From CAVQYV01 sp963718295 [NCBI: uncultured Methylomirabilota bacterium] (GTDB lineage Bacteria; Methylomirabilota; Methylomirabilia; CAVQYV01), in NCBI GenBank assembly GCA_963718295.1, contig CAVQYV010000006.1, positions 371,775 to 435,774 on the forward strand: 64,000 bases of DNA, written 5' to 3'. The translations under genes were made by a program, and so were the position numbers. The first letter of the stretch is position 1. The number at the start of each line of letters is the position of its first letter. Shown one piece after another: positions 1 to 64,000 of this stretch. The notes under the pieces were generated by a model. That model made no database searches and was not told the DNA's origin. It saw nothing but the letters and a program-made list of their open reading frames with translations.

Positions 1-258
1 AGAGCAAAATCAAACGAGGTCGGGTCAAAACGCTAAGAGGAAAGGTTGATGATCAGTAGTTGTGGTCATATGGCTTCAACAACCAGGTCAACCCGGGGCC
101 TGGAAACTACGTCTCCAGGGGACTCTCCTTACGACGCGGGTTACTCGTGATCTGGGTCAAACAGGGATATGCGTTGACGCAAACAAAGAGGGAATTAACG
201 ACGCAGCGGCGTAATCATGGCATGAAGATGAGGGAAAATGGGTAGAGGAGGCGCACAA
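1..258. other. Upstream stretch without a recognisable gene
   Basis: No convincing gene is seen. A 61-codon frame from 60 has no ribosome binding site and no recognisable sequence. The last 20 bases hold the purine-rich ribosome binding site of the small gene at 259. Confidence 0.5.
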
Positions 259-369
259 ATGGGAGACAAAGGCAAGAAGGATAAGGAAAAGGGTCAGAAG
301 CAGAGCACCGAAAAAAAGCAACAAAAGGATAAACAGAAGATGGACAAACAGCCGAAAAGAACCACTTGA
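259..369 (+). CDS. Small lysine-rich basic protein (36 aa)
   Basis: The frame encodes 36 residues, of which more than a third are Lys, beginning MGDKGKKDKEKGQKQSTEKK and ending in a short basic tail. An AGAGGAGG ribosome binding site lies 6-9 bases before the ATG. Very short Lys/Gln-rich proteins starting MGDK are common as hypothetical proteins in bacterial genomes; their role is unknown and nucleic-acid binding is only a guess from charge. It is too short for most gene finders. No neighbour suggests a function, and the next gene starts 615 bases downstream. Confidence 0.5.
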   Translation: MGDKGKKDKEKGQKQSTEKKQQKDKQKMDKQPKRTT

Positions 370-984
370 CAGAAGGCAGAAAAATCGGCACGGTCTCACT
401 TATTACCTTAGTGGTCCGCCTCCTTCCGGTAAACGAGACCGGTCGCGGTTCCTTCAGGAACTGGACAAGGCGATCCATGCTATCAAGCGCACAGCGCCGT
501 GAAACCACAGGCAAACGGTGGGGCCAAATAATTCGCACAACGATGTGGCCTAACACCTCACTGGTGTGCCCTGCAAAGCCGTCGTCTGCTAACCGGTAGG
601 TCCGGTTGTGAAGAGTTATGCAATGTAGGAAACAACGATCCCCGGATCCCGTCTCCCGGATCCCGTCCCGATGACCTCGTAGGGGACAATCCTGGGCCTC
701 TCACCGACCTTGGGAATCTGGATAAGGGATGATGGGCGGCCCAGAAGGGCACGCCGGATCAAGATAGCGATGAGATACGAGGTTCGATCCCGGTGAGAGA
801 CTCGTCGCAGAAACGAGAAGCCTGCTACCAAAAGGCTACAGGAGGGGTTTGCCCAGAAAGCAGACCCACTTCTATCTTATTGAAATCAAACGTCTTCTAA
901 TGCGTGAACTATTCTCTTGACAGGGGGAAGATAGGATGTCCCGTTTCCCGTCCCGTTTCCCGTTTCCCGTTTTGGAGATCGGAC
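370..984. other. Intergenic region with short direct repeats
   Basis: No gene is recognised. Two patches of low-complexity repetition are visible: GGATCCCGTCTCCCGGATCCCGTCCC around 643-669 and the CCCGTTT run at 940-973. A TTGACA hexamer at about 918 has no convincing -10 partner. Confidence 0.4.
940..973 (+). repeat. CCCGTTT tandem repeat
   Basis: Four copies of CCCGTTT with one truncated CCCGT unit lie in tandem just 12 bases before the start codon of the lipoprotein at 985, so the repeat forms part of its leader. Such short tracts can change length by slippage; whether this affects expression is unknown. Confidence 0.7.
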
Positions 985-1971
985 ATGCGAAAGACATTGG
1001 TTGCATTGATCATCACGGCGAGTCTGATAGCGGGCTGCAATCATGTGTTCGGTGAAACCTCCGGCAAGATGGACGGGGGAAAACTGCTCCAGCTTGCGCC
1101 GCGCATCTCTCTGGAGGAGAAGGGCATCTCGACCTTCGAGGTGAAGGGCACGCTCGACCTTGACGGAATCCGATTGCGATTTATTGTTTCGGGAAGGCAA
1201 CCCGACCAGCTCGCGCTGAGACTTCTGGACCCTCGGGATGGAATGCCAATCCTGGTCGGTGCCGGCAACTCCTTCATGTTTTACGATCCGATCGCATCGG
1301 AGGTCTTGTTGGGTCAGGCAGTCCCACGGTTCACCTTCAAAATGGATCCCAAAGACCAAGAGCTTACGATAGGTTTTGGATTTCATTCGATAAGAAACGA
1401 AAAAGAGAAAAAGGGAGAAGAGAAGCCCGAAACCACACTGATCGATATCCATTCGCTCCTGGCCTCACTGAAGCAGGGCCTCGAGATCGGGACAAAGGAG
1501 GATCATCGGCTCGTTGTGGAAGGCAAGACAGAGCGCGGGGGCAGGATCGTCGCCTATGTCACGCCATCCCGGAGAGAAGGACCGTATACCCGGGTAGAAC
1601 TCTTCACGTCCGATCCTGCCGGCTCCCCACCGTTTCTCGTGATCGATGAAATCGTCCTCAATCAGCCGTTGCCGGCAGAACGCTTCGCTTCTTCCGAAAA
1701 GAAACTGTTAGAGTCGGCACTGATCACCAGGCGCATATCGGACGACCTGGCGATCAAAGAAACGCTTTCCCTGGACAAGTTCTATCGGGTCGTCATGGCT
1801 CGTCTTGTCTTGGCAGGGCTGGACAATCCGGAGCTGAAATCGACCGTGGAAAGAATGAGCGAGAGCAAGGTCGATTGGAAACAGGTAGAGAAAAAGGACC
1901 GAGCGATCTCTATTATCTTGAAGTCCATTTTCAGGGATGTTGCAGTCGAACAGCCGAGCACGGCACGCTGA
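985..1971 (+). CDS. Putative outer-membrane lipoprotein, unknown function
   Basis: The 328-residue protein begins MRKTLVALIITASLIAGCNH, a signal peptide with a lipobox (LIAGC) for signal peptidase II, so it is probably a lipid-anchored periplasmic or outer-membrane protein. The ATG at 985 is chosen over an upstream in-frame ATG at 904 because the signal peptide starts here and GGAGAT precedes it. The body is soluble, with a segment of mixed beta-strand character and a C-terminal charged helical part. A LolA/DUF4292-like fold is possible from the pattern 'VKGTLDLDGIRLRFIVSGRQ' but I do not recognise the family with certainty. The gene is monocistronic. Confidence 0.65.
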   Translation: MRKTLVALIITASLIAGCNHVFGETSGKMDGGKLLQLAPRISLEEKGISTFEVKGTLDLDGIRLRFIVSGRQPDQLALRLLDPRDGMPILVGAGNSFMFYDPIASEVLLGQAVPRFTFKMDPKDQELTIGFGFHSIRNEKEKKGEEKPETTLIDIHSLLASLKQGLEIGTKEDHRLVVEGKTERGGRIVAYVTPSRREGPYTRVELFTSDPAGSPPFLVIDEIVLNQPLPAERFASSEKKLLESALITRRISDDLAIKETLSLDKFYRVVMARLVLAGLDNPELKSTVERMSESKVDWKQVEKKDRAISIILKSIFRDVAVEQPSTAR

Positions 1972-2670
1972 ACGGCTGATCTTGATCGTAGGGGGCCACT
2001 ACACTTACTTTTTCCAGCCAGGCATGGCCGCATCGGTAGGCCATCGAACACCGAGGGCTTGGTGCTTTCGGATAGCGGGGGCCTTGGGTCGAATCGTGCG
2101 GAGCAATGGGTTGGTCCCAAGGGGCGAGAGGAGATCCGGGAACCAGCCGACGTCACAAATATAAGTTGAGTATGGCGTCCCCGGAATTTGTCCGGAAAAG
2201 GAATTGAGCATGGTGTCTCCCGGAAGCTTCTGTGGCTGCTCTTCGCCTTGGTGCGGGATCATGCAGCCTATCGGCCAGAGCTTCGGGCGGCTTAATCAGA
2301 CGAGGTTGGTAGGGGGATCACCAGGTTCAGGCCTGAGGCGGGCTTTTGCCTGACCTCCGTGTGTGGAACTTGTGACCCCCTGCCCTTTCTAATCCTGGAT
2401 GAAGCATTAGCAGGGCAACCAAGACCCTTGAATCACCAGAAGCAGGACGAAAGGCTCACGGCAGGGTGACCTGCCAACCCGAGGAAAGAAGGGAGCACCC
2501 TACTGCAATCCAAAAGGAGGGGATTAGGGCTTGACTTGGTTAAACCAGACCTGACCCCGGGTTGTGACCCCATGGCCTCCTTCCTGCCTGAGGACAAGTC
2601 TTGACAAGACTGTTTTGCTGGCCTGTCTGGCCTCACTTCTCCTGTACTTGAGGCTGGTGTACCGGAAAAG
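1972..2670. other. Intergenic region before the methyltransferase gene
   Basis: About 700 bases without a supported gene. A near-duplicate motif, TGAGTATGGCGTCCCCGGAA and TGAGCATGGTGTCTCCCGGAA, occurs at about 2166 and 2205. The palindrome at 2597 is listed separately. Confidence 0.4.
2597..2611. promoter_or_regulatory. 15-bp perfect palindrome upstream of R-M gene
   Basis: AGTCTTGACAAGACT is a perfect palindrome around a central A, 60 bases before the methyltransferase start, and it contains a TTGACA hexamer. It could be an operator overlapping a -35 element, as controller sites do in restriction-modification loci, but no controller gene is seen nearby. Confidence 0.35.
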
Positions 2671-4875
2671 ATGAACATGCCAACAACTGTGCAGAATGAA
2701 AGGGATGATAGGTTGAAGGACTTCACCAGGCCCATACCGCAAGCTTTGCTCAACATCGAGGAAAAGAATAGATCGAATCTGTTCGCCTGGAGGGGTCAAT
2801 TCTCCCCTCAGCTCATTGAATGCCTGCTTGAGGCATATTGCCACGCGAACTCAGTGGTACTTGATCCCTTCGCGGGTAGCGGCACCGTCTTGTACGAAGC
2901 AGCCATTATGTCGCTGGCGGCTTTCGGGTTTGAGATAAACCCCTCAGCCTGGAGTTTTAGTAAGCTCTACGAATTCGCCAATGTACCGCGAGAGGCCAGA
3001 GATGCGTCCATCGCAGAACTTCGCAAAAGGATTGAAAAGGAATTCCCTATCATCATATTCTCGGATGATGAGGTGCCCATCGATGACGTAGAGGAGAAAA
3101 TCATCTCTATCGGAAATTCAATCAGCGACAGCGCGAAAATTCTGTGCAACGCCCTCGTGGTCTCGCTGGACATCTATCACAACCCAATATCGGGTAAGTT
3201 GGTTCAAGCCAAATTCGCGGCCCTTGCCGATTTGCTTCGCGGGTTGCCGTACTCCACCAGACCAATAAAGGCAGATTTGCAGGACGCGCGGGCTCTCCCA
3301 CTGCAAAGCCAGTCCATTGACTTTGTGGTCACATCACCACCTTATATCAACGTGTTCAACTATCACCAGAATTACAGGAAGTCTGTGGAGATTCTTGGGT
3401 GGGATCTCCTACGCGTCGCCCGGTCGGAGATTGGGTCAAATCGGGCTAACAGGGGCAACAGGTTCTTCACAGTCATCCAATACTGTATCGATATGGCCCA
3501 TGCTATTCAGGAGATGGCGAGAGTTCTCAAACCGAGTGGTCGAGCCGTCTTAATTGTCGGGCACGAATCGACAGTTCTCGGCGCGCCGTACTACAATGCT
3601 AATATCGTCGAACGGATCGCCTTACAGTCGGGCATGTTCGACATGTTGCTGCGGCAGAAGCGCATATTCACCAATCGCTTCGGCGATGCCATCCGAGAGG
3701 ACATCCTCAACCTACGTAGAGAAGCTTACACAACCGACGAGACAGCTATCACCGCTGTGGGCCGCATGGTGGCTCGGGAAGCACTCACCTCGGCATCACC
3801 CTCCGTCCCGGAGAAAAACCAAGCCCTACTTTCGGATGCAATCTCCCGCATTGACGAGATCAGGGGCACACCCACTTTCAACAGTGTCTCCTACGCCGAG
3901 TATCAGACAAGAGACTCCGTAATGATGGTAAAGGAGGAAGAGAAAACCCATATGAAACCAGATTCGCGGAAGTTGCCAACTCCCCATTTGGATAAGCTTA
4001 AAGCGCTCATAAACAATAGACGACTACCTGCAGCGGACAAGCCGAGGGTTGAAGAGGCACTCAAACGGTACCAAGACTGGATCAGAGAACTCGAGGCGGT
4101 GAGGGGCGGGCAGAAGGGAGCAGTACAGAAACTCGTCGATGCCACCAACCGCTACAAGATGTTTGTGGAATTGGATCTGATCTTCGACAGCCCTGGTGAT
4201 TTCCTTTACCGACAGAAGGGCCAACTGAAGCTGGACAATACTATTCTGGAGGAGTTTCTTCCGCAGTTGTTTTTTCGGGGCCTAAGCTTGGCAGAGAGCA
4301 CCTTTGAGCTGGGTCCCCGAAATAGTTTCGCGGGGTTAAGCTTCGGGTCATCCCTCGCCAATACCGGAATTGGCGGTCATCCAATCCTCAGAACCAAGGA
4401 TCAAGATTTTGTGCTAGGCAAGCGCCTGTACATGATGACCTCATTCGATAAGGACTTTCACGACGTGGAGCGCATCGAGTCCAACCTGGGATACGTATGT
4501 GCCGAGTGTAAGACTAACTTGGACAAGACCATGTTCCAGGAGGCCGTTGCAACGAGCCGAGACCTGAAAATTGCCGTGCCCTCCTCTCTGTATTTTCTTG
4601 TCTGCGAGTTCCTGGACATGACTCCCGTGTCAATCACGTCGACGCACATTGACGATGTCCTCATTGTGCGAAAAGCTAAGCGGATGTCCTCGAATATTCG
4701 CCAAGAATATAGAAACGCGAAGGAGAGACGAGGGCACCGGGACGAATACGTTCGCTTCCTTGGATCGGCGAAGTACTATGCCGATGTCTTCCAGCGCATG
4801 ATTGACAAAATTCAGCGTGTGATCGATGAGACAGGTCCGGAGTTGGAGACCGTTCTAAAGAAGGGCTACTTTTGA
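2671..4875 (+). CDS. Fused DNA methyltransferase-restriction endonuclease candidate
   Basis: The N-terminal ~340 residues are an amino-methyltransferase: SAM motif I DPFAGSGT at residues 65-72 and catalytic TSPPY at 221-225, the pattern of N6-adenine or N4-cytosine enzymes. After a linker, residues ~430-734 look like a type II restriction enzyme: the segment YVCAECKTNLDK has E612-C-K614, a plausible (D/E)xK catalytic pair, following hydrophobic strands. The part resembles the Bpu10I kind of endonuclease from memory, not from a search. A strong AAAGGAGG lies at ~3930 and an in-frame ATG at 3952 (residue 428) opens exactly at the second module, so a separate endonuclease could also be made. No separate methyltransferase or specificity gene adjoins it. 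Confidence 0.75.
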   Translation: MNMPTTVQNERDDRLKDFTRPIPQALLNIEEKNRSNLFAWRGQFSPQLIECLLEAYCHANSVVLDPFAGSGTVLYEAAIMSLAAFGFEINPSAWSFSKLYEFANVPREARDASIAELRKRIEKEFPIIIFSDDEVPIDDVEEKIISIGNSISDSAKILCNALVVSLDIYHNPISGKLVQAKFAALADLLRGLPYSTRPIKADLQDARALPLQSQSIDFVVTSPPYINVFNYHQNYRKSVEILGWDLLRVARSEIGSNRANRGNRFFTVIQYCIDMAHAIQEMARVLKPSGRAVLIVGHESTVLGAPYYNANIVERIALQSGMFDMLLRQKRIFTNRFGDAIREDILNLRREAYTTDETAITAVGRMVAREALTSASPSVPEKNQALLSDAISRIDEIRGTPTFNSVSYAEYQTRDSVMMVKEEEKTHMKPDSRKLPTPHLDKLKALINNRRLPAADKPRVEEALKRYQDWIRELEAVRGGQKGAVQKLVDATNRYKMFVELDLIFDSPGDFLYRQKGQLKLDNTILEEFLPQLFFRGLSLAESTFELGPRNSFAGLSFGSSLANTGIGGHPILRTKDQDFVLGKRLYMMTSFDKDFHDVERIESNLGYVCAECKTNLDKTMFQEAVATSRDLKIAVPSSLYFLVCEFLDMTPVSITSTHIDDVLIVRKAKRMSSNIRQEYRNAKERRGHRDEYVRFLGSAKYYADVFQRMIDKIQRVIDETGPELETVLKKGYF

Positions 4876-5013
4876 CCCAGAAAATGGCCGACAGCAGAGT
4901 CTAGGCGATGCTGAATACCGCGGGGCTCACCCCTGGCGCTCGCGCCCGCTTTCGGGGAACCCGCAGAGACGAAGAATAGCCAAGATCTCAGCCCCGGACG
5001 AAAGGAGTTAGAC

Positions 5014-5105
5014 ATGAACGGAGGAAGTTCTTGAGCGCGGCGGGTGGCGCTTTCGCGGCCACGGCAGTTTATCAGGCAATCCTGTCATCGGAGCCAAAAG
5101 CTTGA
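5014..5105 (+). pseudogene. Remnant of a Tat-exported protein (leader only)
   Basis: After an AAAGGAG ribosome binding site and ATG, the frame from 5019 reads RRKFLSAAGGAFAATAVYQA before ILSSEPKA and a stop. RRKFL followed by a short Ala-rich hydrophobic stretch is a twin-arginine signal sequence. The ATG at 5014 is out of frame by one base (ATGAA then CGGAGG), so a base has been lost, and the mature protein is missing. Such leaders are typical of periplasmic binding proteins and oxidoreductases; which one it was cannot be told. Confidence 0.5.
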
Positions 5106-5168
5106 GGGTAGTGATTCAGGGCCGTCCAGCCTGAAGGGCATGGGGAAGATGAGGGTCACCAGGCTCCA

Positions 5169-6560
5169 TCAATCGCCTCGGCCCCATTTCCGCAGATAAT
5201 CCCCGAATAGCTCCTCATCCGTTGGAACGTGCTCTTCGATGGGCAGGGCCAACCAGGTATAATTCAGGAAATGTCTCCAATTGATATTATCACTGCTCAT
5301 GTTGCCGGCCCAAGTTCCGCAAGCCAGTGTGGTCGTGACCGGCTGACCGCTGAACCAGCAGCCGCTGTTGGCCATGGCATGCGGCATATTGCAACAGACC
5401 CGGCCCACATTAGCCCTCAGTGCCAGATCTAACATCCGCTCCTCTTTTTGGGTCTGAATGGAAACGGAATGGCCGGCTCCGGAAAACTGGTGCATCCCCT
5501 TGACCCGCTCCACGATTTCATCGAAATCGGTCCACTTCCAGACCGTCAGGACCGGGCAAAGCTTTTCACCGGAAAAACGATCCTCAGGGCCTACCTTCTC
5601 CCCCACCACCATCAGGAACTTCACATCTTTTCCGATCTCGATTCCCGCAATCTGCGCAATGCGCTGGACGGATTGGGCGACGACATCCTTATTCAAATTC
5701 TTTCCGTCCGGCCAGAGCGCACCTCGTACCTTCTCTCTTTCATCCTTCGTGCAAAGATAGCCCCCTGCGGTCTCCAGGGCTGCGATCATCTTTTCATAGA
5801 TGCTTTCGTGGATCGCCACCGCATTGTCCGCAGAGCACCCGGAAGCATTATCCAGGGTCTTGGAGAGCATGATTCGCTGGGCAACGACACCGGGGTCTAC
5901 GGTCTCGTCGATGATCGAGACCACATTTCCCGAACTCACGGTTTGCGCCGGCGTACCAGCCGAATAGACGACCTTCACCAGCGCCGCTCCCCCCGTTGCC
6001 ACGGCGAAGTCGCAGCAGCTCATCAACTCCACCGTCTTCTGGTTGCTCGGCTCCTGGATGCACAGAAAAAGGTCCTCGGGAGCTCCAACCCGCCGGAGAG
6101 CCTTTCGCCCGTGCTCGATCGTCTGGAAGGTGCTCTTTTTCGTGCGAGGGTGGGGAGAGACGATCATTGCATTCCTGGTTTTCAGAAGGTTCAGACCGAT
6201 GAAAGAGGGCGTGGACGTGGGGTTTGTGCAGGGAACGACCGTTGCCACCACCCCCATCGGTTTGGCGATGATCTGGATCCCCTTTTCCGGCAGCTCTTTC
6301 ACCACCCCGCAGGTCTTGACGCCCTTCAGATCCCGGATCGCCCCCCTGACTTTATTGATTTGTTTGCCTACCTTGTGCTCGTACACGCCTAACCCGGCTT
6401 CTTCCATGGCGATTTTGACCAGAGATTCGGCAGTTTCCTTTCTCTGGAGCTCATATCCTACCGCGGCCACCATTTCGTCAACCCGCTCCTGGGGCCAAAA
6501 CTCGATCTGCCTGAATGCCTCTTTTGCTCTGAGATAAAGTTGCCCGATGTCGTCTTCCAT
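5169..6560 (-). CDS. CoA-acylating aldehyde dehydrogenase family protein
   Basis: The 463-residue protein belongs to the aldehyde dehydrogenase superfamily, closest in pattern to the CoA-acylating branch (AdhE N-domain, EutE, sulfoacetaldehyde dehydrogenase SauS): VVPCTNPTSTPSF near residue 110, the catalytic Cys in DNASGCSADNAV near 245, and a C-terminal GTWAGNMSSDNINWRHFLN that matches the AdhE/SauS end. These enzymes convert an aldehyde to its acyl-CoA with NAD(P)+ in the cytoplasm. The gene is last in a minus-strand run, 28 bases after the HMG-CoA lyase-like gene, suggesting joint use of a CoA-linked carbon skeleton. The exact aldehyde is unknown; sulfoacetaldehyde is one option. Confidence 0.8.
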   Translation of the reverse strand: MEDDIGQLYLRAKEAFRQIEFWPQERVDEMVAAVGYELQRKETAESLVKIAMEEAGLGVYEHKVGKQINKVRGAIRDLKGVKTCGVVKELPEKGIQIIAKPMGVVATVVPCTNPTSTPSFIGLNLLKTRNAMIVSPHPRTKKSTFQTIEHGRKALRRVGAPEDLFLCIQEPSNQKTVELMSCCDFAVATGGAALVKVVYSAGTPAQTVSSGNVVSIIDETVDPGVVAQRIMLSKTLDNASGCSADNAVAIHESIYEKMIAALETAGGYLCTKDEREKVRGALWPDGKNLNKDVVAQSVQRIAQIAGIEIGKDVKFLMVVGEKVGPEDRFSGEKLCPVLTVWKWTDFDEIVERVKGMHQFSGAGHSVSIQTQKEERMLDLALRANVGRVCCNMPHAMANSGCWFSGQPVTTTLACGTWAGNMSSDNINWRHFLNYTWLALPIEEHVPTDEELFGDYLRKWGRGD

Positions 6561-6588
6561 ATTCGCCCTGGACTCCTTTCCTGCTGAA

Positions 6589-7515
6589 TTACCTGCAGAA
6601 AGTATTGCCTGTCCGCTTCGGAGCGCCCATCGCGTTATAGACCCTGCTCGTAATGGGCTGGCCCTTCAGGATGTGCTCCTGGATAAACGATCCGGTCTCT
6701 ATCAGCCGGTCCATATCGATCCCGGTGTCAACGCCCATTTTCTCCAGAATCCAGACCAGGTCTTCCGTTGCCACGTTCCCGGAGGCATTGACCGCAAAAG
6801 GGCATCCTCCGAGCCCTGCGATGGAGCTCTCGAAATAGCCCACTCCGGATTCCAACGCCTTCACGCAGTTCGCGATGGCGGTCCCGTAGGTGTCATGAAG
6901 ATGGAGGCCGAAGGTGAGCCGGGGGTAGGCCGGACGGATCCGTTGAATCAATGCTGCCACGCTCAGAGGATCGCCTAAGCCGCTGGTGTCGCAATACATG
7001 ATCTTGTTTATGCCCAGCCCGATCATTCTTTCGGTCAGAGATTCGATGGTATCGAGAGATACCGGATCCTGGTAGTATCCGAAGGTCGTGCCCAAGTCCA
7101 CCTGCAACCCGACGCCGTTTCGATCCTTTGCCAATTCGGCAATAGAGCGGAGTTGATCGAGGGATTGGGCAACGGTCATATTCACGTTGCTCTGATTGTG
7201 CTTCTCGCTCGCGGAAAAAACGAATGCCAGCTCTTTGGCGCCCGCATCCAGGGCCCTTATGGCGCCCTTGCCATTGGGAACAAGACTCTTGATGGCAACC
7301 TCGCTTTGTTTGCCGGCTGCCTGGAGGACCGCCTCGGCGTCAATAAACTGGGGAACGGCCTTGGGATGGACGAAGCCAGTGACTTCGAGCTCTCTTATGC
7401 CGCATCCAACCAGACGTCCGAATAACGAGAGCTTGGTCTCGGTGGGAACGAAGAAGGAGAGATTCTGAAGCCCGTCACGAAGGGCCACATCGCAGATGTT
7501 CACCTGTGGAAACAC
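6589..7515 (-). CDS. Hydroxymethylglutaryl-CoA lyase family protein
   Basis: A 308-residue TIM-barrel of the HMGL-like/DRE family: the N-terminal DVALRDGLQN carries the metal-binding Asp and catalytic Arg of the family, and GLGGCPFAVNASGNVATEDL holds the signature Cys and Gly-rich loop of true HMG-CoA lyases, with the HLHDTYG metal-binding histidines before it. Such enzymes split 3-hydroxy-3-methylglutaryl-CoA to acetyl-CoA and acetoacetate, or related 3-hydroxyacyl-CoAs. The start is GTG, picked because AGGAGG lies nine bases upstream and no in-frame ATG fits. Flanked by a CoA-acylating aldehyde dehydrogenase and a CMD-family gene on the same strand. Confidence 0.85.
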   Translation of the reverse strand: MFPQVNICDVALRDGLQNLSFFVPTETKLSLFGRLVGCGIRELEVTGFVHPKAVPQFIDAEAVLQAAGKQSEVAIKSLVPNGKGAIRALDAGAKELAFVFSASEKHNQSNVNMTVAQSLDQLRSIAELAKDRNGVGLQVDLGTTFGYYQDPVSLDTIESLTERMIGLGINKIMYCDTSGLGDPLSVAALIQRIRPAYPRLTFGLHLHDTYGTAIANCVKALESGVGYFESSIAGLGGCPFAVNASGNVATEDLVWILEKMGVDTGIDMDRLIETGSFIQEHILKGQPITSRVYNAMGAPKRTGNTFCR

Positions 7516-7637
7516 AGCATCAATCCTCCTGAACGCCCTTTAGGTTTGATGTTCACTTCGGAACGCCCCTCTACGACGGCCGTGGCGGTCGTGGGGGATG
7601 GGACGTTGTATGGAGCCCGCGAAAAGCAGGCCAGCCC

Positions 7638-8027
7638 TCACTCTCCCAACTCCTTCAGGGCCTCCTCGTAGACCCCCAGGCCGTAGAGGACCGTGGGAAA
7701 TCCTCCATATACGCTCATCTGCAGGATCACTTCCAGGACTTCCTCCCTTTTGGCCCCCAGGTTCTTGATCGTCGCCTTGATGTGGTTCTTCAGCTGGGGC
7801 GTGGCCTGCCGCATGGTGAGGGCGGCGATGGCACACAGCTCCCGGGTCTTCTGGTCGAGAACCTCCCTTCTGTACATTCCCCCATAAACATACCTCTGAA
7901 AAAGCTCACAGAACTGGGGATCGAAAGAGGCAAGGCGCTCCAAGTGCCGCTGGACATGGGCCTCCCCAAAGATCTCCGTCCCCATCCGGTATCCTTCCTC
8001 ATAAACCGGAAATGTGCCCTCGCTCAT
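7638..8027 (-). CDS. Carboxymuconolactone decarboxylase (CMD) family protein
   Basis: A 129-residue protein of the AhpD/CMD helical family: the core reads RELCAIAALTMRQATPQLKN followed by HI, corresponding to the usual RELVAIAAL...QLxxH helix pair, and the C-terminus carries the typical EVLxQMSVYGGFP. The resolving CxxxC/CxxxH pair of AhpD-type peroxidase partners is not present, so a thiol function is doubtful and a decarboxylase or accessory role is more likely. The ATG at 8027 has GGAGG five bases away; an upstream in-frame ATG at 8051 has none. First gene of the minus-strand run, 122 bases before the HMGL-like gene, divergent from the FAD oxidoreductase. Confidence 0.75.
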   Translation of the reverse strand: MSEGTFPVYEEGYRMGTEIFGEAHVQRHLERLASFDPQFCELFQRYVYGGMYRREVLDQKTRELCAIAALTMRQATPQLKNHIKATIKNLGAKREEVLEVILQMSVYGGFPTVLYGLGVYEEALKELGE

Positions 8028-8233
8028 CCCATCCTCCTTGGCTTTTCCCAAGCCTTTCCAGGGTTAATAGACGTGTTTGCCTTATCATGAGGGCCCCTGG
8101 GAATCAAGGAAAATGAAACAGAAAAATCGGTGGCATAGGCGGAGAGTCCTTGATCCGCCGCCCCTTTTGGTCTATATCTATTGATTGGCAGATCGAAAGT
8201 GACCATTCTCATGGAGTTAACCGGGAGCAAAAG

Positions 8234-9395
8234 ATGGAAAAAGGGGCGGAGGTCGTCATCATCGGAGGAGGCATCATCGGGGCCAGCATCGCGTATCATC
8301 TGGCCCAAAAGGAGGTCCGGGAAATCGTCCTTCTGGAGCGGGAAGGCGCTGGGGGCCGGCTCCACCGGCCGATGTCTGGGAGGGATCCGCTATCAGTTCT
8401 CCACCCCTATCCACATCCGCTTCTCCCTGGAGAGTTTCCGCTTCTTCTCTGGCTTCCAGGAGGAATTGGGGATCGATCCCGGCTTCAAGAAGATCGGCTA
8501 CCTCTTCCTGGCTACCACCCTGCCCTGTGCCGAGATCCTGCGCACCAACCTGGCCCTCTTGCACTCCTTTTGCATCCCGGTGGAGTTATTGGAACCCGAG
8601 GAGATATGGAGGCGCTGGCCTGCGCTGAACGTGGCCGATGTGATCTGCGGAAGCTATTGCCCGGAAGAGGGATATGCGGGTCCCCACGAGGTCTTGATGG
8701 GGTACGTCCAGGGAGCCCAGGGAGGCGGGTGCCGCATCTATGAAGGGGTCGAAGCACGGGGGATCGTGGTCGAGGGGGATCAGGTGGCAGCAGTGGATAC
8801 ATCCCAGGGAAGGATTTGGTGCCCCTGGGTGGTCAACGCTGCAGGTCCATATGCTGCCTCCGTGGGCGCCATGGCTGGGGTCGATATGCCCGTAAAACCC
8901 ATCCGCAGGCAAATCTTCACCACTGCCCCCTACCATGGGGTCCGCGGGGACCTGCCGCTGCTCATCGATCTGGAGAGGGGGTGGTATGTCCGCCGCGAAG
9001 GGGAGGGCTTTCTACTGGCGGGCCCCCAGGATGAGGAGCCGAGCCTCAACCTCGCCCTGGACAGCGGCCTGGAGGGCTTGTCCTGGAGCGCGGAGAATGC
9101 CCTGCATCGCATCCCCGCCCTGGAGGCGATGGAGATCAACGGGGGCTGGGCCGGCCTTTACGAGATCTCCCCGGACCAGCATGCCATCCTGGGGCAGGCA
9201 CCTGGGGTGAAGGGCTTCCTCTGTGCCAACGGATTCAGCGGCCACGGTTTCATGCACAGTCCGGTGGCGGGCCGACTGATCGCCGAGCTGATCTGTGAAG
9301 GGGTGGCTTCCACCCTCGACATCTCCCCCTTTTCCCCGACCCGATTCCAGGAAGGAAGGCTCAATCCGGAACCGATGACGGCCTTCCGACAGTGA
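8234..9395 (+). pseudogene. FAD-dependent oxidoreductase (DAO family), frameshifted
   Basis: The first 38 codons from ATG 8234 read EVVIIGGGIIGASIAYHLAQ and a following LLERE, a classic FAD Rossmann start, but the continuation GAGSTGRCLGGIRYQF lies one frame further, reached by one extra base near 8342-8350 (GGGAAGGCGCTGGGGG). From there the frame is open to 9395 with NGFSGHGFMHSP near the end, the FAD-binding tail of D-amino acid/sarcosine oxidase relatives. Restored, the protein would be about 387 residues, full length for the family, so only one base is wrong: recent inactivation or a sequencing error. It would oxidise an amine or amino acid. PIG-L deacetylase follows on the same strand. 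Confidence 0.75.
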
Positions 9396-9477
9396 TGGAG
9401 GAGGCGGAAGGGGGCTCCGGATGGCCGACAGACTCCTTTTTGTCAATCCGAACAGCCCGAACAAAGGGAGCGAATGA

Positions 9478-10386
9478 ATGCCTACACTCCTCGCAGTCTT
9501 TGCTCATCCCGACGATGAGACCTTCGGCCCGGGAGGGACCCTGGCCAAATATGCCTCCTCAGGGGTCGAAGTCCACTACGCCTGTGCCACCAAGGGGGAG
9601 GCAGGGGAGGCGCCGGCGGAGCTCCTCCAGAACCATCCCGATGTGGCTTCCCTCCGGGCCACCGAGCTGGAATGCGCCTCCCGGATCCTGGGGATCAAGG
9701 AGGTCCATTTTTTGGGGTACCGGGACTCGGGGATGTCGGGATCAGAGGACAACCTGCACCCTCAATCTTTAGAGCAGGCGCCGGAGCCGGAGGTGGTGGG
9801 GAAGATCGTCGCCCTCATCCGGCAGATCCGGCCCCAGGTCCTGATCACCTTCGATCCCCACGGAGGATACGGCCATCCCGACCACATCAAGATCCATCGC
9901 ACGGCCACCGAGGCCTTCTACGCGGCGTCGGACCCAGAAAGATTTCCGGAGCAGCGGGAGCAAGGGCTTTCTCGGCACCGGACAGGCTGCCTCTACTATA
10001 CGGCCTTCCCCCGGCGGGCGCTCAGGTTCTGGATCTTCACCCTCCCCTTGCTGGGCAAGGACCCCTCCCGGTGGGGGGCGAATCAGGACATCGACCTCCG
10101 CAAGATCGCGGAATGGAGCCAAAAGATCACCGCCCGCATCGAAGTCCGCAGATTCTTGCCCAAGAAGCTGGAGGCAGCGGCCTGCCACCGGAGCCAGACG
10201 GCACCTATGCGGGACTTTCCGCTTCCCAATTGGCTGCGGGCCTGGCTCATGGGGGTGGAGAATTTCACCCGCGTCCATCCGCCGGCCGAGGGTCGGTTTA
10301 AGGTAGAGAGGGATCTCTTCGCTGGAATCCGTCCCCAGGAGGATCCCTTCCCGGGAAGGCCCAAGGCCGAGGCTGAAAGACGTTGA
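9478..10386 (+). CDS. PIG-L/LmbE family deacetylase
   Basis: A 302-residue member of the LmbE family: AHPDDE at residues 9-14 supplies the zinc-binding His and Asp and the catalytic Asp, and GYGHPDHIKIH near residue 138 supplies the third histidine. Family members are Zn-dependent N-deacetylases of GlcNAc-type or amide substrates (MshB, PIG-L, BshB). The C-terminal third (about residue 165 on) is less conserved and may give specificity. The ATG overlaps a GAATGAATG run with no strong ribosome binding site. It follows the FAD oxidoreductase by 82 bases and might work on the same amide or amine compound. Confidence 0.85.
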   Translation: MPTLLAVFAHPDDETFGPGGTLAKYASSGVEVHYACATKGEAGEAPAELLQNHPDVASLRATELECASRILGIKEVHFLGYRDSGMSGSEDNLHPQSLEQAPEPEVVGKIVALIRQIRPQVLITFDPHGGYGHPDHIKIHRTATEAFYAASDPERFPEQREQGLSRHRTGCLYYTAFPRRALRFWIFTLPLLGKDPSRWGANQDIDLRKIAEWSQKITARIEVRRFLPKKLEAAACHRSQTAPMRDFPLPNWLRAWLMGVENFTRVHPPAEGRFKVERDLFAGIRPQEDPFPGRPKAEAERR

Positions 10387-10411
10387 CAAGTCAACGAAAC
10401 CGCACTAAATT
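10381..10411 (+). promoter_or_regulatory. Sigma70-type promoter overlapped by a palindrome
   Basis: TTGACA at 10383-10388, 17 bases, then TAAATT at 10406-10411. The -35 element sits inside CGTTGAC-AA-GTCAACG (10381-10396), a perfect 7-bp inverted repeat, a likely repressor operator. It serves the exported protein gene at 10484. Confidence 0.6.
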
Positions 10412-10483
10412 GGCCCATGCTCCCGCCAGCATCGGGGATCGAGGGGGCCGAGAAATCTTGTGGATCATGCAAGGAGGAATTGG

Positions 10484-11065
10484 ATGAGAGGGAATCGGTT
10501 ATTGGCTGTTTTCCTCAGCTTGAGCTTGCTCGCACTTTTCGGATGGGCCTGGGCCGCCAAAGGACCAGCGTCGGAGTTCTCTGCCAATCAGATCATGATC
10601 GGGCCAGGAGGGGGGCAAGAGAAGGGCCCTATCTATTGCCAGAAGGACCGCTGGCGAGTGGAACTGACCCAGCAGGGCAAGACCATGGTTCTGATATACC
10701 GGCTGGACAAAAAGGTGGTCTGGACCTTGGTCCCGGAGGATAAGGTCTATTTGCAGCGGCCCCTTTTCCCGGACGAGGTTCCCTGGGGAGACAAGGTGCC
10801 TGGAGAGTCGGAGCGAAAGCTATTGGGGGAGGAGGCGGTCCAGGGACATCTGGCCTTGAAATACCTGGTGAAGGCCTGGAACGGGGAAATGGCCCAGGAG
10901 TTTCATTTGTGGGTCTCCAAGGAATTGCAGGTACCGATCAAAACGGCCACGCTCGATGGGAAATTTGGCACCGAGATCACAGATATCAAAATGGAACCTC
11001 AACCCAGCGATCTCTTCGAGATCCCCCCGGATTTCAAGCTCATTTCTCCGCCGCCTCAGCGTTGA
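10484..11065 (+). CDS. Exported DUF4412/LolA-like protein
   Basis: A 193-residue protein with an N-terminal signal peptide (MRGNRLLAVFLSLSLLALFG, cleavage near AWAAK). The mature part carries alternating beta strands (WRVELTQQGKTMVLIYRLDK, VWTLVPEDKVYL) and ends DLFEIPPDFKLI, the style of DUF4412 proteins, which share the lipoprotein-carrier half-barrel with LolA. It probably acts in the periplasm, binding a hydrophobic ligand or lipoprotein. The ATG at 10484 is chosen because AAGGAGG lies six bases upstream; an in-frame ATG eight codons earlier lacks a site. It has its own promoter at 10383 and is alone on this strand. Confidence 0.7.
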   Translation: MRGNRLLAVFLSLSLLALFGWAWAAKGPASEFSANQIMIGPGGGQEKGPIYCQKDRWRVELTQQGKTMVLIYRLDKKVVWTLVPEDKVYLQRPLFPDEVPWGDKVPGESERKLLGEEAVQGHLALKYLVKAWNGEMAQEFHLWVSKELQVPIKTATLDGKFGTEITDIKMEPQPSDLFEIPPDFKLISPPPQR

Positions 11066-11116
11066 GGGCAGCGGCAGAGTTTGGGGCTGGGAGAAGGTCA
11101 AAAGAGACGGTGCTTC

Positions 11117-12205
11117 TCATTTCGAAGCCCGGCAGGCAATGGGCTCGCTGCGCAGGGGGCCGGTGCACTGATTGCAAGAAATGCACGTGGACCGGCCCTG
11201 GAGCCCTTCCTGCAGACGATGGACCAGATCCGGCTCCCGAATGAAGGGGCGGCATAGGGCGATCAGGTCTGCATATCCCTCGGCGATCATCCGTTCCATC
11301 CCCGCCAGGGTGCGCATCATTCCCACCAGGATCACCGGAACCCCCACCCTCTCCTTGACCCGCTTGGCGTAGGGACTGAAGTAAGCCTCCTTCCTCATCC
11401 ACTCCAGGTCGGCCCGGCCCTTCACATAGCGGCTGCCCGCCAGGCCGCCGCTGATCTCCAGGGCATCGATTCCCGCCTCTGCCAGCCTCCCGGCCACCTC
11501 CAGCCCCTCTTCTTCCGTCAATCCCCCCTCCTTGAAGTCGGAGATCGCCAGCTTGCACAGCAAGGGATAGTCAGGACCCACTTCCTCCCTGACCCGCTGA
11601 TAGACCGAGAGGAGAAAGCGCATGCGGTTCTTCAGCCTGCCTCCCCAGTCATCGTTCCGCTGATTGGCCAGGGGAGAGAGGAACTGGTTGGCCAGATATC
11701 CATGGGCCGCATGGATCTGGATGGCATCGAAATCGGCGGAGATGGCCCGTCGGGCTGCCTGGCCGAATTGTTCGATGATCCTCTCGATCTCCTCAACGCT
11801 CAGCTCACGGGCCTGCTGGCCGGTCTGTTCGTAAAGGCACGCCGACGGGGCCAGGGGTGGTCCCTGGTCCAAATCCACCTCCTTCATACCCCCGGAGTGG
11901 TTGATTTGAACGGCGATCTTGCCTCCCCCGCGATGAGCCGCTTCAGTGGCCATCTTCAGGCCGGGGAGGAGAGAATCGTCATGGATGCCCGTCATCCAGC
12001 GATGGGCTCTGCCCTCTGGACTGATCGAGGCGTGTCCGGTGATGATCAGGCCCACGCCTCCCCTTGAAAGTTTCTCGTAGAGCAAGGCCGCCTCGGGCAG
12101 GAGGCTTCCATCCGCTGCGGCCATTCGTTCCGCAGTGGCTGAGCGGATGAAGCGATTGGGAAGGGTCAGGGAGTTGATTTCGATGGGCTGAAAGAGCAAA
12201 GACAT
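11117..12205 (-). CDS. NADH:flavin oxidoreductase, Old Yellow Enzyme family
   Basis: A 362-residue FMN TIM-barrel: N-terminal LFQPIEINSLTLPNRFIRSA, HAAHGYLANQFLSPLANQRN with the substrate-binding His pair, and a closing FIREPDLVHRLQ segment are diagnostic for the family. A C-terminal CISCNQC plus a later Cys resembles the 4Fe-4S cluster site of 2,4-dienoyl-CoA reductases, but the FAD/NAD domains of those enzymes are absent. Likely reduces an activated C=C bond in the cytoplasm. It is the last gene of a three-gene minus-strand operon with an MFS carrier and a second family member. Confidence 0.85.
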   Translation of the reverse strand: MSLLFQPIEINSLTLPNRFIRSATAERMAAADGSLLPEAALLYEKLSRGGVGLIITGHASISPEGRAHRWMTGIHDDSLLPGLKMATEAAHRGGGKIAVQINHSGGMKEVDLDQGPPLAPSACLYEQTGQQARELSVEEIERIIEQFGQAARRAISADFDAIQIHAAHGYLANQFLSPLANQRNDDWGGRLKNRMRFLLSVYQRVREEVGPDYPLLCKLAISDFKEGGLTEEEGLEVAGRLAEAGIDALEISGGLAGSRYVKGRADLEWMRKEAYFSPYAKRVKERVGVPVILVGMMRTLAGMERMIAEGYADLIALCRPFIREPDLVHRLQEGLQGRSTCISCNQCTGPLRSEPIACRASK

Positions 12206-12269
12206 CGGTTAAGACCCTCCTTTGGTCCGGTGAGCTGATGCGCAAAGGCTGCGTTTGGGCGCCGCCACG

Positions 12270-13550
12270 TCAAGTGGATTTCGGCCGTAAGCTCAGGCAG
12301 CGCAGCCATCCGATGAAGGTTACCGAGGCCGCCAGGGCATAGGCAGCCGAAAAGGATCCGAACCGGTCGGCGATCTGTCCCGCCACAAAGGGAGAGATCA
12401 CCTGCCCGATCCCGAAGACGAGGGTGATGAACCCGATGGCAGCTGGAGCCAGCTGAGGTCCCACGTAATCGGCGGCGGTCACTGACAAAATGGTGGCGAT
12501 GGCCCAGGCCGCAGTTCCGAGTATGCAAGCGGATAGATAAAAGGCCCACGCCTGTTTTGCCCCGGCGAAGATGGAGAAGGAAATCCCGTGCAGGGCGAAG
12601 ACCATGAGCAAGGCGTATCTTCTCCCCCACCGATCTGAGGCCCATCCCCAGATCAGGCCAGAGAAGACGCTCAGGAAGCCCATCAGAGACCAGATGCGGC
12701 CGACGGTCCCCGGAGGAAGGTGCCCGGCCCGGGCGGTGTGGGCGCCAAAGAAGGTCATATACATGGAGAGAGAAAAGCCCGAGGTAAAGTAGATCAAGGC
12801 CAGATGCCACAGGACGGGGTTACGGTAGACCTTCGACCAGGAGGGAGAGGAGGGGGCAGAGGAAGTCTTCTCCTGAGGGGCCTCCCGCAAAAGGAAGAGA
12901 CTGAATGCCCAGAAAAGGAAGATGAATAAGCCCAGGATCATCCAGCAGTATCTCCATCCCACCTCCCTTCCGTAGGCTGCCATGACGGCGGGAATGATCC
13001 AGCCGGTCAGGATGAGGCCAAATCCGCTGCCGCTGATCATCAGGCCAGAGGCCATTCCCCTCTGCTTCGGCGGGAACCATCCCATGCAGAGGCCGATCAT
13101 GGGGATGTAGGCCCCTCCGCTCCCTAACCCGGTCAGAAATCGCATGGACAGGGCAAAGAGAAATCCACGGGAGAGGCCGGTGAGGATCATGCAGCCGGCC
13201 ACCAGGATGAATGAAAGCAGGATCACCCGCCGCGAGCCGTATTTGCTGGCCCAATAGCCTCCCAGGAGGGAGGCGATGAGATAGCCCACGAAGTTCCCCG
13301 ACCCCAGGAGGCCCATCTGGGTATGGGTCAGGGCCAGGTTTTCCTTCATGGGCGGCAGAATCAGGGGATAGCCGAAGCGGGCAAACCCGATGCTTCCCAG
13401 GACATTGAAGAGGCCGAGGGCAACGATCACCCAATGGTACTGGGCCCCAAGGAATCCACGCCTATCCTCCGAGGCCGCTCCTTTGCCGCCTGAGGTCTGG
13501 GGGGAGGATCGATCGGGGGGATGATTCAAGGGATCGGGTTCCGTCTTCAT
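12270..13550 (-). CDS. Major facilitator superfamily transporter
   Basis: A 426-residue membrane protein with about twelve hydrophobic segments. An N-terminal 37-residue charged tail precedes TM1 (WVIVALGLFNVLGSIGFARF), and GGYWASKYGSRRVIL between TM2 and TM3 is the MFS loop motif; a second copy is WGWASDRWGRRYALL. The GFARFGYPLILPPM start resembles the YbfB/YjiJ branch. It probably imports the substrate reduced by the flanking flavoenzymes. Its ATG overlaps the stop codon of the upstream reductase (ATGA), implying coupled translation; the downstream reductase starts 64 bases after it. Confidence 0.85.
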   Translation of the reverse strand: MKTEPDPLNHPPDRSSPQTSGGKGAASEDRRGFLGAQYHWVIVALGLFNVLGSIGFARFGYPLILPPMKENLALTHTQMGLLGSGNFVGYLIASLLGGYWASKYGSRRVILLSFILVAGCMILTGLSRGFLFALSMRFLTGLGSGGAYIPMIGLCMGWFPPKQRGMASGLMISGSGFGLILTGWIIPAVMAAYGREVGWRYCWMILGLFIFLFWAFSLFLLREAPQEKTSSAPSSPSWSKVYRNPVLWHLALIYFTSGFSLSMYMTFFGAHTARAGHLPPGTVGRIWSLMGFLSVFSGLIWGWASDRWGRRYALLMVFALHGISFSIFAGAKQAWAFYLSACILGTAAWAIATILSVTAADYVGPQLAPAAIGFITLVFGIGQVISPFVAGQIADRFGSFSAAYALAASVTFIGWLRCLSLRPKST

Positions 13551-14674
13551 ACCCGGCCGAGGGAGGGATTGACCGAGCAGCGGACCTCCAGGTTCTCATG
13601 GATGCGGCCCAGGCACCCTCGATTGTCTCCGGTGCAGCAGCGGACCTCTCCCAGTCTACCCTCCTTCCATTTGCGGGGCAGATCCGGGTCTGCCAGCAGA
13701 GGCCGGCTCAGGGCGATCAGATCCGCTTGGCCCGAATGAATTGCCTCCTCCGCCAGATGGGGATCCCAGATTCTGCCCACCGCCATCACCGGGGGCCCGG
13801 CTGCCTCCCGGATTCTTGCGGCAAAGGGTAAAAAGCACCCTGCGGGAAACTCCATGGCGGGAGAGGTGGGGGGTGTGGAGCCCGGAAAACCGAAGGAGAC
13901 ATCGAGCAGATTGGCTCCTGCCTCCTTCAATCTCTTTGCGATCTGGAAAGTGTCGGCGAGCTTCAATCCTCCCTCCACTCCGTCCTCGGAGCTGATGCGG
14001 CAGGAGAGGGCGATCGAAGGACCGACCTCGTTCCGGACGGCTCTCAGGACCGTCAAGGGGAAAAGAAGCCTCCCTTGTGGATCGCCGCCATACAGGTCCT
14101 GGCGCTGGTTGGCGAGAGGAGTGAGAAACTGATGCAGAAGAAAGCCGTGGGCCATATGGAGGCAGATAAGGTCAAATCCAGCCTCCCGGGCCCTCTCCGC
14201 GGCCGCCACAAAGGCATCAACCAGCTGCGGTATCTCCTCCTCTCTCAGTTCTCGGGGGATCACCTGGCGCAGGGGACAGGATATGGGGGAGGGTCCGATG
14301 GGTTGAGTTCCGATGATCTGGGGGTTGGCCCGGCGTCCGGCATGAAACAGCTGAACCCCTGCCTTGGCTCCCCCCTCCTGAATCACCTGGGCCAACTGGC
14401 GAAGCCGGGGGATCTTAGAGTCCTCATCCAACCCCAATCCTTGCAAGAACATCCGGCCATCGGCCCGGACGTAGGTCGCCTCTACGATGACCAGGCCCAC
14501 CCCTCCCTCCGCCCGCATCCGATAGTACTCGATCTGGCGGTCCGAAGGAGTCCCATCCCTGTTGCCCAGGTTGACGACCGTGGGGGCCATCACCAGCCGA
14601 TTGGGCAGCTTGAGCCCTGCGATCTTTACCGGACCAAAAAGAAGCGGGTAGCCCCCACCTGTGCCTTTCGCCAT
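13547..14674 (-). CDS. NADH:flavin oxidoreductase, Old Yellow Enzyme family (second copy)
   Basis: A 375-residue FMN TIM-barrel: LLFGPVKIAGLKLPNRLVMA at the start, HMAHGFLLHQFLTPLANQRQ for the active-site histidine region, and a C-terminal Cys cluster (CTGDNRGC followed by ENLEVRCSVNP) like the 4Fe-4S motif of dienoyl-CoA and enoate reductases, better preserved than in its neighbour. No C-terminal FAD/NAD domain is present, so electrons must come from a separate partner. Only distantly similar to the 11117-12205 protein, so the pair is not a recent duplication. First gene of the operon. Confidence 0.85.
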   Translation of the reverse strand: MAKGTGGGYPLLFGPVKIAGLKLPNRLVMAPTVVNLGNRDGTPSDRQIEYYRMRAEGGVGLVIVEATYVRADGRMFLQGLGLDEDSKIPRLRQLAQVIQEGGAKAGVQLFHAGRRANPQIIGTQPIGPSPISCPLRQVIPRELREEEIPQLVDAFVAAAERAREAGFDLICLHMAHGFLLHQFLTPLANQRQDLYGGDPQGRLLFPLTVLRAVRNEVGPSIALSCRISSEDGVEGGLKLADTFQIAKRLKEAGANLLDVSFGFPGSTPPTSPAMEFPAGCFLPFAARIREAAGPPVMAVGRIWDPHLAEEAIHSGQADLIALSRPLLADPDLPRKWKEGRLGEVRCCTGDNRGCLGRIHENLEVRCSVNPSLGRV

Positions 14675-14847
14675 TTCAGTCTCCTTCGCCTTGTTCTCGA
14701 GTGCCGTCGGTGTCCGGAAAATATCCCTTCCCAGAAAAGCCTGTCAAGGGATTTCTCAGTGCGCCCGCTCAAAGAGGCCGGCCTTTCCCGAGGCTGATCG
14801 TCTTCTGCACCCATCCCACAACTGGCCTTGATCCCAGAGAAAGGGTA

Positions 14848-14876
14848 TTGACAGGGTAGAGGAAGGAGAATAAAAA
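14848..14876 (+). promoter_or_regulatory. Sigma70-type promoter
   Basis: TTGACA at 14848-14853, 17 bases, TAAAAA at 14871-14876, directed towards the permease-hydantoinase genes starting at 15126. Confidence 0.5.
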
Positions 14877-15125
14877 GCTAACCCAGAATGGTGGAGGCCT
14901 TGGCGTAGCCCTCTTCGAAACCCTTTGGCAAGGCCAATGGGGGCTGCGCGTTGGCCATGGGCAGATCGGCACCGATGTGCTTCTGGCCAACGCTGAGGCC
15001 ATCCTGCAGGCGTTTTTCCGTCTGATCCGCGCGGCACCTGCCCGAAGGGATCCGGCGGCGCAGCAGGGCTTGAAACGGGATCTTTGGGTCATAGGAGTTG
15101 ACAAGAGAAACGAGAGAGGCCGGCC
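14877..15125 (+). other. Open, coding-looking stretch before the permease
   Basis: One plus-strand frame is open from the promoter at 14848 to about 15146 and reads like protein, for example LRVGHGQIGTDVLLANAEAI and LKRDLWVIGVDK, but no plausible start codon with a ribosome binding site is seen and the family is not recognised. It may be the remnant of a gene whose 5' part is lost. It overlaps the permease start in another frame. Confidence 0.25.
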
Positions 15126-16409
15126 ATGGACATGCTGTCAGGTATTATAATGATTCTCGTCTACCTTGCCGTCGTGGTCTTCATCGTCCGGGGAGAGAGC
15201 CCGATCATCTCGCTCTTGCTCCTGGCCATCCTCTGGGCCGTCCTCTCCCGCGTCCCCGCCAAGGACATCCTGATCCAGATCCTGGATAAGGGTGGCACCG
15301 CCTATGCCAATGCGATCGTGATCATCGTCTTCGGTGCCTGGTTCGGCCAGGCCATGGTGCAGACGGGCATCGCCGAGAACATCATCCGCGGGGCCATCGA
15401 GCTGGCCGGGGATCGCCCGGTGATTGTCGCCATCGTGGTCTCGGTCGTCACCGGACTCCTCTTCACCTCCCTCTATGGAGTCGGCGCCGCCATCTCCATC
15501 GGCGTCATCGCCCTGCCCATCATGATGTCCATGGGCATTCCCCCCTGGGTCGCCGCCCCCGCCTTCACCATGGCCATCGGGGCCGGCAACTACGTGAACT
15601 TGGTGGAATTCAACATCTTCAAGCCCATGTTCCCCGGGATCGTCTACGATCAACCCTATCTCAAGTTCTATTTCGTGGGATGGGCCGTCTATCTCCTGGC
15701 CGCCTGCGCCATGTCCTTCTTCAACCTGAAGGTCCGGGGGACCCGGAAGTATTCCGCGGTGAGCGTATCTCCTCCTCCCCCTGCCCGTCCCCAAATCCCC
15801 TGGTATGCCTACCTGGCCCCGGCGGTTCCCGTGGTCATGGTGATCGCCTTCAAGTGGCCCATGATCCCGGCCTTCCTCCTGGGCATCCTCTACGCCCTGG
15901 TCTCCACCCACTTCGGCAAGCGGAGGATCCGCCAGAGCATCGACCTCTTCCACAAGACCTTCTACGACGCCTTCCCCGATATCGCCACCATCGCTGCCTT
16001 GTGGATCATCTGCGGCATGCTGATCATCTGCGGCCAACTCCCGGCCGTCCAGAAGGTGCTCAACCCCGTCTTCGGTCCCCTCCTGCCCCATACCCGCCTG
16101 GCGGCCGCGATCTTCTTTGCGGCCCTGGCCCCGCTGGCGATCTATCGGGGACCACTGGTAGTGGTGGGCACCGGGGCGGCCGTGCTCACCATGTTCTTGA
16201 ACGCCAAGGTGCTCTCGCCCCTTTATCTCTACTGTGTCTGGCGGGGGGCGCTCTCGCTTGCGGGAAGCCAGGACCCCACCAACTCCTGGACCCTCTGGAC
16301 CATCGGCTACACCAAGGTCACCCACCGACAGTTCCTCCAGACGGCGCTGCCCTGGGGCTGGCTGATGGTGGCCATCAACGCCTTTTTGGCCTACTTCATG
16401 GTGCCATGA
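15126..16409 (+). CDS. Ion-transporter-superfamily permease (copy 1)
   Basis: A 427-residue integral membrane protein with roughly eleven hydrophobic segments and the two-fold pattern of ion-transporter superfamily carriers (GntP, CitMHS, DcuC relatives): GAWFGQAMVQTGIAENIIRG lies in the first half, and WIICGMLIICGQLPAVQKVL in the corresponding second-half position. Likely imports an organic acid or cyclic amide. It directly precedes a hydantoinase/oxoprolinase gene (22-base gap), suggesting import of that enzyme's substrate. A near-identical second copy lies at 19334 on the other side of the hydantoinase, so the set is duplicated locally. Confidence 0.8.
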   Translation: MDMLSGIIMILVYLAVVVFIVRGESPIISLLLLAILWAVLSRVPAKDILIQILDKGGTAYANAIVIIVFGAWFGQAMVQTGIAENIIRGAIELAGDRPVIVAIVVSVVTGLLFTSLYGVGAAISIGVIALPIMMSMGIPPWVAAPAFTMAIGAGNYVNLVEFNIFKPMFPGIVYDQPYLKFYFVGWAVYLLAACAMSFFNLKVRGTRKYSAVSVSPPPPARPQIPWYAYLAPAVPVVMVIAFKWPMIPAFLLGILYALVSTHFGKRRIRQSIDLFHKTFYDAFPDIATIAALWIICGMLIICGQLPAVQKVLNPVFGPLLPHTRLAAAIFFAALAPLAIYRGPLVVVGTGAAVLTMFLNAKVLSPLYLYCVWRGALSLAGSQDPTNSWTLWTIGYTKVTHRQFLQTALPWGWLMVAINAFLAYFMVP

Positions 16410-16431
16410 GGATTGCGAGGGATTCCCGACC

Positions 16432-18591
16432 ATGAATGGACGTCAGGTCCGCATCGGCATCGATGTGGGGGGCACATTCACCAAGGCAGTTGTGATCGAC
16501 AACGACACGCTGGAGATCATCGGGAAGTCCTCCGTCCTGACCACCCACTCGGCTGAGGAAGGGGTGGCCAAGGGCGTGATATACGTGTTCCAGCACGCCC
16601 TGGAGGACTTTCAGGTCGATCCCCGCAGCGTGGTTTTTCTGGCCCACAGCACCACCCAGGCCACCAACGCGCTGCTCGAAGGCGATCTCGCCCCGGTGGG
16701 AATCATCGGCATGGGAAGTGGCGGAGTCGGCGGCATGCTGGCCAGAAGCCAGACCGCGGTGGGCAACATCCCACTGGTCACCGGTCGCGCCTTAAAGACC
16801 CATCACACCTTTCTCAACACAGACAAGCTAACCGCCGAGGAGGCCCGCCGAGCCATCACCGAGCTCCTGGACCAGGGGGCAAAGGTCATCGTAGCCAGCG
16901 ATGCCTTCAGCGTGGACAACCCCGGCAATGAGACGTTAGTGATGGAGGTTGCCGGAGAGATGGGGGTGCCGGCCACCGGGGGACACGACATCACCAAGCT
17001 CTACGGCCTCACTACCCGGACGCGGACAGCTGTGATCAATGCCGGGATCCTTCCCAAGATGTTGGAGACGGCCAATATGACGGAGGGGAGTGTGCGCAGG
17101 GCGGGCATCGAGGCCCCACTGATGATCATGCGGGGCGATGGCGGAGTGATGGACGTCACCGAGATGCGCAATCGCCCCATCCTGACCATGCTCTCGGGAC
17201 CCTCCGCCACGGTTGCCGGCGCCCTCATGTATCTGCGGGTTTCGGACGGTGTGTTCTTTGAAGTCGGCGGCACCAGCACCAACATCGGTGTGATCCGAAA
17301 CGGACGACCCACCATCAAGTCGGCTGAGGTAGGAGGTCACCGCACCTATGTGAATTCCCTGGATATTCGCGTGCTGGGTGTCGCCGGGGGCAGCATGGTG
17401 CGGGTCAAAGGGAAGGAGATCGTGGATGTGGGCCCGCGCAGCGCCCATATCGCCGGGCTCCCTTACGCGGCGTTCGCCAAGCCAGAGGAAATGATCGAGC
17501 CCGAGTTGATCCTCGTTCAGCCAAAGTCCGAGGACCCTGCGGACTACGTGGCGGTGCGGACGAAGGACGGGCAAGTGCACGCCATCACCAATACCTGCGC
17601 CGCCAATGCCCTGGGATTGGTAAGGCCCGAATACTATTCCTACGGCGGTGGCGAGGCGGCGAGACGGGCCATCGCTCCATTGGCGCGGCAGCTCGGAGTT
17701 TCGATCGAGGATGCCGCACGACGCATCCTGGACGTCGCTACCGACAAAATCATCCCCGTGATCAAGAGCCTGGTCTCCGAGTATGGGCTGGATCCGGATC
17801 AGGTGGTACTGGTCGGCGGAGGCGGAGGCGCGGCCGCGCTGATTCCGCATACTGCGCAGCGCATGGAGTTGGAGCTGCGGATCCCCGAAAACGCTGAGGT
17901 GATGTCGTCCATTGGCGTGGCCCTCGCCATGGTCCGGGACGTCGTCGAGAGGGTCATCATCAACCCCACCCCCCAGGATATCGTGGCCCTCAAGCAGGAG
18001 GCACGCCAGGCCGTGATGAAGGCCCATGCCAATCCCGAATCCATCGAGGTCTTCGTGGAGGTGAATCCTCAGACCAATCGGGTGCGAGCCACGGCGATCG
18101 GCAGCATGGAAATGCGGGCCCAGGACATGGCGAAGCTGGCCGAGCCGGAGGAATGCCGGCTCATTGCCGCCAGATCCATGAACTTGAGGCCCGAGCAAGT
18201 CGATCTCTGCGCCGGCTCGAGCCTGTGCAGCGTTTACCAGGGCAAGGTGGAGGAGCGGCGCTTTCGGATCTTTCGCTCCCGGCGCTACCCCATCCGGGTT
18301 CTGGACCGCCAGGGGTTTGTTAAGGTGCAGCGCTCGGACGGATCGGTCTACCAGCTTACCGGCGCCAATGCCCTGGAGGGGCTGAAGAAGAGTTGGGAGG
18401 AGCTCACCATCTACAACGGAGATAGCATCATCTATCCGGACCTGTTCTTGATCGTGGGAAGCCACGTCATGGACCTTTCCGGGATGCAGAGTGTCGATCA
18501 TGCCCTGGGACTGGTTGCGCCAGAACTTGAAGGTATTAGCCCCGAAGAGCCGATTGTCGTTGTGGGATGCCGGGGCGCCCGCGGTCTCTGA
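16432..18591 (+). CDS. Hydantoinase/oxoprolinase family protein (HyuA-like)
   Basis: A 719-residue ASKHA-fold protein: RIGIDVGGTFTKAVVIDNDT at the N-terminus is the phosphate-1 motif of HyuA/5-oxoprolinase enzymes, AHSTTQATNALLEGD matches the family, and VLVGGGGGAAALIPHTA near residue 465 is the second phosphate loop. The family opens five-membered cyclic amides (hydantoins, 5-oxoproline) or carboxylates ketones with ATP. A HyuB-type second subunit is missing here, whereas many family members need one; an unusual C-terminal part (about 560-719) may replace it. Bracketed by two permease copies and followed by an HExxH protein. Confidence 0.85.
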   Translation: MNGRQVRIGIDVGGTFTKAVVIDNDTLEIIGKSSVLTTHSAEEGVAKGVIYVFQHALEDFQVDPRSVVFLAHSTTQATNALLEGDLAPVGIIGMGSGGVGGMLARSQTAVGNIPLVTGRALKTHHTFLNTDKLTAEEARRAITELLDQGAKVIVASDAFSVDNPGNETLVMEVAGEMGVPATGGHDITKLYGLTTRTRTAVINAGILPKMLETANMTEGSVRRAGIEAPLMIMRGDGGVMDVTEMRNRPILTMLSGPSATVAGALMYLRVSDGVFFEVGGTSTNIGVIRNGRPTIKSAEVGGHRTYVNSLDIRVLGVAGGSMVRVKGKEIVDVGPRSAHIAGLPYAAFAKPEEMIEPELILVQPKSEDPADYVAVRTKDGQVHAITNTCAANALGLVRPEYYSYGGGEAARRAIAPLARQLGVSIEDAARRILDVATDKIIPVIKSLVSEYGLDPDQVVLVGGGGGAAALIPHTAQRMELELRIPENAEVMSSIGVALAMVRDVVERVIINPTPQDIVALKQEARQAVMKAHANPESIEVFVEVNPQTNRVRATAIGSMEMRAQDMAKLAEPEECRLIAARSMNLRPEQVDLCAGSSLCSVYQGKVEERRFRIFRSRRYPIRVLDRQGFVKVQRSDGSVYQLTGANALEGLKKSWEELTIYNGDSIIYPDLFLIVGSHVMDLSGMQSVDHALGLVAPELEGISPEEPIVVVGCRGARGL

Positions 18592-18616
18592 CCCTGAATC
18601 TTCTCTGTGGACGCTC

Positions 18617-19258
18617 ATGGAGCAAGTAATCGCTGCCGGGACCGAGCGGCGCTTGGCTCACCTGAGACTCCTGGACGATCCCTTCAGCCACCGCCTGAAA
18701 AAGGGCCTCGAGCGGGAGGCGATCGATTTTGCTTGGGCCGCAGGCCAAGCTGCAGCAGAGTGGATCACCAGGAAATGGGGACAGGCACCAGAAGAGATTG
18801 CCGCTGCCCTGCGGGTGCCCGTTACCCGCAGCGATGAGCCGGCCCAGGCAGGCCCTTCGGTCCTATTCTCCGAATACCGCGACCGGCCACCGTCCATCAT
18901 CTTGTACGCTTGCTCCCTGGAGGAGACCAATGGACTGATCCGCGCCCACGGCCTGGAGGGGTTATTGGGATTGGCGGACGTGACCCCGGTCCATCTGGCC
19001 CATGAGCTCTATCACCACCTGGAAGGCAAAAAGCTCACGCCGGGCACCGCTGGCTTTCGGATCGAGACGGCCCGGCTGGGGCCGTTGCATTTTCGAACTG
19101 GGCTGCCATCCCTCTCCGAGATCGCGGCCGATCGCTTTGCCACGGCGCTCCTCGGCCTTAAGGTGCCGCCCAAAACGGTTGAATTCGTCACCCTCTTTCG
19201 CCTCAATCCGGATTATGCCTGGGGTTCACTGGCTCGCCTTCAGGCGCTGCCGGCGTAG
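18617..19258 (+). CDS. HExxH metalloprotease-like protein
   Basis: A 213-residue protein with H129-E130-L-Y-H133, a zinc-binding HExxH motif, and about 45 residues later SEIAADRFATALL, placed like the third-ligand helix (E..AD/NxFA) of IrrE/ImmA-type gluzincins. The N-terminal half is helical and unrecognised. No signal peptide, so it should act in the cytoplasm. The ATG at 18617 is preferred over an in-frame ATG at 18491 that would overlap the hydantoinase by 100 bases. Sitting between a hydantoinase and a permease copy, it may process or regulate one of these; this is inference. Confidence 0.6.
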   Translation: MEQVIAAGTERRLAHLRLLDDPFSHRLKKGLEREAIDFAWAAGQAAAEWITRKWGQAPEEIAAALRVPVTRSDEPAQAGPSVLFSEYRDRPPSIILYACSLEETNGLIRAHGLEGLLGLADVTPVHLAHELYHHLEGKKLTPGTAGFRIETARLGPLHFRTGLPSLSEIAADRFATALLGLKVPPKTVEFVTLFRLNPDYAWGSLARLQALPA

Positions 19259-19333
19259 TGTTTCCTGGGAGCGGAGGCCGTCCCGGGGCAAAGATCAACC
19301 AAAGGGCAAGGAGTGAAACAAGGGGAATAGGTT

Positions 19334-20616
19334 ATGGACATGCTGTCAGGTATTATAATGATTCTCGTCTACCTTGCCGTCGTGGTCTTCATCGTCCGGG
19401 GAGAGAGCCCGATCATCTCGCTCTTGCTCCTGGCCATCCTCTGGGCCGTCCTCTCCCGCGTCCCCGCCAAGGACATCCTGATCCAGATCCTGGATAAGGG
19501 TGGCACCGCCTATGCCAATGCGATCGTGATCATCGTCTTCGGTGCCTGGTTCGGCCAGGCCATGGTGCAGACGGGCATCGCCGAGAACATCATCCGCGGG
19601 GCCATCGAGCTGGCCGGGGATCGCCCGGTGATTGTCGCCATCGTGGTCTCGGTCGTCACCGGACTCCTCTTCACCTCCCTCTATGGAGTCGGCGCCGCCA
19701 TCTCCATCGGCGTCATCGCCCTGCCCATCATGATGTCCATGGGCATTCCCCCCTGGGTCGCCGCCCCCGCCTTCACCATGGCCATCGGGGCCGGCAACTA
19801 CGTGAACTTGGTGGAATTCAACATCTTCAAGCCCATGTTCCCCGGGATCGTCTACGATCAACCCTATCTCAAGTTCTATTTCGTGGGATGGGCCGTCTAT
19901 CTCTTGGCTGCCTGCGCCATGTCCTTCTTCAACCTGAAGGTCCGGGGGACCCGGAAGTATTCCGCGGTGAGCGTATCTCCTCCTCCCCCTGCCCGTCCCC
20001 AAATCCCCTGGTATGCCTACCTGGCCCCCGCGGTCCCGTGGTCATGGTGATCGCCTTCAAGTGGCCCATGATCCCGGCCTTCCTCCTGGGCATCCTCTAC
20101 GCCCTGGTCTCCACCCACTTTGGCAAGCGGAGGATCCGCCAGAGCATCGACCTCTTCCACAAGACCTTCTACGACGCCTTCCCCGATATCGCCACCATCG
20201 CTGCCTTGTGGATCATCTGCGGCATGCTGATCATCTGCGGCCAACTCCCGGCCGTCCAGAAGGTGCTCAACCCCGTCTTCGGTCCCCTCCTGCCCCATAC
20301 CCGCCTGGCGGCCGCGATCTTCTTTGCGGCCCTGGCCCCGCTGGCGATCTATCGGGGACCGTTTGCGGCCGTGGGAACCGGAGCCGCCTTGCTGGCGATG
20401 TTCTTGAACGCCAAGGCGCTCTCGCCCCTTTACCTGTACTGCGTCTGGAGAGGGGCTTTATGCCTCCAGGGAAGCCAGGACCCCACCAACTCCTGGACCC
20501 TCTGGACCATCGGCTACACCAAGGTCACCCACCGTCAGTTCCTCCAGACGGCGCTGCCCTGGGGATGGCTGATGGTGGCCATCAACGCATTTTTGGCCTA
20601 CTTCATGGTGCCATAG
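19334..20616 (+). pseudogene. Ion-transporter permease copy 2, single-base frameshift
   Basis: Nearly identical to 15126-16409 from its first codon to its last. One T is missing at about 20034 (GCGGTCCCG against GCGGTTCCCG), which shifts the frame after residue ~234; the remaining half is intact in another frame to 20616. Outside one block the copies differ at only about eight positions, whereas 20361-20470 has about 27 differences in ~113 bases against 16153-16262. The frameshift would leave only the first half of the carrier. It may be real inactivation of a redundant copy or an assembly/sequencing error in a repeat. Confidence 0.8.
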
Positions 20617-20803
20617 AGAGGACGATCTGAAGGAGGAACTGGCCCGGCAGATCCTGGAAGCGGATTGCTGGCTATGAAAAGGAGGGATCTGGGGAGGCGT
20701 CGCCCGATCTGCAGGGGATCGGCCTCAGATTGGCGGTGCCTTTTGCATTTTCATTTGCGGGGAAATCGGGGAAAAGTGGAAGGAAATAGGTGATGAGCCC
20801 TTC
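20617..20803. other. Short intergenic region between convergent genes
   Basis: Holds a short frame ending DDLKEELARQILEADCWL and a stop, perhaps the tail of a lost gene, but nothing identifiable. Confidence 0.25.
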
Positions 20804-21786
20804 TCAATGGAAAAAGTAACGAAATGCCCCGATAGCCCTGCCGTCAAAATACCTCTCGCCCCCGATGCCAGCCGAGTATTCCAGATATGCACCGAGATTC
20901 CTGGTCAACATGGAACCAAACTGAAAACGCAGCTCTCCACTGGTCTTTCTGGCCTCGAAGTCATGATACAGCCTCGGCTCCACGATGATATAGCTGCCGG
21001 GAGAGGTATAAATCAGGTTGATGAGGCGTAGGGTAAGCAGGTTTGAGTTCTCGACCCCGTCTTCCTTCTTGGCGATGGTGAACTTCTCATACACCGCTGG
21101 CACGATGGTGTAGGTCTTGTTGAACTTGTAAGGAAGAAACAGGCGGGGTTCCAGGTCGTAGCGCCCCGCCCCCCCGCCCCCATCGAAGTCCCCCGTGGGC
21201 AAGGTAAGGTTTGTAACGTAGACCAGCCCGAAGTTCTGGTCGGGGGAGATATAGGGAACATAGCCGTGCCTCAGGATGATGTCCCCCATCATCCAGTCTT
21301 CCGAGTGCCCGGGCGTGTTGATCCTCACCATGGGGATCTCATCGAACCCAAAGGACATCCTGAGAGAAGGGATGGCATAGCTACCCAACAGGATCGGCCG
21401 GATCACATAACCGGTGCCCTCCAGGAAGGTCTGCTCGTATTTCAGCTCCATGCGGGAAGTCAGCTCGAAGCGAATGGGACCGGGGACTTCTTTGATTGCC
21501 GTCTTCTGCTGGGCGTCCAGTTGCTGGGTGCCTTGCGCCTGGGCATCTGCCGGTGGTTTGCGGCCCTGCTCCGCGGCTGCCTCAACTGCGGGCTGCTGTT
21601 GCGCTGCCGTCCTTGATCCGTTGCCGGCTGTGGCTTGGAATCCGCCGCAATGACTCCAGTCCGTTCCTTCGCCCCTGGCTCCTCTGCGGCTACCCTCCTC
21701 AGACAGACGGATCCGGAGGCCAGCAGCAACAGACATGCCACCCCGATGCATAGCAAAGAAATTCTGATTCGATGGTAGTAGGTCAT
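20804..21786 (-). pseudogene. Outer-membrane beta-barrel protein, frameshifted N-terminus
   Basis: The true start seems to be ATG 21786, giving a signal peptide (RISLLCIGVACLLLLASGSV) and KPQPATDQ, after which the reading continues one frame over as AAQQQPAVEAAAEQGRKPPA, a Gln/Ala-rich linker, and then a barrel-like region of alternating strands (IVPAVYEKFTIAKK, YIIVEPRLYHDFEARK) ending in GAFRYFFH. The frame change is near 21610-21625. The whole would be about 327 residues. The mature part looks like a 'transporter' type outer-membrane barrel (meta-pathway/phenol-degradation relatives), role unknown. Either a single-base error or an inactivated gene. Confidence 0.6.
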
Positions 21787-21975
21787 CCGTATGGAAATCT
21801 CTCTTTCCCAGGGGGTTCGATCCAGGTCCTTGGAGTATGTGAGTCCTCAACCGGATCACAATTCTCGGGAACATACTTTTTTCTAAAGATCGGTGTCAAG
21901 GAATTTCTGCGAGGATGCGGGAGAGGCAAGAGTGGGGACTCGTCCCTCGCCCTGAGACCCAGCACAAGAAATGTG

Positions 21976-22004
21976 TTGACAGCAGAAATCGGCAAGTGTA
22001 AATA
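21976..22004 (+). promoter_or_regulatory. Sigma70-type promoter
   Basis: TTGACA at 21976-21981, 17 bases, TAAATA at 21999-22004. It would give a ~290-base leader to the Nramp-related gene at 22300. The rest of the 21787-22299 gap holds no supported gene. Confidence 0.55.
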
Positions 22005-22299
22005 ACGACCCGGAGGTGAATCACCCGTTGTCGAGGATTTCATAGGGCTTCATTTCGCCGTCGAGTGAATCCCTTGGTTGCCTTGGGGCAGGAGGTGGAT
22101 CGAGATTGGGATGAGAATCGGCATCGGAGGAGCTGGGCCCTTTCAGTTTTCGGTGCCTTTTTCTGTTTGCGGGATGGACCCCTTTTACCTCTTTCGCCTG
22201 ATGCGCTCCGCCATTCCTGGAAAGCCAATATTCATTTCATTGGTGGTAGAATCCACTATCGTGAGTCCTTAGGCCAATCGCGGCCAGGGAGGAGAGGCT

Positions 22300-23763
22300 A
22301 TGACAACCCAGCAAGAGGATGTGAAAAAGACGTTTCCCTTTCCGGAGCCTGACGGGGTGTTCGCAGAGCGTTTCTCCACCAGGAAGCTATGGCGCTGCCT
22401 GGCATTTTTCGGGCCTGCGGCCGTAGTCGCCTCCATTTCAGTGGGGGCGGGGGAAACGGTATTGGCGGTGCGCACCGGGGCTTGGGCAGGCTATGGGCTC
22501 CTTTGGCTGGTGATGCTGGCCGCTTTGACCAAGAACCTGTTCTTGCAGTATGCTCTGGGCCGCTACACCGTCGTTACCGGGGAGTATCTGGGCGATGCGT
22601 GGGCCCGCGTACCCGGGCCCAAAGGATGGTTTCTTTGGTTCATCCTGCTCATAGAGGTCACGATGGCTCCCTTCTTCGTGGCGGCCATCGCCGGGGCTTG
22701 CGGGGGCCTCGTGAAGACAATCTTTGGCTTCGGAGACCCGAGGCTATGGGGTACCTTCTTTGCCCTGTTTGCCCTCGCCCTCGGCCTCGGCGTCAGCTAT
22801 GGCAAGATGGAGCAGCAACAGATCATCATCTGCGGAGTGTTAGTCCTGGGTACCCTAATCGGTGCCATCATAAGCTCCCCCTCCCTCCTGGAGATCCTGA
22901 AGGGAACCTTCTCCTTCGGCTACATTCCGCCCTATCCCGACTGGGTGCAGGCGGATCCCAACTTCCTCAAACGCTCCAAGCTCTTGGAGCTCGCTACCGT
23001 CTTCGGTTACATCGGCGGGAGCATGACCGTATATGTAGTCTATCCCCACTGGACGGCACTTCATAAATGGGGTATGACCGGCTCCCCCCACATCGAGGAG
23101 ATAAGGGATTTTGCCCGGGAGAGGGGGGCCATCTACCTTTCCCCTGACCCCAAGGAAGTGCAAAAGGGCCGTACCCACCTCACCACGATCCGCTGGGATG
23201 TCGGAATGGGAGCGTTTGTCCTGCTGTTTGTGAGCTGTGCTTTTGTGATTGCGGGAGCGACGGTGCTTCATCCCCGCCACTTGCTCCCCGGGGGGTTCGC
23301 CCTCCTATCCCATCAGAGGACGATCTGGGAGCAAATGAGCCCTCTCATGGTTCCAGTCTACTACATCTCGGTCCTGGCTGCCCTCTGGGGCACTCTCTAC
23401 GCCCTCCCGGAGATGTATGCGAGGCTCACCCACGAATTCTTAGGTGCCCTTGTAATGGCAGTCCGGCGAGCGCCTTACCGAAGGGTCTTTCTGTCCGTAG
23501 GCATCTACATCGGGGTGGTTTGCATCGTCGTGATCTGGAGCGGGATGCAGCCGGTCACCATCATGGATATTGCAGCCATGCTCTCCACCAATATCGGGAT
23601 TATGATGGTCTGCTTCGGAGCTTTTTGGCTCAATCAATCTCTGCCCAGGCAGTACCGCATGGGGAGGACGGTGCTGGTGGGAATGGTCATCACGGCCTTC
23701 ATGCTGACCCTGGTTTCGGTGCTCTCAGTCACTCAGATGTGGGCCAAGTACATCGGCCATTGA
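22300..23763 (+). CDS. Nramp-related transporter (copy A)
   Basis: A 487-residue membrane protein with about eleven hydrophobic segments. TM1 (FFGPAAVVASISVGAGETVL) corresponds to the unwound first helix of Nramp metal carriers, but the metal-binding DPGN is replaced by VGAGE. The second unwound helix region (GYIGGSMTVYVVYPHW) has YPH where metal carriers have MPH. It is therefore an Nramp-fold carrier that probably does not take classical divalent metals. About 750 bases downstream is a paralogue, with an IS200-type transposase between. Promoter at 21976. Confidence 0.75.
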   Translation: MTTQQEDVKKTFPFPEPDGVFAERFSTRKLWRCLAFFGPAAVVASISVGAGETVLAVRTGAWAGYGLLWLVMLAALTKNLFLQYALGRYTVVTGEYLGDAWARVPGPKGWFLWFILLIEVTMAPFFVAAIAGACGGLVKTIFGFGDPRLWGTFFALFALALGLGVSYGKMEQQQIIICGVLVLGTLIGAIISSPSLLEILKGTFSFGYIPPYPDWVQADPNFLKRSKLLELATVFGYIGGSMTVYVVYPHWTALHKWGMTGSPHIEEIRDFARERGAIYLSPDPKEVQKGRTHLTTIRWDVGMGAFVLLFVSCAFVIAGATVLHPRHLLPGGFALLSHQRTIWEQMSPLMVPVYYISVLAALWGTLYALPEMYARLTHEFLGALVMAVRRAPYRRVFLSVGIYIGVVCIVVIWSGMQPVTIMDIAAMLSTNIGIMMVCFGAFWLNQSLPRQYRMGRTVLVGMVITAFMLTLVSVLSVTQMWAKYIGH

Positions 23764-23890
23764 GTTTTCCTGCCTGAAATAGAGGGGCAGGAGTCAAGTC
23801 TTGCGGGCCTGTTGCCCAAATCCCTTGAATCCCTTCGGGTCTTATTCCCCGAAGCTTGCTGCGTAGAAGTCATTGTGAGATATTGGCCAT

Positions 23891-24379
23891 GTGAGCGAGT
23901 ATATTCACAAGAGCCATAATGTATCTGTGATTTTGTATCATCTGGTCTGTCCGGCAAAATATCGTCGTGTTGTGTTCACGAGGGAAGTGGATACGGTCTT
24001 GAAGGAAGTATGTTTGGAAATAGCAAAGCGTTACGAGATCCAATTCCTGGAGATTGGTGTGGACAATGATCATGTCCACTTCTTGATCCAATCGGTGCCG
24101 ATGCACAGTCCCACGAAGTTAGCAAAGATCATCAAGAGCATAACAGCCCGTGAGATATTCGCACGGGTCCCCTCGGTGAAGCAGGCATTGTGGGGCGGTG
24201 AGTTTTGGACCAAGGGGTATTTCATCAGCACCGCCGGAAGATCCGGTAATGAGAAAACCATATCGGACTATGTCAAAGAGCAGGGACGTGTGAAGGAATA
24301 TCGACAGCTGCATCAAGAGCAGTTGGAATTATTTTCAAAGGGTTCTATAATAAAGAGAAAAGGAGGTGATGGGGAGTAG
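23891..24379 (+). CDS. tnpA: IS200/IS605-type Y1 transposase (TnpA)
   Basis: A 162-residue HUH transposase: YHLVCPAKYRRVVFTREVD is the family start, DHVHFLIQSV holds the HUH metal-binding pair, and the helix after FISTAGRSGNEKTISDYVKE includes the region of the catalytic Tyr. Such enzymes move single strands without target duplication and recognise subterminal hairpins. No TnpB is present, so it is an IS200-like element. The start codon may be GTG/ATG near 23891; a Shine-Dalgarno is weak, as usual for IS200. It has inserted between two paralogous transporter genes without breaking either. Confidence 0.85.
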   Translation: MSEYIHKSHNVSVILYHLVCPAKYRRVVFTREVDTVLKEVCLEIAKRYEIQFLEIGVDNDHVHFLIQSVPMHSPTKLAKIIKSITAREIFARVPSVKQALWGGEFWTKGYFISTAGRSGNEKTISDYVKEQGRVKEYRQLHQEQLELFSKGSIIKRKGGDGE

Positions 24380-24443
24380 CCGTTGGAATAAACGGAGAGA
24401 ACACACACTTCATTGTTTATTAATTTGTGGGTTATTTGGCAAG

Positions 24444-24475
24444 GCTTAATCGCGGGGACGGGTTGCCGGTTAAGC
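24444..24475 (+). repeat. Subterminal hairpin of IS200-type element
   Basis: GCTTAATCG and CGGTTAAGC form a 9-bp imperfect stem around a 14-base loop 65 bases after tnpA, in the place of the right-end hairpin that Y1 transposases recognise. Confidence 0.5.
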
Positions 24476-24557
24476 GGAATGTTATAGTTCCAAGACATTT
24501 CCCGAAATGCTAATACAATGAGTGAACAAGAAAACAAAGAAAAAAAAGGAGGAGGTC

Positions 24558-26024
24558 ATGGCAGAAACAAGTCAGCAAACCTATCCCGGCGGCAAGGGGC
24601 CGGCTTTCCCCGTGACCGACATGCCGGAATCGCGGTGGGGAAAGATGACGCCCAAGCAGACCTTCCTGATGATGGGGCCGGCCATCATCGCGTTGGGCGG
24701 TTCGATTGGGGGCGGCGAATGGCTCATTGGTCCCGCAATGTTCGTCAAGTACGGACTCGTGCTCCTATGGGTCACCACCCTTTCGACCACCCTCCAGACC
24801 TTCCTCAACCTCGAGATGACTCGCTACACCCTGGTCACCGGTGAGCCGATCACGATCGGGTTCATGCGACTGGCTCCGGGCAAGAACTTCTGGGGCTGGC
24901 TCTTCACAATTGCCGGATTCATCGAACGCGCCATGCCGGGCTGGGCACTTGCCTGCGCCACGGCAGTCGCCGCAATGCAGTTGCGCAGGATCCCCGCCCT
25001 CGCGGATAAGCCCGTCGTCATCTTCTGGGCGTACTTCATCTTTATCGGGCTCGGCGTCCTGATCTCCATCGGAGGCAAGGTCGAGAAAACCTTGGAGATC
25101 GTCCAGTGGATCATGGTGCCAACCATCCTCATCGCTCTCATTGTGCTCGACGCCTTCCTGGCGCCCGCCTCCACCTGGGGCCAGGCCCTGGTCGGCTACG
25201 TCAGTTTCGGAGCGATGCCGCCGGGGGTCGACATCCTGATGTTCGGCGCGCTGGTCGGTTACTCGGCCTACGGAGGGTTCGGCAATACCTGCCTCACCAA
25301 CTGGTATCGCGACAAAGGCTACGGGATGGCGGCAAAGATCGGCTACATCCCGGCCGCCGTCGGCGGCAGGGAAGTCCACGTTTCGCCGTCCGGGAATATG
25401 CCCGCCCCAACCTCGGAGAACGTCGCACGGTTCAGGGGATGGTGGAAACTCCTGAACTTCGACCAGTGGGCCATATTCTGGGTGGGAGGCTGTCTCGGGA
25501 TGGCTTTGCCCGGCATGCTTTATGTGAGTCAGCTTCCGCGCGGGACGACTCTCGCGCCCTGGGGCATCGCGGTCGCCGCGGCACAGCGGTTCGGGACCCT
25601 GGGCCTTTACATGATCGCCGCGATGGGGTTCTGGATCATGTTCTCCAGCTCCATGAGCAACATCGATCTGGTGCCGCGGCAATGCACCGACATGCTCTGG
25701 TACGCGTCCCCGCGGGTGCGCAAGTGGGTCAAGAATGACATCCGCAAACTCTACTATGTTCTGTTGCTTGCGGTGCTCGTATGGGGTACAATCTACGTGA
25801 ACATCACCCTGCCGATTATCATCCTTGCGATCAGCGCCAACGTCGCCAACTTTACGATGGCGCTATCAGCCATATTGACGGTCATCGTCAACCGCAAGTT
25901 CCTGGCCAAGGAATTTCGGCCGAAAGTCTGGCGTGAAGTTGTAATGATTGCGGCCACCGTTTTCTATGGCTTCTTCTTCACCCTCTTCGTCTTGACGCAG
26001 TTCCTCGGTGTCAAATTGCACTGA
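24558..26024 (+). CDS. Nramp-related transporter (copy B)
   Basis: A 488-residue protein with eleven to twelve hydrophobic segments. TM1 reads MMGPAIIALGGSIGGGEWLI, again Nramp-like but lacking DPGN (here GGSIGGGE), and the second unwound region is GGFGNTCLTNWYRDKGYG. Its first helix pattern (GPA...GGGE) is shared with copy A at 22300, but overall identity looks low, so these are old paralogues. The ATG at 24558 is chosen over 24522 because AAGGAGGAGG lies directly before it. A perfect terminator follows the stop by 18 bases, so it is probably transcribed alone. Confidence 0.75.
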   Translation: MAETSQQTYPGGKGPAFPVTDMPESRWGKMTPKQTFLMMGPAIIALGGSIGGGEWLIGPAMFVKYGLVLLWVTTLSTTLQTFLNLEMTRYTLVTGEPITIGFMRLAPGKNFWGWLFTIAGFIERAMPGWALACATAVAAMQLRRIPALADKPVVIFWAYFIFIGLGVLISIGGKVEKTLEIVQWIMVPTILIALIVLDAFLAPASTWGQALVGYVSFGAMPPGVDILMFGALVGYSAYGGFGNTCLTNWYRDKGYGMAAKIGYIPAAVGGREVHVSPSGNMPAPTSENVARFRGWWKLLNFDQWAIFWVGGCLGMALPGMLYVSQLPRGTTLAPWGIAVAAAQRFGTLGLYMIAAMGFWIMFSSSMSNIDLVPRQCTDMLWYASPRVRKWVKNDIRKLYYVLLLAVLVWGTIYVNITLPIIILAISANVANFTMALSAILTVIVNRKFLAKEFRPKVWREVVMIAATVFYGFFFTLFVLTQFLGVKLH

Positions 26025-26042
26025 GCAGGGTAAGTCAAGTAC

Positions 26043-26080
26043 AGTATGCCCCATCCTTTCCGGATGGGGCATACTTTTTG
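26043..26080 (+). terminator. Rho-independent terminator
   Basis: A perfect 14-bp stem (AGTATGCCCCATCC with its complement at 26062-26075), 5-base loop and TTTTT tail, 18 bases after the Nramp-related gene B. Confidence 0.9.
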
Positions 26081-26084
26081 GTGA

Positions 26085-26260
26085 ATGGCAGGCTGCGCGG
26101 TTTCTGCCTCCACCGCGACAGCCTGTTGCATTAGGCGCAGAAAAAGCTTGCCCCGGTGGGCAGAGGTCCGACGGTTGAACCGAAAGACGAATTCGTTGAG
26201 GTAGCTACTGAGATGTTCGTGACTGATGGATCCTGGATGAGTCCCCAGCAACCAACGTTT
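26085..26260 (-). pseudogene. Fragment of an IS1595-family transposase
   Basis: The minus-strand frame reads EHLSSYLNEFVFRFNRRTSA and GKLFLRLMQQAVAVE, the C-terminal end of an IS1595 (ISXO2-like) transposase, clearly related to the complete one at 34065-35012 (HLDYYLDEFTFRFNRRTS). Only about 50 residues survive. It is a scar from an earlier insertion or deletion. Confidence 0.75.
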
Positions 26261-26400
26261 GAAAAGAGATCACTGCTGTCCAAATTAGCTGACGATCCGG
26301 AATCCACGCCTTGATTTCGTTGATCTTTGGGACAAGATTTTACCCTTCTGAAGAATTCCTTACCATAGAGACGAATGCGAATTCATTAAAACATTCTCGG

Positions 26401-26790
26401 TCAGCCTGTCTCCTCCCGACCCAACAGCTTCATCAGGGCGGCCTCCTGTTCCAACTCCCGCAGATCTTCCAGCGTTTGGCCTCCACCCTGCAGCATCAGA
26501 ACCAAGCTCTCCACCAAGGCGGAGGGGGCATAGCCCCGGTTGCTGCCCGGAGCGGGCAGATGCTGATCCGATAGCTGTCTCAAACCCAGGCCATGGTTGT
26601 ACTCCGCCAGCAGGGCGAGCCCGCCATGGGCGGTGAGTTGCTCCTCGGTGCTTTCGATCTTGAATCCCAAGACGGTTTGTCGTATCCTGCGCATGAGCCC
26701 TCCTTGGTCTGATGGGATTTCACCTTTCAGGTAAGCCATTATACTCACCGAAACCCCTGATACCAAGAGGGCTTTTTCGTCTATTTGGGG
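26401..26790 (-). pseudogene. N-terminal fragment of an IS1380-type transposase
   Basis: About 97 residues from MRRIRQTVLGFKIE through ALLAEYNHGLGLRQLSDQ to LEDLRELEQEAALMKLLG match the start of IS1380-family transposases (usually ~430-470 residues); the DDE core is missing. The 5' end and terminal repeat lie at about 26660-26790 and recur at 33905-34027. Together with the IS1595 fragment it forms a transposon scar. Confidence 0.7.
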
Positions 26791-26985
26791 GGTCTATCGC
26801 TGTCTTGGAAAGGCAGTAAAACCAAGCGAAGGTGAATTCGGCCACGAGGGGGCCAATAGAAGCGCATAGCGAGCGCACTGCTCGCAGCTCTGCTGGGCAA
26901 TCAGCGAGCGAACGCGGAGATAAGAGAGAATTCCTTGCATCTGAAGATCCTCTGCAGCTCTGGTGCGGGGAGCTTCAAAAGATCC

Positions 26986-27013
26986 TTGACAACGTTGGGG
27001 TTACGCGTATAAA
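26986..27013 (+). promoter_or_regulatory. Strong sigma70-type promoter
   Basis: TTGACA at 26986-26991, 16 bases, TATAAA at 27008-27013. Points to the secreted-protein genes beginning at 27249, with a leader of about 230 bases that shows no clear riboswitch. Confidence 0.65.
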
Positions 27014-27248
27014 AAAGATATCTCAAGGACAGAGGAAAAGAATCACACGGGGAAGAAGAAATCTCCTTTTTCCCTTTTTTTGTATCATGGTGCCCTGGCT
27101 CCGGATCGTCTAAGATCTTGATCATAGATCCGGGCCCAGAATGAATCTATATTTGTGTTGATTACATCTAAATGAGGGGATTTGTACCGCCGAAGGCTCC
27201 GGCTTTTCGAGTTGGCCGACAACCCATAGGAGGATTCAGGAGGATGAA

Positions 27249-27791
27249 ATGACTATGAGACGAGGTTTTTCGCGATTGCTTATCTTCGCCTTCGGGCTCA
27301 CTCTGGTCCTGGGGTTCCTGATGATCGGACCCAGCCAGAGTAATGCCGCCGAGGAAACCCAACTGCAAATCAACGGGTACGAGGGGGCGCTCAAGCCATC
27401 GGAGGTTCCTGCGGCCCTCGTTGCCATCAAGGAGCTGAAGATAGGAGATCCGCCCTTTTTAAAGGGGCTGGACACTCCAGAAGGATATGGGATTGCCTCC
27501 TGCGAAAGCGGGGTATTGCAGAAGGGCTCGGTTCAGGTTCACATCTTCAAGCTGCATTTTCAGTCCGAGGATCAGGCGACCTCGGTGATCCAATTGAAAC
27601 GCAACCCCTCGAAGAAGGGTCGCGCCCCCCTCACCGTCGAAGATTCGACAAATTGCAGGACTCCCTACTTTGGCCTTTATTTCGATGGAACCGACTGGTC
27701 CGGCTACCGCAGGGAGAAGGAGACCCTGGTCCTTCTGAAAGGCCCAGTCTCTCAGGAGGACTTCTATCGGTTCATGGAGAAGGCGATTTGA
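27249..27791 (+). CDS. Exported protein: stand-alone form of a shared C-terminal domain
   Basis: A 180-residue protein with a signal peptide (FSRLLIFAFGLTLVLGFLMI, cleavage near SNAAEE). Its mature part is a ~135-residue domain that also forms the C-terminal end of the two binding proteins encoded next: IGDPPFLKG, a following GVLQKGSVQVHIFKLHFQSE, and FGLYFDGTDWSGYRREKETL align with GRPPFLRE, KGDVRVPLFKLVFRSE and FGVYTDGTFWSGYKR in the 29663 protein. I do not recognise the domain. It probably acts in the periplasm alongside the binding proteins. Ribosome binding site CAGGAGGA is close to the ATG; an ATG two codons later is equally possible. Confidence 0.65.
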   Translation: MTMRRGFSRLLIFAFGLTLVLGFLMIGPSQSNAAEETQLQINGYEGALKPSEVPAALVAIKELKIGDPPFLKGLDTPEGYGIASCESGVLQKGSVQVHIFKLHFQSEDQATSVIQLKRNPSKKGRAPLTVEDSTNCRTPYFGLYFDGTDWSGYRREKETLVLLKGPVSQEDFYRFMEKAI

Positions 27792-27888
27792 TCGATGGGG
27801 ATGACAGATGCCTTAATGAGCCACCCTGACAGTGAACCCCAGTTCGTATCTGTCCTTGTGGAGAATAATAGAAAGGAGAAAAGGCAAC

Positions 27889-29553
27889 GTGTTTAAGAAG
27901 GCTTTTTTGTTTCTGTTTATGCTGTCCCTTCTGTTGGGAGGGGTGGGGATCAGTGGAGCTATTGCCGATGGGCCGATCAAGATCGGCCTGATGGGAACCT
28001 TCAGTGGTATCCTGGAGAGGCAGGGCATCGACATGCGAGATGGCGCGCTCCTCGCTGTGGGCCAGTTCCAACAGAAGGTAAAGGGCCAATCCATTGAGCT
28101 GATCATCGCGAACGATAAAGGGGAACCGCAGCAAGCGGTTGCCGAAGCCCAGAGGCTGATCCGGGAGGAAAAGGTTTCCGCTATCCTGGGTCCGTTCAAC
28201 AATAGCTGCGCCCTGGCCGTGGCTCCAGTGGTCTCTGAGGCCAAGATTCCCATGATTGCCCTGGCCACCCACCCTGCTCTCACTTCCCCCTTGCAAAGAT
28301 ACGTCTTTCGGGGGAACATCTCCGATGATGATCTGGGCAAGGTCATGACCGACTATACCATGACCATACTCGGGGGACTCGCCGGCGATAAGGTCGGCTT
28401 GTTCTATGAGGATTCGCCCTACGGCAAGGCGGGCATGGAGGTGGTGCGCCAGAGGATCAAGCGATATGGCGTGGATCTGGCGGCAGTGGAGAGCTACCCT
28501 TCCGGGGGCATCGATTTCTCGGCCCAAATGGAACGATTCAAGCAGGCGGGGGTGAAGCTGCTCATTGTCTACGGGACCATGATCGATGCCCAGACCGTCA
28601 TGCAATGGGTCATTGGTTCCAATCTGGGTGCCAGGGTGGTGGCCTCCCTGGGCTGGGAGTCGACCCGCCTGCTGGCGCAGGTGCCCAAGGGATTGGACGG
28701 GGTGATCGTGGCTGGCTACACCTACCTCTTGCCCGATTCGGTGGTGACCGGGGAGTTGAACGCCGAGGAGTATCCCGCATGGGCTGCGTTCTATAAGGAC
28801 TTCCGGGGCAAGTACGGACGCAATCCGGATCTGATAGCCGGATATGCCTTTTCGAATATGCTGTGTCTGCTGGAGGCGATAGAGAGGGTCAATTTCGACC
28901 CTGGCAGGATCGTGGAGGGCCTGGAAGGGACGGAAAACTTCCTGACCGTGTTCGAGCACTACATCAACTACCACGATGAGAATCACAGCGGAATGAGGTA
29001 TATCAGTTTCTCGACCTACCAGGGAGGCAAGGTCGAGATGGCCACCAAGGACAAATCCCTGGACTCCACCAAACTGAAGGAGAAGGGGGTGCCCGTCGAG
29101 GTGGGGAACTACCGGGGCGAGCTTTTCTCGATGCCCCTCAATGCCGCGGCCTTCTTCGTCCTGCACCTGGGGTTTGGCTATCCCCCCTTCATGAAGGAGA
29201 TGACGGAGATGGGCCTTTATGGTGGGTTCCGCTCCGACTTCGAGTTCCACGGGATGAAGACCTCCTATTCCGGGACCCTTTCCAATGGGAAAGATCAGAT
29301 CGTGGTGGTGAAGATAAATTTCCGATCACCGGAGCGGGCGGTGTCGATTTTGAACCTGGAGGCCACCAAGGAGTCCATCAAGGGGAAGAGCGAAGTGGAA
29401 ACGAAGCCAGAGGAGATGCGGGATGCCGATGCCGGGGTCTCCTACGCAGGAGGGCAATGGGCAGGTTACAAGCGGAAGGGCTCGACCCTGATCTTCGCCA
29501 AGGGTGCAGGTTCCTTGTCTGATTTGCAGGCGGTCTTAGACGCCAAGTATTAG
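27889..29553 (+). CDS. Leu/Ile/Val-type periplasmic binding protein with extra C-terminal domain (A)
   Basis: A 555-residue exported protein. After the signal peptide (KKAFLFLFMLSLLLGGVGIS) comes a type I periplasmic binding fold (KIGLMGTFSGILERQGIDMR onward, residues ~30-380) of the branched-chain amino acid family. The last ~135 residues are an added domain shared with its two neighbours (YPPFMKE, SGTLSNGKDQIVVVKINFRS, AGGQWAGYKRK). Canonical family members end near 380-400 residues, so the extension is unusual. The GTG start at 27889 is preferred because AGGAG precedes it and the signal peptide begins there. No permease or ATPase genes are near, so it may be a sensor or partner of a distant transporter. 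Confidence 0.8.
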   Translation: MFKKAFLFLFMLSLLLGGVGISGAIADGPIKIGLMGTFSGILERQGIDMRDGALLAVGQFQQKVKGQSIELIIANDKGEPQQAVAEAQRLIREEKVSAILGPFNNSCALAVAPVVSEAKIPMIALATHPALTSPLQRYVFRGNISDDDLGKVMTDYTMTILGGLAGDKVGLFYEDSPYGKAGMEVVRQRIKRYGVDLAAVESYPSGGIDFSAQMERFKQAGVKLLIVYGTMIDAQTVMQWVIGSNLGARVVASLGWESTRLLAQVPKGLDGVIVAGYTYLLPDSVVTGELNAEEYPAWAAFYKDFRGKYGRNPDLIAGYAFSNMLCLLEAIERVNFDPGRIVEGLEGTENFLTVFEHYINYHDENHSGMRYISFSTYQGGKVEMATKDKSLDSTKLKEKGVPVEVGNYRGELFSMPLNAAAFFVLHLGFGYPPFMKEMTEMGLYGGFRSDFEFHGMKTSYSGTLSNGKDQIVVVKINFRSPERAVSILNLEATKESIKGKSEVETKPEEMRDADAGVSYAGGQWAGYKRKGSTLIFAKGAGSLSDLQAVLDAKY

Positions 29554-29581
29554 GCGGAAAGAGCTGTCTGAGAAACAACCG

Positions 29582-29614
29582 GAGCGGTCCCCATGCAAGG
29601 AGACCGCTCTTTCC
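29582..29614 (+). terminator. Hairpin with T-rich tail
   Basis: GAGCGGTC (29582-29589) and GACCGCTC (29602-29609) form an 8-bp stem followed by TTTCCTTT, 29 bases after the binding-protein gene; possibly an attenuating terminator before the next gene. Confidence 0.6.
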
Positions 29615-29662
29615 TTTCAAGGTCAGATAGCGGAAAGAATAGGAAGGGGAAGGGGACAGAAG

Positions 29663-31291
29663 ATGGACAAGAGAACCTATCTCAAGGCCGTCGCATTCTC
29701 GGTGGCGATGCTGGCCTGTGTCGTGGGGTTTTCCTCGGAAGCCCATGCCGAGAAGGTGCTCAAGGTCGGGATCCTCGCCTCCCTGAGCGGCTCCCAGGAC
29801 CAGGTGGGGAGGGAACTGAAAGATGGGGCCCTTTTGGCGATCGAACAGATCAATAAGGAATGGAAGGACAAGGGTGTCCAGGTGGAAGCGGTGGTGGCGG
29901 ATGACGGCGCCTCACCCGCGCAGGCCAAGGATTTGGCCCTCCGGCTGATCAAAGAAGAGAAGGTGGATCTCTTGTTCGGCCTGGCAGATAGCGATTGTGC
30001 CCTGGCGGTCGCCCCCCTGGCGATCCAGGCCCAGATTCCGATGTTGACCCTGGCTACCCACGCCGGCCTGACCCAGCCTCCTCAGAAATGGATCTTCCGG
30101 GGCAACATCTCCGATGAGGTGCAGAGCAAGATCTTGGTGGATCTCTTTTGGGAGAGGGTTCAGGGAAAGAAGCTGGCGCTCCTCTACGAGGATACACAGT
30201 ATGGACGATCCGGCGCAGCGGCGGAGCTGAAAAGGATCCGGCAGTATAGTGGGGATCCGGTGACCGAAATCGTCTACGCCCGCGGCGAAAGGAACTTTTC
30301 CTCCGCCTTGAAGGAGATTCAGGCAGCCGGGGCCGAGGGGATCTTGATCTATGGGATGGCTTCCGACGCTGAGGCTATACTGGAGCAGGTCCGAAAGCTC
30401 CCCTTGGATGTCAAAATCATGGTCTCCTCTGGCTGGGATACGCACCAGCTCTCTCGTCTCCCTTCGAGTCTTACGGAGGGAGTCGTGGTAGGAGGATACC
30501 TGATCTTTGCCAATCGGGATCGAGAGGAGGAACTGGGTCCCTTCTGGGTGGAGTTCGCGCAGGCCTTCCAGGGGCGGTTCGGTCGGGAACCGGATGTCAT
30601 GGCGGCCCTCTCTTACTCCAACATGATGTGCCTCGCGGAGGCGTATGCCAAGGTGGATTTCCGGAAGGAGGGACTGGCAGCCGGACTCGAGAATATCAGG
30701 ACCTTCAACACCCTCCTGGAGACCCGGATCAATTACAGCGATGAGTCCCATGATGGTTTTCTCTATCTTCACCTGGCCCAATTTGAGGGCGGAAGGCCCC
30801 TGGAATGGAAACGAAATCTCTTTGCCCGGGATCACCGCTTCAAGGGCCCCAGCAGGCAGATCCAGGTGGGAGAGTACCAAGGGAAGATCTATGAGTCCGA
30901 ACCTAGGATAACCGTCTGGATGCTCTTGCATTTCGTTTTCGGTCGACCCCCCTTCCTCAGAGAATTCCCGCATACCGACGATTATGGACTCAAGACTTGT
31001 TATGCGGGGGCTCTGTCCAAGGGAGATGTACGAGTTCCCCTGTTCAAATTGGTTTTTCGGTCGGAAAAAGAGGCGATCGAAGCCCTGAACTTCGAGCCCC
31101 GCGAATCTGAGGGGGTGGAATCAGGAGGAAGTGCACCCAAGGATCAAGTAAATCACCGGGATGCTGATTTCGGGGTCTATACCGATGGAACCTTCTGGTC
31201 CGGATACAAAAGGATTAAGAATGTCGTGTTCCTGGTGGCGGGAGGAATCCCGCGAGAGGATTTACAGAGGATACTGGATTCGGACATTTAG
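29663..31291 (+). CDS. Leu/Ile/Val-type periplasmic binding protein with extra C-terminal domain (B)
   Basis: A 542-residue exported protein with the signal peptide KAVAFSVAMLACVVGFSSEA, then a type I binding fold (VGILASLSGSQDQVGRELKD at its first strand, GNISDEVQSKILVDLFWERV at the hinge region) and the same C-terminal domain as 27249 and 27889 (FGRPPFLREF, LFKLVFRSEKEAIEALNFEP, DADFGVYTDGTFWSGYKR). Paralogue of 27889-29553 with the same architecture but clearly diverged. The three genes read in the same direction and may share the promoter at 26986, although a hairpin separates the last two. Ligand unknown. Confidence 0.8.
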   Translation: MDKRTYLKAVAFSVAMLACVVGFSSEAHAEKVLKVGILASLSGSQDQVGRELKDGALLAIEQINKEWKDKGVQVEAVVADDGASPAQAKDLALRLIKEEKVDLLFGLADSDCALAVAPLAIQAQIPMLTLATHAGLTQPPQKWIFRGNISDEVQSKILVDLFWERVQGKKLALLYEDTQYGRSGAAAELKRIRQYSGDPVTEIVYARGERNFSSALKEIQAAGAEGILIYGMASDAEAILEQVRKLPLDVKIMVSSGWDTHQLSRLPSSLTEGVVVGGYLIFANRDREEELGPFWVEFAQAFQGRFGREPDVMAALSYSNMMCLAEAYAKVDFRKEGLAAGLENIRTFNTLLETRINYSDESHDGFLYLHLAQFEGGRPLEWKRNLFARDHRFKGPSRQIQVGEYQGKIYESEPRITVWMLLHFVFGRPPFLREFPHTDDYGLKTCYAGALSKGDVRVPLFKLVFRSEKEAIEALNFEPRESEGVESGGSAPKDQVNHRDADFGVYTDGTFWSGYKRIKNVVFLVAGGIPREDLQRILDSDI

Positions 31292-31350
31292 CTCTTCCCG
31301 AGACTGGATCTTATAGTCGGGAATGTGAGGTAAAGTGGCGAGCGCTGAGT

Positions 31351-31383
31351 AAAGCTCCCTCCGTTGTCGGAGGGAGCTTTCCA
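31351..31383 (+). terminator. Perfect inverted repeat, probable terminator
   Basis: AAAGCTCCCTCCG and CGGAGGGAGCTTT form a perfect 13-bp stem with a TTGT loop; the T tail is short because the stem ends in TTT. It closes the binding-protein run. Confidence 0.7.
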
Positions 31384-31586
31384 TTTGCGGGCCCTTCCCC
31401 ATTCGAAATGCTTTGGTCGGTTATTTTCCCGCAACACCTTGTGACAGCGGAGTCCCGGCCTCGTCCTCCCCCCTCCTCTCCCATGAGATGTGAACGCTGT
31501 GTCAAAGAAGGGATCGCCTTCCCTCCCCAGGCCTGCTCAGGTTACGGGCAGAAAGCTTTGAAAAGAAAGGATGCAGCAAAAAGATC

Positions 31587-31615
31587 TTGACAATGAGGGG
31601 GGAGGGGTGTATGTA
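31587..31615 (+). promoter_or_regulatory. Sigma70-type promoter
   Basis: TTGACA at 31587-31592, 17 bases, TATGTA at 31610-31615, giving a ~235-base leader to the DUF362 gene at 31853. The 31384-31852 interval holds no other supported gene. Confidence 0.55.
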
Positions 31616-31852
31616 TAAAACCAGTCTTCGCCCGTTCTCCGTTATGGTTGTTTTACCTGCCTCAAACCCCTAACCCTATTAAGCCAATTCATACTACCCA
31701 GTACCTCTCTCTCCTCCTTCCTGATCATAAGGAAGGACTGACCGAAAAGAAGGCTTTCTCTTTCGCAGAAAGGGGGTGGTGGATAGCTCGAAAGCTCGTC
31801 GTTGAAGTAAGGCAGACCATGGGGTTTCTAACCAATCAAAGAGGGAAAATCT

Positions 31853-33064
31853 ATGAAGAAGATGTTGGTTCTACTGTTGGCTTTAGGAGTAGTGGTAGCG
31901 TTCTCGACGGTAGCCATGGCAGCGAAGAGCGTGGTCGCCATCGTGAAGGCCTCGCCCGAAGATGCGAAGTTGATGGACGGAAAGTTCCACATCAATGACG
32001 ATGTGGCTCATGAGCAGACTGACGCGTATCATGAGGCGACCGGGGACGTTGTCCGGGCCCTCTGGGATGAGTCGAGCGAAGAGGTGTGGTATCAGCAGAT
32101 CAAAAAGGCTTGCGATCTGGCTGGCGGCATTCCCCTGAACAAGGGCGAGGCCATTCTGATCAAGCCCAACTTCGTCCTGAGCTATTATCCCATGTACTGG
32201 TCGGGATTTGGTGATGACAACAGCATCCAGGGCGGATTTGCCGATCCCCGTGCGGCCTTGGCCGTGGCCAGGATTGCCAAGGAGATGGGAGCCGGCCGGA
32301 TCATCATCGCAGAGTGCCCGATGCTCGGCGATGCTTGGGCGACCTACCAGAACTATGGCATGACCTGGGCCCAGAAGAGATATGCCGATATGGGCATCAA
32401 GTATGAGCTGATCGACCTGTGCGAGAACTGGGAGATGATGTCGGGACTCGGACTGGCCATGAAAACGAGGATGTATCCCATACCCAAGCTCTTGAAGCAG
32501 GTACAGTGCATGGTGGACATCGCCGCCTTCAAGACCCATGAGTATGCGGGCGTAACGTTGTCCCTGAAGAACCTGGGCATCGGCCTGCCCACCACGAGGG
32601 TGATTGGCGCCGGCAAGTTCGGCCTGCCCCATCAGAATGTGGCCGAAGTGATCGTTGATGTGGTTTCCATCGCCCAGAAGCTGGTTCCCCGGCAGATGCA
32701 CATCATCGATGGCCTGTATGCCGGAACCTGGATTCCTGCGGCCCCCTACTTCCAGTCGGGCCTGATCTTTGCCAGCAAGGACCCCGTGGCGAATGATGCC
32801 GTCGCCACTGCTTGCATGAACCTCAATCCGAGGAACATTGGAACCACCGTCATGGCCGCCAAGCATGGCTTGGGCAAGATGGAGTACGACGAGATCGAGG
32901 TAGTGGGAACGCCCTTAGAGGACGCGATCCTCCAAGACTTCCCGCGGCATCCCTACAAGGCCCGTAGGTGGCCCTGGACGCCGACGATGTACGGAAAGGT
33001 TGCCAACTGGGATCAGTACTATCGGCATCCCATTTATGGAGTGCCCAACTATCCCCGGTGGTAA
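31853..33064 (+). CDS. Exported DUF362-domain protein
   Basis: A 403-residue protein with a signal peptide (MKKMLVLLLALGVVVAFSTV, cleavage near AMAAK) and a DUF362 domain: AILIKPNFVLSYYPMY, RIAKEMGAGRIIIAECP and VDIAAFKTHEYAGVTLSLKN followed by NLGIGLP are family hallmarks. DUF362 proteins often have ferredoxin modules or a Tat leader; none is seen here, and the leader is of the ordinary Sec type. Family function is uncertain, with redox or metal-related proposals. The export of a stand-alone DUF362 domain is noteworthy. It has its own promoter and terminator. Confidence 0.8.
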   Translation: MKKMLVLLLALGVVVAFSTVAMAAKSVVAIVKASPEDAKLMDGKFHINDDVAHEQTDAYHEATGDVVRALWDESSEEVWYQQIKKACDLAGGIPLNKGEAILIKPNFVLSYYPMYWSGFGDDNSIQGGFADPRAALAVARIAKEMGAGRIIIAECPMLGDAWATYQNYGMTWAQKRYADMGIKYELIDLCENWEMMSGLGLAMKTRMYPIPKLLKQVQCMVDIAAFKTHEYAGVTLSLKNLGIGLPTTRVIGAGKFGLPHQNVAEVIVDVVSIAQKLVPRQMHIIDGLYAGTWIPAAPYFQSGLIFASKDPVANDAVATACMNLNPRNIGTTVMAAKHGLGKMEYDEIEVVGTPLEDAILQDFPRHPYKARRWPWTPTMYGKVANWDQYYRHPIYGVPNYPRW

Positions 33065-33091
33065 TGCTACCCGCTTGAAATCACGAAAGGT

Positions 33092-33122
33092 GGGGGGACA
33101 GATTTTGTCCCCCCCTTTTTTG
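33092..33122 (+). terminator. Rho-independent terminator
   Basis: GGGGGGACA (33092-33100) pairs with TGTCCCCCC (33106-33114), followed by a run of seven T, 27 bases after the DUF362 gene. Confidence 0.9.
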
Positions 33123-33367
33123 TTCGAGGGAAACGTTTTTTCTGTATAGCAGCCAATGACGAAAGCTTCCTCTCTGGGAGGGAGATCCCACTCTCCAGGG
33201 CATCATATCTTTCTTTTTCTTGATACCTCGAGGATTCATGAACAGGAACCAGGTGAGTTAGCGGGCTGGACTTTGCCTCATGACGGGTCATGAAAATGCA
33301 TTGCGAGCGTATCCCCCGCAGCTTGCTGCGGGGAGCTCAAATGATATCAAACGGAAAGGAGACTGAA

Positions 33368-33736
33368 ATGGCAGGCGAGAAAGGAAAGAAAGGACTGTAT
33401 GGATGGTTGGTCTTGATGTCCTTGGTGGTCTTAGGGGGGGTGGTTTTTTCCGGGACCTGTTGGGCGGGCAGTGCGATAATCAAGGTGATCTCCGATCCGG
33501 AGGGGGCCAAGGTTACTGCAGATACCGGGCAGGAGGGGATTACCCCTTGCACCTTAGAGGTGCCGGAGGGAACGCGGAGGATAGTGATCAAGGCGCGGGG
33601 CCACATCGCCAAGAACTTGGAAGTAAACGCCTCGTCGGTAGAGCCCACCGAGGTCAAGGTAAACCTGGTTCCGATGCCGACAACGATGGAGAAGATCCGC
33701 CCCCAATACTGCGAACTGCAAGGGCTGAGGGATTGA
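33368..33736 (+). CDS. PEGA-domain exported or membrane-anchored protein
   Basis: A 122-residue protein with a hydrophobic N-terminal segment (GLYGWLVLMSLVVLGGVVFS) serving as signal or anchor, then one PEGA repeat (VISDPEGAKVTADTGQEGIT, through TLEVPEGTRRIVIKARGH) typical of surface beta-sandwich modules. The ATG at 33368 is selected since AAAGGAGAC lies ten bases before it; an upstream ATG at 33290 is not supported. A GC-rich hairpin follows downstream. Probably a periplasmic or cell-surface protein; partner unknown. Confidence 0.75.
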   Translation: MAGEKGKKGLYGWLVLMSLVVLGGVVFSGTCWAGSAIIKVISDPEGAKVTADTGQEGITPCTLEVPEGTRRIVIKARGHIAKNLEVNASSVEPTEVKVNLVPMPTTMEKIRPQYCELQGLRD

Positions 33737-33814
33737 TGCCTGATCGAAGGGGAAGGGAGGGAGTCATATCCTTTTTTCTCTAACCCCAGTGGCCAGCCAA
33801 GAGAAAAGTTTCGG

Positions 33815-33845
33815 GAGGGGCGATAAATCGCCCCTCTCTCTTTCT
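33815..33845 (+). terminator. Rho-independent terminator-like hairpin
   Basis: GAGGGGCGAT and ATCGCCCCTC (33815-33824 and 33827-33836) form a stem with a minimal loop followed by a pyrimidine-rich tail (TCTCTTTCT), about 80 bases after the PEGA gene. Confidence 0.7.
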
Positions 33846-33904
33846 ATGGAGGTTCCTCTCCCGTCCCTCCCTCCTTTTGACTGGTTGGGGGCGACTGGAA
33901 GGAC

Positions 33905-34027
33905 CTTTCGATCTTGAATTCCAACACGGTTTGTCGTATCATGCTCGCGAGCCCTCCTTGGTGAGATGGGATTTCACCTAACTGGTGAGCATTATACCCA
34001 CCGAAACCCCTGATACCAAGAGGGCTT
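33905..34027 (-). pseudogene. 5' end of an IS1380-type element (scar)
   Basis: The sequence from CTTTCGATCTTGAATTCC through CCTGATACCAAGAGGGCTTTT repeats 26650-26785, that is the terminal repeat, leader and first ~15 codons (IRQTVLEFKIE) of the IS1380-type transposase. The rest is missing. The intact IS1595 element has inserted just beyond this end. Confidence 0.65.
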
Positions 34028-34035
34028 TTGTGTTT

Positions 34036-35060
34036 TAGGGATATTTACTTGATTCCAGTACCCCCTACATCTTGTGGCAGGAGGTTTTTCGCCCTCTGGC
34101 GTGCTTAACCAACGCCTTGTACGGCACCGGCTCGGTTTGCGTGGCTTGTTGGACCAACCGGTAGAACAGTTTGCCTCGAGAACGCGAGGTACGGCGGTTG
34201 AACCGGAAGGTAAACTCATCCAGGTAGTAGTCCAGATGTTCATGGGCGACCGCTCCCTGATGGGTGGCAACCAACCACCGTTTCAGGAGGGACACCACCT
34301 TATGGACCCTGGGCAACAACTGGGAAGCCAAGCGCTTCCTTCCACGGAGGAGACTGACTTCATGGAGGTAGCCTTTCGCTTCGATGCCGGCGTACCCGCT
34401 CCATCCATCCGTATGCACGACACTGCCGGGCTCGATCGCAGCAAGCAAAAAGGGCTCCAAACTCCTCGCCGAAGCATCGGGAACTCGGGCCATGCGTATC
34501 CTCCCGATTCCTTTACCTTTTTCCTCGGCTGCGACAACCATCACCGTCTTGGAACCCACATGTCGGCCACGGATCCCTTCCTCCGCGGCACCCCAATAGC
34601 AGTCGTCCACCTCGATGCGCCCGCTCAGTCGGTCACGTCCTGGCCGAACCATCGCCCGACGCAGTTTGTGCAACCATGTCCATGCCGTCTTGTAGCTGCC
34701 CAACCCGAGAACCCGTTGCACCCCCAGAGCACTCGCTCCTGTCTTCTGGGTGGTCACCAACCAGATCCCACGAAACCACAGCGTCAGCGGCTGGTGCGTG
34801 TCCTGGAAGAGGGTCCCAGCCGTAACGGACGTCTGAAACCCGCAGGCGGCACAAGCTATCAGCCCGCGTTTGGTAAGCCATCCTTTCCCATCGGCACACC
34901 GAGGACACGAAAAACCATCGGGCCACCTGAGCCTAAAAAGGCATTCACGGCACGCCTCTTCCGAGGCAAACCGGCGTTCGAATTCCAGAAGCGTTCGAGG
35001 ATACTCTTCCATGCCACCATACTACATGTTGGGGTTACTGGAGTCAAGTAGATACCCCTA
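34036..35060 (-). mobile_element. Complete IS1595-family insertion sequence with 8-bp target duplication
   Basis: The 1025-bp element has imperfect terminal inverted repeats starting TAGGG(A/G)TAT(T/C)TACTTGA (34036-34064 and 35031-35060) and is flanked by the direct repeat TTGTGTTT (34028-34035 and 35061-35068), the 8-bp duplication characteristic of the IS1595 family. It carries a single transposase gene. Confidence 0.92.
34065..35012 (-). CDS. IS1595-family (ISXO2-like) transposase
   Basis: A 315-residue transposase. N-terminal zinc ribbon (CPRCADGKGW...CAACGFQ, about residues 36-60), then the ISXO2-like DDE region: RIEVDDCYWGA contains the first Asp, VVHTDGWSGYAGIEAKGYLH the second, and the C-terminal HEHLDYYLDEFTFRFNRRTS contains the third acidic residue. 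Length equals the family norm and no frame damage is visible, so it should be active. Related to the fragment at 26085. It is the only gene of the element at 34036-35060. Confidence 0.92.
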   Translation of the reverse strand: MEEYPRTLLEFERRFASEEACRECLFRLRWPDGFSCPRCADGKGWLTKRGLIACAACGFQTSVTAGTLFQDTHQPLTLWFRGIWLVTTQKTGASALGVQRVLGLGSYKTAWTWLHKLRRAMVRPGRDRLSGRIEVDDCYWGAAEEGIRGRHVGSKTVMVVAAEEKGKGIGRIRMARVPDASARSLEPFLLAAIEPGSVVHTDGWSGYAGIEAKGYLHEVSLLRGRKRLASQLLPRVHKVVSLLKRWLVATHQGAVAHEHLDYYLDEFTFRFNRRTSRSRGKLFYRLVQQATQTEPVPYKALVKHARGRKTSCHKM

Positions 35061-35108
35061 TTGTGTTTTTCGGTGGTTCCATCTCTGTTTTAGGGGCCAT
35101 GGCCTTCC

Positions 35109-35137
35109 TTGACAGGGGGAAGGCCCTGTGTTATAAG
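35109..35137 (+). promoter_or_regulatory. Sigma70-type promoter
   Basis: TTGACA at 35109-35114, 17 bases, TATAAG at 35132-35137, some 45 bases before the ATG of the outer-membrane protein at 35183. It lies just outside the IS1595 insertion, which therefore does not separate it from its gene. Confidence 0.65.
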
Positions 35138-35182
35138 GGCCTTGTGGCTCGCGAGATTCCCCCTCGGAGAGGAGAAGAATCC

Positions 35183-36397
35183 ATGAAAATGGTCCGCGCC
35201 AAAAGTGCCTCGCCATACCTCCTTCCCTGGATTGGCTCCTTGCTCTTCCTTCTCTTCCTCTTGGGCCATCCCACAGTCGGGGTGGCTTTTGACATGGCTG
35301 GGCCCCGCAGCATGGGGATGGGTGGGGCTTTTGTGGCAGTTACCGACGATGCCACCGCGGTCTATTGGAATCCTGCCGCCATCACCCAGATCAAAGGAGT
35401 GGACGTCAATGCCTTTGCCGGGGTCAAGGGGGCCGACCGGATCTACGATATCATGGATGATTTGGAGGATTGGGACGATGACCACCCGGGTCCCACCTAC
35501 AGCCGCTCGGAGATGGAGGATCTCCAGGACATCCTGAAGCGATTGAATGAGGACGATGCGGGTGCCTTCGGGGACGCAGCCGCCGGCGTGGCAGTTGCGG
35601 CCAAGTGGTTCGCCATCAGCTCCGTCGCATTGGGCCAGGCCAATCTGGACCCCTACGCAGATACCGATCTTGACCACCTGGGGCCTGATGAATCCAACCG
35701 GGCCGACAATGACTCGCGGGTGGACATCAATAGCCTGATTACCAATAATATTGCCCTGACCCTGGCCAGCACCCTCGGAATTCCCAACCTGGCCTTGGGG
35801 GTCAATCTGAAATACATCCAGGCTTTTCGCTATACCGATAGCTATTATCTCTTCGACCAGAGCAGTGGAGAATACGATGACATCAATTACAAAAAGCGTT
35901 TCAATGATAACAAGGTGGACGGCTGGGCCGTAGGGTTGGATGCAGGCGTGCTGGTCACCCTGGGAGAAATGTTCAGGTTCGGGGTGCTGGGCAGAAACAT
36001 GAACGAGCCCGAGATCGAGTGGGAGAAAGATCAACCGGAGACCAAGCTGCGGGCCCAATATCGGGCGGGCGCAGCCCTCACCCTGTTCAAGACCCTCACC
36101 CTCTCCGTGGATGCCGACATCACGGAACAGGGGCGGGAGGTGATCGAGACGAAATCGGGGGGTGAATTCAAGTTCGACGAGTCGCAGGAGATCTCGGCCG
36201 GATTTGAATGGTGGCTCCTGAATCGCCATCTGGCCCTACGGGGAGGGGTCAACAACCTCAATGATAGCGGGAGTGCCGGCAGGTTTTACACGGCGGGCCT
36301 GGGATTTCGCTTCCCCTTTCTGGGGTTTGATCTTGCAGGTGGATACGGGGGAGATCGGCGCTATTGCGCCTCAGCGGCCTTAAGTCTGAGATTTTAG
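35183..36397 (+). CDS. TraF-like/PorV-type outer-membrane protein
   Basis: A 404-residue exported protein: signal peptide with WIGSLLFLLFLLGHPTVGVA, then GPRSMGMGGAFVAVTDDATA and VYWNPAAITQ, the shared start of FadL/TraF-like 14-strand barrels. Alternating strands continue to a C-terminal aromatic-ending strand (ASAALSLRF), the barrel-insertion signal. The F-plasmid TraF-like family is the best match by pattern; a lipid or hydrophobic-compound channel role is possible. The ATG at 35183 has GGAGAGGAG upstream; an ATG at 35063 would start inside the IS1595 duplication. Followed 22 bases later by transaldolase. Confidence 0.8.
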   Translation: MKMVRAKSASPYLLPWIGSLLFLLFLLGHPTVGVAFDMAGPRSMGMGGAFVAVTDDATAVYWNPAAITQIKGVDVNAFAGVKGADRIYDIMDDLEDWDDDHPGPTYSRSEMEDLQDILKRLNEDDAGAFGDAAAGVAVAAKWFAISSVALGQANLDPYADTDLDHLGPDESNRADNDSRVDINSLITNNIALTLASTLGIPNLALGVNLKYIQAFRYTDSYYLFDQSSGEYDDINYKKRFNDNKVDGWAVGLDAGVLVTLGEMFRFGVLGRNMNEPEIEWEKDQPETKLRAQYRAGAALTLFKTLTLSVDADITEQGREVIETKSGGEFKFDESQEISAGFEWWLLNRHLALRGGVNNLNDSGSAGRFYTAGLGFRFPFLGFDLAGGYGGDRRYCASAALSLRF

Positions 36398-36418
36398 CGA
36401 AGTGGGAGAAGCTCAATC

Positions 36419-37072
36419 ATGAAATTCTTCATCGATACTGCCAATGTGAAAGCGATACGGGAGATGGAGGCCCTGGGGGTCCTGGACGGGGTGACCACCA
36501 ACCCCACCCTGATCGCCAAGGAGGGGCGTGATTTCCTGGAGATCCTCCGGGAGATCTGCGAGATCGTGGATGGCCCGATCAGCGCCGAGGTGATCAGCCT
36601 GGAGGCAGAGGGAATGGTGAGGGAAGCCAGGGAATTGGCCAAGATCCATAAGAACATCGTGGTCAAGATACCCATGACTCAGGATGGCCTGAAAGCGACC
36701 CGGACATTGAGCCAGGAGGGGATTCAGACCAACGTGACCCTCGTTTTCTCCTCCAATCAGGCTCTGCTCGCCGCCAAGGCCGGTGCCACCTATGTCAGTC
36801 CCTTTGTGGGCCGGCTGGATGATATCGGCCAGGTGGGAATGGATGTGGTGAGGGAGATCGTCGCCATCTATGAAAATTTTGGATATCCCACCCAGGTGAT
36901 CGTGGCCAGCATTCGTCATCCGCTCCATGTCATTGAGGCAGCCATGGCGGGGGCCCATGTGGCTACCATCCCCCCTTCCGTTATCGAACAGCTTACAAAA
37001 CACCCATTAACGGACATCGGAATCCAGAGGTTTCTGGCGGACTGGGAGAAGGTTCCCAAGAAGCCCTTCTGA
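36419..37072 (+). CDS. fsa: Transaldolase, fructose-6-phosphate aldolase-like
   Basis: A 217-residue TIM-barrel of the short transaldolase/FSA family. [20 protein letters not shown] and [19 protein letters not shown] are the family start, and the Schiff-base lysine is K83 in [10 protein letters not shown]. Length matches the family (about 215-220). It transfers or splits a dihydroxyacetone unit in the pentose-phosphate network in the cytoplasm. It lies upstream of FmdB and the 2-hydroxyacid dehydrogenase on the same strand. Confidence 0.92.
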
Positions 37073-37098
37073 TGCGCTGGGGCAGGAGGTGAAATTCG

Positions 37099-37320
37099 TT
37101 GCCCATCTTTGAATTTACCTGCCAGGACTGTGGGGCAGATTTTGAGAAGCTGGTGAGGAACTCCCACGCCGTGATCGAATGCCCCACCTGCGCTTCGACC
37201 AAGATCAAGAAACGGTTTTCCGTCTTCGGCTGCAAGGCGGGAGATCGTTTCGTCAGCTCGGCCTCCTCGGGTGCCGGTTGTTCCGGATGCTCTCGGGGCA
37301 GTTGCCAGGGTTGTTCCTGA
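37099..37320 (+). CDS. FmdB-family zinc-ribbon protein
   Basis: A 73-residue protein with an N-terminal zinc ribbon (FTCQDCGADFEKL and ECPTCASTKIKKRF, two CxxC knuckles) of the FmdB/CxxC_CxxC_SSSS regulatory family, and a Cys/Ser/Gly tail (GCSGCSRGSCQGCS). Start is TTG with GGCAGGAGGTG in good position; no ATG fits. FmdB-type proteins are proposed transcription regulators, originally of formamidase operons. It lies between transaldolase and the 2-hydroxyacid dehydrogenase. Confidence 0.85.
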   Translation: MPIFEFTCQDCGADFEKLVRNSHAVIECPTCASTKIKKRFSVFGCKAGDRFVSSASSGAGCSGCSRGSCQGCS

Positions 37321-37328
37321 CGGATTGA

Positions 37329-37508
37329 GTGAAGCCCGGAGGGGGGCATCCGCCCGCGGTGGCTTTCCCCGAGCAACTGGATGAGTTGGAGGGGTCTTTG
37401 GACCAAGAGATCGAGACCTTGGCCTGTCTCCCCCGGCCCCGGGGCGGACGGACCGGCAAAGGGCCAGGCGGAAATTCGGAACTATGCAAAGGAATCAACG
37501 AAGAATGA
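37329..37508 (+). CDS. Possible small ORF overlapping the dehydrogenase start
   Basis: A 59-codon frame from GTG at 37329 ends in an ATGA overlap with the ATG at 37505, which would allow translational coupling. The product (VAFPEQLDELEGSLDQEIET in the middle) is acidic and unrecognised, and no clear ribosome binding site precedes the GTG. It may be non-coding. Confidence 0.25.
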   Translation: MKPGGGHPPAVAFPEQLDELEGSLDQEIETLACLPRPRGGRTGKGPGGNSELCKGINEE

Positions 37509-38488
37509 ACATGGAAAAGCGGAAGGTATTCGTATCCAGAGTGATCCCCCAGGCTGCCCTGGAGATCCTCCAAGAGCATGTAGCCTCGGAGCTAAATTCC
37601 GAGGACAGGCCATTGACCAAGCCGGAGCTCATTTCTCGCATCCAGGGCAAAGAGGGCCTGGTTTGCCTTCTGACAGATGAGATTGACGATGAGGTGCTGG
37701 GCTCATCCCCTTCCCTCCGGGTGGTTTCCAATGTGGCGGTGGGCTTCAACAACATCGATGTGGGGGCAGCAACGCGACGGAAGATCGCCGTCACCAATAC
37801 CCCGGGGGTTCTGGATGAAACCACCGCTGATTTCACCTGGGCCCTTCTGATGGCCACAGCCCGTCGAGTGGTGGAGGCGGACCGATACGCCCGAGCGGGA
37901 AAGTATCAGGGCTGGGGTATCATGCTCATGCTGGGCCATGATGTCTATGGCAAAACCCTGGGCATCTGCGGAATGGGTCGTATCGGGAAGGCGGTGGCCC
38001 GTCGGGCGCGGGGCTTTGGGATGAAGATCCTTTATGCCGACGCGCAAAGGATCGGAGAAGATTGGGAGAAGGAGCTTGGGATCCAGTTCGTCGATAAGGA
38101 TACCCTTCTCAGGGAGTCGGACTTCGTAACCCTCCATGTGCCTCTCCTCCCGGAGACGACTCATTACATCTCAGGGCGGGAGCTCTCCCTGATGAAGAGG
38201 ACGGCCCATCTGATCAATGCCTCCCGGGGCCCGGTGGTGGATGAGGAGGCGTTGGTAAACGCCCTGAAGACCCAGCAGATCGCCGGGGCAGGACTCGATG
38301 TCTTCGAACAGGAACCAGAGATCCACCCCGGCCTCATGGAGTTGGACAACGTGGTGCTGGCCCCCCATATTGCCAGTGCCTCGGTGGAAACGCGGACCCG
38401 AATGGCCACCATGGCCGCAGGGAATATGGTAGATGCCCTGGGAGGGAAGATCCCTCCCAATATCGTAAATCCCGAGATCTACAAATAG
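37505..38488 (+). CDS. D-2-hydroxyacid dehydrogenase (glyoxylate/hydroxypyruvate reductase-like)
   Basis: A 327-residue NAD(P)-dependent dehydrogenase: LGICGMGRIGKAVARRARGF is the Rossmann nucleotide-binding loop, and the catalytic Arg, Glu and His lie in LINASRGPVVDEEALVNAL and NVVLAPHIASAS. The protein is close in pattern to GyaR/glyoxylate reductase. Context supports glyoxylate or hydroxypyruvate reduction, since a carboligase-like enzyme, a hydroxypyruvate-isomerase-like enzyme and glycerate kinase follow. ATG 37505 is chosen with AAAGGA upstream; 37511 is an alternative. Confidence 0.88.
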   Translation: MNMEKRKVFVSRVIPQAALEILQEHVASELNSEDRPLTKPELISRIQGKEGLVCLLTDEIDDEVLGSSPSLRVVSNVAVGFNNIDVGAATRRKIAVTNTPGVLDETTADFTWALLMATARRVVEADRYARAGKYQGWGIMLMLGHDVYGKTLGICGMGRIGKAVARRARGFGMKILYADAQRIGEDWEKELGIQFVDKDTLLRESDFVTLHVPLLPETTHYISGRELSLMKRTAHLINASRGPVVDEEALVNALKTQQIAGAGLDVFEQEPEIHPGLMELDNVVLAPHIASASVETRTRMATMAAGNMVDALGGKIPPNIVNPEIYK

Positions 38489-38526
38489 CCCCATACTCTA
38501 CATTTGGAATAGGAGAATAAAGGTCA

Positions 38527-40311
38527 ATGGAAAAAAGAGAAACAGGGAAGCCATTTGCTGATCGAGCCGAGGGAGCCAACCGTCTTCCCCAAGGCAAGAT
38601 CAAGATGTCCGCTGCGGAGGCCGTCGTCAAGATCTTGGAATGGAAAGGGGTGCAGAGGGTCTTTGGGGTGCCGGGGGCCGCGATTCTGCCGGTCTATGAC
38701 GCCCTGCGGGAGAGCCGTCAGATCAGCTCCTATGTGGTCCGACATGAGCAGACTGCGGCCTTCGCCGCCGATGCCCATCATCGGATAACCGGGACGGTGG
38801 GGGTCTGTCTGGCCACCTCCGGCCCCGGAGGGACCAACCTGGTTACGGGCCTATATACCGCCTGGTTCGATTCGATCCCCATGATCGCCCTGACCGGACA
38901 GGTCATCTCCTCGGCCATCGGCACAGCCGCCTTTCAGGAGGCACCTATCGTTGCCATCGCCAGCCCAATCACCAAGAGGGCCTACTTGCCCCGATCTGCC
39001 GAAGAAATTCCGACCCTAATCCATCGCGCCTTCCATATCGCCTCTTCCGGAAAGATGGGGCCGGTCCTGATCGATCTGCCCGTGGATCTGCAAAAGGCCA
39101 CCATCGAGGTCGATTTCTCCGCCCTGGCCCTTGATGAGGAGGGAAAGGAGCCCCTTCCTGTTGCCTCGGACCGGGAGGTGGAGAGGGCCGCAGCCTTGAT
39201 CCGGGAGGCCAAGAGGCCGGTGGTCATCGCCGGGGGAGGGGTCGTCCTGGCGGATGCCTCTTTGGAGCTCCGCGAGTTCGCAGAAATGATGGCCATACCG
39301 GTGACTTCCTCCCTCATGGGCAAGGGGAGCATCCCCGCGGATCACTTCCTTTATGCCGGTGGCGTGGGGACGATCTGTAATTCCCCCTTGGGCAACAAGA
39401 CCCTTCTGGAGTCGGATCTGATCATCAACCTGGGGGGGCGCTTTGGAGACCGGCACACCGGAAAAGTGAGCAGCTTCCTCCGGGATGCCAAGGTCATCCA
39501 TGTCAATATCGACCCCACCGAGATCGGCAAGGCCGTCTCCACCGATTTGGGTATCGTCTCCGACGTCAGGTATTTCCTGAGAAGGCTGATCGAATTCCTC
39601 TCCCAAGAAAAGGCAGGAGGCATCCCTCCCCAGAATGAGCGCATTCACCAACTGGCGCTGGACCGGGTACGCCTGACCCGCCGGACCGACTTCGATCAGA
39701 TCCCGATCAAGCCCCAGCGGGCCATCAAAGAATTGCGGGAATTCCTGGAGCGGGACGCCATTGTGACCCATGATATCGGGATCAGTCAGATCTGGTCCGC
39801 CCAACTCTTCGACGCCTATGAGCCTCGAACCTATCTGGTAACGGGTGGGGCAGGCCCCATGGGGTGGGGCCTGGGAGCCGCCATCGCCGCCAAGTTGGCA
39901 AAGCCAGACAGGCAATGCGTCAATTTCGTGGGGGATGGAAGCCTTTGCATGTCCTTGCAAGATCTGGCTACCGCCGCCATGTATGATATCCCCATCGTGG
40001 TCTACGTGCTGAACAATTCGCTGCTCGGCCTGATTCGCCAGCAGCAGAACCTCTTCTACGGGGAGCGCCACATCTCCACCTCCATTGGCTACGATCAGGC
40101 CAACCACGACCGGGGGGTGGATTTTGTGCGGGTGGCAGAGGGAATGGGCCTGCGAGGCGAGCGCGTGGAGAAGCCGGAGGAGATCAAGCCGGCATTGGCA
40201 CGGGCCTTTGCCTCGGGGCGGCCTTCCCTCCTGGAGGTAATCGTGGACCGGAGTGCGGTCTGCCCCATGTCCCTGGATGGAACGCTGACCGGGGTGAAAG
40301 AGACCGTCTGA
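38527..40311 (+). CDS. TPP-dependent carboligase (glyoxylate carboligase/acetolactate synthase-like)
   Basis: A 594-residue thiamine-diphosphate enzyme: N-terminal RVFGVPGAAILPVYDALRES, middle MGKGSIPADHFLYAGGVG and NIDPTEIGKAVSTDLGIVSD, and the C-terminal TPP motif VGDGSLCMSLQDLATAAMYD. The IDPTEIG...LGIVSD segment resembles glyoxylate carboligase (Gcl), which joins two glyoxylates to tartronate semialdehyde. Yet the TPP-activating residue is Glu (RHEQTAAFAAD), as in acetolactate synthase, whereas E. coli Gcl has Val51 there. Context, with 2-hydroxyacid dehydrogenase upstream and hydroxypyruvate-isomerase-like and glycerate-kinase genes downstream, favours Gcl; chemistry is not settled by sequence. 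Confidence 0.85.
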   Translation: MEKRETGKPFADRAEGANRLPQGKIKMSAAEAVVKILEWKGVQRVFGVPGAAILPVYDALRESRQISSYVVRHEQTAAFAADAHHRITGTVGVCLATSGPGGTNLVTGLYTAWFDSIPMIALTGQVISSAIGTAAFQEAPIVAIASPITKRAYLPRSAEEIPTLIHRAFHIASSGKMGPVLIDLPVDLQKATIEVDFSALALDEEGKEPLPVASDREVERAAALIREAKRPVVIAGGGVVLADASLELREFAEMMAIPVTSSLMGKGSIPADHFLYAGGVGTICNSPLGNKTLLESDLIINLGGRFGDRHTGKVSSFLRDAKVIHVNIDPTEIGKAVSTDLGIVSDVRYFLRRLIEFLSQEKAGGIPPQNERIHQLALDRVRLTRRTDFDQIPIKPQRAIKELREFLERDAIVTHDIGISQIWSAQLFDAYEPRTYLVTGGAGPMGWGLGAAIAAKLAKPDRQCVNFVGDGSLCMSLQDLATAAMYDIPIVVYVLNNSLLGLIRQQQNLFYGERHISTSIGYDQANHDRGVDFVRVAEGMGLRGERVEKPEEIKPALARAFASGRPSLLEVIVDRSAVCPMSLDGTLTGVKETV

Positions 40312-40368
40312 GCCTTCGATTGTGTCAACGGATTTCTGGGTGGAACATTTTGGATGAGGAGCCAAATC

Positions 40369-41283
40369 GTGAAAGAATCCTTGCAGTCCTATATGAAGGT
40401 GGGAATCGTGCATTTCATGGCCTTTCCGGAGACGATGAAGGGGGAAGGCCCGATTCTGGAGACGGTCAAGAAGATCGCGGAGGATGATTTCTTCTCCGCC
40501 ATCGAGGTTACCTCGATCAAGGATGCCGCGCAGCGGGAGGCGGTAGCGAAGGTCCTGAAGGAGTCCCGCATGGCCGTGGGCTTCGGTGGCCAACCCGCCT
40601 TGTTATCCGCCAAGCTGGATCTCAATAGCCTGGAGGAGGAGAAGCGCAAGGCAGCCGTAGACCGGATCAAGGCCTGTGTGGACGAGGCGGCCATTCTGGG
40701 GGCCCAGGCGGTAGCGATGCTCTCTGGTCCTGATCCAGGGGCGGCCAACCGGGAACAGGGCATCTCCCAGCTGATCAAATCGTTGAAAGAGATCTGCGAA
40801 TATGCCAAATCGCACCAAGATCCGGCCGTCATCCTGGAGACCTTTGACGCCGAGATCGACAAGTGCTGCCTCATTGGCCCCTCAACGGATGCCCTGCGGG
40901 TGGCAAAAGAGGTGAAGGCCAGCTTTCCCAAGTTCGGCCTCATGGTGGATCTCTCTCATTTGCCTTTACAGAAGGAGACCCCGCACCAGGCCTTGGGAAT
41001 GCTGAAGGATCACCTGCTCCACATCCACATCGGCAACTGCGTCATGAAGGACAAATCCCATCCCGCTTACGGGGACGTTCATCCCGGCTTCGGCTGCCCC
41101 GGAAGCGAGGTGGATGTCCCTGAAGTCACCTCCTTCCTCAAGGCCCTCTTCGAGGTGGGATATCTGGGAGAGGGAAAGAGACCGGTGGTGGCCTTCGAGG
41201 TGAAGCCCATGGCAAATGAGAGTTCAGAGGCCGTCATTGCCGGGGCCAAGCGGACCTTGCTGGAAGCCTGGGCCCGCCTCTAA
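40369..41283 (+). CDS. TIM-barrel isomerase (hydroxypyruvate isomerase-like)
   Basis: A 304-residue xylose-isomerase-type TIM barrel. Metal-binding residues are placed as in the family: VILETFDAEIDK, LMVDLSHLPLQ, HIHIGNCVMKD and VVAFEVKP. The family includes hydroxypyruvate isomerase (Hyi), which converts tartronate semialdehyde to hydroxypyruvate, and various sugar epimerases. Its position after the carboligase-like gene fits Hyi. The GTG start at 40369 has GAGGAG eight bases upstream; ATG at 40354 lies on top of that sequence and is less likely. Confidence 0.7.
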   Translation: MKESLQSYMKVGIVHFMAFPETMKGEGPILETVKKIAEDDFFSAIEVTSIKDAAQREAVAKVLKESRMAVGFGGQPALLSAKLDLNSLEEEKRKAAVDRIKACVDEAAILGAQAVAMLSGPDPGAANREQGISQLIKSLKEICEYAKSHQDPAVILETFDAEIDKCCLIGPSTDALRVAKEVKASFPKFGLMVDLSHLPLQKETPHQALGMLKDHLLHIHIGNCVMKDKSHPAYGDVHPGFGCPGSEVDVPEVTSFLKALFEVGYLGEGKRPVVAFEVKPMANESSEAVIAGAKRTLLEAWARL

Positions 41284-41346
41284 GACGCCCAACGCCCATA
41301 ATGAAAGGAACCCGTGCTTTCGTGCGGGATACGCAGGGTCTGACTC

Positions 41347-42615
41347 ATGAAAACGGTACCCGAGTTCCTCCCCATCTATGATGAGGTCGCCCGCTGTAAT
41401 CGCTGTGGTTTTTGCCAGCCCACCTGCCCCATCTATCGCGTGACCGGCAAAGAAGGATCGGTGGCCCGGGGCCATCATGCCCATGTCCGGAGCGTGATCG
41501 AGGGACGCCTCGATTTCACCTCCGAGATGAAGGCCGCCATCTTCGAATGCCTCCTCTGCCGGGCCTGCGTGGCCAACTGCTTTCCCGCGGTGAAGACCCA
41601 CGAAGTCATGGTGATCGCCCGGGCCGCACACCTGAAGCGGTTCGGCCAATCGCGGATCGAGCATCTCCTCTTTCACAAGGTATTGCCCTATCCCTCCCGA
41701 ATGCGCAAGCTGGTAAAGCTCGCCGCCCTGGGAAAGCTCAGTCGCCTCAGCCATCTCGCCCGGGCCCTGGAGATCTTCGGCTGGTTCGGGAAAAGGATCT
41801 CCCGGGCGGAGGGCCTGGTGGATGCCCTTCCCCTTCGCTCCCTGAGGGAGGAAGTGGCAGGGGGGCCTATTCCCTCTGTCGGCCCGCGGGGGAAGGTGGC
41901 CTATTTCTTCAGCTGCGGCTTTGATCTCGTCCTCCCCCAGGTGGGATGGTCTACCCTGCGGCTCTTGCAGCGTGCGGGCTATGGAATCGAATTCTTCGAC
42001 AATTATTGCTGCGGCCTCCCTCCCCACAGCTATGGGGATCTGGAGGCCGCATCTCATCTGGCCCGGCAGAATCTGGCGGTCTTTCGCCAGGCCGAGGTGA
42101 AGGCCATTCTCACCGATTGTTCGAGCTGCGCCTCTTTCCTCAAGGAATATCCCAAGCTCCTGGAGGGAGAGCCCGCTTTGCAGGCCGAGGCCCGCTCCCT
42201 TTCGGAAAAAGTAAAGGACTTCAGCGAATTCTTCCAGACAGAAGGCCTTCCCCAGCCGCTGGCCCCCTTCCCCCACCGGGTCACCTTCCACGACCCTTGC
42301 CACCTCAGCCGCTATCAGGGGATGGCGCCCTCGGCCCGGAAGCTGCTCAAGGCGGTGCCCGATTTGGATTTTCAGGAGATGCCGGAGGCCGACTGGTGCT
42401 GCGGAGCCGCGGGAAGTTATAATATCGTTCACTACGAGCAGTCCATGAAGGTGCTGGAGCGCAAGCTGGATAATCTGGACAAAACGGGGGCGGAGATTCT
42501 GGGCACCTCTTGCCCCTCGTGCATGATGCAACTGTCCTATGGAATGAAGAGGAGAGGCCACAAAGGAAAGGTGATGCATCTTTCCCAGATCCTGGATGCA
42601 GCTACCTCTTCTTGA
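41347..42615 (+). CDS. GlcF-like iron-sulfur oxidoreductase subunit
   Basis: A 422-residue protein with two ferredoxin-type 4Fe-4S motifs (CNRCGFCQPTCP from C17 and CLLCRACVANCFP from C68) and two CCG domains (YFFSCGFDLVLPQVGW...DNYCCGLP and FHDPCHLSRYQ...WCCGAAGSY), the layout of glycolate oxidase subunit GlcF and related heterodisulfide reductase-like proteins. It should pass electrons from an FAD subunit to quinone or another acceptor. No GlcD/GlcE-type FAD gene is in the window. Context with glyoxylate genes suggests glycolate or another 2-hydroxyacid as substrate. Confidence 0.85.
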   Translation: MKTVPEFLPIYDEVARCNRCGFCQPTCPIYRVTGKEGSVARGHHAHVRSVIEGRLDFTSEMKAAIFECLLCRACVANCFPAVKTHEVMVIARAAHLKRFGQSRIEHLLFHKVLPYPSRMRKLVKLAALGKLSRLSHLARALEIFGWFGKRISRAEGLVDALPLRSLREEVAGGPIPSVGPRGKVAYFFSCGFDLVLPQVGWSTLRLLQRAGYGIEFFDNYCCGLPPHSYGDLEAASHLARQNLAVFRQAEVKAILTDCSSCASFLKEYPKLLEGEPALQAEARSLSEKVKDFSEFFQTEGLPQPLAPFPHRVTFHDPCHLSRYQGMAPSARKLLKAVPDLDFQEMPEADWCCGAAGSYNIVHYEQSMKVLERKLDNLDKTGAEILGTSCPSCMMQLSYGMKRRGHKGKVMHLSQILDAATSS

Positions 42616-42646
42616 TTGTGGCCGTTTCCTGAAGGAGGGAATTCCC

Positions 42647-43462
42647 ATGGCCATCATCACCATATCCAGTCTCTTGGGATCCGGGCGCACCGACATCGCG
42701 AAACCTCTCTCCGAGCAGCTGGGCTATTCCTATGTGGACAAAGAGGCCATATTCGGGGCAGCGGAAAGCTATGGATGGCTGAAGAAGTCTCTGGCCAAGA
42801 TGGATGAGCGCCATGTCGGCTTCTGGGAGAGATCAGAGGCCGATCGGCGGAATTACCTCACCCTGGTGGAGGCGATCATCACCGACTTCGCCCGCGGAGA
42901 TCGGGTGATCATCGCAGGCAGGGGGGGCAATGTCATACTCCATGGAATTCGCCATGCCCTTCGGATCAAGCTTCATGCCCCATTCAAGGTGCGGGTGAGG
43001 CGCATTGCCGATCGGGAAGGGATCAGCGAGGATCGGGCGAGGGATGTAGTGGCCAGGAGCGACCGGGAACGCTCGAGCTACATCCGTTACGTATTCGACG
43101 ATGATTGGATGAATCCGGATCGATATGATCTGATCTTGAACACCGAGCATCTATCCCCCCAAGAGGCCATCGATCTGTTGGCGAACCTGGCGAAGTCGCC
43201 CTCTTTTGCCCCCCAGCCCGGCTCACGGGAGGCAATGGAGGACCTTGCCCTGGGAGGCAGGATCAAAGCCCATCTGGCGATGGACGGCCGGGTGGCGACC
43301 GCCTGGTTGGATATACGGGTGGAACAGGGTAAGGTGATGCTGGGGGGGCTGGTCGAGACCGAACATGAGCGCGCCCTGGCCGAGGAAATCTCGCGGGGAA
43401 TCGAAGGGGTGAAACAGGTGGAAAACCTGATCGGATTCAAGTTGCTGGGAACTGGGCTCTGA
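42647..43462 (+). CDS. Cytidylate kinase-like protein with C-terminal BON domain
   Basis: A 271-residue protein. Residues 1-195 are of the cytidylate-kinase-like family: IITISSLLGSGRTDIAKPLS holds a P-loop-like Gly-rich motif, VIIAGRGGNVIL and RYDLILNTEHLSPQEAIDLL are typical. Residues ~205-271 (RIKAHLAMDGRVATAWLDIR, EGVKQVENLIGFKL) form a BON domain, usually found in periplasmic or membrane-binding proteins, so the fusion is unusual. No signal peptide is seen, so the protein is cytoplasmic. ATG 42647 has GGAGG nine bases upstream. Lies between GlcF-like and glycerate kinase genes; the link to that pathway is unclear. Confidence 0.75.
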   Translation: MAIITISSLLGSGRTDIAKPLSEQLGYSYVDKEAIFGAAESYGWLKKSLAKMDERHVGFWERSEADRRNYLTLVEAIITDFARGDRVIIAGRGGNVILHGIRHALRIKLHAPFKVRVRRIADREGISEDRARDVVARSDRERSSYIRYVFDDDWMNPDRYDLILNTEHLSPQEAIDLLANLAKSPSFAPQPGSREAMEDLALGGRIKAHLAMDGRVATAWLDIRVEQGKVMLGGLVETEHERALAEEISRGIEGVKQVENLIGFKLLGTGL

Positions 43463-43471
43463 GGAGTGAGG

Positions 43472-45214
43472 ATGGTAATTTCGAATCAGCAATTGCGGAA
43501 GCACGCCAAGAAGATCTATGAAGCCGCTTTGGCCGCGGTGAACCCCAAGGAGGCGGTCCGCCGCCACCTGCGGCGAGAGGGAGACCTTCTCCATTTTGGC
43601 AAAGAGCCTCTCGACCTGCGGGCATTCGAAAGGATCCTGGTGGTGGGGGCAGGAAAGGCCAGCGCCCCTATGGCGGTGGCGGTGGAGGAGATCCTCGGGG
43701 ATCGCATCGCTTCCGGCATCGTAAATGTCAAATACGGATACACCGATGCAGTGAAGAAGATCAGGCTGGTGGAGGCGGGCCATCCCGTTCCCGATGAGAA
43801 GGGGATGGAGGGGGCCCGGCTCATGGTAGACCTGGTTTCGGGGGCCACGGAGAAGGACCTCGTCCTCTGCCTGATCTCCGGTGGAGGCTCGGCCCTCATG
43901 CCTCTGGCTGTGGAGGGGATCACCCTCCAGGAGAAGCAAGAGGTCACGAAGCAACTACTGGCTTGCGGGGCCACCATCAACGAGATGAACGCCCTGCGCA
44001 AGCACATCTCCCGGGTGAAGGGAGGGCAGTTGGCTCGGTTGGCATCCCCCGCCACCCTCCTTTCCCTGATCCTTTCCGATGTGGTGGGGGACCCCTTGGA
44101 TGTAATCGCCTCGGGCATGACCGTGCCCGACACCAGCACCTTCGAGGAGGTCTATACCATCTTCAAGAAGTTCGGTATCGTGGAGAAGGTCCCCCCGAGC
44201 ATCCTGTCCCATATCGAATCGGGAAGGAGCGGGGCCGTCCCCGAAACCCCCAAGGAGGGAGATCCCATCTTCGCCCGGGTCCATAACCTGGTCATCGGCA
44301 GCAATATGTTGGCCTTGCAGGCCGCGGAAAGGGTCTCCAGGGATCTGGGCTATCATGCCCTGATCCTCTCCTCCTTCATCGAAGGGGAGGCGCGGGAGGT
44401 GGCCAAGGTCCTGGTGGGCCTGGCGAAAGAGGTGAAAAAGACCGCCCATCCGCTGACAGCGCCGGCCTGCCTCATCTTTGGAGGAGAGAGCACCGTGACT
44501 CTCCAGGGGAAAGGCATGGGCGGAAGAAATCAGGAGATGGCCCTGGCTGCCGCCCTGCGAATCGAAGGGGTGCCCGGGCTGCTCTTTCTCAGTCTGGGAA
44601 CGGATGGAAGCGACGGGCCCACGGACGCGGCCGGGGCGGTGGCGGATGGAGAGACGGTGACTCGGGCGAGGGAGCTGGGCATGAAGGGCCTCGATTTCCT
44701 CCTGGAGAACGACTCCTATCATTTCTTTGAGAAGCTCGGAGACCTCATCAAGACCGGGCCCACCAATACCAACGTGAACGACGTACAGATCATCCTGGTG
44801 GGAAAGGACGAACCGGAAGGGGAGAGAGAAAGGAGGCTGGCATTGGAGAAAAGGCAGATCAAGATCAGCGTTGGGGGGGTAGGGGCCTATGCCGAGCTGA
44901 ATGATTCGGAGACGGCCAAGGCGGTCTGGGAGGCCCTGCCCTTCGAATCCCAAGGCAGCACCTGGGGAGATGAGATCTACTTCTCCATCCCGGTGAAGGC
45001 CAAATCGGAGAATGCCAAATCGGTGGTGGACGCAGGGGACATTGCCTATTGGCCCATCGGATCCGCCATGTGCATCTTCTGGGGGCCCACCCCGGCCAGC
45101 CATGGAGATGAGATCCGACCAGCCAGCCCGGTCAATGTCTTCGGCAAGCTGATGGGGGACGCCAAGGTCTTCGATGGGGTGAGATCCCTGCGGGTCAAGG
45201 TAGAGCGGGCCTGA
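43472..45214 (+). CDS. Glycerate 2-kinase fused to a TM1367-like cyclophilin domain
   Basis: A 580-residue protein. Residues 1 to ~450 are a MOFRL/DUF4147 glycerate kinase: ILVVGAGKASAPMAVAVEEI, LVLCLISGGGSALMPLAVEG and the C-terminal LFLSLGTDGSDGPTDAAGAV are diagnostic, and the full length equals GckA/TtuD enzymes. It phosphorylates glycerate to 2-phosphoglycerate, ending the glyoxylate route. Residues ~460-580 add a cyclophilin-like domain (FESQGSTWGDEIYFSIPVKA, DIAYWPIGSAMCIFWGPTPA) closely resembling TM1367 (PF04126 family), normally a free-standing protein. ATG 43472 has GAGGAG in place; GTG 43466 is an alternative. Confidence 0.88.
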   Translation: MVISNQQLRKHAKKIYEAALAAVNPKEAVRRHLRREGDLLHFGKEPLDLRAFERILVVGAGKASAPMAVAVEEILGDRIASGIVNVKYGYTDAVKKIRLVEAGHPVPDEKGMEGARLMVDLVSGATEKDLVLCLISGGGSALMPLAVEGITLQEKQEVTKQLLACGATINEMNALRKHISRVKGGQLARLASPATLLSLILSDVVGDPLDVIASGMTVPDTSTFEEVYTIFKKFGIVEKVPPSILSHIESGRSGAVPETPKEGDPIFARVHNLVIGSNMLALQAAERVSRDLGYHALILSSFIEGEAREVAKVLVGLAKEVKKTAHPLTAPACLIFGGESTVTLQGKGMGGRNQEMALAAALRIEGVPGLLFLSLGTDGSDGPTDAAGAVADGETVTRARELGMKGLDFLLENDSYHFFEKLGDLIKTGPTNTNVNDVQIILVGKDEPEGERERRLALEKRQIKISVGGVGAYAELNDSETAKAVWEALPFESQGSTWGDEIYFSIPVKAKSENAKSVVDAGDIAYWPIGSAMCIFWGPTPASHGDEIRPASPVNVFGKLMGDAKVFDGVRSLRVKVERA

Positions 45215-45681
45215 TGGGAAGCCACCAGCCCTTTTTGGAGGTAGTGAAGCCGGGAAGGCTCATCCTCACGCGGGTCATGCCCGGGGAGGAGGTCTTCACC
45301 AGGCTGAAGGAGATATCCATGCAGGAGCGGATCCAAAGAGCGGCGGTCCTTTCCGCCATCGGCAGCTTCGAGGACGTCATCTTCCGGAACCTGCAGGATG
45401 ATATTTCCCTTCCCATCCTCTTGGACAAGACCATGGAATTCAAGCTCCACGGGCCCTTTGAGGTCCTCTCCCTGGAGGGAAACCTCTTTCCCCTTCAGGC
45501 CCAACCCCTCTTGCACCTGCACTGCCAGCTCTCGGATTCCGAGGGCCGGGTGATTGGAGGCCATCTCTTTTCGGCAAAGGCCTTCTCCACCCTGGAGATC
45601 GTGCTGCAGGAGCTGGTGGAGAGCTCGGTGGTGAAGCAGAAGTCGGATCTGACCGGCCTCAACGAGCTGTTGAAGCCCTGA
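45214..45681 (+). CDS. PPC/DUF296-domain protein
   Basis: A 155-residue PPC (AT-hook-linked, DUF296) protein: GRLILTRVMPGEEVFTRLKE, AVLSAIGSFEDVIF and SDSEGRVIGGHLFSAKAFST followed by LEIVLQELV follow the family pattern. Bacterial stand-alone PPC proteins form trimers and may bind DNA or a small ligand. Start ATG overlaps the glycerate kinase stop by one base (TGATG), so translation is coupled and it closes the operon, before a terminator. An 66-base piece of a similar gene lies at 56237. Confidence 0.85.
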   Translation: MGSHQPFLEVVKPGRLILTRVMPGEEVFTRLKEISMQERIQRAAVLSAIGSFEDVIFRNLQDDISLPILLDKTMEFKLHGPFEVLSLEGNLFPLQAQPLLHLHCQLSDSEGRVIGGHLFSAKAFSTLEIVLQELVESSVVKQKSDLTGLNELLKP

Positions 45682-45710
45682 TTGTGTGAGAGCCATGGAG
45701 TATGAATGAA

Positions 45711-45749
45711 GCCGTCCGGGGGGAGTAAGCCCTCGGACGGCCTTTTTTT
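45711..45749 (+). terminator. Rho-independent terminator
   Basis: GCCGTCCG (45711-45718) and CGGACGGC (45734-45741) frame a smaller inner stem, followed by TTTTTTT, 30 bases after the PPC gene. It ends the glyoxylate/glycerate operon. Confidence 0.92.
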
Positions 45750-45962
45750 CGGCAGGAAGGGAATGAATGCGGCGATCAGGGGGGCGTTACAGCCAAAACT
45801 CAACTACTTGGGCCGGACACCGAGCCTCGATCCTTTGACCGAGAAGTTGTTTTGGAACCTACGTACCCTTTTCTACTTACTAAAGGGTGCATGAATGCAG
45901 GGACGACGGATGAAGGATCTGCGCCTTTGACAAGCCCGGCCCAAACCGGGAAGGAAAAGGCG

Positions 45963-45991
45963 TTGACAAGACAAATATTGGGTAGTAAATA
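45963..45991 (+). promoter_or_regulatory. Strong sigma70-type promoter before the integron
   Basis: TTGACA at 45963-45968, 17 bases, TAAATA at 45986-45991. It points to the intI remnant and the cassette array and could drive either. The region 45750-46049 otherwise holds no supported gene. Confidence 0.6.
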
Positions 45992-46049
45992 GTCCGTAGG
46001 GCGAGAGGGCGGTGAGCTGACCAGGGCTGCCCTTCTGTCGCAACTCCCG

Positions 46050-46526
46050 ACTCCTTCTTGGCCATCGAAGAGAAAGTCAGCGCTTCGACTCAGAACCAGG
46101 CGCTCAGTGCTTTGGCTTTTCCTCTATCGCTATGTGCTGGAGCGTGAGATTGGCGACCTCGGCGAGGTGATCCGCGCCCGGAATCCGAAAAGAATACCCG
46201 TCGTCATGAGCCGAGAGGAAGTCAAAGCCGTCCTCGGGCATCTCCAAGGCGACAAGTGGCTCATGGCGAGCCTCATGTATGGCGCCGGGTTACGGCTCAT
46301 GGAATGCCTCCGCCTGCGCATCCAGGACATCGACTTCGTCCGTTGGAAGAACCCCAAGACCGGCGAAGAGGGGCGGCATCACCGGTAGATGAATCACTGG
46401 TTCAAAAAGCGGTAAGAGACGCCGTCGCCAGGGCTGGCTTGACCAAGAGAGCTACGTGCCATACTTTCCGGCATTCCTTCGCAACTCACCTGCTGATTAG
46501 CCAGATCCAGATGAATGGATATGAAT
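46050..46526 (+). pseudogene. intI: Integron integrase remnant
   Basis: Pieces in two or three frames spell an IntI-like tyrosine recombinase: [15 protein letters not shown] before 46107, then [40 protein letters not shown] (box I Arg), and in another frame [20 protein letters not shown] and [13 protein letters not shown] (box II HxxR). Missing are the first ~60 residues, the stretch between box I and box II (including the integron-specific insertion) and the end with the GHKDxxTT and catalytic Tyr. Frameshifts occur near 46107 and 46385. The gene reads towards the cassettes, opposite to the classical class 1 arrangement. It cannot be active. Confidence 0.8.
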
Positions 46527-46639
46527 AACGGACTGAAGCTTATCGAAGCGTGTTTCGCAGCTCTTATAAGAGGCATTTGATGTATTTGGGTGATGAGGTG
46601 GGCGAGCCCGATGACACGGCCTGCCGCAGTTGGAGGAAC

Positions 46640-46955
46640 CGTGACGATGCGACTCGCGATGGGGCGTACGTCGTCTCCCTTGCTGTCGTGGAGCGCGAGT
46701 TGGGCCTCGTGGCGCTCTCGAGGAGTCTGACACGCGCACTGGTGCGGACTACTACGTGGGCAGGCCAGGACTGCTGGATCTCGAAGAGGCAATCCGGCTT
46801 GAGGTATCGGGTGTTGACGAAGGCGACCGGACAGAGATCCGTAGGAGGCTGAAAGCCAAGGTAGATCAGGCGGCAGAGAGGTGTTTCGTTCCTTCCAGCT
46901 TACGCCAGCGTTGTCGGGTTTCGGGAAGCAACGGTTCTGGTTAGCCCTGTCGAGG
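46640..46955 (+). pseudogene. Decayed gene of unknown function (P1)
   Basis: Fragments in different frames join into protein-like text: GAYVVSLAVVERELGLVAL, then VGRPGLLDLEEAIRLEVSGV and DEGDRTEIRRRLKAKVDQA. At least two frameshifts and a stop interrupt it. The family is not recognised. It may have been the first cassette after intI. Confidence 0.4.
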
Positions 46956-47079
46956 GTCCTGACGGTGAATGACCGGCACACGGACTGCGCAGGACTTTTC
47001 GGGCGAGAGCTGCTGCAGCCCTCGCTGACGGGAGGGCTGAGGAAGCGCAACGCCTGTTTTCTGAGGCAGCTGTTCATGA

Positions 47080-48090
47080 GAGAGAGGCGCTGGCGTCGGT
47101 GCCCAGCGACAGGCCCAGAACCCGGAGTGTTCTCTCGGTCAGTGTGGCTTCACTGCTGTACAAGGGTCTGAGACTTGACGAAGCGGAGAAGGCGATCTTC
47201 GGCCTCCTTGGCAACAGGGGACTTGGAGTCCTGGGCCGAACGGGAGTTACGCGAGCTCCTGAACGTAGTTGCAGACGAGCGCTTGCTGATGACGAGACTT
47301 GCCCGTCGCTATTCGGGAGAGAGCATTACCGTCTCCCTTCGCGGCGGCGAGATTGGTGCGGGCCGCCCTGGACCTAATTCTGGAAAAGGCAAGCGGGTTC
47401 CGTGCTCTGCTCTATCGCGCCGCAGAATGGGTCGGCCAGTTTCCTATGCGGCACCAAGGGAGCTCCGCCCAGAGAGGTCCTAGAGCTTGCCCAAGCTCGG
47501 GCGACCGGGCCTCAGCGGGAAGTACAGGTTGGAGATCAGGCTGACCGAGCCCTTCAGCCCAATTGTTCGAACCTCCGCGGGTTGCACCTACGGAGCTTTC
47601 GGATCGCCTCTTCGACTTCCTTCGGTGTCTCTCCGTTGGAACGCCTGAGCAGGCTCGAAGCTGTGGTACCACAACCCGACTATCGCAAGGCGTTACTTCA
47701 ACTCACCCGGAATATCGTTCCAAGGGGTAGACGGATCCAAGAGGTCGGCGTGTACCGCAAGAAGCTCGATCGTCTCGAGTCTGTTTATCTGACCGACGCT
47801 ATACCGCCACGGATTCGGGCAGCGATCCCACGGGAAGACATTCCGGCGGAGGAGCAGACTGCTGTGTCGGGAACGCTTCGCGCGCTGCACTTGGACAAGA
47901 ACTGGCTCGAACTCGCTCTAGAAGATGGGAGCCACATGACCTGCTACACCCTGCCCGAAATGCTGGATGATGTCGTTGGCCCGATGGTGAATCACCAGCT
48001 AGTCGTCACAGGGCGCAGGCGCCAGAGACGAGGCAGGGAACGCATGCTTGTGCAGGAGATGGAGTTGTCGACGCGGAATAAAGAGAGCAG
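47080..48090 (+). pseudogene. Decayed gene of unknown function (P2)
   Basis: Segments in shifting frames read as one protein: SVLSVSVASLLYKGLRLDEA, ELRELLNVVADERLLMTRLA, then the last 130 residues intact from DYRKALLQLTRNIVPRGRRI to HLDKNWLELALEDGSHMTCY and LPEMLDDVVGPMVNHQLVVT. At least three frameshifts are needed to join these. The tail has a beta-rich, OB-like appearance, but I do not recognise the family. It ends at an attC-type site (48090), so it is probably a dead cassette gene. Confidence 0.5.
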
Positions 48091-48150
48091 CCTAACATCA
48101 GCATGCAGCGGACGGCGCTGCGCGCCGCCGCTGATGCCGCCCCGATAGGC
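48090..48150 (+). other. attC-type site (integron recombination site)
   Basis: Starts GCCTAAC (RYYYAAC) and ends GATAGGC, one mismatch to GTTRRRY. In between, CAGCGG-A-CGGCGC and GCGCCGCCGCTG form a near-perfect stem with one extrahelical A, the strand-choice signature of attC. Confidence 0.65.
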
Positions 48151-48200
48151 AAATATAAAAACAGAAATAATTCGATAATCTTAAAAAGGGGGGGGTTCTT

Positions 48201-48413
48201 ATGTCGGACGACGATTACACGTATCATAACTGCACGGCGACCTGTCCTCACGAGGTTTCTTCGGTTCTGCATCCGATGCCGGAAAAATGCGGAAAGAAAT
48301 GTGATTGCCAGACAAAGAGCGACGGCTCTCATCCGGCTTTTCGCACAACTGTCCCGAGCACGGCAATTGGTGAAAGACCGCGACACAACAGGCTGAGGGG
48401 CAGCTTGATATGA
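48201..48413 (+). CDS. Small Cys-rich cassette protein, unknown
   Basis: A 70-residue frame preceded by AAAAAGGGGGGGG seven bases away, a possible ribosome binding site. It has four or five Cys in its first half (HNCTATCPHEVSS and EKCGKKCDCQTK), as in a small zinc-binding protein. It is the only reasonable gene between the attC-type sites at 48090 and 48510. Not recognised; the reading may be fortuitous. Confidence 0.35.
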   Translation: MSDDDYTYHNCTATCPHEVSSVLHPMPEKCGKKCDCQTKSDGSHPAFRTTVPSTAIGERPRHNRLRGSLI

Positions 48414-48509
48414 GCAATAAGGAGTCAGATAAGGGATAGGTCTGGCATCATCGCGATATAGACTGATCTGAGCAACTTGTTAACGCTATCTTGATAAAAT
48501 GTTAAGAAT

Positions 48510-48525
48510 GCCTAACAAGCAAACG
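48510..48525 (+). other. Left half of an attC-type site split by a RAYT unit
   Basis: GCCTAACAAGCAAACG has the RYYYAAC end and spacer of an attC site, and the GAGGGGACG repeats start directly after it. The matching right half appears at 49898-49927, on the far side of the RAYT unit. Confidence 0.5.
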
Positions 48526-48826
48526 AGGGTTGAGGGGACGCAGAGGTTGAGGGGACGTTGTTCAATAGGGGAGGTTGAGGGGACGTTGGGGAGGTTGAGG
48601 GGACGTTGTTCAATATGTTCAAAATATGCTCGGGCAATTCAGCCCCGACAGGAAGAAAGCGATTCGCATCTACCACGAGTTCCTATCGGAGGGAAAAAAC
48701 TGGGGCAGACGCCCTGAACTCGTGGGAGGAGTGGGAGCGTTGAGGGGACGGAGAAGGTTGAGGGGACGTGGAGGTTGAGGGGGACGTTGTTCAATAGGTT
48801 CAAAATATGTCTTGAAAAACCTTCTG
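48526..48826 (+). repeat. REP-like GTTGAGGGGACG repeats with duplicated RAYT fragment
   Basis: At least seven copies of (G)GTTGAGGGGACG, several extended by TTGTTCAATA, in irregular tandem. Between two blocks, 48627-48735 copies ~108 bases from the RAYT gene itself (49326-49434) with about five changes. The inverse units recur on the other side at 49830-49895. Confidence 0.8.
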
Positions 48827-48840
48827 CTCTATGGTAAGGG

Positions 48841-49824
48841 ATGACCATGCCGCGACAAGCTCGATTCGACGCACCCGGAACCCTTCACCATGCCATGATT
48901 CGAGGCATCGAAGGCCGACGGATCTTTGAAGGGGACGAGGATCGCGAGCATTTCCTCTCTCGGGTGCGCATCTTGGTGAAGGAGACCCAAACCCGCATCC
49001 TGGCCTGGGCGATCCTGGACAATCATGTCCACCTGCTGCTCTTCAGCGGCAAGGAAGGGATTTCCACCTTCATGCGCAGGCTGTTGACGGGCTATGCAAT
49101 CTGGTTTAACCGGAAGCATAGAAGGAGCGGTCATCTCTTTCAGAATCGATTCAAGTCCATCGTCTGCGAAAAAGACCCCTACTTGCTGGAGCTGGTCCGC
49201 TATATTCACCTGAATCCCCTGCGGGCCCAGGTGGTCAAAAGTGTGCAGGAGCTGGATCGCTACCCTTGGAGTGGCCACAGCGCCTTGGTGGGAAGGCATC
49301 CCAACGATTGGCAGGAAAAGGAATATGTGCTCGGGCAATTCAGCCCCGACCGGAAGAAAGCGATCCGCATCTACCACGAGTTCCTATCGGAGGGAAAAGA
49401 CTGGGGCAGACGCCCTGAACTCGTGGGAGGAGGGCTGATCCGAAGCCTGGGGGGCTGGTCGCAGGTCCTGTCCCTCGGAAGGAAAAGGGGAGAGATAGAG
49501 CACGATGCCCGCATCCTGGGGAGTGGCGATTTCGTCCAGGCCGTGTTGCAGGAAGCGGAGGAAAAGATAGCACGGCAGATACGGTATCAGGGTGGGAACG
49601 ACTCGGCTGCTGCAATCATCAAAAAGGCGTGCAAGGCAGAAGGCGTGAACGAACAGGAACTTCTGCGCGGTGGGCGAAGGAGGAAGGTGTCCCAGGTGAG
49701 GGCTCAGATCGCATGTCATCTGGCCCGAGAAATGGGACTTCCCATGGCCGAGATCGCCCGGAAGGTAGGCGTGGGGACATCAGCGATTGCGATGGCCATC
49801 CGAAAGGAAGAGGAAAGGGGATAA
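48841..49824 (+). CDS. REP-associated tyrosine transposase (RAYT)
   Basis: A 327-residue Y1-type HUH transposase: MPRQARFDAPGTLHHAMIRG is the RAYT start, DNHVHLLLFSG holds the HUH pair, KHRRSGHLFQNRFKSIVCEK and LELVRYIHLNPLRAQVV are family motifs. Residues ~230-327 add a helix-turn-helix tail like DnaA domain IV (REMGLPMAEIARKVGVGTSA). RAYTs are domesticated relatives of IS200 enzymes that act on REP repeats; here GAGGGGACG units flank the gene on both sides in inverse orientation. Start ATG 48841 (or 48847) follows AAGGG. Confidence 0.9.
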   Translation: MTMPRQARFDAPGTLHHAMIRGIEGRRIFEGDEDREHFLSRVRILVKETQTRILAWAILDNHVHLLLFSGKEGISTFMRRLLTGYAIWFNRKHRRSGHLFQNRFKSIVCEKDPYLLELVRYIHLNPLRAQVVKSVQELDRYPWSGHSALVGRHPNDWQEKEYVLGQFSPDRKKAIRIYHEFLSEGKDWGRRPELVGGGLIRSLGGWSQVLSLGRKRGEIEHDARILGSGDFVQAVLQEAEEKIARQIRYQGGNDSAAAIIKKACKAEGVNEQELLRGGRRRKVSQVRAQIACHLAREMGLPMAEIARKVGVGTSAIAMAIRKEEERG

Positions 49825-49829
49825 AAGTG

Positions 49830-49895
49830 ATGATATTGAACAACGTCCCCTCCACCCGTCCCCTTCGCCCGTCCAACGTCCCCTCCACCCGTCCT
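49830..49895 (-). repeat. Inverse REP-like repeats downstream of RAYT
   Basis: TATTGAACAACGTCCCCTC and three further (C)GTCCCCTC-type units are reverse complements of the GAGGGGACGTTGTTCAATA units before the gene, so the gene sits inside a long inverted arrangement. Confidence 0.75.
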
Positions 49896-49897
49896 TT

Positions 49898-49927
49898 AAA
49901 CCGCGCCGCTGAGCTTTGTCGTTCGGC
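49898..49927 (+). other. Right half of an attC-type site split by a RAYT unit
   Basis: CCGCGCCGCTGAGCTTTGTC followed by GTTCGGC matches the right halves of the attC-type sites at 59057-59124 and 63932-64000 (GCCGGTGAGCTTGGTCGTT). Its left half is at 48510. Confidence 0.55.
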
Positions 49928-49968
49928 AGTGACCGAATCTATTCACACCCGTAAGGAGATTTTCTGCA

Positions 49969-50715
49969 TTGGATATTCCACGGATCTTCAACATCACCGA
50001 AAGTGCTCACCGCATCCATAACCCGTTCACACCCGAAAAGCTCGCCACTCTCGGCGCGGCGCTGCGTCTGGAAACGGGAACCCGAGTGCTCGACCTCGGC
50101 AGCGGTTCGGGGGAGATGCTGTGCACCTGGGCACGCGATTACGGAGTCATCGGCACCGGCATCGACATGAGCCAGTTGTTCACCGAGCAAGCGAAACTCC
50201 GCGCTGAAAAACTCGGTGTCGCCGATCAAGTCAAGTTCATCCATGGCGATGCTGCCGGCTTCGTCTCTGACGAGAAGGCCGGTGTGGCAGCCTGTCTCGG
50301 TGCCACGTGGATCGCTGGGGGAGTCGTCGGCACCATCGAGCTTCTGGCGCAGAGCCTCCGCCCCGGAGGGATCATCCTCATCGGCGAGCCCTACTGGCGG
50401 CAGTTACCGCCGACGGAAGATGTTGCCAGGGGGTGTCTTGCCGGCTCAATCTCCGACTTTCTCCTGCTTCCAGAACTTCTCGCGTCTTTCGGCCACCTCG
50501 GCTACGACGTCGTGGAAATGGTTTTGGCAGACCAAGACAGCTGGGACAGATACGAGGCGGCCAAGTGGCTCACCATGCGCCGATGGCTTGAAGCCAATCC
50601 CGACGACGAGTTCGCGAAAGATGTTCGAGCCAAACTAACCTCGGAACCCGAGCGCTACGCCGCTTACACGCGTGAATACCTGGGCTGGGGCGTGTTCGCG
50701 CTGATGACGCGGTGA
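49969..50715 (+). CDS. Class I SAM-dependent methyltransferase (cassette gene)
   Basis: A 248-residue protein with SAM motif I VLDLGSGSGEMLCTWARDYG near residue 41, an acidic end of strand 2 (GTGIDMSQLF) and motif post I GDAAGF. The rest is a small substrate lid. It resembles ubiquinone/menaquinone-type methyltransferases; substrate unknown. The start is TTG with AAGGAG nine bases upstream. It lies directly after the broken attC half at 49898 and before the attC at 50762, the position of a cassette gene. Confidence 0.8.
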   Translation: MDIPRIFNITESAHRIHNPFTPEKLATLGAALRLETGTRVLDLGSGSGEMLCTWARDYGVIGTGIDMSQLFTEQAKLRAEKLGVADQVKFIHGDAAGFVSDEKAGVAACLGATWIAGGVVGTIELLAQSLRPGGIILIGEPYWRQLPPTEDVARGCLAGSISDFLLLPELLASFGHLGYDVVEMVLADQDSWDRYEAAKWLTMRRWLEANPDDEFAKDVRAKLTSEPERYAAYTREYLGWGVFALMTR

Positions 50716-50761
50716 TGAGGGGATTACCGGGCGACTCAGAAAGTGGGGAAAATCCAATCAT

Positions 50762-50820
50762 GCCTAACAACTCATTCAAGCCGACGCCGCTTCGCGGCGC
50801 GGCTTAATTCAGGCGGCCAG
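50762..50820 (+). other. attC-type site
   Basis: GCCTAAC at 50762-50768, then AAGCCG-A-CGCCGC TTC GCGGCG-CGGCTT, a perfect stem with one extrahelical A, as in aadA-type attC sites. The right end (GGCCAGA) departs from GTTRRRY. Confidence 0.75.
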
Positions 50821-50839
50821 ATGAGGAAGGAAGACGGGA

Positions 50840-51116
50840 ATGGGTGACTCTGGCATCGTGACCACGATCTCTGTGCTGGCGCTCCTTCTTGTCATCGCCG
50901 CTGTCGCGGCCTTCGTGGTCGCGTGGCGGGTTCGCAGCAGGGCTCTCCGCGCCATGGTCGGTGTTTCTCTTGCTGGCAAGCGCGTTTGCCTGTGGGGTTC
51001 TCTCCGCGCTGGCAGCGATGTCTGTTGCCGCTCTTGGCGTCGGCGCTCTGGTCTTAGCGGCCAGAAGAGTGGAGGAGCCGCATCCGGGGCGAAGGACCGC
51101 GGCGGAGCCGGAATGA
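50840..51116 (+). pseudogene. Small membrane protein gene with frameshift
   Basis: From ATG 50840 the frame gives one hydrophobic helix (VTTISVLALLLVIAAVAAFV) and VAWRVRSRALRAMVG; the second helix (VFLLLASAFACGVLSALAAM) and tail VLAARRVEEPHPGRRTAAEP continue one frame over, changed near 50960. Joined, it would be about 92 residues with two transmembrane helices. It follows the attC at 50762 and so looks like a cassette gene with a single-base change or sequencing error. Confidence 0.5.
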
Positions 51117-51164
51117 GGAAGCCGAACCTCGGCGTGCATGGTAGGCTCGCAAGCTCGCCACCAT

Positions 51165-51260
51165 GGGGAGACCGGGGACACATCCCATTTTTCTCAAGGC
51201 CTCGCGGAAGAGCCAGGATGAGGATCGAATACGAATAAATGGGATGTGTTCCCCTTTTTT
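51165..51260 (+). repeat. 96-bp MITE-like direct repeat, left copy
   Basis: Contains GGGGACACATCCCATTT near its left and AAATGGGATGTGTTCCCC at its right end, so the unit folds on itself. The same sequence with about ten changes lies at 56316-56410 in direct orientation; the three-gene operon lies between. Confidence 0.85.
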
Positions 51261-51400
51261 AGCTACCGAGCAGTCGCCTTATTGGTCCGAATCATCTGGA
51301 AGGCCTCCGACGGATGCTCCCTCCTCTCTCCCACACAAGTCTTTCTGCCTCGGCCCATGGATCCTTGAAAAACTCGGGGTGGGCAAGAGCATTCATGCCC

Positions 51401-51429
51401 TTGACTTGACAGGAGAAAGAATCTACACT
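51401..51429 (+). promoter_or_regulatory. Sigma70-type promoter of the three-gene operon
   Basis: TTGACT at 51401-51406, 17 bases, TACACT at 51424-51429, giving a start about 17 bases before the ATG at 51453. The interval 51261-51400 holds nothing else identifiable. Confidence 0.5.
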
Positions 51430-51452
51430 GCTCCCACAACAATCGGAACTCG

Positions 51453-52352
51453 ATGTACGCCTTTATCCGGGTTGGGTCTCTTATGAAGACTGAACCTTCC
51501 ACGACTCCTTTAGATCTCCAAGGGCTTGACGAGCTCATCCTGAAGGTCCTGTCCCGCGATCGATTTGGGTTAACCGTGGCTAAGATCCGCCGAGACCTTC
51601 CACCCGCCTATCGGGCCTCTGCCAAGCAGATAAATGCACGCCTAGACGTTCTTTTGGGAAAAGGCCTGATTCATGCCTGGCCTCCTTTCCATGAAACAGG
51701 TACCAAGCCAACTGCCCCGATTTTTTCTCTAGAACCTTTGGAACCATTGATTTCAGGCCAGATTGTCCAGTGGTTGAGCACCCAACCCCTTCCCCTTAGC
51801 GACGTCAAAAAACGACTTCCTGCACATGTCAGTAGGCATCTTGCTGTTTTCTTAGATCCTCTGTTGAAGAACAGAAAGGTTAAGCATCATCCTCCGCTCA
51901 AGGGAAAACGCCTGCTGAGTTTGATGGATCCGGATCCGGTTGGCTTTCTGGGTGCCGAACTCAAGAAGCTGTTCGCCAGGGGTATAAAGCTTGGTTTTTC
52001 GGGGGAGGCCGTCGCCCAGTCTGCCCAAAGGTATCTCAAAATCGAACAGCCTAAAGAAGTAGTCAGGAGCCCCGCGGAGATTGAAAAAATTATCTTCAAG
52101 GCAATGACCTTTCTCAAGCCTGCCGCAGCTCAAGGGGCCCTCGTCTATATTCCGGATCTCAGGCGAGCTCTCTGCGACATGTTCCCGGACAAGGATTCCT
52201 TTGACCGGGCAATCATCCATCTGGCAGAACTCGAAAAGGTTCAACTGCAGTCTCATTCTCTTCCTGCTGAACTCACGGATGAGGAAAAGGCTGCCATGAT
52301 CGATAACGGCCGTAGCAGCTACTTCATGGCCGTTGGAATCCGAATGGAATAG
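51453..52352 (+). CDS. Winged-helix-like protein of candidate defence operon (gene A)
   Basis: A 299-residue protein (or 289 from ATG 51483), no signal peptide. The N-terminal part (LDELILKVLSRDRFGLTVAK, INARLDVLLGKGLIHAW) and the C-terminal part (LVYIPDLRRALCDMFPDKDS, FDRAIIHLAELEKVQLQSHS) look like winged-helix domains; the end DNGRSSYFMAVGIRME is a wing-like hairpin. I do not recognise a family by name. It opens an operon with an ATPase (3-base gap) and a nuclease-translocase, so DNA binding or a specificity role is inferred. Ribosome binding sites are weak at both candidate starts. Confidence 0.7.
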   Translation: MYAFIRVGSLMKTEPSTTPLDLQGLDELILKVLSRDRFGLTVAKIRRDLPPAYRASAKQINARLDVLLGKGLIHAWPPFHETGTKPTAPIFSLEPLEPLISGQIVQWLSTQPLPLSDVKKRLPAHVSRHLAVFLDPLLKNRKVKHHPPLKGKRLLSLMDPDPVGFLGAELKKLFARGIKLGFSGEAVAQSAQRYLKIEQPKEVVRSPAEIEKIIFKAMTFLKPAAAQGALVYIPDLRRALCDMFPDKDSFDRAIIHLAELEKVQLQSHSLPAELTDEEKAAMIDNGRSSYFMAVGIRME

Positions 52353-52355
52353 ATC

Positions 52356-54362
52356 GTGCCCAAGGCTCAACCAACCCCTATTGCCCTCTCAGATATCCCC
52401 AATCCCTTCCTTCAAGATCGGGTCGACTCTCCCTGGCAGGAATCGTTTCCAGATGTTCCAGAGATCAACAGAGGCGCCTCCCAGAGCATTCAGAATTCCA
52501 TCACAGCCGTGTACCTGACCAACCAGTCCCGGGGACTCATCTTGCATGGAGAACCGGGGGCAGGGAAGACCCACCTGCTTCAGCGTCTTCGAGTTTTCAC
52601 CCAGCGGGATCCAAGGACCTGGTTCATTTACATCCCACCGTTCCCTGGTCCCAATCGCTTCTGGCGTCACCTTCTGGAATGCTTCTTCTACGACATCTGT
52701 CAGCGATCCAAGCAGTCCAACGCCTCTCGACCTTTAGCCCCTGACGAGACCACAAAAGCAGAAGGCCCTGGACAGGGGCCCATTACTCAGATCGAAGAGG
52801 CCTTGACCCGCCATCTCGTAGAAAAACCCTTGGAGACCACCCAGGGCCTGGCACGCTGGTGGGCTGAGATCTGCATCAAGGATTTTCCTGGTGAACCTCT
52901 CTTCCGTAGACTCAAGCCTACATTCGACCAATTGACGGTACGATTCCGTCTTGACCCTGATGTGATGAAAGTACTTCGCCACTATCTCTCCTGGAATCAT
53001 AGAGCCTCTGCCTATGCCTATCTGCTCGGGAGGGATCTGCCCGAAGAGGATCTCCAGTTGCTTGGCGTGAAGCAAAGCCTGGATGAGGAAGAACGGGCCA
53101 GGCAGGCCGTTCTCACCTTTTGTCGATTGGCAGGCCCGGCCTTTACGATCATTCTGGCCTTCGACCAAATCGAGGGGTTACAGCTTGTTCCCGAGGACTT
53201 CGATGGCCTTCGGACCTTCGCCAAGAATGCCGTCGATGTCATGTCCCAGTGTGGGAATCTCCTGATCCTCAGCGCCGTTCAAACGTATTTCCTTTCCGTG
53301 ATCGAGAAAGCCATGCACGGATCTTACTATCAGCGAATCGCCCAGGATGAATCCGTTTTGGAAATCCTAAAAAGGGAATCCGCAAAGAGGCTGATTGCAT
53401 ATCGTCTGAACTTCCGGAAAGATCTCGCTGATCTTCGAAGTTCCGATTCGAGGCGCGGACTTCTTTGGCCCTTTGCACCCGAGGAAATCGAAAGGCTGAT
53501 TCCGGTGGGGGGCCTGCCTGCCCGCGAGCTTATCCGGAAGGCAAGGCACCTTTTTGATGAGAAGAAGCAAGCTCCCGCTCCCCGGGCCGGGTCTCTCGCT
53601 GGACGCTGGGAGGAGGAGTTTGAGCGAGAGCTTAGCCGCCCTGTCACGCGGGTGGATGAGGGCGTATATGAAGACGGCTTACTGAAGCTCCTGCAAATCA
53701 AGCCTCCCAAGGGATGGCGCGTCCATCGAGGCAGGGAGAGGGACCTGCACGCCATTTTGGAAGGGGACAGTGAAAAGGTCGGAATCAGTATATCCAACTC
53801 GGAAAACATGACCAGCCTTGCCCACCAGCTGAGGCGCCTGCTGGACTTGATGGAAAAAAAGAGCGTGAGCAGGTTGATCTTCATAAGGGATAGGCGATTG
53901 CCTATCTCGGCTAAAGCGACTGTGACTCACCAAAGGCTTCAAGAGTTCGCCAAGACAGGAGGGCAGGTGATTCGGCCTCCAGCGGAGGCTTATGCGGCCC
54001 TTGAAGTACTCCAACAGCTTTGGAACAAGGCGGCTGAGAATGATCTGACGGTGGGCGATTCCAACGTATCTATGGGGGAACTGAAGAGATGGCTGGCTGA
54101 AAATACTCCACGGCCTTTGCAGGAGTTCATCGACGAGGTCTGCAAGGAGACGGCGGAGCCTCCTGCGGTTGACACCGGGGATCGTCTGCTGGAAATCCTG
54201 AGAGGCCGGTGGATCATTCCCTTAAATGAAACAGCGCAATATTTGGCTCTGCCCGAAGCCCTTCTGCGCCGCATTGTGGTTGAGACGGGGGAGGTAGTGG
54301 GATTCCTTGCCGGACCTCCGGCGGTCATCTTTTTGCTTCCTGATGCGATGAGCCGTTCATAA
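52356..54362 (+). CDS. P-loop ATPase of candidate defence operon (gene B)
   Basis: A 668-residue protein starting with GTG three bases after gene A. Walker A is G65EPGAGKT72, and FTIILAFDQIEGLQL near 263-277 is a Walker B with D270 and E273; NLLILSAVQTYF is a plausible sensor strand. The layout, with LGRDLPEEDLQLLGVKQSL before Walker B, is reminiscent of BREX BrxD/STAND-like ATPases. Residues ~480-600 (SRLIFIRDRRLPISAKATVT, TGGQVIRPPAEAYAALEVLQ) form a second alpha/beta domain, perhaps a nuclease-like fold without clear catalytic residues. Probably couples ATP hydrolysis to DNA recognition with the gene C translocase. Confidence 0.75.
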   Translation: MPKAQPTPIALSDIPNPFLQDRVDSPWQESFPDVPEINRGASQSIQNSITAVYLTNQSRGLILHGEPGAGKTHLLQRLRVFTQRDPRTWFIYIPPFPGPNRFWRHLLECFFYDICQRSKQSNASRPLAPDETTKAEGPGQGPITQIEEALTRHLVEKPLETTQGLARWWAEICIKDFPGEPLFRRLKPTFDQLTVRFRLDPDVMKVLRHYLSWNHRASAYAYLLGRDLPEEDLQLLGVKQSLDEEERARQAVLTFCRLAGPAFTIILAFDQIEGLQLVPEDFDGLRTFAKNAVDVMSQCGNLLILSAVQTYFLSVIEKAMHGSYYQRIAQDESVLEILKRESAKRLIAYRLNFRKDLADLRSSDSRRGLLWPFAPEEIERLIPVGGLPARELIRKARHLFDEKKQAPAPRAGSLAGRWEEEFERELSRPVTRVDEGVYEDGLLKLLQIKPPKGWRVHRGRERDLHAILEGDSEKVGISISNSENMTSLAHQLRRLLDLMEKKSVSRLIFIRDRRLPISAKATVTHQRLQEFAKTGGQVIRPPAEAYAALEVLQQLWNKAAENDLTVGDSNVSMGELKRWLAENTPRPLQEFIDEVCKETAEPPAVDTGDRLLEILRGRWIIPLNETAQYLALPEALLRRIVVETGEVVGFLAGPPAVIFLLPDAMSRS

Positions 54363-54371
54363 GGATAAGCA

Positions 54372-56231
54372 ATGCCATTGATTCTCACGGTCAGCGAAGT
54401 CCGCAGGGCGATCTATCTCGCTGCCGGGGGTCGGGAATCCTCCGGCCCCGGAGAGGCATCGAATCCCTTGTTGGGAAATCTCTTCCATAAGACCTTTCGA
54501 CTTCTGACTGGCCCCGATCCCACCTTTAATCTCGTTCGTCCGTTGGAACGGGCAGATCGGGCTCTGGCCTCCTGGGAAGCGCAGCTCATCGAACACGCCT
54601 ACCTCTGGTGCGTAGGCCCTCAGTTGGTGAGACACCAGGGCGAACTGCAATACTCCTCCCAGGAGGTACTCACCTACTGGGGGGCGGTAGAGAACCTCTG
54701 CAGGTGGCTCTGCAATGCGCTTCTTGAGCTCAGCCAGCCGTCTCAGGCCATTGAAGAGTTGCGAGCGTTCATCTTCGCCGACAACGAATTGGACTGCGAA
54801 GCCGCGCTGTCCGATCCCTCCTGGAAGGATACTGTAATCCTCCAAGGCCGAGTGGATGCGGTGCTCCGCCAGCCCGGCACCGGTCGGCTCTGTGCCGTGG
54901 AGCTCAAGCTGGGTCAAACCAGTCCACAGGCGGATCTCGCCCAGGCGTGCCTCTATCATTTGCTCCTGGCGAATCGCAAGCCCGCAGCAGACGTCCAGGA
55001 TCTGGCCCTGTGGACCTTTCGACCGGAGGCGCATGAGCGTGTCTGGAAGGCATCGGAGCTTGTGGAGGCGCAGGCTCAACTTAAAGATTTAGTCGGCCAA
55101 TTGGCGGGGGCCAAGAGCCAGGAGCCAAAAGAAGCCAGGCATCCAATTCCCGGCGTGGAACGGCAGCGGGAGGGAGAATTAAAAGAAATGGCCCATCGTC
55201 TTGTCAAGGCATTCCAAGAATTCAGGGCCCCCATTCAATTGGAAGGTCAACCGCTTGTGGGCCCAGCGTTCCATCGCTTCCTGGCCAAGCCAGCGCAAAG
55301 GGTTCCGGCTTCGAAAATCCTCAGCATGGCCACGACGATCTGGCCGCGACTGCGCGATTTAGGTGTCCAGGAGCCGCCGCAAATCGCCATTGAGCGAGGG
55401 CTAATCACGATCGATGTTCAGCGGCCCGATCGTCAAGTCGTCTACTGGAATTCCCACTTGGCTAAATTGTCTGGCGACCCCCCACAGGGAGTCTCCCGTT
55501 TTCCTGTGGGGATCGACATAGAAGGGAATTGGAGGTACGCTGACCTTGCCGAGCCCGAAGATTCCCATTTCCTTGTTGCCGGAACCACGGGGAGCGGCAA
55601 GACCGAATGGCTAAAGATGGTAGCCGGAAGCCTTTGTGTCGCCAACACGCCTGCCACGCTCGCCCTGCTCCTTATCGACCCCAAACGCACTGCCTTTTCT
55701 ATCCTGGCCGGCTCACCGTTTCTCAAAAGGCCAATCGTCTATCCGTCCGATGAGGATATCCTCTCAGTGTTGGATGCTTTGATTGAGGGAATGGAGACCC
55801 GTTTCAGCCTGTTTGAAGGCATTCAAGACTTGAGGCAATACAATGCCACTCGGCCCCATCCGCTTCCCAGGATCATTTGCATCTGTGATGAATACGCTGA
55901 TCTGATATTGGCGGATTCCAAAAGAGGGAAAGAGGTGGAGCGGAGAATTGCTCGAATTGGCGCCAAGGGCCGTTCGGCGGGAATTCACCTGATTCTGGCC
56001 ACCCAGAAGCCCAGCAGGGACGTGGTCAAAGGAGTGATCAAGGCGAATCTCAACGCCCGGGTGGCGCTCAAGGTGAATGAGAGGATCGACTCCCGGATCA
56101 TCCTGGATCAAGGCGGGGCAGAAACCTTATTGGGGAAGGGCGATCTGCTCTTCCGAGACCTCGGCCCCGCGATTCGGCTCCAATCCCCCCTCATTAGAGA
56201 CGAGGACCTCAGGCACGCCGCAAAGTGCTGA
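54372..56231 (+). CDS. RecB/Cas4-type nuclease fused to FtsK-type DNA translocase (gene C)
   Basis: A 619-residue protein. Residues ~30-200 carry a full RecB-family PD-(D/E)XK site: H39 (GNLFHKTF), G159-R-V-D162, E177-L-K179, and Q191xxxY195. Residues ~280-350 resemble the FtsK beta domain (VGPAFHRFLAKPAQRVPASK), and ~375-619 the FtsK motor: Walker A G404TTGSGKT411, IDPKR 435-439, Walker B IICICDEYADL with D506-E507, and ATQKP 543-547. So one polypeptide can cut and pump DNA. It lacks membrane helices and the gamma (KOPS-reading) domain of cell-division FtsK. Nine bases after gene B, with AAGGAT upstream. Confidence 0.85.
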   Translation: MPLILTVSEVRRAIYLAAGGRESSGPGEASNPLLGNLFHKTFRLLTGPDPTFNLVRPLERADRALASWEAQLIEHAYLWCVGPQLVRHQGELQYSSQEVLTYWGAVENLCRWLCNALLELSQPSQAIEELRAFIFADNELDCEAALSDPSWKDTVILQGRVDAVLRQPGTGRLCAVELKLGQTSPQADLAQACLYHLLLANRKPAADVQDLALWTFRPEAHERVWKASELVEAQAQLKDLVGQLAGAKSQEPKEARHPIPGVERQREGELKEMAHRLVKAFQEFRAPIQLEGQPLVGPAFHRFLAKPAQRVPASKILSMATTIWPRLRDLGVQEPPQIAIERGLITIDVQRPDRQVVYWNSHLAKLSGDPPQGVSRFPVGIDIEGNWRYADLAEPEDSHFLVAGTTGSGKTEWLKMVAGSLCVANTPATLALLLIDPKRTAFSILAGSPFLKRPIVYPSDEDILSVLDALIEGMETRFSLFEGIQDLRQYNATRPHPLPRIICICDEYADLILADSKRGKEVERRIARIGAKGRSAGIHLILATQKPSRDVVKGVIKANLNARVALKVNERIDSRIILDQGGAETLLGKGDLLFRDLGPAIRLQSPLIRDEDLRHAAKC

Positions 56232-56236
56232 CCAAA

Positions 56237-56302
56237 TTGCACTTGCACTGCGGGCTCTCGGATTCCCAGGGCTGGGTGATTGGAGGTTACCTCTTTTCGG
56301 GA
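56237..56302 (+). pseudogene. Fragment of a PPC/DUF296 gene
   Basis: About 66 bases match 45511-45576 of the PPC gene with roughly eight changes, reading LHLHCGLSDSQGWVIGGYLF in one frame. It lies between the stop of gene C and the right MITE-like repeat, with no start or rest of gene, so it was brought in or left behind by recombination. Confidence 0.75.
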
Positions 56303-56315
56303 AGGGAAACTTGGG

Positions 56316-56410
56316 GGGGAGACCAGGGACACACCCCATTTTTCTCAGGGCCTCGCGGAAGAGCCAGGATGAACATCCAATAGGAATAAATGGGATGTGT
56401 CCCCCTTTTT
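56316..56410 (+). repeat. 96-bp MITE-like direct repeat, right copy
   Basis: Direct copy of 51165-51260 with about ten changes, sharing the core CTCGCGGAAGAGCCAGGATG and the self-complementary ends GGGACACACCCCATTT and AAATGGGATGTGTCCC. Closes the region that holds the three-gene operon. Confidence 0.85.
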
Positions 56411-56424
56411 GCCCACCCCTTTTT

Positions 56425-56484
56425 GCCCAACGCTACGCCGGTTCCGTTGCACTCCACCGGCGAGGTTGAGGCGGGACGTTAGGC
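56425..56484 (+). other. attC-type site
   Basis: GCCCAAC (56425-56431) and GTTAGGC (56478-56484) are exact RYYYAAC and GTTRRRY ends; inside, CGCCGGT and ACCGGCG form the stem. Total 60 bp, in the normal attC range. Confidence 0.8.
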
Positions 56485-56529
56485 ACAGCATAGGCACTGA
56501 TACCGCAACTCGTCGGGGGGGGGCGCGTC

Positions 56530-57405
56530 ATGAAACGGTTTGCCGTCCTTGTGAGCCTGGTGGCCTGCGTCTGCCTGTTGGCCGGCTGTGGAACGGCGGT
56601 CCCAGACGTCAAGGGTATGACTCTAGAGCAGGCGAGTGGCGCCCTCGAATCGGCCGGGTTCAAGACAGCTGCGTTGTCCTACGACGAGGCCGCTGTCGGA
56701 GCTACCGGGGCCGTCGTCCTTCAGGATCCGGTGGCGGGAGGTCGCGCCGACGCCGGCAGTCTGGTCTCTCTGACGGTGGCCGGCCCTCCGCCCGTTCGGA
56801 CGCCGGAGTTGGTTGGGCTGACGAGCAGTGAGGCTTCGGCCGCGCTCGGAGCGATCGGCTTGGTTCTTGGCGACACAACGCGGGTGTTCAGTGGCACGGT
56901 GCCAGCGGGTCATGTTGTCTCACAGCTGCCGGAGGTGGGGCAGGAGGTTCCCAAGGGGTCGCGGGTCGCCTTGGTGGTAAGCAAGGGGCCGGGGCCGGAG
57001 CCAGTGGCCGTTCCCCCGGTCAAAGGGGAGTCGGAGTCCAAGGCCAAGTCGAAGCTGAAGGCTGCAGGATTCAAGGTGAGCGTATCGAGGCGCAACGATG
57101 ATGCCAAGAAGGGTACGGTCATAGGGCAGAAGCCGTCTAAGGGGAACGCCCTGCCGGGGTCGACGGTGCGTATCACTGTGTCCAGCGGCGTGGCGATGGT
57201 CCGCGTCCCCAACATCACCGGCATGATGGACCCTGATCCCGTGATTCGGCGAGCTGGCCTCATCCCCAAGGGAATCGCGATTCACGGTCCAATCGAATCG
57301 GACGCCCGCGGCATCGGTGAGGCGTATCGGCAGCGGCCTCGCGCTGGCAGTCTGGTACCGAAGGGCACGGCCGTCACCTACCACTTCTGGTGGGAAATGG
57401 GCTAG
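56530..57405 (+). CDS. Lipoprotein with PASTA domains (cassette gene)
   Basis: A 291-residue protein: lipoprotein signal (FAVLVSLVACVCLLAGCGTA with lipobox LLAGC) then about four PASTA repeats, each with a VPxVxGM/LTxxEAxxxL-type start (VPDVKGMTLEQASGALESAG, TPELVGLTSSEASAALGAIG, VPPVKGESESKAKSKLKAAG, VPNITGMMDPDPVIRRAG). PASTA modules bind peptidoglycan fragments in PknB kinases and PBPs; here there is no kinase or penicillin-binding part. It lies directly after the attC at 56425, as a cassette gene. The high GC and PASTA content are unlike the rest of the window and suggest transfer. Confidence 0.85.
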   Translation: MKRFAVLVSLVACVCLLAGCGTAVPDVKGMTLEQASGALESAGFKTAALSYDEAAVGATGAVVLQDPVAGGRADAGSLVSLTVAGPPPVRTPELVGLTSSEASAALGAIGLVLGDTTRVFSGTVPAGHVVSQLPEVGQEVPKGSRVALVVSKGPGPEPVAVPPVKGESESKAKSKLKAAGFKVSVSRRNDDAKKGTVIGQKPSKGNALPGSTVRITVSSGVAMVRVPNITGMMDPDPVIRRAGLIPKGIAIHGPIESDARGIGEAYRQRPRAGSLVPKGTAVTYHFWWEMG

Positions 57406-57930
57406 CTTGCCTGCCTCACCCTTATAAGGCCTCCGATGTCAAGAGGGGAAAGTACTCCCGCACGAAAAAAGAGATAATGATTTTTCGTTCAAGCGTATAA
57501 CGAGTCTTTTGCCTGTTGGCAGTCGTTCCAACTTGATTTCAGTGCGGGTGCAAGAGCAGGTCCTGCACCAAACACTTATAGAGGTTCCATCCCGCCTGAG
57601 GCGGGACTGCAGAGAGAAGAGATATTCTCCCTGCGACCTAGAAACGATGACGTGCCCTCGTGCCGTCCTATTCAAAACGTCGGGGTGAGCAGGAATGCTC
57701 CCCAGTTAGATCCAGGTTCGGGTGAGGGGCAGAACCTGACCAACATGGCATTAGTATGAGGAGCGGGACGGACCGCCAATCAACGCGATGGGCTACCGGG
57801 CAATAGTGGGCATACCATCCAATGGGCATTCTGAGATGCATGGGTTTTCTTGACCCTGATGGGATGCAGGTGCATGCTCCAGCCCTGAAAGGGTCCAGTT
57901 AGGCGTCAGGCTGATCCATCCCCTCCAATC
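57406..57930. other. Non-coding region before the IS110 remnant
   Basis: No supported gene. It contains the hairpin CCCGCC-TGA-GGCGGG at 57591-57605 and a lone GTTAGGC at 57896-57902. The left end of the IS110 element probably lies here but no terminal repeat was identified. Confidence 0.4.
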
Positions 57931-57931
57931 G

Positions 57932-58977
57932 TTAGAGACCGAGGAACTTTTTTTGGTTAAAAGCCTCCTTGTTTTTGAGCATGAAATAGACGGCACGCCC
58001 GAGCTTGTGGGCCAGGATCGAGAGGGCCTTGGCTTTGCCGTGTTTACGGGAAAGCCTTTCGAGATACTTTTTGCCGGGCTCGTTGCCTTTGAGGAAGAGG
58101 ACGGCGGCCTCGGAGAAGGCCCACTTGAGATGGGCGTTGCCGATCTTCTTACCGTTGGTGCCGTATTTTTTCCCGTTGGATTCTTTGATGCATCTTGACC
58201 AGACGGCTGTAGGAGACGAAATCCTGGACCGGGGGAAAGCGCTCGATGGATTCGATCTCGTAGAGGATGACCAGGGCCAGGATTCTGCCGACCCCGGGAA
58301 TGGTTTGAAGCAGGGCATAGGATCGGAGATCGTGTTCTTTGGCAGAAGCGATGATATCATGTTCCAGTTGGGTCAGGAGGCGATCATAGGCTTCGATCAT
58401 CACCAGGTTGGCGGCAATGCTCTTTTGGACAGAGGGGTCATCAAACCGCTCGACGATGCCTTCTCGGTTTTGCGGTTTGGCAATACATCCCAGGGGGTCG
58501 GGTAAGGTTATACTGGCTTCGGGTGTTCTGGATATGGGCAAAGAGCTCGGCCCGTTTTCTCATGAAGTGATTTCTTCGTCTGAGGAGATCCCGGGTGGCG
58601 CGCATCCTGGCGGGATAGACATAGGCCTGAGGGAGCATGCCGCCTCTGAGCAAGGTAGCGATCTTATGGGAGTCGATCTTATCGTTTTTGGCTTTTCCTC
58701 CGTGGATGGCTTTCATGTAGAGGGCGTGACCGAGGACGAAGGGAATGTTCTCTTGGATGCAGAGGTCAGCGATCCAGTACCAGGTGAACATGCATTCGAC
58801 AGCGACCACGATGTCCTCCCGGAAGGGCGCTAAGATGCGGAGAAGAGATTCCGGGTCAGTTTTGATGTTTTGGTGAAGGCGTATTTGCCTTCGGCATCGA
58901 GGATACAGACGTACATCTTTTTGGGTATGAAGATCGATTCCACAATAGTATTTGTGCTGCTTGGTGTAAAATCTCAT
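57932..58977 (-). pseudogene. IS110-family transposase, frameshifted
   Basis: Three frames together give a nearly full IS110-type DEDD transposase. First 58977 to ~58530: YYCGIDLHTQKD, VVAVECMFTWYWIADLC and KNDKIDSHKIATLLRGG with the acidic residues. Second ~58530 to ~58180: LLQTIPGVGRILALVILYEI, the helix-hairpin-helix of Tnp_IS116/110. Third ~58190 to 57932: GNAHLKWAFSEAAVLFLKGN and the C-terminal end. Two frameshifts make it inactive as read. It borders the truncated attC site at 59057. Confidence 0.85.
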
Positions 58978-59056
58978 ATGGCTTCCTCCTTTGGCTTAAA
59001 ATGTTTTCTGCTCCAAGAGGCATTTTAACATGCCTTAGGAGGAGGCCTTAAATAGT

Positions 59057-59124
59057 ATCAAGGCAGTCCAGCGGACGGCTTTTCCGCTGCGCTTCAAAGC
59101 TGCCGGTGAGTTTGGTCGTTCGGC
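59057..59124 (+). other. attC-type site truncated at its left end
   Basis: AAGGCAGTCCAGCGGACGG...GCTGCCGGTGAGTTTGGTC and GTTCGGC (59118-59124) match the site at 63932-64000, including the loop GCTTTTCCGCTGCGCTT. The RYYYAAC end is replaced by the IS110 side (AGTATC), so the element seems to have entered this site. Confidence 0.7.
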
Positions 59125-59134
59125 GAGGGAATGA

Positions 59135-60898
59135 ATGACGAAGGATATTCCACAAACAACACCACGGGTTCTTTTGCGCGATGAAGCACGCGGGAAGTGG
59201 TTGGACTTCAAGTCGCCCTGTCAGATATTGACAACCCGGCGAATTCAGGAGGTACTACCGCTTGTCCGGCAGATGGAGGAGGCAACCCGGCGAGATGGAC
59301 TGTATGCAGCGGGTTTCATCTCCTACGAAGCCGCCCCCGCTTTTGATCCGTCTCTGTCTGTCAAGGATGATGGGGCGTTTCCCCTTCTCTGGTTTGGGCT
59401 GTTTGAACAAGTCGACGAGATCACCCTGCTGCCCAATAACAAGGAAGCAGTTCCTTCTGTACCATGGGAACCGTCCGTGACGCCAGAGGAGTATCGGCGC
59501 TGTCTTCTTGCAATACGGAGGTTTATTCGCGACGGGGACACCTATCAAGTCAATTTCACCTACCGACTTCGCGCAAGGATGGATGTCGCCCCCTGGCACT
59601 TATTTGTTCACCTCGCCGGAGATGCAGAGGCGCCCTTCGCCGCTTTCGTGGACACGGGGGATTGGGCTGTTTGTAGCGCCTCGCCGGAGCTTTTCCTGCG
59701 GATCGAGGGCGAAAGAATCGAGTCGCGTCCCATGAAAGGAACGGCTGCACGGGGGTTGTGGTTCGAGGATGACCAGGCAAAGAGGGCAACCCTCTGGAGT
59801 TCCGAGAAGGAACGAGCAGAGAACGTGATGATTGTGGACATGGTCCGCAATGATCTTGGGCGTGTGGCGCTTTGTGGTAGCGTCCATGTTTCTTCCTTGT
59901 TCGAAGTCGAAAAATATCCGACCGTGTGGCAGATGACATCCACGGTTTGTGCTCGGACGCGTGAACCGTTGGATCGAATACTCGAGGCTGCTTTTCCTCC
60001 TGCATCCATCACCGGCGCACCGAAGTGCCGCACGATGGAGATTATAGCGGAGTTGGAATCATCCCCGCGGCGCATCTATACCGGCACAATTGGCTTCGTG
60101 ACTCCCAGACGCCGCGCCCAGTTCAATGTCGCCATTCGTACCGTCTTGCTGCACAAAGCAAGCGGACGTGCGGAATACGGCGTCGGGGGCGGTATTGTCT
60201 GGGACTCCACACCAGCGGGTGAATACGAAGAGTGCCTGACAAAAACAAGGGTGCTGAGCCCCATGACGCGTGATTACGATCTTCTTGAAACGATGTTGTG
60301 GTCTCCCTGTAGCGGATACTCGCTTATAGAGTACCACATGAAGCGTCTCGCTCAATCAGCGGACTACTTCGGCTTCCAGGTAGACTTTCGTCGACTACAG
60401 GACAAGTTGACGAGCGTCGCGGCTGGTCTGCCTTCGCGGCCACACCGCCTCCGTTTGCTTGTCTCCCGTCGGGGGGGCATCCGCTGCGAGGCAACTCCCC
60501 TCGAATCGGCCTCGATGCACTTTGGCGATGTTGTTCTGGCCAAAAGTTCGGTCGACACCGGCGACATTTTTTTGTACCATAAGACGACCCGCCGCCACGT
60601 CTACGAGGATGCTGTCAGGATGTGTCCGGGAAGCGACGATGTTCTATTGTTCAACGAAGCGGGACAGGTTACCGAGTCCACCACGGCAAATGTGGCGGTT
60701 GAGATTGACGGTGTACTGTGCACGCCCCCCGTGCGATGTGGACTACTGCCAGGTACACAGCGAGCTTGGCTGCTCGACCATGCCCAATTGCAGGAAAGAG
60801 TCATTAGCGTTCAAGAGGCGCTCAGCAGTCCGAACATCTTCCTCCTGAACTCCGTCAGAGGGATGCAAAAGGTTCAGATTCGTGTGGCAGAAGAATGA
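59135..60898 (+). CDS. pabB: PabB-PabC fusion (aminodeoxychorismate synthase-lyase), cassette gene
   Basis: A 587-residue fusion. Residues 1 to ~370 are a chorismate-utilising PabB: VNFTYRLRARM, SPELFLRIEGERIESRPMKG, VDMVRNDLGRVA and EVEKYPTVWQMTSTV are signature segments. Residues ~375-587 are a class IV aminotransferase like PabC (aminodeoxychorismate lyase) with NEAGQVTESTTANVAVEIDG and GLLPGTQRAWLL. Together they make 4-aminobenzoate for folate from chorismate and an amine source. It starts ten bases after the truncated attC and ends five bases before the next one, so it fills one cassette. Confidence 0.93.
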   Translation: MTKDIPQTTPRVLLRDEARGKWLDFKSPCQILTTRRIQEVLPLVRQMEEATRRDGLYAAGFISYEAAPAFDPSLSVKDDGAFPLLWFGLFEQVDEITLLPNNKEAVPSVPWEPSVTPEEYRRCLLAIRRFIRDGDTYQVNFTYRLRARMDVAPWHLFVHLAGDAEAPFAAFVDTGDWAVCSASPELFLRIEGERIESRPMKGTAARGLWFEDDQAKRATLWSSEKERAENVMIVDMVRNDLGRVALCGSVHVSSLFEVEKYPTVWQMTSTVCARTREPLDRILEAAFPPASITGAPKCRTMEIIAELESSPRRIYTGTIGFVTPRRRAQFNVAIRTVLLHKASGRAEYGVGGGIVWDSTPAGEYEECLTKTRVLSPMTRDYDLLETMLWSPCSGYSLIEYHMKRLAQSADYFGFQVDFRRLQDKLTSVAAGLPSRPHRLRLLVSRRGGIRCEATPLESASMHFGDVVLAKSSVDTGDIFLYHKTTRRHVYEDAVRMCPGSDDVLLFNEAGQVTESTTANVAVEIDGVLCTPPVRCGLLPGTQRAWLLDHAQLQERVISVQEALSSPNIFLLNSVRGMQKVQIRVAEE

Positions 60899-60903
60899 AG
60901 GAC

Positions 60904-60999
60904 GCCGAACAAAAGGACGCACCGGCCGGTCGGGCGCTTGGCTGTGGCGGACGATGGCTCGTGTTGGCGTCCGCCCGCAGGTGATGCACAGCGTTCGGC
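60904..60999 (+). other. attC-type site
   Basis: GCCGAAC (60904-60910) and GTTCGGC (60993-60999) are perfectly complementary ends in a 96-bp site with the inner segment GTCGGGCG ... GTCCGCCC. It begins six bases after the PabB-PabC stop codon. Almost the same sequence forms the site at 61473. Confidence 0.75.
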
Positions 61000-61017
61000 A
61001 GACCAGAAGGAGGATGC

Positions 61018-61458
61018 ATGACCACGCAGCGTGATCCACGGGAGGTCATGATCACCGGTGCGCAGGAGTTGCAGGAAGTCCTGAATCCGCATGGTTTCCT
61101 GTTTGCGCTCCAGGACGAAGGGCGGAGTAGCGGCGGTCACTTTGCCTCAGCGAAGTTCACGCGCGGCGACCGGGTCTTGGAGCTGCACTTTCGCTGGTCT
61201 CTGGGCTTAGTTTCGTATGCAGTCGGATCCCACAGGCTGGAGCATGCTGAGTACGTGCGTGCCATGCTGGCTATAGGCTTGACCGAAGAACAGGCATATC
61301 CTGGATTCTCCGACGACCCTCTCGACGGCTTCAGGCACCTCAAACAAGATCTCGTCCATTTCGGCGGTCGGTTCCTTAACGGCACCGACGCTGAATTCCA
61401 GCAATTGGTGAGGTGGGTAGCCGAGAATCCGCGGAAGACTGGTATCGGAGCGACTTGA
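61018..61458 (+). CDS. Hypothetical cassette protein (146 aa)
   Basis: A 146-residue soluble protein, start ATG preceded by AAGGAGG. Recognisable only by composition: an N-terminal helix, a strand pair (RGDRVLELHFRWSLGLVSYA) and C-terminal helices with LVHFGGRFLNGTDAEFQQLV. No signal peptide or motif. It lies alone between the attC-type sites at 60904 and 61473. Small single-domain hypotheticals of this kind are typical integron cassettes; toxin, immunity or defence roles are possible but unsupported. Confidence 0.7.
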   Translation: MTTQRDPREVMITGAQELQEVLNPHGFLFALQDEGRSSGGHFASAKFTRGDRVLELHFRWSLGLVSYAVGSHRLEHAEYVRAMLAIGLTEEQAYPGFSDDPLDGFRHLKQDLVHFGGRFLNGTDAEFQQLVRWVAENPRKTGIGAT

Positions 61459-61472
61459 AGGGGTGTGGGGCT

Positions 61473-61568
61473 GCCGAACAAGCGCATGCACCTGACGGTC
61501 GGGCGCCTGGCTGTGGCGGACGATGGCTCGTGTTGGCGTCCGCCCGCAGGTGATGCAAAGCGTTAGGC
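61473..61568 (+). other. attC-type site
   Basis: GCCGAAC (61473-61479) to GTTAGGC (61562-61568), 96 bp, inner part almost identical to 60904-60999 (GGCTGTGGCGGACGATGGCT shared). Confidence 0.8.
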
Positions 61569-61581
61569 GGCACTTAGTCTG

Positions 61582-61878
61582 ATGATACGACGACGGTACT
61601 TCTTGCGTGGTCTGTACGTCGCGGGCGGCATTGTTCTGTGCATCGCGATCGTCCTTCTCGTGCAGATCGGCTTTTCCTACGATGGCAAGTGCGGCGGCTT
61701 TCTCCCAGCGTTGGCGGGACCTAGGCCATGCTCATTCTGGGAGTATATGGTTGGAAATGCGCTTCTGTTCGCCTTGCTACTGGGGGCTACGTATTGGCCG
61801 CTCGTGCTGGCGTTTCTGTTCTTGCCGCCATTTGTGGGCTATTTGCTTGATCGGCGAGCAAAGGGCCATGCCGCCTAA
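61582..61878 (+). CDS. Small membrane protein (cassette gene)
   Basis: A 98-residue protein with two transmembrane helices (LYVAGGIVLCIAIVLLVQIG and LLFALLLGATYWPLVLAFLF) separated by a loop with two Cys (GKCGGFLPALAGPRPCSFW). The stop codon overlaps the next attC (61873), as often seen in cassettes. No family recognised; the twin-Cys loop faces the periplasm or cytoplasm depending on topology. Confidence 0.65.
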   Translation: MIRRRYFLRGLYVAGGIVLCIAIVLLVQIGFSYDGKCGGFLPALAGPRPCSFWEYMVGNALLFALLLGATYWPLVLAFLFLPPFVGYLLDRRAKGHAA

Positions 61879-61962
61879 CCCGGCGTTCGAGCGGACCCCC
61901 GGGATGCGCAGTTCTTCTTCCGGACGTCGGTGGCCGCGCCCCGCTCAACTTGGACGTTAGCT
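61873..61962 (+). other. attC-type site
   Basis: GCCTAAC (61873-61879) to GTTAGCT (61956-61962, one departure from GTTRRRY), 90 bp with CGGACGTCGGTGGCCGCG in the inner arm. It overlaps the tail of the preceding gene. Confidence 0.65.
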
Positions 61963-62104
61963 GGCCACGGGTCTAGCCGAGGCGACCACACTCCAGGTCG
62001 GCCTCTTCCTCTACACTTGGCGGGTACGAATGAGGATTAGAAGCGCGCCGCAGGGGAACCGACTCAGAACACTCCTCCCCGGCGCACAGTTCGGAGGGAA
62101 TAAT

Positions 62105-62476
62105 ATGAAGCAACTACTAGCCGTGACGGCGGTGCTTGAAGCCGGGACGGGCCTTGCGCTTGTGGCGCTCCCATCGCCATTGGCGAAACTCCTGCTCGGT
62201 TCACCGCTCGCCTCACCTGTTGCATTGACGGTCGCACGCGTTGCCGGCGTAGCATTGCTCGCACTCGCTCTCGCCTGCTGGCGCGCCCGTCACGACGGGC
62301 AGAGCATTGCTGCGAGAGGCCTCGTTGGCGCGATGGTGCTTCACAACGCTGGCATCTTCACCCTCCTCGTGTATGCGGGCACGGCTCTAGGACTGTCCGC
62401 CATCGGTCTCTGGCCGACCGTTCTGGTTCACGCGACCATGAGCGTTTGGTGCGCCGCAAGTCTCCGGAAGAAGTAG
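62105..62476 (+). CDS. Small membrane protein (cassette gene)
   Basis: A 123-residue protein with four predicted transmembrane helices (LLAVTAVLEAGTGLALVALP, VALTVARVAGVALLALALAC, GLVGAMVLHNAGIFTLLVYA, and IGLWPTVLVHATMSVWCAAS). ATG 62105 is selected because GGAGGG lies seven bases away; an in-frame ATG at 62030 is not supported. Not recognised as a named family. Located between the attC-type sites at 61873 and 62596. Confidence 0.7.
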   Translation: MKQLLAVTAVLEAGTGLALVALPSPLAKLLLGSPLASPVALTVARVAGVALLALALACWRARHDGQSIAARGLVGAMVLHNAGIFTLLVYAGTALGLSAIGLWPTVLVHATMSVWCAASLRKK

Positions 62477-62595
62477 CCTTGATCGCACCGCCCCGACACA
62501 TAGAGGGCGTCGTACTGAAGTTTCGCATTGCACACTCCGCTACACCACCGAGACGGCCTTTCGCACCGGTTGGCCCGGGCTCACATTCCGGGGCC

Positions 62596-62655
62596 AGCTA
62601 ACCCCGTGCTCCAGCGGACTCGCTCGCGCTCGCCGCTAAGCACCATTCGTTGGAC
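62596..62655 (+). other. attC-type site
   Basis: AGCTAAC to GTTGGAC (62649-62655), 60 bp, with inner arms CCAGCGG and CCGCTAAG around a CTCGCTCGCGCTCG centre. The left end is one base off RYYYAAC. Confidence 0.6.
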
Positions 62656-62694
62656 GGCTCAACACAAACTGACATGCAAGAACGATGATGAAAG

Positions 62695-63396
62695 ATGTCG
62701 CACGAAAATTATGTCTCCCGCACACCCCGTCTATTGAAAAGTTTTGACCGAGCGATTTCTCTGATTAAGCCAGTCTTGATTGCACGCTACGGAGAAGAAT
62801 CTAATGCGTTGATACAAGCGTCACGTCAAAAGTACTGTGACCTCATCCCTCAAATTCCTTATGTCGGTGAAAACAATCCTCTGGTTGAGGTGTTCTATTT
62901 GCCAGCTAGTCGGCACCTAGGAATATACAAAGCATTTCAAGAACATGGCAAGACGGTCGAAGAAGTAGGACAGCTAGTGTACGAAATTGGTGAAGCGGAA
63001 CTCAAAGCAATCCCAGGCTTTGTGCGTCGAGCTGTTAGAATTGTGTGGTTTTCTCGATGGTTCACTACACGATTACAGAAACGAGCGGCACTATCCCAGG
63101 AGCGCAAGTATCCAAGTGGTTATGTTGTTGCTTATCTACAAGGGGACGGGGAAGAGTTCGACTATGAATTCGACTATATCGAGTGTGCGGTCTATAATTT
63201 TTTCCGACAACAAGGTGCGGCAGAGTTGGTTCCTTATCTTTGTGCCATCGACAAGATCGCCAGCGAGTTAATGGGATGGGGATTGCGCCGAACAATGACT
63301 CTAGCCGATGGTGGTGCGAAGTGCGATTTTCGATTCAAAAAGGATGGTAAGACTTGCGTGACAATACCGCAATCGTTGAGAAAGGTGTATAAATAA
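62695..63396 (+). CDS. L-2-amino-thiazoline-4-carboxylate hydrolase-family protein (cassette gene)
   Basis: A 233-residue soluble protein. The C-terminal part ECAVYNFFRQQGAAELVPYL, SELMGWGLRRTMTLADGGAK and CDFRFKK matches the pattern of the ATC hydrolase family (PF14196), in which a Cys-rich end and CDFRF are conserved. Family members have varied or unknown roles, so the enzyme activity is not implied. AT-richer base composition than its neighbours and an own attC suggest recent acquisition as a cassette. Confidence 0.65.
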   Translation: MSHENYVSRTPRLLKSFDRAISLIKPVLIARYGEESNALIQASRQKYCDLIPQIPYVGENNPLVEVFYLPASRHLGIYKAFQEHGKTVEEVGQLVYEIGEAELKAIPGFVRRAVRIVWFSRWFTTRLQKRAALSQERKYPSGYVVAYLQGDGEEFDYEFDYIECAVYNFFRQQGAAELVPYLCAIDKIASELMGWGLRRTMTLADGGAKCDFRFKKDGKTCVTIPQSLRKVYK

Positions 63397-63408
63397 AGAA
63401 ACAACGCC

Positions 63409-63524
63409 GCCCAACAACGGCATGAACCCGACTTGCTCCTCGCTTTGCTCGTCGCAAGCGGGTTATGCCGAGCGGAGAGTCGGCTCGCCTTCGCCCGCGC
63501 GGCTGATCCGCCGCCCCGTTAGCC
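63409..63524 (+). other. attC-type site
   Basis: GCCCAAC (63409-63415) to GTTAGCC (63518-63524), 116 bp, with GCATGAACCCGACTTGCTCC and GGGTTATGC in the inner arms and CGGCTCGCC...CGCGCGGCT as additional pairing. Confidence 0.7.
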
Positions 63525-63541
63525 CTGCACAAGGAGGCCAT

Positions 63542-63937
63542 ATGAAAACCATCGAATTATCGACATGCTTTATTACAAAAGATGTAGATGCCTGCCGCGA
63601 ATTCTATCAGCGCCATTTATCGGCACAGGCTGTTTTTGATTGCGGCTGGTATGTCAATTTACGCATTGGTGGTCATGGACCATCCATTCAGTTCATGCAA
63701 CCGCAAGGTGAGATGCCAACCTTTAATGGCACAGGAATCATGCTCAATTTCAAAGTCGATGATGTTGATTCAGAACACACAAGGCTAATGGGAGCGGGCC
63801 TGCAAACTGCAATGCCATTGGAAGATCACCCGTGGGGGGATCGGGGGTTTTCTGTTATCGACCCAATTGGGAATTCAGTTTACATATATTCAGATCGTGA
63901 GCCGTCAGATGAATTCAAACAATACTACAAGGGCTAA
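63542..63937 (+). CDS. VOC/glyoxalase-fold protein (cassette gene)
   Basis: A 131-residue vicinal-oxygen-chelate protein with the paired beta-alpha-beta pattern: CFITKDVDACREFYQRHLSA in the first half and VIDPIGNSVYIYSDREPS in the second. Members include glyoxalase I, dioxygenases and bleomycin-binding resistance proteins, all common in integron cassettes. ATG 63542 has AAGGAGG upstream. The stop codon lies inside the next attC. Substrate unknown. Confidence 0.85.
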   Translation: MKTIELSTCFITKDVDACREFYQRHLSAQAVFDCGWYVNLRIGGHGPSIQFMQPQGEMPTFNGTGIMLNFKVDDVDSEHTRLMGAGLQTAMPLEDHPWGDRGFSVIDPIGNSVYIYSDREPSDEFKQYYKG

Positions 63938-64000
63938 CAAGGCACTCCACCGGACGGCAATTCCGCTGCGCTCCATTGCCGCCGGTGAGCTTGGTCGTTA
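63932..64000 (+). other. attC-type site, cut by the window end
   Basis: Begins GGCTAAC and continues with ACTCCACCGGACGG, CCGCTGCGCTCC and GCCGCCGGTGAGCTTGGTC up to GTTA at the window end; nearly the same site as 59057-59124. Confidence 0.75.

What the first reader, a model, noticed from the sequence alone, without database searches (positions are those of the whole stretch)
51401..56231. Three-gene candidate DNA-processing defence system inside an integron
Seen: own promoter; gene A with winged-helix-like ends; gene B, a P-loop ATPase (GEPGAGKT, DQIE); gene C, a RecB-type nuclease fused to an FtsK motor; gaps of only 3 and 9 bases. Established: RecB/Cas4 nucleases and FtsK/HerA pumps occur in anti-phage and anti-plasmid systems (e.g. 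HerA-nuclease pairs, Dpt restriction), and integron cassettes are known to carry defence genes. Inference: A recognises DNA or a signal, B is a switch or loader, and C pumps and cuts. I know no named system with this exact order and fusion.
Basis: partly seen in the sequence, partly recalled or inferred. Interest (0 to 1): 0.88.

Follow-up and report, generated by a model that had tools for sequence, protein, structure and literature searches.

The report
Mobile three-gene DNA-pump nuclease module
Three neighbouring bacterial genes encode a DNA-binding protein, an origin-recognition-type ATPase and a nuclease fused to a DNA pump; the set appears to move between genomes as a unit and matches a class of anti-invader systems that others predicted in 2024 but for which I found no experimental test.

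Summary
Three co-directional genes lie at 51453-56231 with gaps of 3 and 9 bp. A is predicted to be three winged helices. B is an ORC/Cdc6/TnsC/BrxC-type AAA+ ATPase followed by a restriction-endonuclease-like domain without E-x-K in its strand, and a winged helix. C is a RecB/Cas4-type PD-(D/E)XK nuclease with intact motifs fused to an FtsK motor. The A-B-C order recurs in a cyanobacterial plasmid, a planctomycete and a deltaproteobacterial MAG. I file it as a member of that predicted class. Related loci put other motors behind the same nuclease type (HerA/VirD4; one RuvB-type case); RuvB, RecB and Cas4 are not named in that paper's main text. Against a simple defence story: neighbours match no more PADLOC families than control proteins, and the integron setting is a decayed array.

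The parts
51401..51429 (+). sigma-70-like promoter match (TTGACT-17-TACACT), not above chance
   Evidence: 3 found against 1.8 +/- 1.2 in shuffles
51483..52352 (+). gene A, likely start (an ORF start at 51453 is also open); predicted three winged helices at about 51516-51728, 51738-51920 and 52071-52340
52356..54362 (+). gene B, 668 aa, GTG start: ORC/Cdc6-type AAA+ with Walker A GEPGAGKT and Walker B FDQIE
52470..53567 (+). B: AAA+ domain, aa 39-404
   Evidence: model; folds like TnsC, ORC/Cdc6 and BrxC
53658..54035 (+). B: restriction-endonuclease-like domain, predicted inactive, aa 435-560
   Evidence: secondary structure; EcoT38I among Foldseek rows (aligned range not printed); no E-x-K at aa 472-481 in 10 of 10 and 12 of 12 rows
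54171..54335 (+). B: C-terminal winged helix, aa 606-660
54372..56231 (+). gene C, 619 aa: RecB/Cas4-type nuclease fused to an FtsK motor
54432..55085 (+). C: PD-(D/E)XK nuclease domain, aa 21-238 (G35xxxH39, D162, E177xK179, Q191xxxY195)
55161..55355 (+). C: weak FtsK-alpha match, aa 264-328 (E 0.015, below the Pfam cut-off)
   Evidence: clear in relatives L083 (5e-12) and L095 (5.5e-7)
55500..56231 (+). C: FtsK motor, Walker A GTTGSGK410T, Walker B ICICDE507
51165..51259 (+). 95-bp palindromic repeat, left copy
   Evidence: fold z -3.3
56316..56410 (+). 95-bp repeat, right copy, direct orientation, 92% identical
50762..50815 (+). attC-like site lacking its R' box
   Evidence: fold z -2.8
56428..56484 (+). 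weak attC-like site (R' GTTAGGC)
   Evidence: fold z -0.16

Best explanation
A-B-C is a mobile counter-invader DNA restriction module of the Orc/CDC6-coupled HerA/FtsK capture class. Most likely mechanism: A (three winged helices) and the C-terminal winged helix of B bind a feature of invading DNA. ATP-driven assembly of B, as in ORC/Cdc6, TnsC or BrxC, marks the site; its dead REase-like domain serves as a DNA or partner clamp. B then loads the FtsK ring of C on the double-stranded DNA. C pumps the DNA and its RecB/Cas4-type domain cuts it as it is reeled in. Self DNA is spared because loading needs the A/B-recognised feature or state, not a base modification: the three genes include no methylase. 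Shown here: gene order, domain content, catalytic motifs, recurrence, and one clear case of movement as a block. Inferred: complex formation, loading, cutting of invader DNA, self/non-self rule.
For: C: PDDEXK_1 and FtsK_SpoIIIE; nuclease motifs GxxxH, GxxD, [ED]xK and QxxxY in 13 of 13 C-type rows aligned (third motif with E in 10, D in 3). B: AAA_16/AAA_22; model pLDDT 84.9 with AAA+, REase-like and winged-helix parts in that order; Foldseek ORC/Cdc6 7.7e-5, BrxC 1.6e-4, EcoT38I 5.7e-3; VIA Z 17.0 for TnsC (243 residues, rmsd 3.7), 16.5 for Cdc6/ORC, 15.1 for BrxC. A: model pLDDT 85, three winged helices. Co-conservation: of 38 B genes at E <= 1e-10 in the loci I fetched (four of them are rows of the model itself), 22 have an A-family gene directly upstream, 13 a C-family gene directly downstream, and 3 are fused to an FtsK motor. 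Mobility: at E <= 1e-10 B is in 1 of 8, 2 of 33 and 2 of 17 genomes of three families; a 4,591-bp block at 83.1% identity covering A-B-C is the only DNA match between L082 and L083; the motor of L114 groups with L093 and a planctomycete (100/99), while that of G001, from the same family as L114, groups with the window (99/98). Same domain list in PMC10853773.
Against: Neighbours are not enriched for defence genes: 99 neighbour proteins matched 50 PADLOC families, 99 control proteins 67. PADLOC-DB gives no model hit to A; C hits SspH, mad8 and HerA models at the motor and Cas4 models only weakly (7.9e-4) at the nuclease. No relative was confirmed in three scans of viral contigs, and in 226 phage records that match C no place covers 80% of it. 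Of the 38 B genes, 22 show neither a C-family neighbour nor a fused FtsK motor (L091 among them is cut by its contig end and does start a C gene), so B probably works in other settings too. No activity is known.
Confidence: 0.68

Rival explanations
1. A DNA-end-processing or repair module: B loads C at breaks or stalled forks and the RecB/Cas4-like domain resects, like HerA-NurA or AddAB.
For: RecB/AddB/Cas4-family nuclease on a double-stranded-DNA motor; some loci lie among what read by eye as core genes, and neighbours show no defence enrichment.
Against: Patchy within families (1 of 8, 2 of 33, 2 of 17), moves as a bare A-B-C block in one pair, fast-evolving A (14-28% identity to the window outside the two closest relatives).
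Confidence: 0.15
2. A maintenance or transfer module of a mobile element (ORC/TnsC-like ATPase plus FtsK pump) that helps the element segregate or transfer.
For: B folds like TnsC and MuB as well as ORC; one copy is on a conjugative cyanobacterial plasmid; 95-bp repeats bracket the window copy.
Against: The block shared by L082 and L083 holds A, B and C only, no recombinase gene; nuclease motifs are conserved in 13 of 13 rows.
Confidence: 0.1
3. Abortive-infection system: C cuts the host chromosome once A/B sense infection.
For: The three genes include no modification enzyme, so self DNA is not marked; B has weak matches to NACHT and STAND NTPase models besides its ORC-like fold.
Against: A dedicated double-stranded-DNA pump fits processive degradation of a captured molecule better; no toxin domain found.
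Confidence: 0.07

Closest known systems
Orc/CDC6-coupled HerA/FtsK capture systems (Rakesh, Aravind and Krishnan 2024, PMC10853773)
   Same: Orc/CDC6 AAA+ with an inactive REase between AAA+ and C-terminal wHTH, active REase, FtsK (some with FtsK-alpha), extra multi-wHTH protein, mobile neighbourhoods
   Different: The nuclease here is RecB/Cas4-type (PF12705) fused to the motor; the main text says the active REase is of one of two families and names neither RecB nor Cas4 (0 occurrences). Figure 7 and the supplement could not be read, so the same loci may be among theirs.
SspFGH (PMC8092258, passages seen)
   Same: Three genes, one with Walker A, one with a C-terminal FtsK-like motor; C matches the SspH model C-terminus at 5.4e-51
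   Different: The match is confined to the motor; the two SspH models are 1561 and 1766 aa long; no Ssp or Dnd model is among the families shown for 10 window proteins (the other window ORFs were not scanned)
DndFGH
   Same: DndG is a triple wHTH, DndH a REase plus HerA/FtsK
   Different: DndH is about 1700 residues with a constant multidomain core; C has 619 residues
BREX-Related Capture systems (PMC12839542, passages seen)
   Same: ORC/Cdc6 AAA+ with HerA/FtsK and DNA-binding wHTH
   Different: Seven components including PglZ, GNAT and TGT, which are not part of this triad
MADS Mad8
   Same: C motor and B ATPase match mad8 (1.4e-27 and 2.9e-4)
   Different: The triad has no other Mad match. 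The SAM methyltransferase gene upstream (49969-50715) hits mad2 at 4.5e-17, aligned to mad2 positions 273-400 of 492, which I read as a shared methyltransferase domain

Membership tests
Orc/CDC6-coupled HerA/FtsK capture systems | Orc/CDC6-family AAA+ ATPase | tested here: met
   AAA_16/AAA_22 at 1e-7; model folds like ORC/Cdc6
Orc/CDC6-coupled HerA/FtsK capture systems | Inactive REase inserted between AAA+ core and C-terminal wHTH | tested here: met
   Secondary structure aa 435-560 then winged helix 606-660; EcoT38I match (aligned range not printed); no E-x-K in the strand aa 472-481 in 10 of 10 and 12 of 12 rows, with an E-x-K triplet just before it in L091 and L114. Predicted, not solved; this domain was not folded or searched alone.
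Orc/CDC6-coupled HerA/FtsK capture systems | Active REase of one of two families | tested here: inconclusive
   A nuclease with intact motifs is present; whether it is one of the two families of Figure 7 could not be seen
Orc/CDC6-coupled HerA/FtsK capture systems | HerA/FtsK motor, in part with FtsK-alpha | tested here: met
   FtsK_SpoIIIE 3.3e-30; FtsK_alpha 0.015 in the window (below cut-off), 5e-12 in L083 and 5.5e-7 in L095
Orc/CDC6-coupled HerA/FtsK capture systems | Rapidly evolving gene with 2-4 wHTH domains (a subset of the systems) | tested here: met
   A model with three winged helices. Kinship with DndG or FokI in particular was not shown.
Orc/CDC6-coupled HerA/FtsK capture systems | Mobile gene neighbourhoods | tested here: met
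SspFGH | Homology to SspH over its length, and linkage to PT modification genes | tested here: not met
   Match limited to C aa 339-617 against SspH 1470-1762; none shown for 10 window proteins
Anti-phage defence system (any) | Protects cells from phage or plasmid | not testable with these tools
   needs the bench
Integron gene cassette | Unit bounded by recombination-competent attC | tested here: inconclusive
   Flanking attC-like sites degenerate

The most novel reading that the evidence does not exclude
The module is a general 'load, pump and cut' platform: a recognition and loading pair (multi-wHTH protein plus ORC/Cdc6 ATPase with a dead REase) paired with a RecB/Cas4-type nuclease whose motor is interchangeable (FtsK, HerA/VirD4 and even a RuvB-type AAA+ ring), giving modification-independent restriction that tells self from invader by DNA state or loading site. 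The RuvB version would be a new kind of restriction motor.
Probability: 0.3. Interest if true: 0.68.

Novelty: new member of a known kind. Interest (0 to 1): 0.46.

Why it matters
The Orc/Cdc6-coupled capture systems were proposed from sequence alone. This compact three-gene form, with a mobile unit of about 4.6 kb seen in L082/L083, clear catalytic residues and homologues whose motors differ, is a convenient object for testing whether an origin-recognition-type ATPase can load a nuclease pump on invading DNA, and how such a system spares its host without a DNA modification.

Tried and rejected
Viral contigs: three scans with C, the C pair alignment and the B pair alignment gave no confirmed relative. 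Phages: 226 records match C, no place covers 80% of it; of the 15 rows shown, those with annotation are FtsK-like proteins. Plasmids: B of the window finds one weak record; L001 was found through C. Genome scan with the C pair alignment: two loci.

Defence-island idea: tested with 99 neighbours of 12 loci against 99 control proteins and not supported. The neighbour list had 103 proteins of at least 130 aa; I left out 4 that sit in the A position (in L095, L079, L083, L082). The control list had 141; I gave 99, leaving out loci L130, L131 and L133, part of L132 and four others, some of them very long. Family counts are crude, because one protein can match many models: 24 of the 50 families on the neighbour side are matched by one ZorD/DpdE-like helicase in L001.

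Family counts: the family of G002 holds one genome only, G002 itself, and is not used. The search in the family of G277 used a single protein, so distant B genes would be missed.

RuvB-type third gene: one case only (L077). Its B finds no genome other than its own among 392, and 0 of 395 in the other phylum; tblastn of the whole protein in plasmids gives 48 records, none covering 80%, and the eight rows shown cover only the RuvB part. The 95-bp repeat was not found in 85 genomes of the class of G001, which shows little.

Motor tree: 19 rows used of 22 prepared; L003, L138 and L139 fell out because the Walker pattern was not found. The split of the C-type motors from cellular FtsK is weak (66/82), and L095 lies on the other side of it. 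The fold search of A gives generic winged-helix proteins; FokI and DndG were not among the rows listed. Of ten large neighbouring proteins scanned, six carry nuclease plus motor (the HerA_C match of L075 is below the Pfam cut-off) and four do not (two without any family, one sulfatase, one patatin; these may be unrelated neighbours).

Papers: PMC10853773 abstract, sections 19, 21, 22, 26, 27 and one passage; PMC12839542, PMC8092258, PMC5704561 and PMC11090510 passages; PMC13092281 searched for six terms with none found; others as search listings only. That no experimental test is in print rests on the searches in an open-licence library.
Full report
What is there. Three + strand genes follow one another with gaps of 3 and 9 bp: A 51453-52352, B 52356-54362, C 54372-56231. 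Orthologues suggest that A starts at 51483.

Recurrence. A tblastn with C led to a conjugative plasmid of Pseudanabaena PCC 7367 with three genes of the same order and similar size; B is 22% identical over 545 aligned positions and C 36% over 380; A is not found by blastp and is matched only by alignment of its C-terminal part. A genome scan gave a Deltaproteobacteria MAG (62% over the aligned part of C) and Planctomycetales bacterium 10988 (43%); both have A, B and C in order, the former with C split over two contigs. A B profile then matched 46 of 392 genomes of the phylum of G002 and 43 of 395 of the phylum of G001 at E <= 0.001, many of them short ATPase-only matches. Among the 40 places I fetched from these plus window, L001, L007 and L114, 38 B genes reach E <= 1e-10, four of them rows of the model itself: 22 have an A-family gene directly upstream, 13 a C-family gene directly downstream, and three are B-FtsK fusions (simple ORF calling, neighbours of at least 120 aa within about 350 bp). 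So the A-B pair is wider than the triad, and C is one of its partners.

Folds. The model of A (pLDDT 85, seven sequences) is three winged helices. The model of B (pLDDT 84.9, twelve sequences) has an AAA+ domain, an alpha-beta domain of REase-like order and a C-terminal winged helix. Its best fold matches are TnsC, ORC/Cdc6 and BrxC, and EcoT38I restriction endonuclease is among the Foldseek rows (E 5.7e-3). The strand that should carry E-x-K reads GISISN, GVSLCN or the like; E-x-K is absent there in 10 of 10 and 12 of 12 aligned rows, though L091 and L114 have such a triplet just before the strand. The domain is therefore probably dead. C has the RecB/Cas4 motifs GxxxH, GxxD, [ED]xK and QxxxY in 13 of 13 C-type rows. 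The four cysteines typical of Fe-S nucleases of this family (the label is recalled) are present in 4 of the 12 rows long enough to show them (L001, L095, L075, L105) and absent from the window. Pfam lists no match of C to the FtsK gamma domain or the membrane part.

Motor exchange. Behind the same nuclease type other loci carry a HerA/VirD4-like motor (L105; also L075 by a HerA_C match below the cut-off) and in one case (L077) an AAA/RuvB_N/RuvB_C motor. The RuvB case is a single example.

Mobility. At E <= 1e-10 B is present in 1 of 8, 2 of 33 and 2 of 17 genomes of three families. L082 and L083, from two genomes of one family, share one block of 4,591 bp at 83.1% identity; it covers A-B-C from near the start of A to the end of C, and blastn and blastp find nothing else in common between the two regions at 1e-5. 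In a tree of motors, the copy of G803 (L114) groups with L093 and the planctomycete L007 (100/99), while that of G001, from the same family as G803, groups with the window (99/98). This points to horizontal transfer, though old duplication and loss is not excluded.

Against a plain defence-island story. With PADLOC at 1e-8, 99 neighbours match 50 families and 99 control proteins 67. By eye, some loci sit among core genes. In the window the surroundings are a decayed cassette array with a Y1_Tnp transposase gene (1.4e-10), an IS110 transposase and an integrase relic, and the attC-like sites beside the triad are poor.

What is known. PMC10853773 (2024) describes neighbourhoods with an Orc/CDC6 AAA+, an inactive REase between AAA+ and wHTH, an active REase, a HerA/FtsK motor in part with FtsK-alpha, and in a subset a gene with 2-4 wHTH domains, and proposes that the ATPase localises the apparatus while the motor intercepts and feeds the DNA. 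The triad meets these features where I could test them; whether its nuclease is one of the paper's two active families stays open. RecB, Cas4, RuvB and integron are not mentioned in the main text, but Figure 7 and the supplement were out of reach. PMC12839542 extends the theme to BREX-related capture systems. I found no experimental test. SspFGH is an analogue in layout, not a family: the resemblance found is limited to the FtsK motor.

Mechanism. The most economical reading is recognition by A and the winged helix of B, ATP-dependent assembly of B on that DNA, loading of the C ring, and processive pumping with cutting. Everything after domain content and motifs is inference. How the host is spared without a modification gene is open; loading restricted to a site or DNA state found on invaders is my guess.

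Verdict. The new elements are the compact nuclease-motor fusion in this setting, a clear case in which the three genes travel as one block, and hints that the motor is exchangeable.

Noticed in passing
window 2671-4875: A 734-aa fusion of a DNA methylase (N6_N4_Mtase) with a Bpu10I-type restriction endonuclease (PF09549, 1.1e-92), 47 kb from the triad: an apparently separate restriction-modification gene.
   Followed up: partly
L077 5862-7709: Nuclease (PDDEXK_1) fused in one ORF to a RuvB-type AAA+ motor with RuvB_C, in the third position behind A and B.
   Followed up: partly
L080 9076-12234, L086 8764-11832, L089 6189-9260: B-type ATPase and FtsK motor fused in one protein of about 1020-1050 aa, with a gene in the A position upstream.
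   Followed up: partly
L102 6383-12032: Four-gene set: ODP/metallo-beta-lactamase plus flavodoxin protein (406 aa), 165 aa, 217 aa, and a 1078-aa AAA plus HerA-like protein; gene sizes similar in L099, whose genes were not scanned.
   Followed up: no
window 48841-49824: Y1_Tnp (RAYT-like, label recalled) transposase gene with a DnaA-type C-terminal domain match just below the Pfam cut-off, near the palindromic 95-bp repeats that bracket the triad.
   Followed up: partly
window 15104-16126 and 19312-20333: Two families of 300-nt repeats (97-100% identical) whose copies lie about 4.2 kb apart, unexplained.
   Followed up: no
L082 5392-5940, L093 1207-1951, L079 7238-7745: Small gene pairs that look like HEPN-MNT or YefM-YoeB toxin-antitoxin pairs near the module; read by eye, not by a call (listed).
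   Followed up: no
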